Source: a virus. From it: a stretch of DNA of 40,929 bases. Shown piece by piece: positions 1 to 40,929 of the stretch. A model generated the notes under the pieces. It saw only the letters and a program-made list of their open reading frames with translations. It was not told the DNA's origin and searched no databases. The stretch's first letter is position 1. Every line of letters begins with the position of its first letter. Where the stretch lies: positions 1-40,929 of IMG/VR virus record IMGVR_UViG_3300017741_000015; one strand, 5' to 3'. The translations under genes were made by a program, and so were the position numbers.

Positions 1-48
1 GCCTGCCTTGCACGCAGGAGGTCATCAGTTCGACTCTGATATTCTCCA
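1..48 (+). tRNA. tRNA-Ala(UGC), 3' part, cut by the window edge
   Basis: The anticodon arm is complete: stem 2-6 pairs with 14-18 (CCTGC/GCAGG) around a 7-nt loop with anticodon TGC at 9-11. A 5-nt variable loop follows at 19-23. The T arm is 24-28 pairing with 36-40 around a TTCGACT loop. The 3' acceptor strand is 41-47 and the discriminator A is 48. CCA is not encoded. The D arm and 5' acceptor strand lie outside the window. This is the only plus-strand gene seen. It may be a phage tRNA or a host tRNA at a prophage end; the window cannot decide. Confidence 0.9.
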
Positions 49-53
49 CAAAT

Positions 54-87
54 AAAAAGGGGACCTCGTAATGAGATCCCCTTTTTT
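54..87. terminator. Bidirectional Rho-independent terminator
   Basis: GGGGA at 59-63 pairs with TCCCC at 77-81. After one C/A mismatch, CTC at 65-67 pairs with GAG at 73-75 around a GTAAT loop. Five A at 54-58 and six T at 82-87 flank the stem, so a U-tract follows the hairpin on both strands. It sits between the converging tRNA (plus) and late-gene (minus) transcripts and should end both. Confidence 0.85.
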
Positions 88-93
88 GGTTAC

Positions 94-132
94 AGGAACT
101 TTGGGTATGGTGCCCAGTATTTTATTGTTCCT
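94..132. repeat. Nested inverted repeat after the late operon
   Basis: AGGAAC at 94-99 is the inverse of GTTCCT at 127-132, and inside them TGGG at 102-105 can pair with CCCA at 113-116. It lies between the stop codon at 135 and the terminator, so the late mRNA would end in a two-level hairpin. The arms are short and chance cannot be excluded. Confidence 0.35.
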
Positions 133-134
133 TA

Positions 135-383
135 CTACTTGCCACAAGGTTCACCTGTAGCTACATTTATCCAGTTTTCTTTATCAAACCAGTCTTTTAA
201 AGTTGCTCCTTTTTTACGAGCACCTTTTATATTACTTTTAGAACTACGTCTGTATTTACCTCTTGAAGCAGCATTCTTTTTGGCATTAACAACCTTTTGT
301 CTTTCTTCTTTAGACATTGATCTTACTTTTGAAGCAGGTAAACAAACTTTTCTAGTGCCGCCTCCTTTTATTTTATTTGCCAT
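135..383 (-). CDS. Small basic phage protein, 82 aa
   Basis: Function unknown. The 82-aa product is strongly basic, with Lys/Arg spread along its length. It has one Cys near each end (C14 and C80), a KGARKKGATLKDWF stretch in the second half and a PCGK tail. The K-rich region followed by a Trp-containing 'LKDWF..ENW' segment resembles small uncharacterised proteins I recall from marine phages, but I cannot assign a family. It is the last gene of the late block, and its ATG overlaps the end of the PAP2 gene by 11 bp. It belongs to the set of basic two-Cys proteins in this window (896-1045, 33795-34070, 34070-34186). A nucleic-acid-binding or virion-packaging role is inference only. Confidence 0.75.
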   Translation of the reverse strand: MANKIKGGGTRKVCLPASKVRSMSKEERQKVVNAKKNAASRGKYRRSSKSNIKGARKKGATLKDWFDKENWINVATGEPCGK

Positions 384-894
384 TTTTTAAATATTTATAC
401 ATTTCTAAACCTAGTTGTTTTCCTAGTTTTGAATCTGACTTATAATGAGCTTTAGCTATATTCCTACTATATGATATGTCTTCTGCTTTCTTATTTAATT
501 CTTTAGACTTTTCAGGATATTTATCTTTTAAAACTTCAGCTAATAAATAACCTTGAGCAGAATGTCCTGAAGGATAAGAAGGTGTTTTCATAGACTTTAA
601 TTCAACATCTTTTATTTTAATTCCAAAACTTTTAGCAAGTTGCTTAGGCCTAGGTCTATTAAAATAATTTTTTAATTTTTTAATTACAGGTAAAGATGCT
701 TGAGATATTTTTGATATTTCTTCATCATTGCCAACTATGTCAACAAAGCACTTATCAACGTCATCATTTTCTCTAACAAAACCCTCGTCATCTCTTAACT
801 TACTTATTTCTTTTAACTCTTTAAAAGTTTCTAATGAGTTATCTTTAGGCGGTTTTTTGTTTTTAAATTTTTCTATGTTAAAATTACTAAACAT
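373..894 (-). CDS. PAP2-superfamily acid phosphatase
   Basis: All three signature motifs of the PAP2 / class A acid phosphatase / vanadium haloperoxidase superfamily are visible: KX6RP (K73, R80, P81), PSGH (108-111) and SRX5HXXXD (S143, R144, H150, D154). In this family the last His is the nucleophile and the PSGH His the acid/base, hydrolysing phosphomonoesters or lipid phosphates. The 173-aa length fits a minimal soluble domain. I see no signal peptide or membrane segment, unlike secreted class A enzymes and membrane lipid phosphatases. It lies between a 49-aa microprotein and the last late gene, with short overlaps or spacing, so it is probably expressed with the virion genes. Possible roles are virion-borne action at the envelope or phosphate scavenging; neither is shown. 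Confidence 0.88.
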   Translation of the reverse strand: MFSNFNIEKFKNKKPPKDNSLETFKELKEISKLRDDEGFVRENDDVDKCFVDIVGNDEEISKISQASLPVIKKLKNYFNRPRPKQLAKSFGIKIKDVELKSMKTPSYPSGHSAQGYLLAEVLKDKYPEKSKELNKKAEDISYSRNIAKAHYKSDSKLGKQLGLEMYKYLKNGK

Positions 895-895
895 C

Positions 896-1045
896 TTAAT
901 CTTTTTTACCTACTCCCCAGTTGGCTGCACCTTTTTTTCTACACTGTACTAGTTGACCAGACGCATAAGCACTAGGCCAAACTTTAACTGCTGCTTTTAC
1001 TTTCTTGTAACAAGCGTCTTTTACTACTTTTTTTGTTCTAGCCAT
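896..1045 (-). CDS. Basic two-Cys microprotein, 49 aa
   Basis: Reading the minus strand from the ATG at 1045 gives a 49-aa protein ending at a TAA just before the PAP2 ATG (one-base gap). It starts MARTKKVVKDACYKKVK, continues through a VWPSAYASGQLVQCRKKG segment and ends in AANWGVGKKD. It has 13 Lys/Arg, 2 Asp and two Cys (C12, C35). The CYKKVK...VWPSAYASG...CRK..AANWG pattern matches a small protein type I recall as widespread in marine phages, with no known function. The start fits because the giant gene's stop is at 1047-1049, leaving one base between them. Confidence 0.85.
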   Translation of the reverse strand: MARTKKVVKDACYKKVKAAVKVWPSAYASGQLVQCRKKGAANWGVGKKD

Positions 1046-1046
1046 T

Positions 1047-4000
1047 TTATTTATATCTTTTTTCAATTGCTTTTCTTAATATTTCAGCTTTTCTAGCTGC
1101 TTTCTCTTCTCTAGTTTCAGGTTTGTCTGACTCTAGAGGTTGAAAGTTTTTATTGTTTTTATTCTGTAATCTTAATATTTCTTTAACTCTTGATTCCTCA
1201 TTTTTAAATCTTTTAATTTCATAAGATTTTAAACCAAATTGTTTTAATATAGATTTTTGTTCCCAAGCTTTATAACCTTTAGGATCTTTTATTAAGTAAT
1301 CTAAAGATTCTTGATCTTTCTGAGCTTTAGTTTCTAAAGTCCACTTAGGCCAACCACTAGCTAACGCTATCTTTTGCCATGTTTCTGTATCTTCATCCAT
1401 TATTGAAGACAAGTTATCGTACTTTAATAATATTCTATCTAAAGGTATGTTAGTAGTAGCAGATACAACTTTCGCAGAAGCTAAAAAAGCTGGGTTTGTC
1501 ATGCTAAAACCTTCATCCATCATCTGTTGTCTTCTTTTTTTAGAATCAAACTGCCATGTTGCTTGTCTTAACCTAGATATTTTAGAACCTATAGGCGGTG
1601 AAAATTGTAGTAGCTTATATATTGAATCAACATACTCAGGTCTTTTTCTTCCAGATCTTTCGTATATGTCTAATAAAAAGTTTTTAACTACAGATACAGC
1701 AGCACCAGCAACACCTAATCCTCTTAACAAAGAGTCTGCCATGCCATTAGCTACGTCAAGAGCTTTTTCATTTTTCTTTTCATCTTCTTCGTCATCACCA
1801 AACCCTAAAGCAAACACAGCTTGTTGCAGTGCATTGAATATAATATTTTGAACTACACCGTAGTATATTATTTTACTTACATTAGACTTGCTATCACCTC
1901 TACCAGCCGTTAAGTCTTGAATCGCTCTTTTCTGTAATCTAGCATATTGCATAGGTGTGTTAGCAAACATAAGTATTAATCTACCATAATCACTTGACTG
2001 CTGTTGAGATATTTTATCAGGTCTACTAGACTGTTGGTTTTCTTCAGTTTTTTCCATAAACTCTTCCATAGCTTTTGCTTTGGCATCTGCTTCTGTAAAA
2101 CCTTTTTTCATTAAATCTTTTATTCTGTTTCTATAAAACGTAGCACCACCAGTAGCAATAGCAAAGCTATCTGCATATTGAGTTGGTGCATAACCTTTAG
2201 AAAGTATGTAATTTAAAACTCCTTTAGCTTTGTTCTTACTAGTGTTTGCAGCATCTGCTATTTCAGATTCTGTTATATTTATCTTTAGTCCATTACGTCT
2301 GTCTTTTAAAAAATCAGAGTTCATCAATGTCATAAAATCTTTCCAGTATTGAGGTTGATTAGCAAATGCAGCGCCAGCTTTTAAAGGATTATTAAAATCC
2401 CAGTTTAAAAAGTTTATAGAAGATATTGTTTGTAATATAGCTGATCTAGTGTTAAAGAACATTATAGCAGCGTTAGATCCATTAATATAATTTAATATTC
2501 TATTACTTAATCTATTACCTTCTTGTAGTCTGTTACTACCTGACTTCATACGTTTAAGTATGTTTTCCATAGCTTCTCTATATCTAGGTCCGTAAGCTGC
2601 TTCAAGCTTGTTTAAATTCTTTTCGCTAAATATAATATCTACATTTTCTTGCCACTCTTGTAAGTATTCAGGTCTTTTAGTTTCTTTCAAACCTCTCATT
2701 AAGTCAGTAGTTATATTACCAACTAACCAGTCTCTTAATGGAGAAGGATATGGGCTTTTGTTTATCATTACTAATTGATCAGCAAAGCTTTTTAAAGTAG
2801 GATTATTTTCTACAATAGAGTTTAATTCTTTAGTATCTGTTTTTGATAATCCAGGTATTTCTAAACCTTGCTTGTTCCATAAGTAAACTCTTACTGCTTG
2901 TTCATTGGTAAAACCATCTACTGCTTCTTTATTTAAGTCTTTAGGTACGTCTAAATCTTTTTTAAGCTTTTTAAAATCTTCCATTAGATTTAATCTAGCT
3001 GTTTGTAGATTTAATTGGCCTCTTGAAAATGGATCAAATAAATTCTTTTTAAACCAAGCCAGTTGTGAATCACCTAGTTTACCCTTACTTAACAATGGAT
3101 ATATTAAACCTGTAAAATCCTCAGCAGAGTAAGGTATAAAAAATTGAAACTTATCTCTTTTAGAACCTCTAACTTCTGCTTTTGCTTTAGAGTATTCTTT
3201 TTGAGATGCAATACCTGTTTTTTGCTCAATTATATCATTAAAATCTAAGTTTAAATCTTTAGCTTGGCTAGCTTGCTGAACTTCAGACTTAACATCCACA
3301 ACGTCTAATACTTTTTTAACTGGACCTTCTTGCTTTTTTCTTGGTTTTGTTATTTCAAAATCATAACCACTATTTTCTGGTGTTATAAAATCATTACTTT
3401 CCCATACATCTGTTTCCCAGCCTAATCTTTCAGCAACATTGTTCATTAAAGTAGTATATAGTTTAACTCTACTTGGTTCTGATTTTTTAGCAGAAAATTC
3501 AATTTTATTTATGTTTTCGTTTTGACCTATAGCATTTAACAAACCATTGTAAACAGTTTTAATAACCTTAACAGAATCACCAGTGCCAGTAATATCTTGT
3601 CTACCATCAAGATCAAACTCTACGTCAAAGCTTCCCTGACTATCTCTAGCGTCTAAATTAAAATTATATTTTTTATCACCTATATTAAAAGTGGTTTTCA
3701 TATTACCTGCATCGTCAGTTTCCCATTTTAAGGAAGTAGACTCTTTGCTAAACTTTATTTCATTTTTCTTTACTAGTTGAGTCTTAGATTTAACATCTAA
3801 AAGATTCATTGACTCTTTAACAGCAGCTACGTTAGCTGCAGCATCATCAGCAAAGTAAAAATCATTATAACCTTCAGCTGCTTTTCCTATGATCCAATTA
3901 GCTTTAGCTTCTCCAGTAGAATTACCTAAACCTGTTATATTTTTTAATGGTATTTCTAAACCTTGAGACTTTAAAAACTCATAAATAGCAGGTGCAGCTT

Positions 4001-7000
4001 GTGGAGCTCTTGCTGTTAAAACAAAAACATCATCTGTTCCTCTAGCATCTTTAATCTTTTGAGCTATATCAAATAAAGGTCCCCTAGCACCATCAGTTAC
4101 ATTATTAAAGTCATCAAAATTTAAATCATAACCTTGGTTTTTTAAATCAAAACCTTCAGCTGCAAATTCTTCTGCATTTAACTCTCTAACTTCACCATCT
4201 GGCGATGTAGCTAAAACTATATTATTACTAGTAGCTAGTGTGTCATCAAAATCAAACACCCTAATCTTTTTAACAGGAGCATTAGGATCACGAGCTATTC
4301 TTAAAGCTTTATCTATTGTAGCAGCTTTACTTAAAACTTCCTCCATAGACATGTCTTCATTAACCTCTAAAACACCGGAGCTTTTTAATAAATCAACATC
4401 TATATCTTTTGCTTGGCTTGCAGATTTTTCCAATATCTTTACTTTTTTATCAAATATTTCTTTCTGTAGTATCTGTTTGTAAGCTTTTTCTCCGTTTATA
4501 GAATATATGTTATTACTTATTCCAGTTTGATTCTTTAAAAACTTAGTAAGTCTTAATATTCCTTCTGGACTTGTTAAAGCTATTTTTGGACCACCTTCTA
4601 TTCCTTTAGCATCTATAAGATCCGCAACGTAATTAGGTCCAAAAAACTGAGTATGGCCAGATAGAATTTTATCTAATGAAGCATCTGTTAAAGTTCCTTT
4701 TAACATGCCTTGAAAAAGCTCTGTCATAGTTATAGAATTAGGAACTAAGTGTTCTCCTTTAGTTATTAAATCTACATAAGCAGAAGGTTTTGTACCAAAC
4801 GCTGCTTGAACTTTAGCTTCTTCTAAAGTATATTTTTTCTTACCAGTTTTTTTATTAATAGCGTTTATATTTTGTTTTAATCTTATATCATATCTATCTT
4901 TAAACTCTGGAAACTCGTCTATAAATTCTTGAATAGAAGCATCTTGTTGTTCTGTATCTAACTTAAGGAAGTTTTCTTTACTAAGTCTTTTGTTTTTAAA
5001 GCTTTCTATATCTTGATTACCGTCTATTAAATATAAATAATCAAAACCACTTAAAGCTCTTAAACCTTTAACAGCACCTGTTTGTAATTGAAAAAATTGA
5101 AACAACTGTAGTGGTGTTATTTTTTTACCATTTTGATAATCTTCCTGTATTTCTAACATTAAAGTTTTAAATAACTCTATGTTAGCTATATTTGCGTCTT
5201 TTATTTTTTGTTCTTTTTCTTTTAGTAAAGAAAGTTTTTCTTCTACACTACCAGTAGAAAGCATTGGTTTTAATATATTTTTTACCTTAGTAAAATCTTT
5301 ATTCATAGGTATAACGTCGCTAGTATTAACGTTATTTTCTTTTTTAAATTTAGATGATCTTGCTTTTACATACTCCATGAAGTATGCTCCCATACTGCCA
5401 TCTTCCTTTTGCTTAGCAGGATCTAACAACCTATTACTAAAACCTAAAAATTCTAAACTTTCATTAAAAGAACCTATTAAACCTGAGTCTACTATTTTAA
5501 CAACTCTTTGTGCAAAATTGTTCATACTTTTTGCAGCTGCTTTATTTATAGTTCTTTTTCCTTTTATCTTGCTAGTAATTATATGATCTTTATTATTTAT
5601 TTGTTTTAAAAGCTTTTCATCTGCTTCTTCTAAAAACTTTTTATTTACCTTAACAAACTCACCACCTTGCTCTAGCATAGGATCTTCTTCTAGCAGCATA
5701 TCTATAGCCTTAATAACATTATCATCTACACCTTCTATTGCTTCTTGAAATTCAGGTTTATAATTACCATCTTCGTCTCTATAGCCAGTGGTGTAAGCTA
5801 TGTCTACCAGCTCGTTTGCTTTTAACATAAAAGCTGATAAATCATCTGGCTCTAAAACTATATCTTTAGCAAAACTATAATTTTCACCTCTACCTAAATC
5901 TCTAGCTATAAATGCAATCTCTGCCTCTACATTATCTCTACCAAACTTTTCAGCTCTTAATTCAGCTAGTGTAGTAGGTACATAACCTTCAGTACCTGGT
6001 TGTCTACCAAAGCTATCTTCTACTTGAGAATCTAACACTTGTCTTAAAGCATCTTCTGTAAATTCAATAGCTGCTACTTTAGCTAATGAGTTTCTTCTAG
6101 CGTCAGGTCTTGCTGTGTTAATAAAGAAATTAGTTAAATCTTTAGTTGTTAAATTTGGTATTAATTGTTTTTTAGGATTACCAGCATATGGATCTTTAAC
6201 TCTTGAGCCTTCTGATCTAGACTCCTCAGTCAATGTTCTAGCTTGCTTACCTGTCTTTGGATCTATCACTGGCTCAGTAAGTCCATTTAATCTTTTGTTC
6301 AATGTTGTTTGCTGAGCTTTAGCTAAGATAGCCGGTACATAAGTTTCAACAAAGTTTTTATATTTAGCACTTGTTGGCGTACCCATTATCTTTTTAATAT
6401 CAGTTTCTAAATCAGCAATAGCTGACTTTCTAATAGCCTTTAAAAATGCTCCTGAGCTTACGTCTCCTAATCTAGTTCCTAGTGTTCTCTTGGTCTTCTC
6501 TATAACTTTATTATAAAAATCTCCTCCTTCTTCCATCCCTAAGTCATCACCTAGTTCTAAAAAACTTTGTCTTAATGATTGCTTTTCTTCTTTACTAAAA
6601 TCTTGCTTTGGCTTTTCAGACAACTGCTCTTCTGACTGAACGCCTAATAAAGGTGCTACAATTTCTGTGGCTCTATAAAAATCTCTACGTCTTGAGTCTC
6701 CTATAAATTGCCCAAGCGTAACTGCATCTTTATATTCTTTAGACTTTTTATAATAATCTTCTACTAAACCTACTACACCTCTTTTAGAATACAATATATC
6801 AGAAACTATATCGTCTATCTCTACAGCACCTTCAACACTTTGGCCTGTTTCAAAATCTCTAGTTCCTGCTACTTTAGGATTATCTTTAACAGCTGTTTCA
6901 CCTATTTTAAATTTACCACTAGTAACATATCTTCTTACGTCGTCTTCAAATAAACTAGCTAATTCAGCTGCTGATGCGTTTCTTTGTTGTGCTTGTTCTA

Positions 7001-10000
7001 TTTCTAAATCTTTAGCTTGACTAACAGCTTCACTAGCTTCTTCTCTTGCCACTACTCTTTCTTCATCAAACTCTAAACCTGCAGCATCTAAATCATCAGA
7101 TATTTCTATACCTTGTTCTGCAGCATTTCTTTGAGCTCTAGTAAGTCTTCCTTTATTTATAGACTTGTTGTAATCTGCTATAAAGTTTAAAATATCATTA
7201 GCATTATTAAACTCTATTTTACCTAAGCCAGGTACATTTTGTAAAAATCTTCTACTAGCGTTACGTAAGTTATCTCCTAGTTTTTTGTCTTTAGCTATTA
7301 AACCAAGGTCAACAAACTCACTAAATAAAGTAATTAGTTCTTCAGCTTCTTTGGCTTCACTTACTCTACCATCTCTTTTGTATTCGTTAAGTGTATTATT
7401 AAGTGATTTAATTAACGCATTATTTTTAAGAGATGGATTTTGACTTAATACTTTTAATCTATCTTTAATAACGTTAGCCATTGCATAAACAGCTTCAGGA
7501 TTGGTTCTTAAAGTATTTTTAAGAAACTTATGTAATATTTCATGAGCACCAGTAAAGTAACCAACACCATCAGTCATTTTTTCAGTATTAACTAAAGCTA
7601 TTTCTTTGCCATCTATATTAACACTAAGGCCTCTACCATCTGCTAAATCAGGATCAAGTCCATTTTCTTCTAAAAACGCTCTCATTTCTTCTTCGTTTTC
7701 AAAAGTTTTAAATTCATCTATTACATCGTCAGATAATTGTTTAGATACTTTTTTACTTTTATTTATTTTATCTTCAGTTTTACCTATGTTGTTAAGCCTT
7801 TGATTTATTTCTTTTATTCTTCCTTGTTGTGGCTTAGTAAGTTCAGAATCTAAACCCTCTATTTCTTTTAGTAGCTCTGATTTCTCAACCATTAAATCAA
7901 GAGATTCTGCTCTAGCTCTTTTACTAAAACTACCAGGAACTTTTAATCCAGCATTTCTAATAGTAGATATTGTCTCTACTTTATCATGATAATCTTGTTC
8001 AGAAATATTACCAGCGTCTTTTTGTTTTTTAAGATCAGCTAAAACTGTTTTGTAAAACATTTCTGTTTGAGCTAGATTACCTTTAGGATTAAACTCTTTA
8101 GCAACTTTCATTGCTGTAGTTCTTAACTCTGTTCTAGTTTGACTAGCTACTGCTCCACCAAAAGGCAATACAGTGCCTATAGTTACACCAGCTAAAAACT
8201 CTTCCCAATTGTTTTCACCATTTACATACTTAAATAAATCTCCTTGTTTAGCACCTGTATTTAAAGCTTGTAAAGTACTTTGACCAACCTCTGTTAAACC
8301 TTCTATTAATGAGTTAGGTGTTTGTTTTACAACACCTTTACCCATATCTTTTATGATTTTTTTAATATCACCTCTAAATAATGATTTAACTCCAGACTTG
8401 TATGATACACCCATGCTTTTAAAAAAAGCTTTCATAGTTGTTTCAGCTCCTAATTTTTCTAGTCTAGACATTAAAGCAGCCGTAGCTAAATCTTGAGCTA
8501 CATTATCATACTCTCCACTAGCTATAGCTTCACCTAATGCTTCTTCAGTTATACCATCTGGATATTTTTCTTTATCAGCTAGCATGCCTTCTTTAACGCC
8601 TTCTATATAGTTTTCACCATAAAACTGAGCCGTAACCATAGCTCCACCACCTAAAGTTAAAGCACCAGCAACAGGTGCTAGTACACCTCCAGATGCAAAT
8701 GTTGCTACCGCACCTGCAGAAGCGGCGGCCATTTGAGGTATAGAACCACCTAGACCGACCATAATATCTCTAAAGCTTATACCATCAGAAAACTTAGCTT
8801 GCTCAGCTAAAGCTCTATATTCTTCAAACTCTTGCATCTGAGATATATTTTCGCTTAGACTTCTAGATTCTTGTTGAAGATCAATTTCTAATTGCTCTCT
8901 TAATTCTTTTATAGTTCCAGTTAATTCAGGTCTACCATCTATTCTTCCAGATCCTCTTTCACCTATTTTTATTTTAACCTCATCGTCATCACCTTTGCCT
9001 TCAGCTGTTAGTTTTTCAAGTTGAGCAAGACCATCTTTAGTGTTTTTAACACGCATACCATCTACTTGAGCACCAATAACATCCATTGAATTACTAGTTA
9101 AACCTTGAGTTGATACAGCTAAGTTTTCTATACCAGCAATAACATCAGACATTATAGATCCTTTACCATAATAAGCTTGACCAAAGTCTGAAAGACTATA
9201 AACTAAGCTTTCACTTCTAGCTACTTGCTTTTGATCTGCTGTATTTATAATACCAAGCATTTCACTAATTTTATCTGACTGTTGCATTACAACAGGGTCA
9301 TTCTGCGTAGACTCATCTATAAGTCCAGCATAATAATCATTAACTCTTTTTTGGGCTAAATCAACACCTGCTCTAGTAGTAAGATCATAAACATTTTTTT
9401 CTATAAGTTGTTGTTTAAATAACTCAACTTTTTCTTCAAGGTTTTTAATATAAAAATTTCTTCTAGCATCAACAAGTGGGTCAGAGTTTAAAGACTCGCT
9501 AAATATATTTGTATAGTCTTCTTCTTTATTATTGCTTTCTTTAATTTTTTGTTGTAATTCATTAACTAATTTCTTGTTATTAGAATATTCATTTTCAGAC
9601 TCTACAGTTGACTCGTTTAATAAAAATGGATTTGATATATCAGAAAAACCTTCGTTTACAAGATCTATAGTTCCTGGGGTTTGTAATTTATTAACCATAT
9701 CAAGTCTTTCCTGCCCGCTTAAGCCTGGAAAATTTAATATATCTTGAATTTTTTTATTATATTCTTTTAACTGCTGATCATAAGATTTTATTTTTTCATC
9801 TCTAACTTGCACTTCTTTTTCACTTGGAGTTACGTTTTGAATAGAAGTTATTGGATCATAATCTAAAGCAGGGTTTATGCTTTCAGGTATATTTAATGGA
9901 GCTTGATCAACAGAAGTTCCGTCAGGCACAGATTCAGCAACCAAAGGAGCTTCACCAACTTTCACTATTATTTCAGAATTTCTTTTAATTAATTCTTCTA

Positions 10001-10073
10001 ACGTTATATTTAGTTCCTTAGCTCTAGCAATTAAAGCTTCTTCACTAACAGGTACTCCATTTATTTCGTACAT
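1047..10073 (-). CDS. Giant polyvalent internal-virion-type protein, 3008 aa, with zincin and HAD phosphatase domains
   Basis: This is the largest gene in the window. The N-terminus begins MYEINGVPVSEEALIARA. Hydrophobic Ala/Gly-rich segments lie near residues 440-480 and 625-640. HEILH (H844, E845, H848) in a GAHEILHKF context is a zincin HExxH metallopeptidase motif. Residues about 1935-2100 form a HAD phosphatase: DFDDT (D1941, D1943, T1945), VLTAR with T2020, and YFADD with D2076/D2077. A mixed alpha/beta stretch follows to about 2200. Residues about 2535-2880 carry a region I recall from large polyvalent proteins of aquatic phages (FFNTRSAILQT, SSRPDKISQQQSS, FANTPMQYARLQKRA). Its place after gp14-like genes matches T7 gp15/gp16 ejection proteins. 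Entry into the host with DNA and enzyme activity are inferences. Confidence 0.85.
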   Translation of the reverse strand: MYEINGVPVSEEALIARAKELNITLEELIKRNSEIIVKVGEAPLVAESVPDGTSVDQAPLNIPESINPALDYDPITSIQNVTPSEKEVQVRDEKIKSYDQQLKEYNKKIQDILNFPGLSGQERLDMVNKLQTPGTIDLVNEGFSDISNPFLLNESTVESENEYSNNKKLVNELQQKIKESNNKEEDYTNIFSESLNSDPLVDARRNFYIKNLEEKVELFKQQLIEKNVYDLTTRAGVDLAQKRVNDYYAGLIDESTQNDPVVMQQSDKISEMLGIINTADQKQVARSESLVYSLSDFGQAYYGKGSIMSDVIAGIENLAVSTQGLTSNSMDVIGAQVDGMRVKNTKDGLAQLEKLTAEGKGDDDEVKIKIGERGSGRIDGRPELTGTIKELREQLEIDLQQESRSLSENISQMQEFEEYRALAEQAKFSDGISFRDIMVGLGGSIPQMAAASAGAVATFASGGVLAPVAGALTLGGGAMVTAQFYGENYIEGVKEGMLADKEKYPDGITEEALGEAIASGEYDNVAQDLATAALMSRLEKLGAETTMKAFFKSMGVSYKSGVKSLFRGDIKKIIKDMGKGVVKQTPNSLIEGLTEVGQSTLQALNTGAKQGDLFKYVNGENNWEEFLAGVTIGTVLPFGGAVASQTRTELRTTAMKVAKEFNPKGNLAQTEMFYKTVLADLKKQKDAGNISEQDYHDKVETISTIRNAGLKVPGSFSKRARAESLDLMVEKSELLKEIEGLDSELTKPQQGRIKEINQRLNNIGKTEDKINKSKKVSKQLSDDVIDEFKTFENEEEMRAFLEENGLDPDLADGRGLSVNIDGKEIALVNTEKMTDGVGYFTGAHEILHKFLKNTLRTNPEAVYAMANVIKDRLKVLSQNPSLKNNALIKSLNNTLNEYKRDGRVSEAKEAEELITLFSEFVDLGLIAKDKKLGDNLRNASRRFLQNVPGLGKIEFNNANDILNFIADYNKSINKGRLTRAQRNAAEQGIEISDDLDAAGLEFDEERVVAREEASEAVSQAKDLEIEQAQQRNASAAELASLFEDDVRRYVTSGKFKIGETAVKDNPKVAGTRDFETGQSVEGAVEIDDIVSDILYSKRGVVGLVEDYYKKSKEYKDAVTLGQFIGDSRRRDFYRATEIVAPLLGVQSEEQLSEKPKQDFSKEEKQSLRQSFLELGDDLGMEEGGDFYNKVIEKTKRTLGTRLGDVSSGAFLKAIRKSAIADLETDIKKIMGTPTSAKYKNFVETYVPAILAKAQQTTLNKRLNGLTEPVIDPKTGKQARTLTEESRSEGSRVKDPYAGNPKKQLIPNLTTKDLTNFFINTARPDARRNSLAKVAAIEFTEDALRQVLDSQVEDSFGRQPGTEGYVPTTLAELRAEKFGRDNVEAEIAFIARDLGRGENYSFAKDIVLEPDDLSAFMLKANELVDIAYTTGYRDEDGNYKPEFQEAIEGVDDNVIKAIDMLLEEDPMLEQGGEFVKVNKKFLEEADEKLLKQINNKDHIITSKIKGKRTINKAAAKSMNNFAQRVVKIVDSGLIGSFNESLEFLGFSNRLLDPAKQKEDGSMGAYFMEYVKARSSKFKKENNVNTSDVIPMNKDFTKVKNILKPMLSTGSVEEKLSLLKEKEQKIKDANIANIELFKTLMLEIQEDYQNGKKITPLQLFQFFQLQTGAVKGLRALSGFDYLYLIDGNQDIESFKNKRLSKENFLKLDTEQQDASIQEFIDEFPEFKDRYDIRLKQNINAINKKTGKKKYTLEEAKVQAAFGTKPSAYVDLITKGEHLVPNSITMTELFQGMLKGTLTDASLDKILSGHTQFFGPNYVADLIDAKGIEGGPKIALTSPEGILRLTKFLKNQTGISNNIYSINGEKAYKQILQKEIFDKKVKILEKSASQAKDIDVDLLKSSGVLEVNEDMSMEEVLSKAATIDKALRIARDPNAPVKKIRVFDFDDTLATSNNIVLATSPDGEVRELNAEEFAAEGFDLKNQGYDLNFDDFNNVTDGARGPLFDIAQKIKDARGTDDVFVLTARAPQAAPAIYEFLKSQGLEIPLKNITGLGNSTGEAKANWIIGKAAEGYNDFYFADDAAANVAAVKESMNLLDVKSKTQLVKKNEIKFSKESTSLKWETDDAGNMKTTFNIGDKKYNFNLDARDSQGSFDVEFDLDGRQDITGTGDSVKVIKTVYNGLLNAIGQNENINKIEFSAKKSEPSRVKLYTTLMNNVAERLGWETDVWESNDFITPENSGYDFEITKPRKKQEGPVKKVLDVVDVKSEVQQASQAKDLNLDFNDIIEQKTGIASQKEYSKAKAEVRGSKRDKFQFFIPYSAEDFTGLIYPLLSKGKLGDSQLAWFKKNLFDPFSRGQLNLQTARLNLMEDFKKLKKDLDVPKDLNKEAVDGFTNEQAVRVYLWNKQGLEIPGLSKTDTKELNSIVENNPTLKSFADQLVMINKSPYPSPLRDWLVGNITTDLMRGLKETKRPEYLQEWQENVDIIFSEKNLNKLEAAYGPRYREAMENILKRMKSGSNRLQEGNRLSNRILNYINGSNAAIMFFNTRSAILQTISSINFLNWDFNNPLKAGAAFANQPQYWKDFMTLMNSDFLKDRRNGLKINITESEIADAANTSKNKAKGVLNYILSKGYAPTQYADSFAIATGGATFYRNRIKDLMKKGFTEADAKAKAMEEFMEKTEENQQSSRPDKISQQQSSDYGRLILMFANTPMQYARLQKRAIQDLTAGRGDSKSNVSKIIYYGVVQNIIFNALQQAVFALGFGDDEEDEKKNEKALDVANGMADSLLRGLGVAGAAVSVVKNFLLDIYERSGRKRPEYVDSIYKLLQFSPPIGSKISRLRQATWQFDSKKRRQQMMDEGFSMTNPAFLASAKVVSATTNIPLDRILLKYDNLSSIMDEDTETWQKIALASGWPKWTLETKAQKDQESLDYLIKDPKGYKAWEQKSILKQFGLKSYEIKRFKNEESRVKEILRLQNKNNKNFQPLESDKPETREEKAARKAEILRKAIEKRYK

Positions 10074-10074
10074 A

Positions 10075-11874
10075 TTATTTTAGTTCTTGCGTAGCGTTTC
10101 TTTGTTCTAATATAGCCATTAAAGCTTTATATTCTGCATCATTTAAATATGATTTTTTATAACCTTCTTTTGCTTGTACATCTGGTCTTAAATAAAACAT
10201 TAATTTTTTATCTTGCATTAAAAATTGTTTTTCAATATCTGTTAATTTATCTAATCCGTTTTTAACTTTCCATTTTTCATAAGAATCGCCATCAGGAAAA
10301 TTACCAAAACCACCTTTGCCTTCTGCCATTTCTTTTGCTTTTTGTTCTTCTAGTTTTTGCTGTTGAGCATACGCGGGATAAAGCTTATTCATAGACATAA
10401 TAGCTTGATTATTATCTTTATTATTACCTCCAATAGATTTTTGTATTTGCTGAGCTAATTTAGTAGAAGACGCAGGGTCTTTAGGGTCATAAGTTGCTAT
10501 GTTGGTAACCTTATCAACAACTTCCCCTCCTGTTCCTTCATCAAGGCTATAATCTTTATGTACTAAAGTAACTGTACCATCTTTATTAACAACTACATCA
10601 TCAACAGTTTTACCATTAACTACATTGTTTATAATTAAATTTCTATTATCAACAGGGTTTTTGAAAAAGTCATATACATTTTCTACAGTTTCCATGTAGT
10701 AAGGAGTGCCATCTTCGTTTTCCTCTTTAGGATTATAAACTTCTTTTTTAACAAACTTTAAAGTATTATCCATATTAGCATTATCATTATAAGCTTTTTC
10801 TGATAAATAAGTTCTCATTATATCGTCTTGCTCTGCTGTTACTTTTTCAATTTCTTCTGGAGACATATCACCAGCAAACTCATGCCAAGGGTCTTCATAT
10901 AAAGAAATGTCATAACCTTTTTCAGTAGCTATTCTTTGTATTTCTTCATCAGGTATTTCATCTTGCCAAACTCTTCGCATAGAGCTATCGTTAGACATTA
11001 GAGAAGTTATACCTTGGCTTTTAGATAGTTCTTCTATAGCTTCTGGTTTTTTCTCTTGCGTTATAGTTTTAAACGTATACACTTGACCTTCTTCAAGCCC
11101 AGGATATGGCAAACCTGTCATAGGATTTATATCGCCTTTTTTAACTTTAATGTAATCTACAAACTTACCATCTAAACTATCTGGCTCTATAGCTTTATTA
11201 AAAACCGCTGTAAGAGGAGAAGATAAATTCACTTTTCTTTCATACAATTTTTTCTCTGCTGCATTGTTTGCTAGTATTTCGTTACCATTTAACATTGCTG
11301 CTTCTGATATAATATTTCCTTCTTCATCTTTTTGCTCTGGACTAAAGTAATAAAGTTGACCATCTTTTTCTACTATTTGCACATCACCACCTTCATGCAT
11401 TCTTTGTAACATAACTTTATTTTGAGTTGATCCTACAGAAGAAACATTATCACTATTAGAGTCTTCATTAAACATCTTAGATTCGCTAGCTAAATAAGCT
11501 ACTTGTTGTTTAAATTGTGGTACTAGTCCATTTATTTTAGCTAAAGCTTGATTACCCTCTTGTCTACCTATTATACCATCTTGCATGGCGTTTTTAATTT
11601 TAAAATATTCGTCTACTTTACTATTCCAAAAACTAAGTATATTTTGATCCATCATAGCATTTCCACTATCACCAAACTCATTTACTTTAGAATAAAGACT
11701 TTGCATTAATACATCATCTTTTTCTTGAATTTCTTGGTTTAGCTTTTTTTGAGCAGCTACACCTTTTCTTATCTCTGCAGTAGTTGTTGCTATTTGATTT
11801 GTTAAGGCATTGCCGCCTTTAATAAAAGCATCAAACTCTCTATTTATAGTTCTTTGTGGATTTTTAAAACTCAT
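10075..11874 (-). CDS. Putative internal virion/structural protein, 599 aa
   Basis: No enzymatic motif is visible. The N-terminal 120 residues are Gln/Ala/Lys-rich and look helical or coiled-coil, then a charged mixed region full of Asp/Asn/Glu follows. Residues about 90-125 contain YFKIKNAMQDGIIGRQEGN and NGLVPQFKQQVAYLA, a segment I recall from uncharacterised marine phage virion proteins. It lies between the gp14-like ejection protein and the giant polyvalent protein, with one base before the latter, the position of T7 gp15-type internal core proteins. Role in the ejection apparatus is inferred from position and composition. The ATG at 11874 is preceded by an AT-rich leader. Confidence 0.7.
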   Translation of the reverse strand: MSFKNPQRTINREFDAFIKGGNALTNQIATTTAEIRKGVAAQKKLNQEIQEKDDVLMQSLYSKVNEFGDSGNAMMDQNILSFWNSKVDEYFKIKNAMQDGIIGRQEGNQALAKINGLVPQFKQQVAYLASESKMFNEDSNSDNVSSVGSTQNKVMLQRMHEGGDVQIVEKDGQLYYFSPEQKDEEGNIISEAAMLNGNEILANNAAEKKLYERKVNLSSPLTAVFNKAIEPDSLDGKFVDYIKVKKGDINPMTGLPYPGLEEGQVYTFKTITQEKKPEAIEELSKSQGITSLMSNDSSMRRVWQDEIPDEEIQRIATEKGYDISLYEDPWHEFAGDMSPEEIEKVTAEQDDIMRTYLSEKAYNDNANMDNTLKFVKKEVYNPKEENEDGTPYYMETVENVYDFFKNPVDNRNLIINNVVNGKTVDDVVVNKDGTVTLVHKDYSLDEGTGGEVVDKVTNIATYDPKDPASSTKLAQQIQKSIGGNNKDNNQAIMSMNKLYPAYAQQQKLEEQKAKEMAEGKGGFGNFPDGDSYEKWKVKNGLDKLTDIEKQFLMQDKKLMFYLRPDVQAKEGYKKSYLNDAEYKALMAILEQRNATQELK

Positions 11875-11939
11875 ATTTATTTTTATTTTTATTAAATCTT
11901 TTTAAAAAGCTGGTCTAGAGTCATTTGTATTATTGCCGC

Positions 11940-12638
11940 CTACGAAGGCGTTTTTGTACCAAACCCTCCCGCTATCATACCAACGCCACTAGCTATTGAA
12001 TTGCCTATACCTACTATAGCTTGCGTTCTTGCCGCTCTAGCATCTGCTTGATTTTGATTTGCGTTGTCTAAAAGTTTTGCTGTTCTATCCATTTGTGCTT
12101 CGTGGAAATTAATAGCATCTTGCTGTTCCATCATGTCTCCTTGAGCTTTCATTTCGTCTAGTCTTTGAGCTCCTTGAGCTTTTTGGGTTTGTATTTGAGC
12201 TTCACCTTCAGCAGCCATTGCTTTGTTTTGTACTTCTTGAGCTTGTATACTAGCTGCAATACCTCTTTTACTTTGTAGTGCCATTTGAGCTAAGGCGGTG
12301 GCACCACCTGCAGCTTGACCAGTTTCCATCATTACATCTAAACTATTCGCTAAGGCTTGGTCAGCTTGATCAGCTTGTATTTTAAAAGCCTCTGTAGCAA
12401 CAGTTAAATTAGCATAAGGATTATCCAAATTTTCAAAATGATTAGTCATGTTTTCATAAGGATTTTTAAATTCTGGTCTTGTTTCTACCATAGCATCTAA
12501 AGCAGCTTGCTGCTGAGCTGCAATACTTCCTTGAGCTCTACCTTCTTCTTTTGCTCTTTTAGCGGCTATTGCATTAGTAGTTGCACCTGCTGCTATTGCT
12601 ACACCTCCTGCTATTAATAAACTTGTTGCTACTGCCAT
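11940..12638 (-). CDS. T7 gp14-like internal virion (ejection) protein, 232 aa
   Basis: The N-terminus has a hydrophobic Ala/Gly segment (residues about 4-26, LLIAGGVAIAAGATTNAIAA). A long Ala/Gln-rich helical region runs through the middle, and a second Gly/Ile hydrophobic stretch lies near the C-terminus (IVGIGNSIASGVGMIAGGF). This layout is typical of the small T7 gp14-type ejection proteins, which are expelled into the cell envelope with the DNA. Neighbours agree: a GNAT-fold protein upstream (compare T7 gp13) and the 599- and 3008-aa proteins downstream. Assignment rests on composition and order, because sequence identity in this family is low. The 65 bp to the next gene is AT-rich and shows nothing else. 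Confidence 0.7.
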   Translation of the reverse strand: MAVATSLLIAGGVAIAAGATTNAIAAKRAKEEGRAQGSIAAQQQAALDAMVETRPEFKNPYENMTNHFENLDNPYANLTVATEAFKIQADQADQALANSLDVMMETGQAAGGATALAQMALQSKRGIAASIQAQEVQNKAMAAEGEAQIQTQKAQGAQRLDEMKAQGDMMEQQDAINFHEAQMDRTAKLLDNANQNQADARAARTQAIVGIGNSIASGVGMIAGGFGTKTPS

Positions 12639-12643
12639 ATTTT

Positions 12644-13045
12644 TTATTTTAAAATTTTAATTATTTCATGAGACGGCTTGCTATCTACATGCCACCCTAA
12701 TTCTTTATGTTTATCTATAAGTGCTTTTGTTCTTCCTATTGAAAATATATATTTATAACCCCAGTCTTTTATTATATACTCTATAGTGTTTATAAGACAT
12801 TTTATAGCCATATCTCTGTCATCTTCTCTATATTCAGGATTAGATATTATCCATTCTAATAAAACTGCCTTAGAGTTAGTTATATAAATAAATCCAGCAA
12901 CTATCATAGTACCTTCTTTTTCTATCACAAAACCACCTTTACCATTATCTGGTAAAAAGTCTTTTTCTATTGGTGGCCATTTCCATGCTTTCCACCATTC
13001 TACTAGAATCTCATAATCAGATTCTGTTAATTTTCTTATATTCAT
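12644..13045 (-). CDS. GNAT-fold protein, T7 gp13-like position, 133 aa
   Basis: The protein starts MNIRKLTESDYEILVEWWKAW, the beta-alpha start of many GNAT acetyltransferases. A GGFVIEKEGTMIVAGFIYI hairpin, a LLEWIISNPEYR strand/turn, a long helix and a C-terminal YIFSIGRTKALIDKHKELGW segment follow, as in the acetyl-CoA fold. The usual R/Q-x-x-G-x-G/A loop is degenerate (the local sequence is PEYREDDRD), so catalytic activity is doubtful. Podoviruses carry a GNAT-fold protein here (T7 gp13) needed for particle assembly, which fits the position just upstream of a gp14-like gene. Fold assignment is moderate; structural rather than enzymatic use is inferred. Confidence 0.65.
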   Translation of the reverse strand: MNIRKLTESDYEILVEWWKAWKWPPIEKDFLPDNGKGGFVIEKEGTMIVAGFIYITNSKAVLLEWIISNPEYREDDRDMAIKCLINTIEYIIKDWGYKYIFSIGRTKALIDKHKELGWHVDSKPSHEIIKILK

Positions 13046-13054
13046 TTAATTTAA

Positions 13055-14950
13055 TTACATTGATGCTATATTGTAATTTAATGATATAGCATATAATTCT
13101 TTCATTTGACCAGGTGCTGTTATTGTATCCGTAGTAAATGTTACGTCTAGATAAAAACCTTTAATACCTGATATATTTTCACCAAAACTAATTTCACCAG
13201 GAGAAACTGTTGAGTTATTTATTAAGTTAGCCATATACTTATTTTCTTTTCTATCAAACCCAGCATGTAAAACAGGTGCGTTAGTCGCATTTGCTGTAGT
13301 ACCTGTATTGCCAGCTGAATCATAAGCCCCTTGAACATAACTTAGTATAGTTGTGGAAGTATCTCTTGAAGTTTCCCAACTACCATCCCAAGCGCCACCA
13401 GCGACTCTACTAGCAGTGTCACCAGTTCTATCTGAAGCTAAGACTGTAGCTGTCCAACCACTCATACCTTCATAATCTATTGTCAAGAAGTTTTTTTGTA
13501 TAGACGGCTGCGAATTAGCAACGATGCTTACACTAGCTACGTTATCTACTCCATAAAATTGGCAATGAGGAGTTGCGTCAGCATAATGTGAGTAAATACC
13601 TTGTGTTATAGAAGTTCCACTAGCACTAAAAGGTTGGTTATTAATTGTAAAAAACTTATTCTTTAAACTACCTATTCTAGCAGGTTGATAAGTGTATGTG
13701 CTTGGCCAGCCTTTTACTTGTTCATCAAAACCTAAAGTTTCATAAGTTAAATCTCTTTTAGGCACAGTACCATTTGTATTGTTGTATTCATTGGCTTTAT
13801 TAGGTTGTATAGAAACTAAATACTGTTTATTATAAGCGTCCCAACCTCCATAAACTCTACTTCTATAATAAGTTTCTAATCTTACTTTAGTTACATTTTG
13901 AGTTTCTACAGAAGGTAAAGTTCTGTTAAATAATAGAAAGTTGTTAGTACTATTTTTTCTAAAACCAGTAACATAAACATTTAAATCTTCAAAAGTACCA
14001 CTGCTGCTATATTCTACAAATATTTTAGCACCTATTAAATATTGCTCTTGAGGTAAAGCTGCATTGTTAATGTAAGATATACAACTTTGATTACCCGAAG
14101 GCGGATTACTAGTTGCTGTTATACTGGTGTCTACTATAAAAGCATTAGTATAATCATCATTTAAATTAGCAAATTCATCCCTAAAAAAATCTCTCATACC
14201 ATATTCTGATATTTCAGTTACACCATCATGTGATAATCTTAATACAGCGTTTCTATTCCTATCTATGTAGTATTTTCTATAAGCAAATATTGCAAAAGAC
14301 TCTGGGTTTAACCCAATACCATACTCACCCGTGTAAGGTATTATTTCTCCTATTACAGCGTTTGATGTTGTTACAGATCCACCGCCTTCAGCATTATATA
14401 TAGCATTTTTGTTAATTAAAGCTCTACTAGATTTATTTTCTTGAAGTACTATTAAGTTGTTTTCTTCTGCGTAAATCTTTTGTATTGACCCATATTGAGG
14501 ATTTGAAGCTCTAGTAATATTAGTCCCTGTAGGAAACTCATTAGTTCTGTTAATACCAGTTCTAGAATTAAATATACCAGAATATATTAAAGCATTAAAT
14601 CTATGTTGCTGCAAAGGATCTTCTTCGTCTAAGTATGCCCTAACCCCAAGATCCATTGGAGCATTGTTAAAACCTCCTCTAATGTACATATCTTCTGTGA
14701 AAAAGTTTTCTTTAACTACAGAATACCTAGGATTAGTAGTTCCTGGAGTCATTGGAGCAGCTGGAAATCCAGTTGCAGTATAAGTCATTGGCGGAGCGTA
14801 AACATTGTTAATAGGCCAAACATTGGTAGCTGCAGAGCCTGAACTTCCAGGAACTACGACGTTATTAGTTTGTCTTTCGGGTTGAGGAGTTAAAACTCTT
14901 TTATTCCAAATGCAATTGTAATAGTCTACTTCAATTATAGGTAAGGCCAT
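13055..14950 (-). CDS. crAss-like stabilization/tail-hub protein, C-terminal-type part, 631 aa
   Basis: Residues about 155-260 contain KIYAEENNLIVLQENKSSRA, then IPYTGEYGIGLNPESFAI, then NAVLRLSHDGVTEISEYGMR. I recognise this combination from the 'stabilization' tail protein of crAss-like phages, a P22 gp10/T7 gp12-type beta-propeller tail component. The rest is Thr/Asn/Ser-rich beta-type sequence with no signal peptide. It follows the 1477-aa gene with a 29-bp gap. In several relatives these motifs sit in one long stabilization protein, so the two genes here may be two halves of that unit. The family link is from recall, not alignment. Confidence 0.75.
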   Translation of the reverse strand: MALPIIEVDYYNCIWNKRVLTPQPERQTNNVVVPGSSGSAATNVWPINNVYAPPMTYTATGFPAAPMTPGTTNPRYSVVKENFFTEDMYIRGGFNNAPMDLGVRAYLDEEDPLQQHRFNALIYSGIFNSRTGINRTNEFPTGTNITRASNPQYGSIQKIYAEENNLIVLQENKSSRALINKNAIYNAEGGGSVTTSNAVIGEIIPYTGEYGIGLNPESFAIFAYRKYYIDRNRNAVLRLSHDGVTEISEYGMRDFFRDEFANLNDDYTNAFIVDTSITATSNPPSGNQSCISYINNAALPQEQYLIGAKIFVEYSSSGTFEDLNVYVTGFRKNSTNNFLLFNRTLPSVETQNVTKVRLETYYRSRVYGGWDAYNKQYLVSIQPNKANEYNNTNGTVPKRDLTYETLGFDEQVKGWPSTYTYQPARIGSLKNKFFTINNQPFSASGTSITQGIYSHYADATPHCQFYGVDNVASVSIVANSQPSIQKNFLTIDYEGMSGWTATVLASDRTGDTASRVAGGAWDGSWETSRDTSTTILSYVQGAYDSAGNTGTTANATNAPVLHAGFDRKENKYMANLINNSTVSPGEISFGENISGIKGFYLDVTFTTDTITAPGQMKELYAISLNYNIASM

Positions 14951-14979
14951 ATTATATAATTACTTATTTATTACTTGTT

Positions 14980-17900
14980 TTACACTGAAGGATTAAACCT
15001 TACAGTAGCTGTAGATATCGTTGTTGTAATACCTTGTCCATTGCCATCTGTTGCTGTTATTCTAGTTGGTAAATTTGAATTAGTATACTGTGAATTACCT
15101 GTCGTGGCTAAAGAAACAGTACCTTGCTCTGTGCTGGCTAGATATAGTCCTGAGTTAGGAATTTGATTTGCGTTAGTAAAACTACTACTGCCAGGTAATT
15201 GAATTTCTAAATTAAACTGCAATTCGTTAGTGCTAGCACCTTGCCTGGTGTTTAATTTGTTACCTCCATTAGTAGCTGTTGTTTTAGTTGTGTTAGTGCC
15301 ATTATTATTATTCCAAGAAATAGTACCTCCACTAACATTAGTAGGAGTTGGATCTATTGTAGGCGTAGCGTTGTTTAGATAATATACAGTTCCAACATCA
15401 GTTAAAAAGTTTACATTTTTTTGTGGAGCAACATTATCTATACTTATTATTATAGGAACATAAGCTTTATTAAAAACACTTCCTACAGAGTTGTATTCAA
15501 ACTCTACATTAAAAACTATTTGGTTGGTTTTGCCATTTGGCCCACTATTAAAACCTATAAAATTGCTATTTAATTTTACTAAAAATCTATTATTAACATC
15601 TGTAGTACTAAATTTCTCAAAAGTAATTCCACTAGCTAGTATTTTACTACCATCCATATATTGTGGACTAGATATTGTTATATTTTTCATCTTAATTTCA
15701 CTAGCTGTTGTAGAGTAGTATTTTATTAAACTACCATTTTGATTAACCAATTGAAGCGTTGCTATAGTAGGATTTGAACTATAGTCTAAGCTTTCTAAAA
15801 CCAATATGCTTTCTACTTTATCATTACCAGGTGTTGTACTAGCTAAACCGTTTACAAAATAACCAGGTATAGTTAAAGAATTTCTAACTAGAGTATTAAT
15901 ATCTCTTATAGTTCCTGAAGTACTTGATTCGTAAAATATTTCTAAATCACTAATTACAGGAGTAGTTTCATAAGCAGCGGCTATAGTTTCTGCTTCAGAA
16001 GCTGGTTTAGCAGATTGAGAGTCTTGTCCAATATTAAAAATATTTTCTATCATACCTGTAGGAGGATCTGTTTTTGCTTGGTATAAACCATTGTAACTTC
16101 CTCTAGAAAATAAGTTTTCAAAATTACCTATAGACTGAACCTTAAGTGACTGCTTGTGAGGGAATATTGACATAGCGCCTGTATTTGTAACATTATAAGG
16201 ATCTACTAACGTAGTAGGGCTGAATAAAAGGTTTTGTTCTGTATTTTGAGTCCAGTCATTCCAAAAAGCATACCTAGGTATTAACCTAATGTCTGAAGTT
16301 GAGAAGTTTTGTTGTACAGGGCTTGTCTCATTTAAAGCTGGTGGAACTTTATTAGAATTATCTGTCAATAAAGTAGCAACATTTAAAATACCTTCATTGC
16401 CACCTGTGCTAAAAGTAGCAGTTACATCTGTCTCTGTAAGAGCAGCATCTGATGTTAATTCAAACTGCGTATAGTTTAATATATTATTTATATAATAAGT
16501 TTTACCTCCAGCTGTTACAACTTTCATACCTTCTAACAGAGGAAAAGTTAAATATTCTACTGAACCTACAGCAGTCATAGTAACTATTTTACTACCAGAA
16601 GTAAAAGTAGCATCTAAATCAAAAGGTTTTATAACAGGTATACCGTTTAACAAACTAGGTAAGTAAACATTATAATATTCTTGTTGCAGTTGTTTTACAA
16701 CAATTTTATAAGAATAGTAACCTAAAGGATTTGAAGAATATAAAAAATTTACAACATCGTTAGTTACAGGATATGTAGGTAAATTATTGCCGTCTTCGTC
16801 TTTTAAAAATATAAAATGAGTACTACCACCTACACAAAGCCATACATATCCAAAGTAATCAATACCACTGTTTGTCCAAGTTGCTTTCATACCTGGTGAT
16901 ATATTGTCATTATTCCCACCAGAGCTTATTTTTATATAGTCAGCATTTCCTCCAGATAGTGCCGATGTTGTAGTAAAAGGATCTTCATAAACACCTGGGT
17001 AGCCAGGTAGTGTTGGTATTTTTTGAGGTATTATATCAGAAAATAAAAGCTTTAGTGAATCACCCGGCCAATCAACTATACCTGCTCTAGTTACAGGAGA
17101 ACTAGTAATTGCAGACTGTACTGTTAATGGTTGTACAACATCATTTAAATATTCATGATATAAAGTAGATCCTGAAAACTCAATAGGATCGTTAAGTTGT
17201 ACTCCAGTATTAAAAGTAAAATTATCTTCTGTAACAGAAGAAAGTATTACGTCTGAAGATCTGCCATACCTGTCTTGAAGTATTATACCTACTTGATAAT
17301 TTCTATTTTGTTTTAAGCTGTGATTAGGATAAGATACAGTTGAATATTTATTAGGTAAATCCTCAGGTAAATATGGTGAGCTAATATCAGCTGTTGTTTC
17401 ACCTGGGGTGAATTTTCTGCTTGCTCCTACAAAATAGCTTAAAGATTCTGGCGAACTAGGTCTATCATAAAAATTACCTAATATAACTCTATTACCTGAA
17501 GATGATAATGTTTTGGCTCTAACAGGTACGTTATCATAAACTCTAGTTGTCTCTGAAGATCTTAATGTTTTTATAGGTTCTTTAGAGTTATAAACATAAT
17601 CTAATACCTTAGTTGAGTTTTCTACTAGAGTATCTACGCTTATAGTCTCTACTATTTTAATACTTTGTTGTGTAGATTCTTTGTACAAAATTTCAATTGC
17701 TTTTACTTTTAAATTGTCTTGAAGCGTGTTAAATGCGTATTCACAAGGTATAGATAATTGAACTTGACTAACTTGATTTTCCATAAAATCAACTATAGTT
17801 GTCTCTCCAGCTTTTTGTTCGTCTTTTACATACTGATTAGTATTATTACCTGTTGAATTTAGTCTACCTATTTTTTTTAAAAAGTTACCTCTTTGTTTAG

Positions 17901-19413
17901 GTATAAAGACATTTTGAGTGAATGGAGATATTAAAGAATATTGTCCATCATCATATTGAAACCTATATGCAAACCTAACAAACTTGTCTTCCAAAAAAGC
18001 CTCATCACCTATAAAATTTTGATTATAATACTTATTAGGCCAATGTACTGTAACTATATCTCCTAAAGATAATATGCTATTAGAAGGTACTGTAGATAAA
18101 CTTCCGCCAACTAAACCTGAAAGCTCTGATATTATAATATTCTGACTTGTTGTCCCCGCTGTATTTACGCCAGTTATAACATAATACCTATTAGGATCTA
18201 ACTTTGGATGAGTTATTCTGCAATAGCCACGTTGATTAGTTCCAGTGTTTTTAACAAAGTGTTTTTCAAAATAAAATACATCGGTTTGACCAATACTTCC
18301 TGATATGATAGGAGATCTTGTTCCAAACCTGTACAAGGCTCTTGCAGCTTGATATGCTGAAGTACCACCAGAAGTATAATTTGCATAAGACGCTGTAACT
18401 GATTCCAATTGAAGTTTTGTTTGATCTTCTTTAAGCCAAGGGCTAGTTACATCTTTTGCATTTTCATCTACAAAATAAAAAGTTTTATTAGCAGAAAAAC
18501 TAGTAGTTTGAGCAGTTAGCAAGGTCGTTAAGTCTCTATCTATAGCAATAACATAACCAGCACTAAAAGGTGATGGTATCTGACCTGTCTCAGTTTTCTG
18601 AACCCAAGCAACTTTAAAATTAACAATTTCATTGCTGTTTCCTATAACATAACCTTGTAGCCCAATGTTTACTTGTCCTTGCGTATCAGTAGATGAGTCA
18701 AAATTAACACCTAATAATGCTTTTGACATTGCCTCACTCACGTTGCCAGCTGGTATTATTATAAAATTATATAATCCATTAAAACTAACTAATGTATTTA
18801 ACGCACTAGCTGTAGTTAATGCGCCTGTAGCAGAAAACTCTGAATTTAACTTTATTGGTTTATGCGGGTAATATTTAGCTAAAGAAACATGATCTTCGTG
18901 AAAATAATAATTAGGATTAGCTTCAGCTGTTGTAACATTAATAACTCTAGGTTGATTTCTATCATCAGTAAAAAATAATAAATTTTCTAACATAATAGTA
19001 TCTAAAATAGGACTGTTCCAAGAGAAATTTAAAAACCTACCATCTACTATTGTTTTAACATTGTTAGCTTCAGTGTTTACAACTAGTATACTATTTTTTG
19101 TACCTACAGGACAAAACAAACTTAATTGATCAGGTGTATTGTCTTGATAGTCAGTTGCAAAAATATACACTTTACCAGTGTCTTCACTTATATGCCATCC
19201 TATTACTTGCTCTAAAAATATACTAGCGTTATTCAATGTAGTTACAATAGCGTTACCTAGTATATTTTCTAAAGCACCAACATCATCGGCTTCAGCTCTA
19301 GAAACAGCGATGTTAGAACCATCTCTATATTCGTCTGCAGCCAGTAATCTAGCATCTAAATCTTTATTCATTTTAGATTTAGTAAATGTATGTTGAAATT
19401 TACGTTGCGCCAT
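14980..19413 (-). CDS. Large stabilization-type tail protein (P22 gp10/T7 gp12-like), 1477 aa
   Basis: The N-terminus reads FTKSKMNKDLDARLLAADEY and then DGSNIAVSRAEADDVGALEN. The 'MNKDLDxRLL...YRDGxN' opening is typical of tail hub/stabilization proteins in crAss-like and P22-like podoviruses. Repeated beta-strand segments follow, for example IGWHISEDTGKVYIFATDY and LENLLFFTDDRNQPRVINV, as in propeller blades. The C-terminal 300 residues are Thr/Asn/Gly-rich and may form beta-sandwich decorations. The role is most likely as tail tube/hub closing the portal. It is unusually long for gp10/gp12 but within the range of crAss-like versions. It lies 4 bp downstream of the 401-aa neck gene. Confidence 0.75.
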   Translation of the reverse strand: MAQRKFQHTFTKSKMNKDLDARLLAADEYRDGSNIAVSRAEADDVGALENILGNAIVTTLNNASIFLEQVIGWHISEDTGKVYIFATDYQDNTPDQLSLFCPVGTKNSILVVNTEANNVKTIVDGRFLNFSWNSPILDTIMLENLLFFTDDRNQPRVINVTTAEANPNYYFHEDHVSLAKYYPHKPIKLNSEFSATGALTTASALNTLVSFNGLYNFIIIPAGNVSEAMSKALLGVNFDSSTDTQGQVNIGLQGYVIGNSNEIVNFKVAWVQKTETGQIPSPFSAGYVIAIDRDLTTLLTAQTTSFSANKTFYFVDENAKDVTSPWLKEDQTKLQLESVTASYANYTSGGTSAYQAARALYRFGTRSPIISGSIGQTDVFYFEKHFVKNTGTNQRGYCRITHPKLDPNRYYVITGVNTAGTTSQNIIISELSGLVGGSLSTVPSNSILSLGDIVTVHWPNKYYNQNFIGDEAFLEDKFVRFAYRFQYDDGQYSLISPFTQNVFIPKQRGNFLKKIGRLNSTGNNTNQYVKDEQKAGETTIVDFMENQVSQVQLSIPCEYAFNTLQDNLKVKAIEILYKESTQQSIKIVETISVDTLVENSTKVLDYVYNSKEPIKTLRSSETTRVYDNVPVRAKTLSSSGNRVILGNFYDRPSSPESLSYFVGASRKFTPGETTADISSPYLPEDLPNKYSTVSYPNHSLKQNRNYQVGIILQDRYGRSSDVILSSVTEDNFTFNTGVQLNDPIEFSGSTLYHEYLNDVVQPLTVQSAITSSPVTRAGIVDWPGDSLKLLFSDIIPQKIPTLPGYPGVYEDPFTTTSALSGGNADYIKISSGGNNDNISPGMKATWTNSGIDYFGYVWLCVGGSTHFIFLKDEDGNNLPTYPVTNDVVNFLYSSNPLGYYSYKIVVKQLQQEYYNVYLPSLLNGIPVIKPFDLDATFTSGSKIVTMTAVGSVEYLTFPLLEGMKVVTAGGKTYYINNILNYTQFELTSDAALTETDVTATFSTGGNEGILNVATLLTDNSNKVPPALNETSPVQQNFSTSDIRLIPRYAFWNDWTQNTEQNLLFSPTTLVDPYNVTNTGAMSIFPHKQSLKVQSIGNFENLFSRGSYNGLYQAKTDPPTGMIENIFNIGQDSQSAKPASEAETIAAAYETTPVISDLEIFYESSTSGTIRDINTLVRNSLTIPGYFVNGLASTTPGNDKVESILVLESLDYSSNPTIATLQLVNQNGSLIKYYSTTASEIKMKNITISSPQYMDGSKILASGITFEKFSTTDVNNRFLVKLNSNFIGFNSGPNGKTNQIVFNVEFEYNSVGSVFNKAYVPIIISIDNVAPQKNVNFLTDVGTVYYLNNATPTIDPTPTNVSGGTISWNNNNGTNTTKTTATNGGNKLNTRQGASTNELQFNLEIQLPGSSSFTNANQIPNSGLYLASTEQGTVSLATTGNSQYTNSNLPTRITATDGNGQGITTTISTATVRFNPSV

Positions 19414-19417
19414 TTAA

Positions 19418-20623
19418 TTATCTTTTAATCCACTTTGCTTGACCTCTAAAGATCTGTACTATTTCACCTAATTTAAGATTAGATAATCTTATCTTTGCGT
19501 TTCTTGTTTTAACATAAGCATCTCTTTTATAAAAAGCTTTTGTACCTGCATCAACATCGTTTCTAGGGGTTATTATATTAGACATTATTTTAGAATACAT
19601 TGCGTCTTCTAGCATTTTAGGAACTATAGAGTCAAGATTATAAGAAAGTCCATCTGATATATAAGAGATCATAATTATTTTATTTGCTACATTTCCAGAA
19701 AAACTAAATGTACCTAACCTTTCATTAACACTGAAATAACCATTAGACTGTGCTAATTCAGGTTCTAAACCATATCTTTGACCGTAAGCTTGTTTCCACC
19801 ATACGTGATCATAAACTCCATTATTATTATAAGGATCATAATTACCGCTTAATGTATTCTGATTTGCCGTATCCCATCTTTGCTCTATTATAGATCCTGA
19901 GCTTTCTAAGTTACTATCAAAAGCATCTTGCGTAGGAACTCCATTAGCGTCTACAACAGGTATTTCAGTTGGATTACCGCTAAGGCCACTTAGTGGGTAT
20001 ATAGTTCTTAATACACCATCTACATCTGCCCAAGACAATCTAATGTAATTTACATAGTCTTGTGGTAAAGGTACATTTAAAGTAGTAGGAACTGTAGTTT
20101 CCATAGATTTTGTAGATGGAATAGTATCGTATGAAAACTCTTGAATAGCTCGTCTAGCATGAAATAACACATCAGTTCTTTTTACTCTTGTTAAAATTTT
20201 ATCTTGTCCAGTATAAGCAACTATAAAGTTATTTATTATATCATTTAAAGACAAAACGCTGTAGCTCCCATAGTTTTCACCTATAGCAACGTCTGTAAGT
20301 TGTAAAAACAAGAACTGATCAGCAGGTTGGTTACTTTGAAACAACACAGTGTTATTAGTGTCGTTTGAAACTGACACAAGAGCAGGGTTTATTAAATTAC
20401 CTGTAGAAGGAAGTGTAGTGCTAGTTGGTAATAAATGTATTGAAAAATTACCTGTACTTCTAACTTGATCACCAAATTCATTGTAATTACTAATAAGCGT
20501 AGTGTTTAAGTTTGGAAAACTAAAATTAGTTCCACCTCCACCTGTTGTAGATATTAATTGTTGACCTGCGTAGTATTGTGCGTCATTTTCTTGTAATGGT
20601 ATTGTTGCTACAGTCTTGCTCAT
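19418..20623 (-). CDS. Neck/head-tail connector protein (crAss-like, T7 gp11-type), 401 aa
   Basis: Residues about 120-225 hold the recognisable core: LSLNDIINNFIVAYTGQDK, VKRTDVLFHARRAIQEFSYD and VPLPQDYVNYIRLSWADVDG. I recall these segments from a conserved crAss-like neck/tail protein coded just after the capsid genes. A further segment near RWDTANQNTLSG and the C-terminal MLEDAMYSKIMSN helix are consistent. The first 110 residues are Thr/Ser/Asn-rich and look like a separate beta domain. It probably forms a ring between portal and tail hub. Two bases separate it from the 250-aa gene upstream, which looks like a second connector component. Confidence 0.78.
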   Translation of the reverse strand: MSKTVATIPLQENDAQYYAGQQLISTTGGGGTNFSFPNLNTTLISNYNEFGDQVRSTGNFSIHLLPTSTTLPSTGNLINPALVSVSNDTNNTVLFQSNQPADQFLFLQLTDVAIGENYGSYSVLSLNDIINNFIVAYTGQDKILTRVKRTDVLFHARRAIQEFSYDTIPSTKSMETTVPTTLNVPLPQDYVNYIRLSWADVDGVLRTIYPLSGLSGNPTEIPVVDANGVPTQDAFDSNLESSGSIIEQRWDTANQNTLSGNYDPYNNNGVYDHVWWKQAYGQRYGLEPELAQSNGYFSVNERLGTFSFSGNVANKIIMISYISDGLSYNLDSIVPKMLEDAMYSKIMSNIITPRNDVDAGTKAFYKRDAYVKTRNAKIRLSNLKLGEIVQIFRGQAKWIKR

Positions 20624-20625
20624 TT

Positions 20626-21378
20626 TTATGATATTTGTGATTGTTCAATTTGTGCAGCAGCGCCTGCAGCAGCTTGTGTTATTTCAGGGTCTCGTACTAC
20701 AACACCTGCATAAGATAATATTTTTAGTATTAACTCTGATTGATCTAAGTCTGATATTTCAAAATTAACTGAATTACCTGAGTCATATAAATATTGACCA
20801 ACAGTTCCAACTGTAAAAGCCCAACTAGGATCAGCAGGTTTCTTAATATAATCTAAATTATAAACTTGAGCAGGAGAGCCACTAACACTAGAAGCACTAA
20901 TAATAGCTGGCAATATGATTATAGTAGTACCTTCTATGTAGCATATAGGAAATTGTGACGTAGGTGCTGTTAGCTGAGATCTTCTAGCTAATAAAAATTC
21001 GTGCTTTGATACTTTTTCTACTTCTACAGGTAGTTTAGAACCATTAGTGTATTCTAGCATTCCAAACCTATGCACAGCTGGGTTTTGAGCTGAAAAGTTA
21101 TATTGACCAAATCCTCCTACTTTAAGAGTTACAGTTACATCAGAATTTGTTTCAAAAGTATTTATTTTTTCTTCTATCGTTTTAACTCTATCTGCATACT
21201 CAGTATCATTTGAAGGACTTCTCAACATGATGTTTAAGTCTTCAAAATACTTTTCAAATATCTCTAACTGTACTTGAGTAGCTATTTTATTAAACTCATA
21301 AGGTGTTAAATAACCTCTTTGCTCTTTATTTAATACAGCTAGTACAGTTGTATATACAGTATTTACGTTAATTGCCAT
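20626..21378 (-). CDS. Connector/adaptor structural protein, 250 aa
   Basis: The N-terminal half is helical: VYTTVLAVLNKEQRGYLTPY, then EFNKIATQVQLEIFEKYFED. A beta-type half and an Ala/Gln-rich C-terminal helix follow. The 'LNKEQRGYLTPxEFNKxATQVQLxIFEKYFED' pattern is one I recall from crAss-like and marine podovirus head-completion proteins. The helical bundle plus C-terminal helix suits a ring-forming adaptor under the portal. The ATG at 21378 lies 13 bp after the U-tract of the terminator at 21392-21418, so it needs readthrough or a promoter overlapping that region. Assignment rests on recall and position. Confidence 0.72.
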   Translation of the reverse strand: MAINVNTVYTTVLAVLNKEQRGYLTPYEFNKIATQVQLEIFEKYFEDLNIMLRSPSNDTEYADRVKTIEEKINTFETNSDVTVTLKVGGFGQYNFSAQNPAVHRFGMLEYTNGSKLPVEVEKVSKHEFLLARRSQLTAPTSQFPICYIEGTTIIILPAIISASSVSGSPAQVYNLDYIKKPADPSWAFTVGTVGQYLYDSGNSVNFEISDLDQSELILKILSYAGVVVRDPEITQAAAGAAAQIEQSQIS

Positions 21379-21391
21379 GTTTTGTATATTT

Positions 21392-21418
21392 AAAAAAAAG
21401 GGTGGCAGAATACCACCC
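21392..21418 (-). terminator. Rho-independent terminator between the 266-aa and 250-aa genes
   Basis: On the minus strand GGGTGG pairs perfectly with CCACCC (plus 21400-21405 and 21413-21418) around a 7-nt loop, followed directly by eight T (plus A tract 21392-21399). This is a textbook hairpin plus U-tract, 18 bp after the 266-aa gene's stop and just before the ATG at 21378. Confidence 0.9.
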
Positions 21419-21435
21419 TATGTTATAATCACTTG

Positions 21436-22236
21436 TTATTTGAACTTTTTATCTATAGATCTATAAACCTCAAGCCCTTCGTCTGTTTTAAACCATGCAG
21501 CCATAGCTGAATAAGGGTTTTCATCAAAAGGGATATTCATTAGTTTACGACCATTACTTTTCCAACTAAAAGTTCTATTATCTTGGCTAAGATCTATAAT
21601 GTTTTCTTCCGTTGCTCTAATTGCAAAGTTTCTCAGTATAACATTTTCATCATTAGCTAAATCTAAAAACAACTCAGGTTGTCTTTTAGCAAAGAGTAAT
21701 AAATCTCTTTTTAATTCTTTAGAAGTTAATTTACTTACATCAGAACCTATTTCAACTCTTAGTATTGCTTCACCATGCTCAATATCCATTTCGTAAGCTG
21801 TATTCATAGCTTCTATTTCATATTCTAAATCTTCATATTGATTTTCAGCTACTGCAACTGGATTAAACTCTCCAAATATTAAATTTCTATGTGGATGTTT
21901 ATTTAGAAACTCTTGTAAGTTTCTTTTTTCAGCAGGCACTACTAATATGCCATCTTCAAAAACTATATGCTTTAAAGTTACTTGTCCTTGTTGTTCATCA
22001 ACAAATACACTTTTTTGGTTAGTAGCATATCTTAACTCTCTTTCATATCCAAGATCTGGATCAAACCATACTAATGGATACCTTTGAGAGTGTCTTGAAG
22101 GTATTGTGTGAGTTAAAGGTTTTTTTTGACCAAGCAAAAAATATCTTCTTACTTTATATTCCCAGTTATCTACTGGTTTCTTTTCTACAGGCTCAGCTTT
22201 CTTGACTGGTGCCTTTTTTACTTTTGTTTCTTCCAT
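21436..22236 (-). CDS. Conserved phage protein, 266 aa, terminator-flanked
   Basis: Function not recognised. The first 25 residues are Lys/Pro/Glu-rich and probably disordered. Residues about 28-110 form a compact domain with YKVRRYFLLGQKKPLTHTIP, LVWFDPDLGYERELRYATNQ, VFVDEQQGQVTLKHIVF and ILVVPAEKRNLQEFL; I recall this domain in other marine phage proteins near capsid genes. The rest is mixed helical, with LTSKELKRDLLLFAKRQPEL reminiscent of a small helical domain, ending in AMAAWFKTDEGLEVYRSI. Terminators lie on both sides (22257-22286 and 21392-21418), so the gene is a separate transcription unit or an attenuated one. Its 24-nt leader matches the scaffold gene's leader at 23 of 24 positions. 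Confidence 0.75.
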   Translation of the reverse strand: MEETKVKKAPVKKAEPVEKKPVDNWEYKVRRYFLLGQKKPLTHTIPSRHSQRYPLVWFDPDLGYERELRYATNQKSVFVDEQQGQVTLKHIVFEDGILVVPAEKRNLQEFLNKHPHRNLIFGEFNPVAVAENQYEDLEYEIEAMNTAYEMDIEHGEAILRVEIGSDVSKLTSKELKRDLLLFAKRQPELFLDLANDENVILRNFAIRATEENIIDLSQDNRTFSWKSNGRKLMNIPFDENPYSAMAAWFKTDEGLEVYRSIDKKFK

Positions 22237-22260
22237 GATATAATATAATATAATAATTAA
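22237..22260 (-). promoter_or_regulatory. AT-only leader shared with the scaffold gene
   Basis: The 24 bases upstream of the ATG at 22236 are TTAATTATTATATTATATTA followed by TATC. The 24 bases upstream of the scaffold ATG at 25371 differ only at the last base. It lies between a terminator and a start codon, so it must hold any local promoter for this gene. No Shine-Dalgarno sequence is present. Confidence 0.5.
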
Positions 22261-22286
22261 AAAAGACCCCGCCTAAGCGGGATCTT
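22257..22286 (-). terminator. Rho-independent terminator after the capsid genes
   Basis: On the minus strand AAGATCCCGC pairs with GCGGGGTCTT (plus 22277-22286 with 22263-22272) with one A/C mismatch and a 4-nt loop, then a run of T (plus 22259-22264). It lies 15 bp after the stop of the 114-aa gene and should end or reduce the capsid transcript. Confidence 0.88.
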
Positions 22287-22301
22287 ATTATTGTTTACTT
22301 A

Positions 22302-22646
22302 TTAAATAGCAACTGCATCAGGTGCAATTGAACTAATAAGTTGTGGAGCAGCTCCATCTATTCCAAACTCGAATAAATAAGGAACGCTTCCTGGGCTTTG
22401 CTGCGCAGCAATAACCGCTTTTTGAGCAGCGGCTAAATTAGCAGCTGCACTAGATCCACTAGCAACCGTAACAGTTACAGCAACATTACTTGCTGTAGTA
22501 GCTCCAGTTGCAGTTTTATATACAAACTGTAAATTAGTAGCTCCAGATGAAGTAATGTGAACTATATCATCAGAAGATATTAAATCTACTATCTCTGCAG
22601 TCGTAGCAGTTGCTACAGTTTTCACTGCTTTTATGTAATTACTCAT
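22302..22646 (-). CDS. Small capsid-associated protein, 114 aa
   Basis: The protein is rich in Ala, Thr, Val and Ser, with almost no long charged stretch. It looks like alternating beta strands (VKTVATATTAEIVDLISSDD, VAVTVTVASGSS) plus an Ala-rich helix (ANLAAAQKAVIAAQQS). It lies 30 bp after the major capsid gene and directly before a strong terminator, so it is probably made at capsid levels. Position and composition suggest a decoration protein, head fibre or minor capsid protein. I do not recognise the family. Confidence 0.7.
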   Translation of the reverse strand: MSNYIKAVKTVATATTAEIVDLISSDDIVHITSSGATNLQFVYKTATGATTASNVAVTVTVASGSSAAANLAAAQKAVIAAQQSPGSVPYLFEFGIDGAAPQLISSIAPDAVAI

Positions 22647-22676
22647 AATTCTTATCTTTTAAATGTTAATAATTAA

Positions 22677-24194
22677 TTAAGCTCCTTTGAATAACACGAA
22701 GTTATTAGCAGCTTGAGTTACTAAACATCTTTCAGATAAAAAGTTTACTCTCATTGTATCTAAATCAGTAGTATAAGCACCACCAACAGATCCAGTGATC
22801 CATGCTTTGAATCGTCTATCTTCAGTCTCAGAAGCTCTATATCTTACATGTAAGAAAGGTCGTCTGATATTTGATCCTAACATTTGGTCATACACTGTAG
22901 ATGTACCAGCTGGTATCATAACACCGTCTATCTCTTTAGATAAACCTCTAGTAGTAGCATCATTTAAGTATTTCCAATCAGTTTTGTAGAAGTCATAAGA
23001 ACCTCTTCTAAATCCTGAAAATCCAAAATTAAGTGCCATTTCAGCTTCGTTATCGAATAAACCATAAGAAGCAGACTGAGTAGATGCATATCCACCGTTA
23101 GTAGCAGCAAGCATATCATCAAAATCAAGAGCAGTTTGTCTTGATAAAAATAACATATTTTCTTCAATAGCACCTTGCTTGTCTAAGTTTTTGAGTATTT
23201 CATCAAAATCAGCTAAAGCACCTGAACCAGGAGCAGCAGCACCAGCAAAACCAGAAAATACATTACCTCTTGTTTCAATAGCTTGGAATAAACCTTGCGT
23301 ACCTTTGATCTGTAATCCATTAGCTCCAGCAGGTCCAAAATTTGCACCAAACTGAGTAGCAGCAGGAGCAGCACCTAAATTAGGCTGTGCCTGAAGTACA
23401 CCTTCAACCATTGACATTTCCATATAATCTTCAAATCTTAGTCTAGTTTCAGACTCAGCTTTTAAATACCATAAGTATCCAGAAGTACCGTCTTCAGTAG
23501 CAACTTCGATCCATCCAATTTGAGCAGCGTCAGATCCACTTAACTCATAATTATCTTTAAGGATAATTGGAGAGTTAGTAAATGTAGTAACACCTGGCTC
23601 AATAGCGCCAGCCATTCCATTACCACCTTTTGGAAATTCAGATCCGTATACGAATATACTTGTTGAAGTAGCATTTAAAGCAGCTGGAAAAGCTCCAGAA
23701 TCTGTTTCGTAAAGAATAGCATCTATAGTATAACCATTAGTACCAGCAGAAAGTCTGTTAGTAACTAAAGCTTTTGCAGATACAAGACCCGTAGCGTTAT
23801 CAGTTATTAATATAGTGTTACCATCTCTAATAGCAGAGGTAGCTGGGTTACCAGCACCTGGAGTAATTGTAATTGTAACAGTAGAACTGTTAGCAGCTCC
23901 AGAAGGAGCACAACTACAATTGTCATATGCAACATGTAATCTATTTTGTTCAGTCCAAACAACTTGGTCTGATGTCATTGGCATCTCAGCGCCAACCATT
24001 CTTAAGAAACCTGATAACGTTCTGTTACCATATCTCTCTACTTCCTGCTCATAAAGCTCAGGTAAGTATTGTTGTGCCCATTGATTAAATCCACCAGCTA
24101 TATCTTGAAAATTAATATAATTTCCTTGAACAGCTACTTGATTTGGCATAGGTACAATCGATGCGGGAAAGCTCCCACCAGCAATTAAACTCAT
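22677..24194 (-). CDS. Major capsid protein (HK97 fold, crAss-like), 505 aa
   Basis: Several segments match what I recall of crAss-like capsid proteins: QYLPELYEQEVERYGNRTLS near the N-terminus, DGTSGYLWYLKAESETRLRF and EDYMEMSMVEG in the middle, LDKQGAIEENMLFLSRQ, LNFGFSGFRRGSYDFYKTDW, IPAGTSTVYDQMLGSNIRRP and a C-terminal TDLDTMRVNFLSERCLV. The Thr/Ala-rich region at about residues 95-190 may be an inserted surface domain. The scaffold gene lies just upstream and the small capsid-associated gene just downstream, the standard head-gene order. The ATG at 24194 follows an A-rich leader without Shine-Dalgarno. Best-supported crAss-like marker in the window. Confidence 0.88.
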   Translation of the reverse strand: MSLIAGGSFPASIVPMPNQVAVQGNYINFQDIAGGFNQWAQQYLPELYEQEVERYGNRTLSGFLRMVGAEMPMTSDQVVWTEQNRLHVAYDNCSCAPSGAANSSTVTITITPGAGNPATSAIRDGNTILITDNATGLVSAKALVTNRLSAGTNGYTIDAILYETDSGAFPAALNATSTSIFVYGSEFPKGGNGMAGAIEPGVTTFTNSPIILKDNYELSGSDAAQIGWIEVATEDGTSGYLWYLKAESETRLRFEDYMEMSMVEGVLQAQPNLGAAPAATQFGANFGPAGANGLQIKGTQGLFQAIETRGNVFSGFAGAAAPGSGALADFDEILKNLDKQGAIEENMLFLSRQTALDFDDMLAATNGGYASTQSASYGLFDNEAEMALNFGFSGFRRGSYDFYKTDWKYLNDATTRGLSKEIDGVMIPAGTSTVYDQMLGSNIRRPFLHVRYRASETEDRRFKAWITGSVGGAYTTDLDTMRVNFLSERCLVTQAANNFVLFKGA

Positions 24195-24207
24195 TGTTTT
24201 TTATTTT

Positions 24208-25371
24208 TTATGTTCTTTTTTTGATTTTCAATTTAGTGCTATCTACTCCAGATATAGATCTAACTTTCCAACCATTAGGTAGGGTTTCCCCTGTATCCAT
24301 AGGTCTTGGTTCAGAACTTATATTTTTAGACTTTGCAACAATGTCTTTAGTAGCATCGGCTTTGCCTTGCTCATAAAAATGTTGTGCTAGTCTATCTGCG
24401 TTACGTGCAGCATACATTGCTTTATGATAACCGTCTAGATCATTAATAGATCCATCTTTTGAAGTAAACTTACCAAGAAGCTTACTTACGTCAGTTTGAT
24501 CAACAGCAACATCAGAAGGGTTTGAAATTTTATACCTAAATTTTTTATCACCAACATTAAAATTGAAACCTTCAAATTTATCTTGGAAAAAACTTTTAGT
24601 ATTATTAACAAACTCATCTCGCTTTTGTGCAATAGTAGATTGCTCTTTATTGTATCGTTGGAAAAAGTCCATAGCTTTTTTCTGCTCATTAGTAACAGAT
24701 GGCCTCAACTTGATTTCATCATAGTATTTACTTTTCATTTGCTCTAAAAAGTTCTTGGCTTTTGCAACTTCTTCTTTGTACGCTAACTTTTGTTTTCGTA
24801 CAAATCTTTCTTCGTCCACTTCTTCGTCATAAGTAAAGTTATCTTGCATAACAAAACCTATTTCTTCATCATTTAAGTGTGGTCTAGTTTTTTTATAATA
24901 TTCTTTAACAAGCAGTTTGTCATCATACTTGTTGTAGTCTTTGTTTAGTGTAACATAGTCTTCTACTGTACCACCAGTATCTTCCATAAAGTTAACTAAC
25001 TTTTCTATATTAGCAGGCATTTCTTTACCTGTAATTTTTTCATCTCTTATAGCTTCTTTAAGCTCTTGTTCAACTTTTTTAGTTTCTTCTACTACTTCAT
25101 TTATTACTGTAACTTCTTCTTTTTTATCTTCTACAGGTTTTTCAATAACTTCTTCTATTATTGGAGCAGCTTCTTTAACTTCTTTTTTTATTTCTTCTTT
25201 TTTCTCTGAAGGTATAGTAACTTTAGTAGGTGCTTTTTCGGCTTCTACTTGTCTTTTTTCAGCGTTTAAATCTATTTTTGTAACTTTAGAAACTGTTTTT
25301 GTTCCTAAATTTTTTGCACGCTTTTTTATTTTAAGAGGTTCTTTTGTCTCTTTTTCTGATTGTGTTGCCAT
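24208..25371 (-). CDS. Capsid scaffolding protein (putative), 387 aa
   Basis: The first 110 residues are almost entirely Lys, Glu, Val, Ala and Ile and look disordered or coiled-coil. The middle (KLVNFMEDTGGTVEDYVTLN, EYYKKTRPHLNDEEIGFVMQ) is helical and very charged. The C-terminus ends GVDSTKLKIKKRT, a short basic helix-like tail of the kind scaffolds use to bind capsid protein. Location between portal and major capsid protein is the classic scaffold slot. I recall similar proteins with the 'TGGTVEDYVxLNxDY' segment from crAss-like and marine phages. No protease motif is visible, so whether it is cleaved is unknown. Confidence 0.75.
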   Translation of the reverse strand: MATQSEKETKEPLKIKKRAKNLGTKTVSKVTKIDLNAEKRQVEAEKAPTKVTIPSEKKEEIKKEVKEAAPIIEEVIEKPVEDKKEEVTVINEVVEETKKVEQELKEAIRDEKITGKEMPANIEKLVNFMEDTGGTVEDYVTLNKDYNKYDDKLLVKEYYKKTRPHLNDEEIGFVMQDNFTYDEEVDEERFVRKQKLAYKEEVAKAKNFLEQMKSKYYDEIKLRPSVTNEQKKAMDFFQRYNKEQSTIAQKRDEFVNNTKSFFQDKFEGFNFNVGDKKFRYKISNPSDVAVDQTDVSKLLGKFTSKDGSINDLDGYHKAMYAARNADRLAQHFYEQGKADATKDIVAKSKNISSEPRPMDTGETLPNGWKVRSISGVDSTKLKIKKRT

Positions 25372-25395
25372 AATATAATATAATATAATAATTAA
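25372..25395 (-). promoter_or_regulatory. AT-only leader of the scaffold gene, shared with the 266-aa gene
   Basis: The 24 bases before the ATG at 25371 consist only of A and T and match the leader at 22237-22260 in 23 positions. It lies in the 27-bp gap after the portal gene. It may be a translation-enhancing leader or part of a late promoter; the sequence alone cannot tell. Confidence 0.45.
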
Positions 25396-25398
25396 TAA

Positions 25399-27783
25399 TT
25401 AAATGTTTATTCCATTTTTGTTTTCAAAATTAATAGGTAATAAATCATTTTTCTTTTGATCAATCATAGCACTCTGTTGAGTACCTATGATTTTAGCTCG
25501 TTCATCTTTTCTTTGTTCTATGTCTTGTTCTCTTTCAGCTTCTCTATTTATTTTTTGCTGACCTAATTGCATATTGTAGTTAAACTCAAGTTCCATTAAT
25601 TCTCTTTTTATTTGAGCGTCAACTCTCATTCTTTCAACTTCATATCCAGACTTTCCTTTTTCAAACTTAAGTTTTGTATCTAAAACTGCTTGTTGTTTTT
25701 GTACCTCAGCCATAGCAGCAGCTTCACTTGCTTGAGCATTTGCTTGACCTTGCGCGGCTATATTAGCCTCACTAGCTGCTTGTGCAGCTTCTGCAGCTTT
25801 TTTACGCTTTAGCTTGATCATTTGGTTGGCTAGTTTTAAATTCTTTATTTGTCTTATATCTATAGCGTCTTCTAAGTTTATACTACCGCTTTGGAGAGCT
25901 GCTTGTATATTATTTTCTAGTTGAGCTCTTTCTTCTTCATCAGGAACTAAATTAAAATATATTCCATAGTCAGCTAAATGTATACTTGATGTATCTTTTA
26001 ATTGACCAACATTCCAAGTGGATATACTATTTTTTAACGCTTCCTCAGTTAGTTCAAACTCTACGGAGTCAGCAGTTCTTAATACTATATTTTCACAAGT
26101 TCTTAATGTTATATACAAAAAACCATTTAATATATGTTTAGTAGCTGTGTTAGATGCGTTAACAGCTAGTTTTTGTAATCCAACCAAAGCATCTTTGTTA
26201 GGAGCACTACCATCTCTAGCTTCATTCAAACCGGTTACATCTCTTATCATTTGCAAGTAGTATTGATACGTGCTTATTAATGATTGTATTTTACTCTGTC
26301 CAGAATTAGTACTAAGTTCTTGTATAGGTATCCTGCCATTATTAGGATCTCCTTCTTGGGTCATAGATCTACCTAATATACTACCAGTTTGGAAATACAT
26401 GTTTAAAGCTTCTTTAGCATTATATGTAGTTCCACTACCTAAATCAACCTCAGCTAAACCATCTACATCTAAGTAAACGCCGTCAGGTATTATCTTAGCA
26501 ATAACTTGTTGTATTTTTAAATGAGTCAATTGTATCATATCGGCAAAGCCCATCATTCTACTAACTAAAGATTCTACTCTACCTTGATATAGTCTAGGTG
26601 CACATATAGAGTAATTCATATTAACTTTAACTAAATTAGATTTAGGTCTTGTCATATTTTCTGCCATTTTCCACTCCAGCATCATGTCGTAGCCTAAAAC
26701 TTTAGCACCACTGTATAATGTTTCTATTGATCTAGAAACTCTATCAAAGTTATCATTAGGTTCTGGATTGAAAGTATCAGGCTTTTCTAAAGACTTTTCT
26801 AAACCAGTAGCAGTTTTCTTTATTTTAAATACTTGTTCACTATAAGTTTTATATTCAAAATATAAAACATATATTGCATTACCATCTCTTCTACCATTCC
26901 AGTTATACAAAAAACTACTATTACCTTGGTATTGTTCTAATCTTTCTAGTTCTTCGTTATTTAAGTCAGGGAATTGTTTTTTAATCTCTGCTAAAGACAA
27001 AGCTTTTACTTCGCCAACATACCACAAGTCTTCATAATTAGGATCTTCGCTGTAAGAATAAACCATTCTAGTAGGATCAACATAATCAACAGTAACACCT
27101 TCAGCTTTATTCCAGCTTGTTTTAGTAGCAGCCATGCCTAGCACAACTAAATCTTCTAAAACTCTTCTTTTTGTTAAATCATACTTATTATATTCTAAAG
27201 TATTATTTATAGCTTCTTCAGCAGCTATTTCAGTAGCTTGCTTGTAGCTTAATTGCATATGAAGTTCAAGTTCTTCTTGAGTTTCAGGTAATTCAGAGGG
27301 ATTATCAGAATTAAAAAGATTAAGACCAACAGCTCCTTGTAGTGCATTCAAAAACTCTTTAGCTTGCATATCTCTTAATATGTCTTCTGCATATTTAGAT
27401 CTTTTTCTCCTAGACTCAGGATCTTGAGCAAATGCTTTTATGTCATAAAGCTTGTTATCCATACCATTAACTACAATATCTACAAATTTAGGTATTATAG
27501 GAACTGGCTTCCAATCTAGGTTTAAATAACTTAAATCACCGTTTATAGCTAATTCATCTTTATATTTTTGAACTGGTTGTTCGGCTCTAGAATATAATCT
27601 TCGCATTCTAAAGTTATTATACTGCGTGTTAAATCGATTTTCAACACCTGATCTTGTACCACTAAACCAATCGCCTTCGATTGCTTGACCTACTTGTTTA
27701 CCATACTCTCTGCTCTGCTTAACCTCGTCAGATACAACTTGGTCTGGAAAAGTGCTATAAGTGTTTGTTATCTTATTTTTCAT
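25399..27783 (-). CDS. Portal protein (crAss-like), 794 aa
   Basis: The N-terminal region resembles podovirus portals: FNTQYNNFRMRRLYSRAEQP, then DLSYLNLDWKPVPIIPKFVD, then VVNGMDNKLYDIKAFAQDPE. The middle has TVDYVDPTRMVYSYSEDP and DLWYVGEVKALSLAEIKKQF, followed by the long helical stem region (DMIQLTHLKIQQVIAKIIPD). The last 130 residues are an Ala/Gln/Glu/Lys-rich coiled coil, consistent with a portal barrel or internal extension. A 794-aa length suits crAss-like portals, which are larger than most. It sits 3 bp downstream of TerL and upstream of the scaffold. Twelve-fold ring and DNA channel roles follow from the family. Confidence 0.85.
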   Translation of the reverse strand: MKNKITNTYSTFPDQVVSDEVKQSREYGKQVGQAIEGDWFSGTRSGVENRFNTQYNNFRMRRLYSRAEQPVQKYKDELAINGDLSYLNLDWKPVPIIPKFVDIVVNGMDNKLYDIKAFAQDPESRRKRSKYAEDILRDMQAKEFLNALQGAVGLNLFNSDNPSELPETQEELELHMQLSYKQATEIAAEEAINNTLEYNKYDLTKRRVLEDLVVLGMAATKTSWNKAEGVTVDYVDPTRMVYSYSEDPNYEDLWYVGEVKALSLAEIKKQFPDLNNEELERLEQYQGNSSFLYNWNGRRDGNAIYVLYFEYKTYSEQVFKIKKTATGLEKSLEKPDTFNPEPNDNFDRVSRSIETLYSGAKVLGYDMMLEWKMAENMTRPKSNLVKVNMNYSICAPRLYQGRVESLVSRMMGFADMIQLTHLKIQQVIAKIIPDGVYLDVDGLAEVDLGSGTTYNAKEALNMYFQTGSILGRSMTQEGDPNNGRIPIQELSTNSGQSKIQSLISTYQYYLQMIRDVTGLNEARDGSAPNKDALVGLQKLAVNASNTATKHILNGFLYITLRTCENIVLRTADSVEFELTEEALKNSISTWNVGQLKDTSSIHLADYGIYFNLVPDEEERAQLENNIQAALQSGSINLEDAIDIRQIKNLKLANQMIKLKRKKAAEAAQAASEANIAAQGQANAQASEAAAMAEVQKQQAVLDTKLKFEKGKSGYEVERMRVDAQIKRELMELEFNYNMQLGQQKINREAEREQDIEQRKDERAKIIGTQQSAMIDQKKNDLLPINFENKNGINI

Positions 27784-27786
27784 GCA

Positions 27787-30009
27787 TTATATTATTTGTG
27801 AAGTAGATCCTTCATTGTTGTATCTACGTATTCCTAAACTAACTTTTTCAATATTTTTTTTAGCAATTGGTCTATACTTATTTTTATTACAAGCCATTAT
27901 AGATAAGCCAGAACTTATAGAAGCATCATACTTAGTTCTATTGTTTATATTAAATTTAGCCCAGTCTTCTAGTGTTTTTTGAAAATACATATTACCATAG
28001 CCATCACTAAGTTTTCCAATAAAATTTTCAATGTAATATTCTATAGCCGCAGCATGTGCTTGTTTAATATCTTCGCTTGAATTAGGTATTCCACCTATTT
28101 CTTTTTCAGTTATAGAAAGTTTATTCCAAATTTTATCAGGACGATTAATTGAAAAACCCCTATAACCTCTACGTTTGAAATAATACAATAGTCTAGGTTT
28201 GTTATTTTCTGCCAGTATTGGCATACCATAAAATACACAAGCCATCAGTACATCTTCAAAAAATATTTCAGCTGTTTCAGGTCTAGCTATATATTCTAAA
28301 AAAAACATATTAGAAGGTACATCTTCCATAGAAAACTTAGTTAATCCGTGTAATGCTCCTTTAGAACCTTTACCATCCACAGTACCGCTAATGTCGTAAC
28401 TGTCACAGCCAAAAGCTCCAATGTGTTCGTTGCCTGGGTATTTAAATCCATTTTTAAGTATTACAGAGTTTTGTAAAGAAGCATCTGGAACCCATGAGAC
28501 TAAAAACCTACCATTGTTATTTGGTAAAAAGTTTACTTGTGTGTCTTTTATTCCTTCAATCCAAGAAAAATTACCTCTTGTTACTGATTGCTTGTTATTA
28601 ATCTCTTCATTAAAATCTATTTGCTCGTATATTTTAGTTAAATTAAACAAACTTTCTTTTGTTTCATCTCTAAATGCATGTTTTGTAGTTCTAGGAAATT
28701 GCCTATAGTACTCGTTTAATGCGTCTTGATCATTTTTTAAACCATCTACTTCATTTTCCCAGTGTTCAACAACTCCAATTGTAACCGGTAGACCATCAAT
28801 TCCGATGACTGGATCTGGCGGTGCAGTGAATATAGGTGATCCGTAAGTATCCATGAATCCTTCGTAGTTCCATTCCATAGGGATGAACAAAGAATAGAGT
28901 CCCGAAGCAGTTTGTCCGTTACGATTTCTTTTTGTAGCGTCTGAATCGTTGTATAGTTTTTTGAAGTTTTCTCCACCCTTGTCTAAAGCATTTGAAGTTG
29001 AGCCCATCATACATTTACCTACAACTCTTCTACCCAGTCTTAATGTAGTTTTTGTAACTCTCCAGTTGTTTAATATATTATCAGGTCTTTCCCACTTACC
29101 ACTTTCATCATGAGCTAATATTTTTAGCTTTTCACCATCGTAAGAGTTGTCACCAGTGTTTTTCCAATCAATAGTTGTATCAAGACCGTCTAGTTCTTGT
29201 AGTTGTTCATTTGTCTCAATCTTCCTTCTAGTAAGTTTAGATGCTGGAACCCTATATGCCAACTCAGTTTTTGGCCTGTCCATACCATCTTGAATGGGTT
29301 TAAAAAAGAACGGATAGTTAACTGATATGGGCACAACCTTATCAGTAAACATTTTTTTGGCATCTGAACCGGATTTAGAGAGTATTCCAAATCTAGCATC
29401 TGAAGATATTGTAGCTTGGTTAACAAGTTCTGCGCTTGCCATAAAGCTAAATCCTGATCTTCTGTTTTTAAGATAACATATACCGTAGCATCTCGCGTCT
29501 GCTTTACATGCTTCCCAAAATATAAAGAATAATCTATTTGATTCTCTATATTCTGGCGCTCCAATGTCAATTTTTGACCATTGCAAGTACATATAATGAG
29601 TACCAGTAATGTAAGTATTAATACCATTGTTATAAAACCAAAATCCTTGGTCTCGTCTAGTAAATTCTTCATCTATATAATCGTACCATTTTTCTTTAAA
29701 ATCTGAAGGATATTCTTGCCAATCAAACCTACTTTTTATTTTTTTTAATTCTTTGGGGTACTCGGCCTGCTCCCAGTATTGATCCTCTTTTTTTTTGCTT
29801 CGTTTAAACGGTTCATCTGCTGTTGGTAAAGCAATCCTGAGATTCTGTATTTCAATGATTTGTCCAATTTTTCCAGTTTTACTTATTACTACAAAGTCAT
29901 ACTCTACGTTATAACCATAATCCCATTTTTTAAGCCTATTATTTTTAGCTAGTATTTTAGGATTTACAACATCTTCAATTTCTTTCCAAAGTGTTTGTTT
30001 GTAACTCAT
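27787..30009 (-). CDS. terL: Terminase large subunit
   Basis: This is the ATP-driven DNA packaging motor and headful/end nuclease. A degenerate Walker A-like loop is at residues 181-188 (KNRRSGFS), preceded by the adenine-side region GICYL. Walker B is at 297-302 (ILAHDE), with the catalytic Glu at 302. The RNase H-like nuclease begins near residue 533 with FGCDSYD, whose D536 and D539 are candidate metal ligands. A third acidic site toward the C-terminus is likely in the FYGMPILAENNKPRLLYYF region (E, N) but not certain. The 740-aa length matches crAss-like TerL. Its ATG overlaps the end of the candidate TerS gene by 4 bp. Confidence 0.9.
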   Translation of the reverse strand: MSYKQTLWKEIEDVVNPKILAKNNRLKKWDYGYNVEYDFVVISKTGKIGQIIEIQNLRIALPTADEPFKRSKKKEDQYWEQAEYPKELKKIKSRFDWQEYPSDFKEKWYDYIDEEFTRRDQGFWFYNNGINTYITGTHYMYLQWSKIDIGAPEYRESNRLFFIFWEACKADARCYGICYLKNRRSGFSFMASAELVNQATISSDARFGILSKSGSDAKKMFTDKVVPISVNYPFFFKPIQDGMDRPKTELAYRVPASKLTRRKIETNEQLQELDGLDTTIDWKNTGDNSYDGEKLKILAHDESGKWERPDNILNNWRVTKTTLRLGRRVVGKCMMGSTSNALDKGGENFKKLYNDSDATKRNRNGQTASGLYSLFIPMEWNYEGFMDTYGSPIFTAPPDPVIGIDGLPVTIGVVEHWENEVDGLKNDQDALNEYYRQFPRTTKHAFRDETKESLFNLTKIYEQIDFNEEINNKQSVTRGNFSWIEGIKDTQVNFLPNNNGRFLVSWVPDASLQNSVILKNGFKYPGNEHIGAFGCDSYDISGTVDGKGSKGALHGLTKFSMEDVPSNMFFLEYIARPETAEIFFEDVLMACVFYGMPILAENNKPRLLYYFKRRGYRGFSINRPDKIWNKLSITEKEIGGIPNSSEDIKQAHAAAIEYYIENFIGKLSDGYGNMYFQKTLEDWAKFNINNRTKYDASISSGLSIMACNKNKYRPIAKKNIEKVSLGIRRYNNEGSTSQII

Positions 30010-30281
30010 TTACTTCTACCTTCAGCAAAACCTTTAAAAGCTTTTTGTTCTTTAACTTCTTTAGGTTTTTCGTTTAACATGTTTTCTTCTTCCTGTATAC
30101 GAGTGAGTATTTCAAAAGCATCCATTATGGCTAACTTTTTTGTTGCGGCAGCGTTTTTTAATCTGTCAGCGCTTACGTCATCGTCTGAGTCAACAATCTT
30201 TTCTTTTGCTACCTTAATTAATTCCTCAATAGCCTTATGCCCAGCTTGGATTATTTTCTTTTTCGTTTCCTTCGTATTCAT
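30006..30281 (-). CDS. Candidate small terminase subunit, 91 aa
   Basis: The protein is helical and charged: a Lys-rich N-terminal helix (TKKKIIQAGHKAIEELIKVA), an acidic turn (IVDSDDDVSADR), a second helix (NAAATKKLAIMDAFEILTRI) and a basic tail. It directly precedes TerL with an ATGA overlap, the usual TerS position. It is short for TerS and I see no clear helix-turn-helix, so the call is mainly positional. Its start lies 47 bp inside the end of the upstream gene, so the true start could be later, but no other ATG precedes the conserved-looking helix. Confidence 0.55.
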   Translation of the reverse strand: MNTKETKKKIIQAGHKAIEELIKVAKEKIVDSDDDVSADRLKNAAATKKLAIMDAFEILTRIQEEENMLNEKPKEVKEQKAFKGFAEGRSK

Positions 30282-30822
30282 TTACTAAAGCTATATAATT
30301 TGATTTCATACAATAAAGTCGTTCACCGTTTATAATAAACTCAAACTCTGAGTTAGGTGTAAAAGTAATAAGCGTCCCAGGTGTTATTCCTAGGGCTTCT
30401 AAGGTGCTATTGTTATATTTTACTATACCAATATTAGGTTGTTCTTTTCGGTTCTTTAAAATATCTTTATTTAATATAGGTTTTACAAAGCAATACTCTA
30501 AATGAGGTTTATTATTATACATATAAATTTCCTCTGGATTAGCAAAATACATATTGTCTTTAAAGTATTTACTGCTATTTCTTTGTCTACCTTTTTGGTC
30601 ATGCCACTTTCTAAATATATTATGATGAACATAAACTTCATCACCAACATTTATTGAGGTTGAAAAAGCAACTGGTTTAAATAGTACAATTGCTTTTTTG
30701 CTTACAAAAGTATGATCTTCTATATTAGTATTTAATATAAGTGTTTTATCACCTACATTTTTTTTATTATTATACCTTTCATTTAAAGGTTTAACAATAA
30801 ACTCATATAAACTATTCATCAA
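30235..30822 (-). CDS. Tandem GroES-like (Cpn10-fold) protein, putative, 195 aa
   Basis: The protein reads as two copies of a GroES-type beta-barrel. First copy: FIVKP at 8-12, SINVGDEVYVHHN at 57-68 and MYFANPEEIYMY at 91-102, comparable to the VGD(I/V)V and final 'esDILAI' strands of GroES. Second copy: CFVKP at 111-115, IGIVKY, ITPGTLITFTPNSEFEFIIN at 146-165 and LYCMKSNYIALV at 169-180. No recognisable mobile-loop GG(I/L)(V/I)LT is present in either copy. I recall similar proteins with FRKWHD and NPSWA motifs in T4-like and marine phages. A co-chaperonin role is inference; a pure structural or regulatory role is equally possible. Confidence 0.6.
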   Translation of the reverse strand: MMNSLYEFIVKPLNERYNNKKNVGDKTLILNTNIEDHTFVSKKAIVLFKPVAFSTSINVGDEVYVHHNIFRKWHDQKGRQRNSSKYFKDNMYFANPEEIYMYNNKPHLEYCFVKPILNKDILKNRKEQPNIGIVKYNNSTLEALGITPGTLITFTPNSEFEFIINGERLYCMKSNYIALVNEYEGNEKENNPSWA

Positions 30823-31043
30823 TACTTTAAGTCGTATTCTAAAGCAACAGCCATATTATTATTAAATTTTTTCCAAGGAAGAACTTCATTATTTTTTTTA
30901 ATAAAAATATTGTATGATTGATCTTTTTCTTCAAAAATTATATCACTAACAACGTGGCCTCCATACACTTCTAAACCAAGAGAATAATGCATAGCATCAT
31001 TTTTGTAATCAGAACCTATACTAATCTTTCTTATTTTCGACAT
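30819..31043 (-). CDS. Conserved small phage protein, 74 aa
   Basis: Function unknown. The protein has ISIGSDYKNDAMHYSLGLEV, then GHVVSDIIFEE, then YNIFIKKNNEVLPWKKFNNN, predicted as mostly beta strands with no Cys and no membrane segment. The 'IRKxSxGxDYKxDAMHY' opening matches a small protein I recall near terminase genes in marine phages. It overlaps the tandem GroES-like gene by 4 bp downstream and the 90-aa gene by 23 bp upstream, so the three are very probably co-translated. Confidence 0.72.
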   Translation of the reverse strand: MSKIRKISIGSDYKNDAMHYSLGLEVYGGHVVSDIIFEEKDQSYNIFIKKNNEVLPWKKFNNNMAVALEYDLKY

Positions 31044-31293
31044 CTTCCTCTTTTATTCTTTTCCAATTACCAGTTTCAAGATCAATATTTATACTGCCAT
31101 ATTTAGCTTCTAAATTTTGTTTTGTTTCATTAACAGCTTCATTGACAGCTGCTAAATCGTGCATTAGCTGATGTTTTTGTGTTTCGTAAACTCCTATCTG
31201 CTGCACTATTGTACCTTGTTTTGTTTGTTGGTCTTTGATTACTTTTAATTCGTCTTTTGATAGTATTCCACTATCAACTGTTACTTTATTCAT
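31021..31293 (-). CDS. Coiled-coil protein, 90 aa
   Basis: Function unknown. Residues about 12-70 form a long helical, heptad-like segment (LSKDELKVIKDQQTKQGTIV and KHQLMHDLAAVNEAVNETKQ), followed by KYGSINIDLETGNWKRI and an acidic/basic tail. The pattern 'ELxxIxxxQ...GxxExQK..L' is common in small phage coiled-coil proteins of marine viruses. It overlaps the 74-aa gene by 23 bp. The ATG at 31293 follows an A-rich leader. Possible assembly adaptor; unproven. Confidence 0.7.
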   Translation of the reverse strand: MNKVTVDSGILSKDELKVIKDQQTKQGTIVQQIGVYETQKHQLMHDLAAVNEAVNETKQNLEAKYGSINIDLETGNWKRIKEEDVENKKD

Positions 31294-31312
31294 TTGATTT
31301 GATTTTATTGTT

Positions 31313-31591
31313 TTAGTATATAGCTACACAGTCAACACCTACGAGTAACTTAATAGCTAGCATAGGTGTTTTATCACCTACAACTGTTCCTGGTTGTACA
31401 CTTTTAAATTCAACTTGAGTTCCAGCTTCGGTTACTATTGTAATGTCTTGTGGTTCTGATGCTCTACCATTATATATTACAACACCTCTTTCTGTTGTGT
31501 TTGCTATTGCTCCTGTTCCAGCTGTTAAAGCCACGGCGTCGTGACCAAAAACTCTTGGCTGAGCCATCATATTTCCTATTAAACCGTTCAT
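31313..31591 (-). CDS. Small beta-rich protein, possibly virion, 92 aa
   Basis: I do not recognise the family. The protein is Val/Thr/Gly-rich and uncharged in its core: FGHDAVALTAGTGAIANTTE, GVVIYNGRASEPQDITIV, EAGTQVEFKSVQPGTVVG and MLAIKLLVGVDCVAIY. This alternation suggests a small beta-barrel or sandwich, of the kind used as capsid decoration or tail accessory. The start follows a leader made only of A and T plus one C, with no Shine-Dalgarno. It lies 2 bp after the 150-aa holin candidate. Confidence 0.65.
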   Translation of the reverse strand: MNGLIGNMMAQPRVFGHDAVALTAGTGAIANTTERGVVIYNGRASEPQDITIVTEAGTQVEFKSVQPGTVVGDKTPMLAIKLLVGVDCVAIY

Positions 31592-31593
31592 TT

Positions 31594-32046
31594 TTATTTA
31601 TTTATTTTTGTTATTTTTTCAGCACCACGACTTCCGAAGTATGCTACGTAAACTGTTACCAGTAGTGTTTTTAATAGGCTTATCCATGCTTCATCTACGT
31701 CAAATTGTAAATGAAAAGAATCTATAGACATCATTACTACAGCAGACGATGTTAAAAATATAAGAGCTAGTGGACGTGTATTTTTAGAAAGCCAAGAGTC
31801 TGACTTCATATCAGAGTTCCACCTATTAGACACTTCTTTCATTTCAGATATGTCTTGCTCTATAAGCTTTAAAGCTTGCTCTTTATCAACTGCCTTAATC
31901 TTATTATCACTTGATATAAGATTTTTTACTACACCAAGAGTTCCTTGGTTAGGTAGCACGTCTCCAAGAGCTTGTAATACTTTAGGAGCTTTACTTGATA
32001 AAAAAGCACCTATTTTAGTTTCTTTAAATGTTTTTTTAGAAGTCAT
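31594..32046 (-). CDS. Holin candidate, 3TM-holin-like C-terminus, 150 aa
   Basis: I chose the ATG at 32046 (MTSKKTFKETKIG) over the upstream ATG at 32088 because it gives an 11-bp overlap with the 433-aa gene instead of 53 bp. An N-terminal soluble helix region is followed by two membrane segments: about 91-109 (RPLALIFLTSSAVVMMSID) and 121-137 (WISLLKTLLVTVYVAYF). It ends in FGSRGAEKITKINK. The W-(S/x)-K-N-x-RP before the first segment and yFGsRgxEK after the second are the hallmarks I recall for the GTA/3TM holin family. Role in cell lysis is inferred. A second holin-like gene lies next to the amidase at 34939-35091. Confidence 0.72.
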   Translation of the reverse strand: MTSKKTFKETKIGAFLSSKAPKVLQALGDVLPNQGTLGVVKNLISSDNKIKAVDKEQALKLIEQDISEMKEVSNRWNSDMKSDSWLSKNTRPLALIFLTSSAVVMMSIDSFHLQFDVDEAWISLLKTLLVTVYVAYFGSRGAEKITKINK

Positions 32047-33337
32047 AGTTCTCCGATATTTTAAAAGTATTTGGATGGTTTTTAGCAAATTTTTGTAAAG
32101 CCTCGTCTGAAGAAAAATTATCCGCTAAATATCTTGTGTTTCTATTACTAAGTTGATTTTTAAAACTACTATTTAAATATTTTTGATCTTCTGCATCTCC
32201 TGCACTTCTTCCAAATTTGAATTTACCTCCTGCATATTTATCACTTGGCTTGCCGTCTTTGTCGAAAAAACTTTGTACATACTCCATCCTGTTCATGTTA
32301 TCTCTATTATTTTGTGTATCATCCCATGCAAAGTCTGGAGATAATTGATATTGAACCGTGCTTCCATCTCCCTTGCCACTGTCCTGCCTGGACGTTGGTA
32401 GCGAAGCATTTGCTCTATCATTTTTAAAGTAGTTGTTATTAGCCGCGAAATTACTTCTGGCGGCTGTTGTATTTTTCATCATACTATTGAATTCTCTATT
32501 ATAGTTTGATCTATCCCCGCCATCAGCCTTTGGTGAAAGGTCTTCGTCAAGTTTTACATTTTTCATATAGTCAAATTTCTTTCCACCCATATTACCGCCA
32601 TATAAGTCGTCTAAAGAATTAATAGACATTGAACCTCCTTCACCCTGAGTGTAAGTAAATTTATTATTAGATGGATTATATGAAATAGTAGGTCCAGTAT
32701 ATTCATCATTTTTCTTTGGAGAGAACTCAGGGCTTTTTTCTAAATTACCTCCAGCATCAGGTTCTCCACCTGAAACAAGTGGATCAGTATCCATAGAAGG
32801 GCCACCCCAAGTTTTAGCTGGTGCATACATTGCAAAACGCTCGTTCATAGATATTTTTTCCTTATCAGGTGATCTACCTTCTCTATGCCTAGATCCCATA
32901 ACTTTAAAAGCTATAGGCGTTTCATCTTTCATACTTGGCACTCCAGATAGTTTATTTGGCTTAGGTCTTAAATCGTGCTCAACACCGTTGTCTCCATCTT
33001 TATAAGCTGGAGCTTCCCAAGAAAGTGTTTTGTCATCTTCTGAAAAACTACTTCTGCTATGTTTTTTTACACCCTTGCCATTCATGTTTTCATAAACAAA
33101 GTTTTCGTCATAAGCAAGCTTATTGTCCATCATGTCTTTGAGATGTCTGCCTTCATGAGACATCGCGTTATTATAAAGCTTAGAATCTTGTGGTATATTT
33201 TTATTCATTATTATAGTACCATTATCATTAGCTTTCGCTACTAAACCGTTACTCTCTCCTATGTTGTCAGGGGAAAAAGGTACTTGATGTACAGATACTG
33301 GATTTATCTTATAAGGAGATTTTAGTTTAAATGACAT
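32036..33337 (-). CDS. Putative zincin-like protein with HExxH, 433 aa
   Basis: The first 120 residues hold a plausible metallopeptidase-like domain. INKNIP-type beta sequence leads into AMSHEGRHLKDMMDNKLAYD, with HExxH at H61, E62 and H65, and a downstream LSWEAPAY (E108) could be a third ligand. I recall marine phage proteins with HEKxHLDQM and WEKEAY in the same arrangement. The rest (about 120-433) is Asn/Asp/Lys/Gly-rich, low in hydrophobics and probably disordered. The start MSFKLKSPY resembles the MPYKQKSPF of the 642-aa protein. Peptidase activity is not proven. Confidence 0.65.
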   Translation of the reverse strand: MSFKLKSPYKINPVSVHQVPFSPDNIGESNGLVAKANDNGTIIMNKNIPQDSKLYNNAMSHEGRHLKDMMDNKLAYDENFVYENMNGKGVKKHSRSSFSEDDKTLSWEAPAYKDGDNGVEHDLRPKPNKLSGVPSMKDETPIAFKVMGSRHREGRSPDKEKISMNERFAMYAPAKTWGGPSMDTDPLVSGGEPDAGGNLEKSPEFSPKKNDEYTGPTISYNPSNNKFTYTQGEGGSMSINSLDDLYGGNMGGKKFDYMKNVKLDEDLSPKADGGDRSNYNREFNSMMKNTTAARSNFAANNNYFKNDRANASLPTSRQDSGKGDGSTVQYQLSPDFAWDDTQNNRDNMNRMEYVQSFFDKDGKPSDKYAGGKFKFGRSAGDAEDQKYLNSSFKNQLSNRNTRYLADNFSSDEALQKFAKNHPNTFKISENYDF

Positions 33338-33338
33338 A

Positions 33339-33644
33339 TTATGATCTATTATTTTTTGAATGCTTAGTTATTTTAGTGCCTGAGTGAAAATATCCCTCGC
33401 CAGCAGCTACTTCTAGTTCTTTTTTCTTTTCGTAGCTAGCTTGTTTTTCTTTACCTTTTTTATAATCGCTAATAGCATTTCTAGCGTAATCTTGCTCTAC
33501 TTTACTCTTGCTTTTATTATAAAATCCAGGAGCATCCATATCAACCATACCTGGTGCTGATAAAATACTTTCTTGTAAATGCTTAGGTAGCTTGTCTTGA
33601 TCTCCAACTAAAGCTTTACTTGGTCCTTTTTTATTATCGTTCAT
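33339..33644 (-). CDS. Charged small protein, 101 aa
   Basis: Function unknown. The protein is hydrophilic and Lys/Asp/Glu-rich, with a short proline/Met motif (ESILSAPGMVDMDAPGFYNK) and a helical KKGKEKQASYEKKKELEVAA stretch. It ends in a His/Lys/Asn tail. There are no Cys and no membrane segment. It sits one base upstream of the 433-aa gene and two bases after the 48-aa gene, in the small-gene run. The MDAPGFYNKSKSK segment reminds me of small phage proteins that accompany the HExxH protein, but I cannot name a family. Confidence 0.68.
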   Translation of the reverse strand: MNDNKKGPSKALVGDQDKLPKHLQESILSAPGMVDMDAPGFYNKSKSKVEQDYARNAISDYKKGKEKQASYEKKKELEVAAGEGYFHSGTKITKHSKNNRS

Positions 33645-33646
33645 TT

Positions 33647-33793
33647 TTAAAAAATTTTTGGAACTTTAATTCCGTTTAATAATTCTTTTCTACCTTTACA
33701 GCCGCAGCCTCCAGGTATTTTATCTGCTAATTTTTTTATTCCAGTGGCTGTAGTAAACCTTTCTACAACGTCACCTAATCCTACTTTTTCCAT
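33647..33793 (-). CDS. Cys-containing microprotein, 48 aa
   Basis: Reading the minus strand from the ATG at 33793 gives 48 residues ending at a TAA two bases before the next ATG. It contains GLGDVVERFTTATGIKKLAD and then a GGCGCKGRKELLN motif with C30 and C32 close together. The 'GLGDVxExxTxATGIKKL..CGCKxRKExLN' pattern is one I recall from many marine and crAss-like phage genomes. A CGC pair followed by Lys/Arg could bind metal or nucleic acid. It is two bases after the 33795 stop codon, so coupling is likely. Confidence 0.85.
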   Translation of the reverse strand: MEKVGLGDVVERFTTATGIKKLADKIPGGCGCKGRKELLNGIKVPKIF

Positions 33794-33794
33794 A

Positions 33795-34070
33795 TTACCA
33801 TTTTACTTTATCAGCCCAATATGCTGCAGACATTTTGCCTTTAGCTATGTTTTTCCCATGTCGAGCTTTAAAACTTTTTCTACGTGCTTTTTGCTTTGAA
33901 GATTCCCCTGACTTAGGTTTACCAGCAGTGCTCACACCTTGTTGACCAAATCTAATAATTTTTTCTTTACCGTTTTGACAAGCCTTTACAACATGAGATT
34001 TAGTTCTATGTGTAGGCGTTTTCCTGGGCTTATTGCACGTTAAAGATTTTTTATCTAATTTTTCAGCCAT
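33795..34070 (-). CDS. Basic conserved phage protein, 91 aa
   Basis: A highly basic protein with two Cys (in LTCNKPRK and KACQNGKEK). The SHVVKACQNGKEKIIRFGQQ and then KARRKSFKARHGKNIAKGKM and SAAYWADKVKW segments match a conserved small protein I recall from marine phages across different morphologies. Its function is not known to me. Length and charge suit a virion or DNA-binding accessory protein. The start overlaps the 38-aa gene's stop by one base (TAATG), and it lies in the middle of the microprotein run. Confidence 0.82.
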   Translation of the reverse strand: MAEKLDKKSLTCNKPRKTPTHRTKSHVVKACQNGKEKIIRFGQQGVSTAGKPKSGESSKQKARRKSFKARHGKNIAKGKMSAAYWADKVKW

Positions 34071-34186
34071 TACTTTTTCTTTATAGGTACACAGTTATTT
34101 ACTAGTCTACCGCCTTTTTTTTTCATACCTTTTTTAACAAAACCTTTCCAACATGGTTTTTTTCTTTTTGTTTTTTTTAAAGACAC
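34070..34186 (-). CDS. Basic two-Cys microprotein with GTG start, 38 aa
   Basis: The reading frame opens after an in-frame TAG at 34192-34190 and has GTG at 34186-34184, overlapping the spanin-like gene's TAG by one base (TAGTG). It ends at a TAA that overlaps the next ATG (TAATG). The product begins MSLKKTKRKKPCWKGFVKKG and ends in GGRLVNNCVPIKKK: 16 of 38 residues are Lys/Arg and none are acidic. Cys are C12 and C32. The PCWKG...GMKxKGGR..NCVP pattern is a conserved marine phage microprotein I recall. The double start-stop coupling is the strongest evidence that it is a gene. Confidence 0.82.
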   Translation of the reverse strand: MSLKKTKRKKPCWKGFVKKGMKKKGGRLVNNCVPIKKK

Positions 34187-34542
34187 TATCTACGTTTTTT
34201 TGATTTTAATGCTAAAACTTGCTTAGCTAATTCATCTAACTTACCATCAGTCTTTGTGCCGTCCTTAACTAGTGTAGAAAGAACTTTAATTTCTTCAGAT
34301 AATATATCATTCATCTGCTCCATCATATCAACTCTTTCTTTTAAATCTTCTATATTAGCATGATTCCATTTCTCTTTTAAATCATACTCTAATCTTTTAA
34401 CTTCTGTAGGTGGTAAGTTTCTAGCTTCGGTAATGTCATCTTGCAATGAATAATACATACCAACAAAAGTTGTTGTTAACATTATTATTCCAATTACAGT
34501 TTTTATATCAATTTTAAATTCTGTGTTTTCAGATATCTTCAT
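34186..34542 (-). CDS. TM/coiled-coil protein, spanin-like, 118 aa
   Basis: The chosen ATG at 34542 begins MKISENTEFKIDIK; an earlier in-frame ATG at 34716 would run through most of the amidase gene and is rejected. One membrane segment is at about 14-32 (KTVIGIIMLTTTFVGMYYSL), followed by charged coiled-coil sequence (VKRLEYDLKEKWNHANIEDL, ERVDMMEQMNDILSEEIKVL) and a basic tail KSKKRR. N-in membrane anchor plus a long periplasmic coiled coil is the layout of an i-spanin. The neighbouring amidase (14-bp overlap) and holin-like gene suggest a lysis cassette. No lipobox o-spanin is visible. Confidence 0.7.
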   Translation of the reverse strand: MKISENTEFKIDIKTVIGIIMLTTTFVGMYYSLQDDITEARNLPPTEVKRLEYDLKEKWNHANIEDLKERVDMMEQMNDILSEEIKVLSTLVKDGTKTDGKLDELAKQVLALKSKKRR

Positions 34543-34942
34543 ACTCTCCTGTTGCATCAAATGACGGGCATGCTTTGTTGGCAAACTCGCTGTGTGAATA
34601 AATAACTGCCTCTGGGTACATTGCTTTAAGTGTTTTAAGCACATGTAAGAGACTATCTTTCTGCTCTTGTGTTCTAGTATCCTTCGGAGTCTTACCATCT
34701 GCTTCAACGCCTCCACAATAACATAATCCTATGCTATTTCTATTATGTGATTTGCAATGAGCTCCGATTCGGTCTATATCTCTACCTTTCTTTATAGTTC
34801 CATCTAGTTCGATGTAGAAATGATACCCGATGTCGCTCCATCCTCTAGAATTAATATGCCAGTCTTTTATTGTTTCAACCGGCACGTCTTGTCCTTCTCT
34901 AGTAGCGGAGCAGTGTATTATAATTTCTTTTACTAATCTCAT
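34529..34942 (-). CDS. N-acetylmuramoyl-L-alanine amidase (Amidase_2, T7 lysozyme-like)
   Basis: The 137-aa domain cleaves the amide between MurNAc and L-Ala in peptidoglycan. Zn ligands are H10 (in EIIIHCSAT), H117 and C125; K123 sits between the last two with the H-X5-K-X-C spacing of T7 lysozyme (H122, K128, C130). Y40 in WSDIGYHFYI matches the catalytic Tyr. Supporting motifs are GAHCKSHNRNSIGLCY and KACPSFD. No signal peptide is seen, so release probably depends on the holin. Upstream lies a holin-like 50-aa gene (ATGA overlap), downstream a spanin-like gene (14-bp overlap). Confidence 0.95.
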   Translation of the reverse strand: MRLVKEIIIHCSATREGQDVPVETIKDWHINSRGWSDIGYHFYIELDGTIKKGRDIDRIGAHCKSHNRNSIGLCYCGGVEADGKTPKDTRTQEQKDSLLHVLKTLKAMYPEAVIYSHSEFANKACPSFDATGEYEDI

Positions 34943-35091
34943 TTGTTTTTGAGCTTATACCATTTATGTGCTGTATATCCAATAGTCATTAATAACAATA
35001 CTATTTCTAACATAGGTTCCATCCAATCTAAGCTTGCTATAGTGAATGAAGTTATATTTAAGCAATATAACTTTAAATCTTCTAAACCCAT
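34939..35091 (-). CDS. Small holin-like membrane protein, 50 aa
   Basis: The ATG at 35091-35089 overlaps the preceding stop by one base (TAATG), and the TGA overlaps the amidase ATG (ATGA). The protein begins MGLEDLKLYCLNITSFTIAS and has one clear membrane segment at about 27-44 (MLEIVLLLMTIGYTAHKW), ending in a KLKNK basic tail. A short amphipathic first helix, one membrane helix and a positive tail suit small holins or antiholins. I recall similar 45-55-aa proteins beside amidase genes in marine Bacteroidetes phages. Topology and function are inferred. Confidence 0.8.
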   Translation of the reverse strand: MGLEDLKLYCLNITSFTIASLDWMEPMLEIVLLLMTIGYTAHKWYKLKNK

Positions 35092-35255
35092 TATCTTTGA
35101 GCTAATAAAGCAGGATTACCTTTGTAAGGTACATTGTCAATTTTCTTAAGTGTAGGTGTAATAGTAGAGTTATTTGATTTCATAATTCTAGTTCCATAAG
35201 GCTTACACTTAGGGCTAATATCTTTTCCTGCTGGAAATTGGTTCATATATTTCAT
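35091..35255 (-). CDS. Small protein, 54 aa
   Basis: I chose the ATG at 35255 (MKYMNQFPAGKDISPKCK), preceded by an A-rich run, over the one at 35309, whose extra 18 residues look like translated leader. ATG at 35246 is also possible. Visible features are one Cys in KCKPYG and the segments TRIMKSNNSTITPTLKKI and PYKGNPALLAQR. No family recognised. The stop overlaps the 50-aa holin-like gene's start by one base, so it probably belongs to the lysis/microprotein run. Confidence 0.65.
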   Translation of the reverse strand: MKYMNQFPAGKDISPKCKPYGTRIMKSNNSTITPTLKKIDNVPYKGNPALLAQR

Positions 35256-35311
35256 ATCTTTTTTTTTTAATGTTCGTGTATTATATATAATCACGTAGTA
35301 TTTATTCACTT

Positions 35312-37240
35312 TTACCTATTAAAACCCCTCATTGTTTTAGCTAGGTTTTTTCTTTTTTTAGTTGTATTACTATCTCCAGTTTTTATTTCTAGTTTGCTTA
35401 AAGGTATTTTTTCTCCTTTAGGTACATTTAATTCCTCTCTTAATGCTCCTTTTTTTAGTGATTTAAAATCTATTTTAGGAAATGAAGATCTACTAGTTGC
35501 ATACATTGGCATGGCCCCATCACCTTCCATAGTGTTTGATTGTGGAGTATTGAAGCTACTGTCTGTATTAGCATTCATACCTGTGGGTTGTGGTGGTGCG
35601 TATAGTTCACCTGAAGACATAGCTTTATTGTTAAACTGCATATCTCTTTGTATACCTCTTGCTGGTACTGATCCAGCAGACAAGCCTGGTAAAACATTAT
35701 TAGTAAGCTTACCTGTATCTTGTCCTTTACCGGCTCTATCACCTTTAGGTTGAGCAGCTAAATTTGAAGCATCAAATGGGTTTAAAGCTCCAGCTCCTTC
35801 TTGGTTACTTGCACCATAACCATATGTTTTGTTATCTTCTGAAGATTTATCAAGTCCCACTACTTCATTAGCAGTAGTATTAAGTGAACCTGTGTTTCCA
35901 CCTCCATTTCCAATTAATACACCTGTGCTTCCACCAATACCTCCTGTTCCTGTACCGCCTGTGCTTCCACCTCCAGTTTTAACACCTGCATTAGTGCCAC
36001 TACCTGCACCTGTACCTGTGCCTGTTCCTGTACTGCCTGTACTGCCTGTACTGCCTGATCCTACTGTTACTGCACCTGAATTAGCGACACTACCTGTTCC
36101 TGTACTATTTCCTGTTCCTGTACTATTTCCTGTTCCTGAATTAGCGACACTACTATTTCCTGTTTCTGTACTATTTTCTGTTCCTGTATTTGCATCTGTA
36201 CCTGTTCCTGTACCTACGTTTGTACTATTTCCTGTACCCACGCTTGTGTTATTCCCCGCACCTGTACCCGCACCTGTGCCTGTGCCCGTGCCTGTGCCTG
36301 TACCTGTACCTGTACCTGCGCCTGTGACTCCACTTCCGCGAAGCGCACCATTTGTTATTACATTTAAAGGACTATCTGAAACCATAGGAAATGCAGAACC
36401 TTTTCTACTTACCATATTAAAACCTCTTCCTAGAGGGTTATTGATAGCATTAAATTTTCTGTCATCCATTAAGTTATTCATTTCATTTAAATCATCGTTT
36501 TGCTCTTGTTGAGTGTATAAATTAGCAACTTTTGTTTTTGTTGGTTTTTTAAATGGAGCTTTACCTGCGCCACCGTATGTAAGAATTCCAACGTCTGTAA
36601 TCTTCATTCGATCCATTGGAAGATTTTCTTTTTGTGATTTATCCATCATCTGGCTAAACTTACCTTGCTTACCTTGTTTATCCATTATGCGAACATTATG
36701 AGCTTGATTTAACATGTTTTGAGATAATGGTTTTTCTTTTTTTACTGTAGGCGGTTGTGGAGCTGTAGGTCCCATTACTCCACTTCTTAAATCTTCTTTA
36801 TTTATTCTTTTACGTTTAGCTTCTTTTCTAAATTTAGCTTCATTTTTAATAGTGTTAAAAGCTTCTGTAGCTTGCTTTTTTTCTTCTGCTGTTTGATACT
36901 TAGCTCTTAAGTTTTTAGCTTGTCTAGCGTCTTTTAAAGAAGTTTTAAATGCTTTTTCTTCTGCTTTTACTTCTAGTTTTCTTTTTTGAGCTTCGTTTTT
37001 TATAGCGCTAGGTGTTGAAGGATTCCCTGTACTTTTATTAATTTTATCTAATATTCCTTCGTTTACCTTGCCTTGATTAGCTCCTTCTTTATCTGACTCT
37101 TCAACAATAGTACTACCATCTGCCGTTTTATTATATATAGACGAAAGATCCGGCATTTTAAAATCTACAGGATTATAATTATTTTTAGTTTTGTTTGGAT
37201 TCCTAAAGTTTCCAAATGGACTTTTTTGTTTATATGGCAT
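35312..37240 (-). CDS. Low-complexity 642-aa protein with Gly/Thr linker
   Basis: Function unknown. It starts [20 protein letters not shown], sharing the K-x-KSP-(F/Y) opening with the 433-aa protein. Residues about 80-150 are a Lys/Glu/Ala coiled coil ([20 protein letters not shown]). About 151-300 is mixed and Met/Asn-rich. Residues about 303-455 are an almost pure Gly/Thr/Ser/Asn tract, coded by hexamer-like repeats. The last 180 residues return to mixed sequence with [20 protein letters not shown] and a basic C-terminus. No Cys. It may be a virion protein with a flexible linker or a fibre. It overlaps the winged-helix gene by 11 bp. Confidence 0.7.
35878..36334 (-). repeat. Hexamer-type tandem repeat inside the 642-aa gene
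   Basis: On the plus strand the unit is CCTGTR (minus ACAGGY), nearly uninterrupted at about 36259-36326 and interspersed with 12-18-bp variants (for example TATTTCCTGTTCCTG) down to about 35880. It codes Gly-Thr pairs and keeps frame because the unit is 6 bp. Such tracts change copy number by slippage, so the linker may be length-variable. Confidence 0.85.
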
Positions 37241-37676
37241 TTGTTCTAGTTTTATCTTTGTTTACAAAAGAAATAGCTCTCGCAGTTACTTTATAACTGT
37301 ATTTGTTATTGCTTTCTAACTTTTTTAAAGGCATGTCTTCTTCGCCTAACATTATACGGTACATACGACTAATAAGTTGTTTACACTTGTAGGATACTTT
37401 ATATATATGATATTTTTGAGTGGTGCGGTTTCTTTCTCTCCACACTGTAATCCACCCTTGTTTCAATAATCTGTTCCAGCGTCTGTTATCCCAACTATAT
37501 GAGTACGTACCTTTTTTAAAATCATCTTTAGTGAAATGTTCTATAGCGTCTAAATATATTAACAGTTCTAAATCAGCGTCATTTAAATCACTTGTTTTAC
37601 AAGCCCATTTCCTAATAATTCTATAATGTTTAAGTAAATTTAATTCTTTTAAGTCAATAGAGCTTAATCTTCTCAT
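37230..37676 (-). CDS. Putative winged-helix protein, 148 aa
   Basis: The middle of the protein is helical with a segment that reads like a helix-turn-helix: [20 protein letters not shown], then [20 protein letters not shown], then [20 protein letters not shown] as a wing-like hairpin. A C-terminal helix/basic part follows ([20 protein letters not shown]). This order (helices, recognition helix with DNRRWNRLL, beta wing) matches MarR/PadR-like winged-helix domains at a distance. It could regulate late transcription or bind DNA ends. The ATG overlaps the 267-aa gene's stop by 4 bp, and its end overlaps the 642-aa gene's start by 11 bp. Confidence 0.65.
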
Positions 37677-38476
37677 TTAGGACACTCTTTCTTTATAGCT
37701 CTATTTAGTTGTCTATTTTCTTTCATAGCACCTCTTTTTGTTTGTCTACATTTTTTTCTGTGTTGTCTACAAGCTTTGTTCTTTCTACCTAAACCACAAG
37801 TTTTTTTACTGCCACCTGGACCTCTTTTAAAACAGGCTTTTTTCTCGTCTTTAATCTCTCCTTTGTTCTCTCTTTTCTCTGCTTTTCTATCCGCCTTAGT
37901 CATGTCACAATCGTAGTCATTGGTTAAACCACCAGGCCTATTTTTTACTTCATCTTCTTTTTCTTCTGCTGCAGCATCTTCTGCGGCTGCTTTATCAGCA
38001 TCTAATTTTTCTTGTTCTTTTGCTAACTTGACTCTTTGAAAAAACGCACCAACTTCTTCTCTTGAATAATCAGTGTCACTAGGTATTTGATCTTTACCAC
38101 CTACATTATTTTTAGCAGCTGCAGCTGCACCCTTTTCTTTTAATTCATTCATTTTGGCTTCTGCATCTGCAGCGGCTCCAGCAACAACAGCTTTAGCCCT
38201 TTCTTTCACTTTACCAAACAAACCCCTTACTCCGCCTATGCTAGATTTTCCACGAGCAGCAGCTCTTTCAGCAAGTCTTGAAGCAGCTCTTGCAGCAGCA
38301 GTGTTTGATCCACCACTACCAGTTCCACTAGTGGTTCTAGCTGCACTTCTCATCGCCGCTAGATTAACCTTAGCAAATGGTGTTTGTGTAGACAATCCTC
38401 CCATAAATGTCTGTGAAAAATCTCCTTTATAAGGTTGTTTAGTATTTGTTTTTACGTTTTTTCTTAGTCTACTCAT
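37673..38476 (-). CDS. Basic Ala-rich protein with Cys-rich tail, 267 aa
   Basis: Function unknown. Residues about 40-125 are Ala/Arg/Gly-rich, low-complexity and helical (AAARAASRLAERAAARGKSS). The middle is charged (VKLAKEQEKLDADKAAAEDA). The last 75 residues are strongly basic with six Cys: YDCDM, KACFKRG, KTCGLGRKNKACRQHRKKC and KKECPK. The Cys/Arg/His spacing could form a small zinc-binding or disulphide-stabilised basic domain, as in DNA-condensing virion proteins; this is inference. It lies between groES (2-bp gap) and the winged-helix gene (4-bp overlap). Confidence 0.7.
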   Translation of the reverse strand: MSRLRKNVKTNTKQPYKGDFSQTFMGGLSTQTPFAKVNLAAMRSAARTTSGTGSGGSNTAAARAASRLAERAAARGKSSIGGVRGLFGKVKERAKAVVAGAAADAEAKMNELKEKGAAAAAKNNVGGKDQIPSDTDYSREEVGAFFQRVKLAKEQEKLDADKAAAEDAAAEEKEDEVKNRPGGLTNDYDCDMTKADRKAEKRENKGEIKDEKKACFKRGPGGSKKTCGLGRKNKACRQHRKKCRQTKRGAMKENRQLNRAIKKECPK

Positions 38477-38478
38477 AA

Positions 38479-38748
38479 TTATAAAATTATAACAACATCA
38501 AATTGTTTTATGATCTTGTATTCTTTGTTTTTTAGTTCTATGTTGAAGCCAACGGCTTTATCATAGTAAATAACATCGCCTTTTTTTATAACTTCAACAT
38601 CAGTACCAACAGCTATAACTTTAGCTTGTCGGTACCTAATATCTTCTCTTTGCTTTTCTGTTAATATTAAACCACCATCAGTTTTAATATTTTTTTCTTT
38701 TATAGTTTCTATTACTATGTACTTACCTATTGCTTTCATCTCTAACAT
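38479..38748 (-). CDS. groES: GroES-type co-chaperonin (Cpn10)
   Basis: The 89-aa protein fits the Cpn10 barrel: YIVIETIKEKN at the N-terminus, then GGLILT at 25-30 in the mobile-loop position (E. coli GGIVLT), AKVIAVGTD, VIKKGDVIYYDKAVGF and a C-terminal EYKIIKQFDVVIIL matching the 'vliMsesDIlAiv' end. In the family the mobile loop docks onto GroEL. The gene starts inside groEL: ATG at 38748 gives a 26-bp overlap, and the second ATG at 38739 (MKAIGKYIV) a 17-bp overlap and looks the more natural start. The acidic 'roof' loop is short. Confidence 0.85.
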   Translation of the reverse strand: MLEMKAIGKYIVIETIKEKNIKTDGGLILTEKQREDIRYRQAKVIAVGTDVEVIKKGDVIYYDKAVGFNIELKNKEYKIIKQFDVVIIL

Positions 38749-40279
38749 TATTGATTACACAATCGGTTGACATAATAGTTGTAGCTACTGAAGCTGCGTT
38801 AATTAAAGCACTTTTAGTAACTAACAAAGGATCTATAATTCCGGCTTTTACCATATCAACCGTATTTCCTGTAACCACATCTAATCCTTTACCGTTTTCA
38901 AACTTTTTTAATTCATCAATACCTGCATTTTTTAATATCAACTCATGAGGCTTTCTTATAGCACTATAAAGTACTTCTTCACCTATGCAAGTTGGTTTTA
39001 AATTAAAACTAGCATTTAACAAAGCTATACCACCACCTGGCACTATACCTTCTTTGATCGCAGCTTTTGTAGCACAAATAGCATCTTCTACTCTATCTTT
39101 CTTTTCTTTTAATTCAACTTCTGAATTAGCACCTACTTTAACTACTGCAACTTTAGCTTTTAAATTTGCTAATCTTTTTTCTAACATAACTACTAATCCA
39201 GGTGCTTTTTCTTCTTTTAATCTATCTTCAATAAAGTTTATTGTTTTATCAACTTCTTTATTATCTGACAAATCAACTTGAATTAACGTTTCGCTTTTAT
39301 TAGAAACAACTTTTATACAACTACCTAAATGCTCAGGTTCTATTATATCCATATCGTCTCCTAAATCTTCATTGATAAGAGTAGCTCCAGTAACAGCACA
39401 TAAGTCATTTAAAGTATCTCTTTTACTAACGCCATAAACAGGAGCGTCTAGCACGTTTACTTTTAAATTGCCTTTCATTTTATTCATAGCTAAAGCAGAA
39501 ATAACTTGCTGCTCTACATCTGCTATTATTAATAGACTTTGCTTTGTTTGTATTATATGTTCAAGTATTTTTTGAATTTGTCTTAAACTTTCTATAGGTG
39601 ATTCTACTATTAATACTAAAGCGTTTTCAAGTTCACAAGTTCCTTTTTCTTTGTCTGTGATAAAATGAGAACTTTTTAATGGTTGATTATATTGAACTCC
39701 TTCAATTAGCTCTACAGTTGTTTTAGGTTGATCATTAATCTCCATCATTACTATACCTGTTTCATCCACCATTTTAAAAGCTTTAGCTATTAAAGCTCCT
39801 GTTTCTTTATCATTATTTGCAGATATAGTAGCTACTTGGTCTATTTTATCACCTGTTATTTTCTTAGATTTTTTATTTAAATAATCTATAACTTTAGAAA
39901 CTCCAGAGTTTATACCATCTTTCATGGATCTATTATCTTCTAATAAAGAATGTTCATTAGCTTGGTCTAGTATTGCTTTAGCCAAAACAGTTGCTGTTGT
40001 AGTACCATCACCAGCATCTTTAACTGTCCTTTGAGCAGCACCTTTTATTAATGTTGCTCCAATATTTTCTATAGGATGTCTTAAATTAACAGCATTAGCT
40101 ACAGTAACTCCATCTTTTGTAATTATAGGATTGCCTGTATGATCTTCTAATATAACACATTTTCCACTAGCGCCTAACGTTGATGCAACCGCATTAGTTA
40201 GTTTTTCTACGCCAGCTAGTATCTGGCTCTTGGCATGATCACCAAAAGCCAGTTCTTTTACTAACTTTACTTCTTCCAT
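38723..40279 (-). CDS. groEL: GroEL-type chaperonin (Cpn60)
   Basis: This phage-coded group I chaperonin would fold virion proteins in a double-ring ATPase. The ATP-binding signature DGTTTATVLA is at 91-100 (D91 aligns with E. coli D87), KDGVTVA carries D56 (E. coli D52), and D399 in RVEDAICATKAA matches the hydrolytic D398. AAIKEGIVPGGGIALL is the conserved family signature at about 406-421. The 518-aa length is shorter than the bacterial ~548, and the protein ends in NNVRDESNR without the GGM tail. The apical domain is divergent, so its partner is probably the phage GroES coded next to it. Confidence 0.92.
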   Translation of the reverse strand: MEEVKLVKELAFGDHAKSQILAGVEKLTNAVASTLGASGKCVILEDHTGNPIITKDGVTVANAVNLRHPIENIGATLIKGAAQRTVKDAGDGTTTATVLAKAILDQANEHSLLEDNRSMKDGINSGVSKVIDYLNKKSKKITGDKIDQVATISANNDKETGALIAKAFKMVDETGIVMMEINDQPKTTVELIEGVQYNQPLKSSHFITDKEKGTCELENALVLIVESPIESLRQIQKILEHIIQTKQSLLIIADVEQQVISALAMNKMKGNLKVNVLDAPVYGVSKRDTLNDLCAVTGATLINEDLGDDMDIIEPEHLGSCIKVVSNKSETLIQVDLSDNKEVDKTINFIEDRLKEEKAPGLVVMLEKRLANLKAKVAVVKVGANSEVELKEKKDRVEDAICATKAAIKEGIVPGGGIALLNASFNLKPTCIGEEVLYSAIRKPHELILKNAGIDELKKFENGKGLDVVTGNTVDMVKAGIIDPLLVTKSALINAASVATTIMSTDCVINNVRDESNR

Positions 40280-40311
40280 TTGATTTAATTAAATTTTATT
40301 TGTTTTGAATA

Positions 40312-40605
40312 CTACTTAAAGGTTTTAACTACTTTAGGTCCTTTAACAAACTCTAGCTTTTGTGTGTAGTGAGCTATAGAGCTATCTATTGCTTGCTCTG
40401 CACCTGCTATTGTTTCTCTTCTGGTAACATCTATCCAAGTCTCTGGATCATCAATGTCTCTATATTCGGTTTGTAAAAACCCATTTGGCAATTGTACTAT
40501 TCTCCAATTTTTTTTTTGTGAGATGTGTTTCCATGCTTTTATGGTGTCTTCTGTTGGTTGTGGTGCACTATTCCACGTATTGGTGCGGGTATATAAAAAC
40601 GTCAT
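40312..40605 (-). CDS. Conserved small phage protein, 97 aa
   Basis: Function unknown. The protein has PTEDTIKAWKHISQKKNWRI at about 17-36, VQLPNGFLQTEYRDIDDP at 37-54 and TWIDVTRRETIAGAEQAIDS at 56-75, a mixed alpha/beta layout with no Cys or membrane segment. I recall the 'FLQTEYRDxDDPETWxDVTRRETxxGAExAI' signature from marine phage and cyanophage proteins of unknown role. It precedes groEL by 32 bp and may be transcribed with it. A dyad symmetry and a TATATAAT box lie upstream at 40636-40657. Confidence 0.72.
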   Translation of the reverse strand: MTFLYTRTNTWNSAPQPTEDTIKAWKHISQKKNWRIVQLPNGFLQTEYRDIDDPETWIDVTRRETIAGAEQAIDSSIAHYTQKLEFVKGPKVVKTFK

Positions 40606-40641
40606 TGTATTTGGTTTTAAGTTAAACGTTGGTTATTATAT

Positions 40642-40657
40642 ACTATCACTTGATAGT
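40642..40657. promoter_or_regulatory. Dyad symmetry upstream of the chaperonin cluster
   Basis: ACTATCA at 40642-40648 and TGATAGT at 40651-40657 are perfect inverted arms around CT. On the minus strand TATATAAT begins within its right edge, 30-35 bp before the ATG at 40605. This could be an operator overlapping a promoter, or a weak hairpin after the upstream gene. It has no U-tract directly after the arms, so I do not call it a terminator. Confidence 0.45.
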
Positions 40658-40676
40658 TCGGTTATTTAATTTTTTA

Positions 40677-40929
40677 CTAGCATGAGAAAGTTTCTGACAC
40701 TTGACCACCTTCTCCAATTACCATTACATTTCCACTAGCCATTTTATAAGATCCTTCTGAAAGAGCTTCACTGCAGCTGCTGTCAGTAAAAACATTATCT
40801 CCAGCTACTGGATAAGTACCAGAACCGTTATGATAGTAAGTAATTTCTGGATCTAGTTCACAAGCCTCTTTTGACTGTTCACTACCAGAAAAAGAAGTGC
40901 AACTACTAGCTGATTGACCATAAAAATCA
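40677..40929 (-). CDS. Cys-containing repeat-type structural protein, C-terminal 83 aa, cut by the window edge
   Basis: An open frame enters from the right edge and ends at TAG (40679-40677). The readable product includes GQSASSCTSFSGSEQSKEAC, then ITYYHNGSGTYPVAGDNVFT, then DSSCSEALSEGSYKMASG, and it ends QVSETFSC. The 'AC...TYYHxGSGxxPVxGDxVxxDSxC...L..G.Y.m..G' unit is a pattern I recall at the ends of Bacteroidetes phage tail or fibre-like proteins, where it can repeat. With Cys at 10, 22, 48 and the last residue, disulphides are plausible. The beginning and full length are not visible. Confidence 0.75.
   Translation of the reverse strand, partial: DFYGQSASSCTSFSGSEQSKEACELDPEITYYHNGSGTYPVAGDNVFTDSSCSEALSEGSYKMASGNVMVIGEGGQVSETFSC

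Follow-up and report, generated by a model that had tools for sequence, protein, structure and literature searches.

A 3008-residue viral protein combines predicted zincin, HAD phosphatase and GNAT-fold domains and repeats a short motif at its domain junctions

Introduction

Large polyvalent proteins of phages carry many unrelated enzyme domains per chain, among them a zincin MPTase with HExxH and a downstream Glu, and are predicted to be delivered with the virion and to be processed (Iyer et al., 2017; PMC5512222). The embedded zincins were proposed to do this processing, with indirect evidence from DdrB of phage P1 (PMC5512222). The N4 virion RNA polymerase (vRNAP, gp50), which has an MPTase domain as well, enters the particle uncut, and an effector role is possible for MPTases (PMC5512222); DarA of phage P1 is cleaved by a separate prohead protease (PMC12810830). 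No description of lineage-specific recurring junction motifs was found in the publications consulted.

Here, a viral DNA of 40,929 nucleotides (IMG/VR record IMGVR_UViG_3300017741_000015, hereafter the window), assigned to a virus of uncultured marine bacteria, was analysed with a focus on its giant protein. Judged by its sequence, this is a probable polyvalent virion protein in the sense of Iyer et al. (2017) with an unusual set of enzymes, and it gave no sequence match to T7 gp15/gp16. It shares with the published polyvalent proteins the multi-domain chain, a zincin with HExxH and a downstream Glu, a C-terminal domain of similar predicted fold, and the prediction of virion delivery and processing. 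The words phosphatase and haloacid are absent from the text of Iyer et al. (PMC5512222); the HAD domain is therefore not among the domains discussed there, and sets the window protein apart.

Results

Gene, family and genomic context

The giant gene (1047..10073) is a genuine open reading frame of 3008 aa that starts with ATG and runs on the minus strand (10073→1047), as do all features described below; a plus-strand reading was rejected as it is full of stops. An earlier note, made from the sequence alone, had thus placed a real 3008-aa frame, and its strand is corrected here to minus. Scans of the whole protein against Pfam, NCBIfam and PHROGs gave no usable match. Together with 162 distinct complete relatives (2,113-4,686 aa), the protein forms a large uncultured family that is common in viral metagenomes (>580 stretches), while no clear member was found among 50,697 phage records.

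By synteny with flavobacterial podoviruses, the giant gene is the last of the virion module. Its counterparts phi38:1 gp101, Gundel_1 gp74, elemo gp72 and phi19:3 gp129 are likewise giant, occupy the same position and are annotated as structural proteins, and Gundel_1 gp74 and elemo gp72 also contain HExxH, but all four lack the HAD domain and showed no detectable C-terminal homology in profile searches. Directly upstream lies a gene for a 599-aa protein (10075..11874), a candidate second internal or ejection protein by synteny with phi38:1 gp100, followed by one for a 232-aa protein (11940..12638) with a hydrophobic N-terminus and an Ala/Gln-rich helix, a candidate third internal protein by its position only. 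Taken together, the giant protein is probably a virion protein.

The likeness to T7 gp15/gp16 that had been suggested before holds for genome location, as the gene ends a virion module after two smaller proteins and so resembles an ejection-protein set, and for the presumed entry with the DNA. Sequence searches of Pfam, PHROGs and the PDB found no match to gp15/gp16, with structure prediction covering the zincin region and the part from the HAD domain to the C-terminal domain, and no lytic transglycosylase domain was found in the window protein.

A gluzincin-type domain in the N-terminal third

The motif HEILH sits exactly where it had been reported, at residues 844-848 (7530..7544), and is the predicted zinc-binding and catalytic motif of a zincin (gluzincin-type) metallopeptidase domain at about residues 787-935 (7269..7715). 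Exactly one HExxH was present in 154 of the 162 relatives, and EExxH replaces it in six; with so few histidines in the chain (6 His), a single HExxH has a chance expectation of 0.001. Across 96 aligned zincin regions with a mean identity of 12%, H844, E845, H848 and E912 were the sole invariant columns. The last of these, E912 (7338..7340), is the predicted third zinc ligand and was conserved in 96/96 sequences, having played no part in their selection. At the level of sequence, this invariance is the signature of a gluzincin.

The AlphaFold2 model (pLDDT 90) has a zincin-like topology, strand-helix-strand-strand-helix(HExxH)-helix-helix-helix(E), with a beta sheet preceding the HExxH helix and the Glu on a later helix. 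VIA matches to lethal-factor-type zincins and to the MPTase region of N4 vRNAP (residues 2157-2350, Z 5.3) were weak (Z 5-6), Foldseek against PDB structures returned no significant match (no E below 0.47), and a PDB sequence search with the zincin region found no relative. A zincin fold of the active type is nevertheless very likely, and the zincin proposed in the earlier note is supported by the invariant residues and by the predicted topology. N4 gp50, a virion protein of giant size, also has a zincin-like domain, but carries it in the C-terminal region, whereas that of the window protein lies in the N-terminal third. No RNA polymerase match was found in the window protein, and one relative gave a weak RPOL_N match (E 0.008).

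A HAD phosphatase, in some relatives with a nested kinase

Residues 1933-2105 (3759..4277) form a predicted HAD phosphatase domain with the active-site set D1941, D1943, T2020, R2022, K2057, D2076 and D2077. The five aspartate and threonine positions had been named before and were all confirmed, and the complete set is invariant among the HAD regions of the relatives. The model places DxDxT, the Thr/Ser of motif II, the Lys and the DD of motif IV on a Rossmann-like fold. Its closest structural match was the 3'-phosphatase domain of T4 polynucleotide kinase (Z 12.4, 129 residues, 2.9 A), with D1941 aligning in register with the nucleophile T4 Asp165; Pfam matches (DUF2608/HAD) were weak. A HAD fold is almost certain. 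The outcome that would have spoken against both enzymes, HEILH buried in a non-zincin fold and the HAD aspartates lying apart, was not seen in the predicted topology and fold matches, by which the models are zincin-like and HAD.

The HAD profile matched 141 of the 162 relatives and left 21 without a match. Nine relatives carry a P-loop kinase (AAA_33, E 1e-14) inserted into the HAD domain between motifs I and II, whereas in the T4 enzyme the kinase is N-terminal to the phosphatase. This type of P-loop kinase is absent from the window protein, which consequently lacks the pairing of a 5' kinase with a 3' phosphatase that characterises PNKP. By analogy with the T4 3'-phosphatase, the HAD domain would most likely dephosphorylate nucleic-acid ends or nucleotides; an action on nucleic-acid ends specifically is offered as a tentative assignment.

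GNAT-fold, middle and C-terminal regions

A GNAT (acetyltransferase) fold is predicted for residues 2111-2246 (3336..3743; Foldseek prob 1.00, E 0.012; VIA Z about 9), a domain that is absent from most relatives. It had been overlooked in the earlier note, as had the repeated junction motifs. With zincin, HAD and GNAT fold, several disparate predicted activities reside in one polypeptide. GNAT modules bring a KFS-type linker with them, and occur twice in tandem in one relative (L042).

The hydrophobic stretches noted previously are present but weak: an Ala/Gly-rich segment at residues 448-482 (8628..8732; KD19 peak 1.6) and a second at 625-644 (8142..8201; Kyte-Doolittle peak 1.6). Only 25 of 155 relatives had a segment above 1.6 (Kyte-Doolittle) upstream of HExxH, clustered 250-600 aa before it. 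The middle region holds a domain with a conserved pair, E1774-H1775 (4749..4754), of which H1775 was invariant in 52/52 sequences; PDB sequence searches with residues 1020-1886 found no relative.

The most conserved block is an all-helical C-terminal domain at about residues 2275-2935 (1269..3251), where the majority of 50-residue bins are 40-72% identical to the window protein. Its predicted fold resembles that of other large polyvalent phage proteins (BFVD E about 1e-13), which bears out the conserved polyvalent C-terminus claimed earlier. A PDB sequence search with this region found no relative, Pfam LPD domains gave no match to the window protein, and an expected LPD38-type domain was rejected as no Pfam model matched.

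A motif repeated at the domain junctions

The zincin, the HAD phosphatase and the GNAT-fold domain precede the conserved helical C-terminal domain, and a short motif repeats at the junctions. SQAKD occurs three times: as SQAKDL after the zincin (residues 1018-1023; 7005..7022), as SQAKDI before the HAD domain (1886-1891; 4401..4418) and as SQAKDL before the C-terminal domain (2269-2274; 3252..3269). A variant, SFAKDI (1400-1405; 5859..5876), lies at HExxH+450..600, the position of the KFS peak of the relatives, and the KFS-type KFSKES (2107-2112; 3738..3755) precedes the GNAT module in a linker of pLDDT<50. The junctions are located in or beside low-confidence linkers (AlphaFold2).

I found that the motif takes a different form in each relative and that this form recurs within the protein, far more than shuffled pairings would give. 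At the junction before the C-terminal domain, self-matches above the 5% level were seen in 20% of 117 proteins vs 0-6% in control windows. Since the boundary zones had initially been picked from the strongest repeats, they were retested on 75 held-out proteins, where best self-matches in the four zones numbered 40 vs 16 ± 3 (maximum 26) with swapped junctions. Identical residues of the repeats used different codons at 44%, and the constraint therefore acts on the protein. The KFS-motif count showed no enrichment in the giant proteins of cultured relatives.

Discussion

The string of domains and the punctuation motif suggest a multi-tool polyprotein in the virus particle that is cut into parts. 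The repeated motifs are the strongest evidence for such processing, and processing sites are their simplest reading, as far as sequence can tell. The C-terminal domain would anchor or package the giant protein in the particle. Cleavage at the junction motifs, for which the protein's own zincin is the probable enzyme, would free pieces, the HAD domain in particular, that accompany the DNA into the host. The best explanation, favoured with moderate confidence as a whole, is a podovirus of marine Bacteroidetes whose virion module includes this polyvalent protein, carried in the virion, cut at the junction motifs and delivered to the host in pieces. For the individual steps, cleavage at the junctions is given slightly better than even chances, and cleavage by the protein's own zincin somewhat less than even.

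Two alternatives survive best, each with about one chance in four in my estimation. The giant protein may stay uncut, its motifs being flexible hinges or the places where a chaperone, the portal or DNA binds, and its zincin attacking host proteins once injected. The position of the junctions in or beside low-confidence linkers is hinge-like, and the uncut packaging of N4 vRNAP with its MPTase, like the possible effector role of MPTases, fits this view (PMC5512222); however, a plain hinge would have no need of a sequence that recurs within one chain and varies jointly from one protein to the next. Equally, a separate phage or host protease may cut the motifs while the zincin has another target, a precedent being P1 DarA with its distinct prohead protease (PMC12810830). 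In a partial Mantel test the junctions correlated with the zincin no better than with the HAD domain (0.14 vs 0.15), so that the link to the zincin is not specific. On the other hand, neighbouring ORFs of the same loci showed no enrichment of the motif, which leaves its use as a general prohead-protease site without support, though portal, scaffold and capsid genes lie mostly outside those loci.

An unlikely reading takes the repeats as relics of module shuffling, with no protease involved: modules that recombine together with their linkers would leave similar linkers within one protein, as the GNAT modules with their KFS-type linker and the tandem in L042 illustrate. The sites are at fixed boundaries, however, and the codon difference of 44% is about the level of unrelated codons, which argues against recent copying. 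A channel protein of T7 gp15/gp16 type with its enzyme-like domains as structural relics is very improbable: the giant gene does follow two smaller ones as the last of the virion module, and weak hydrophobic segments are present, but active-site residues are the most conserved within otherwise variable regions and no ejection protein matched in sequence.

The preferred reading, a virion-carried protein cut at its junctions, can be taken further to a self-cutting virion polyprotein, similar to the polyproteins known from RNA viruses that infect eukaryotes, in which an embedded zincin, lineage-specific punctuation motifs and interchangeable enzymes (a phosphatase that heals nucleic-acid ends, alone or with a nested kinase, and an acetyltransferase) delivered separately into the host come together. 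This fuller version is doubtful, with odds a little above those of the uncut chain. With its predicted cleavage sites, >100 natural variants and covariation within single proteins, the family makes the idea of processing by embedded zincins directly testable. The PNKP-like HAD domain, sometimes with a nested kinase, extends the range of enzymes that phages may bring into their host cells, and its delivery would be in keeping with a role in mending nucleic-acid ends after breakage by host defences.

Gene position and cultured counterparts

The open reading frame at 1047-10073 is real, encodes 3008 aa as the earlier note had claimed, and lies on the minus strand of the window (40,929 bases, 33% GC). 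Gene order on this strand runs groEL, terminase, portal, probable scaffold (the gene after portal, assigned by position), probable capsid (the virion structural protein gene that follows), tail/virion proteins, two proteins of 232 and 599 aa, the giant protein and a PAP2 phosphatase. This last gene, which adjoins the giant gene downstream at 373-894 (-), encodes a PAP2-superfamily acid phosphatase (Pfam E 3.5e-7, above the cut-off). A 133-aa protein at 12644-13045 (-) looks by eye like a stand-alone GNAT acetyltransferase; it matched phrog_17252 (unknown function) and had no match in a Pfam search. A 642-aa ORF at 35312-37240 (-) has a long low-complexity repeat and holds the DNA repeat families D1-D3 (35970-36334).

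Portal matches with a known host were all phages of Flavobacteriia (Flavobacterium elemo, Maribacter Panino, Cellulophaga, Tenacibaculum); the top identity, 49%, was to an unassigned podovirus. A giant gene is also last or near-last of the same module in the portal-matched phages (phi38:1 gp101, Gundel_1 gp74, elemo gp72, Panino CDS0069, MW202828 with 3859 aa, and phi19:3 gp129), and most of these giants carry the database annotation 'structural protein'. HExxH was seen in those of Gundel_1, elemo and MW202828 (two copies in the last), no HAD was found in any of these module-end giants, and the C-terminal profile matched none of them. Among 50,697 phage records, only the Gundel_1 giant matched in sequence, and weakly (21.5%, E 3e-3). 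Sequence searches of Pfam, PHROGs and PDB gave no match to T7 gp15/16, to which the gene had been likened by position.

Family and conserved regions

An initial scan of IMG/VR gave 79 loci of relatives, and a C-terminal profile search at least 581 confirmed stretches. Another scan, of bacterial and archaeal assemblies, gave 20 loci, many of them binned with Bacteroidota; where the bin was Woesearchaeota or Aliivibrio, a virus contig had probably been assigned to the wrong bin. Among 162 complete distinct relatives (2113-4686 aa), exactly one HExxH occurs in 154 and HExxxH in two, while in six (L048, L151, L158, L160, L259 and L264) EExxH takes the same position, a substitution by which the metal site may be inactivated or altered. 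A HAD profile match was obtained in 141 of the 162.

Conservation, measured as identity to the window protein in 50-residue bins, is low over residues 1-1800 (about 8-26%) and high in HAD and the C-terminus (40-72% over most bins). The conserved polyvalent-type C-terminus described earlier was supported; in BFVD it has structure matches to other large polyvalent phage proteins, and the domain is predicted to be all-helical in a second model (residues 1890-2935, pLDDT 78). One relative, L078, has its giant gene split between an ORF of 2409 aa and another of 698 aa, and there the conserved C-terminal domain forms its own reading frame. The hydrophobic stretches are present at 448-482 and 625-644 but borderline, and as a general family feature they were not upheld (25 of 155 relatives).

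Predicted catalytic and accessory domains

HEILH lies at residues 844-848, exactly as had been claimed; in a protein so poor in His (six residues), HExxH has a chance expectation of 0.001. The only invariant columns in the zincin region were H844, E845, H848 and E912 (96 sequences, mean identity 12%), and since these sequences were picked by the presence of HExxH, the independent evidence is E912. In the AlphaFold2 model (pLDDT 90.2) the HExxH helix follows a beta hairpin and E912 sits on a later helix, the same topology as given for polyvalent MPTases (Iyer et al., PMC5512222). Foldseek with this model gave no significant match and VIA matched lethal-factor-type zincins and region 2157-2350 of N4 vRNAP gp50 at Z 5-6, so the predicted fold match is supportive but weak.

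About 170 residues before HAD, within the middle region (1020-1886), the invariant E1774-H1775 pair (4749-4754, minus strand; EH(xxP)) is a possible further active site; all 52 aligned sequences share its H, although their mean identity is 11%.

The HAD residues D1941, D1943, T2020, D2076 and D2077 likewise proved correctly placed, and R2022 (in LTAR) and K2057 are invariant, consistent with HAD motifs II and III. In the second model, HAD aligned with the 3'-phosphatase of T4 Pnkp across 129 residues, with a Z of 12.4. The alignment starts with model residue 44 on T4 residue 157, which places D1941 on T4 Asp165, the nucleophile of that enzyme; this register was deduced from the limits of the aligned ranges. 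In nine relatives (L029, L021, L032, L038, L041, L043, L047, L071 and L251), an AAA_33/zeta-like P-loop kinase of ~200 aa is nested in HAD, after motif I and ahead of motif II (LTAR), with profile scores of E 1e-14 for AAA_33 and E 1e-10 for Zeta_toxin; in L029 it occupies residues 1494-1830 of the ORF L029:8561. This nesting makes a role of HAD on nucleic-acid ends plausible, though not proven.

Both Foldseek (probability 1.00, E 0.012) and VIA (Z about 9) identified residues 2111-2246 as a GNAT fold, an insertion that the window protein shares with few relatives. Residues 2210-2640 of the relative L042 hold two tandem GNAT-type modules, with IKFSLNTKRDLKWK ahead of each.

Repeated motifs at domain junctions

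SQAKD occurs three times, after zincin (1018), before HAD (1886) and before the C-terminal domain (2269), with FAKDI in the middle (1401) and KFSKES before GNAT (2107); sites 2107 and 2269 are in or beside the model's two long low-confidence linkers. Relatives carry their own repeated versions: LASKDL three times (L074), ASKNL (L076), AMFSLNL (L103), LNTSEKM (L121) and KFSKSLN (L024). The junction before the C-terminal domain beat 95% of foreign junctions in self-match in 20% of 117 non-redundant proteins, a level that control windows (elsewhere in the C-terminal domain, or random N-terminal) passed in 0-6%. In 75 proteins kept apart from those that defined the boundary zones, 40 best self-matches fell inside the four zones, versus 16 +/- 3 with swapped junctions (at most 26 over 200 draws). 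Taken by itself, [KR]FS is concentrated in two places, HExxH+450..600 and HAD+140..180, and I found no enrichment of the motifs in neighbouring ORFs. Recent copying is argued against by codon differences at 44% of matched junction residues.

The giant protein fits the concept of polyvalent proteins, an account in which HAD, present here, goes unmentioned and in which processing by the zincin was already proposed (Iyer et al., PMC5512222). Cleavage at the junction motifs is the simplest explanation for them, and since they covary equally with zincin (0.14) and HAD (0.15), the covariation does not single out the zincin as the protease.
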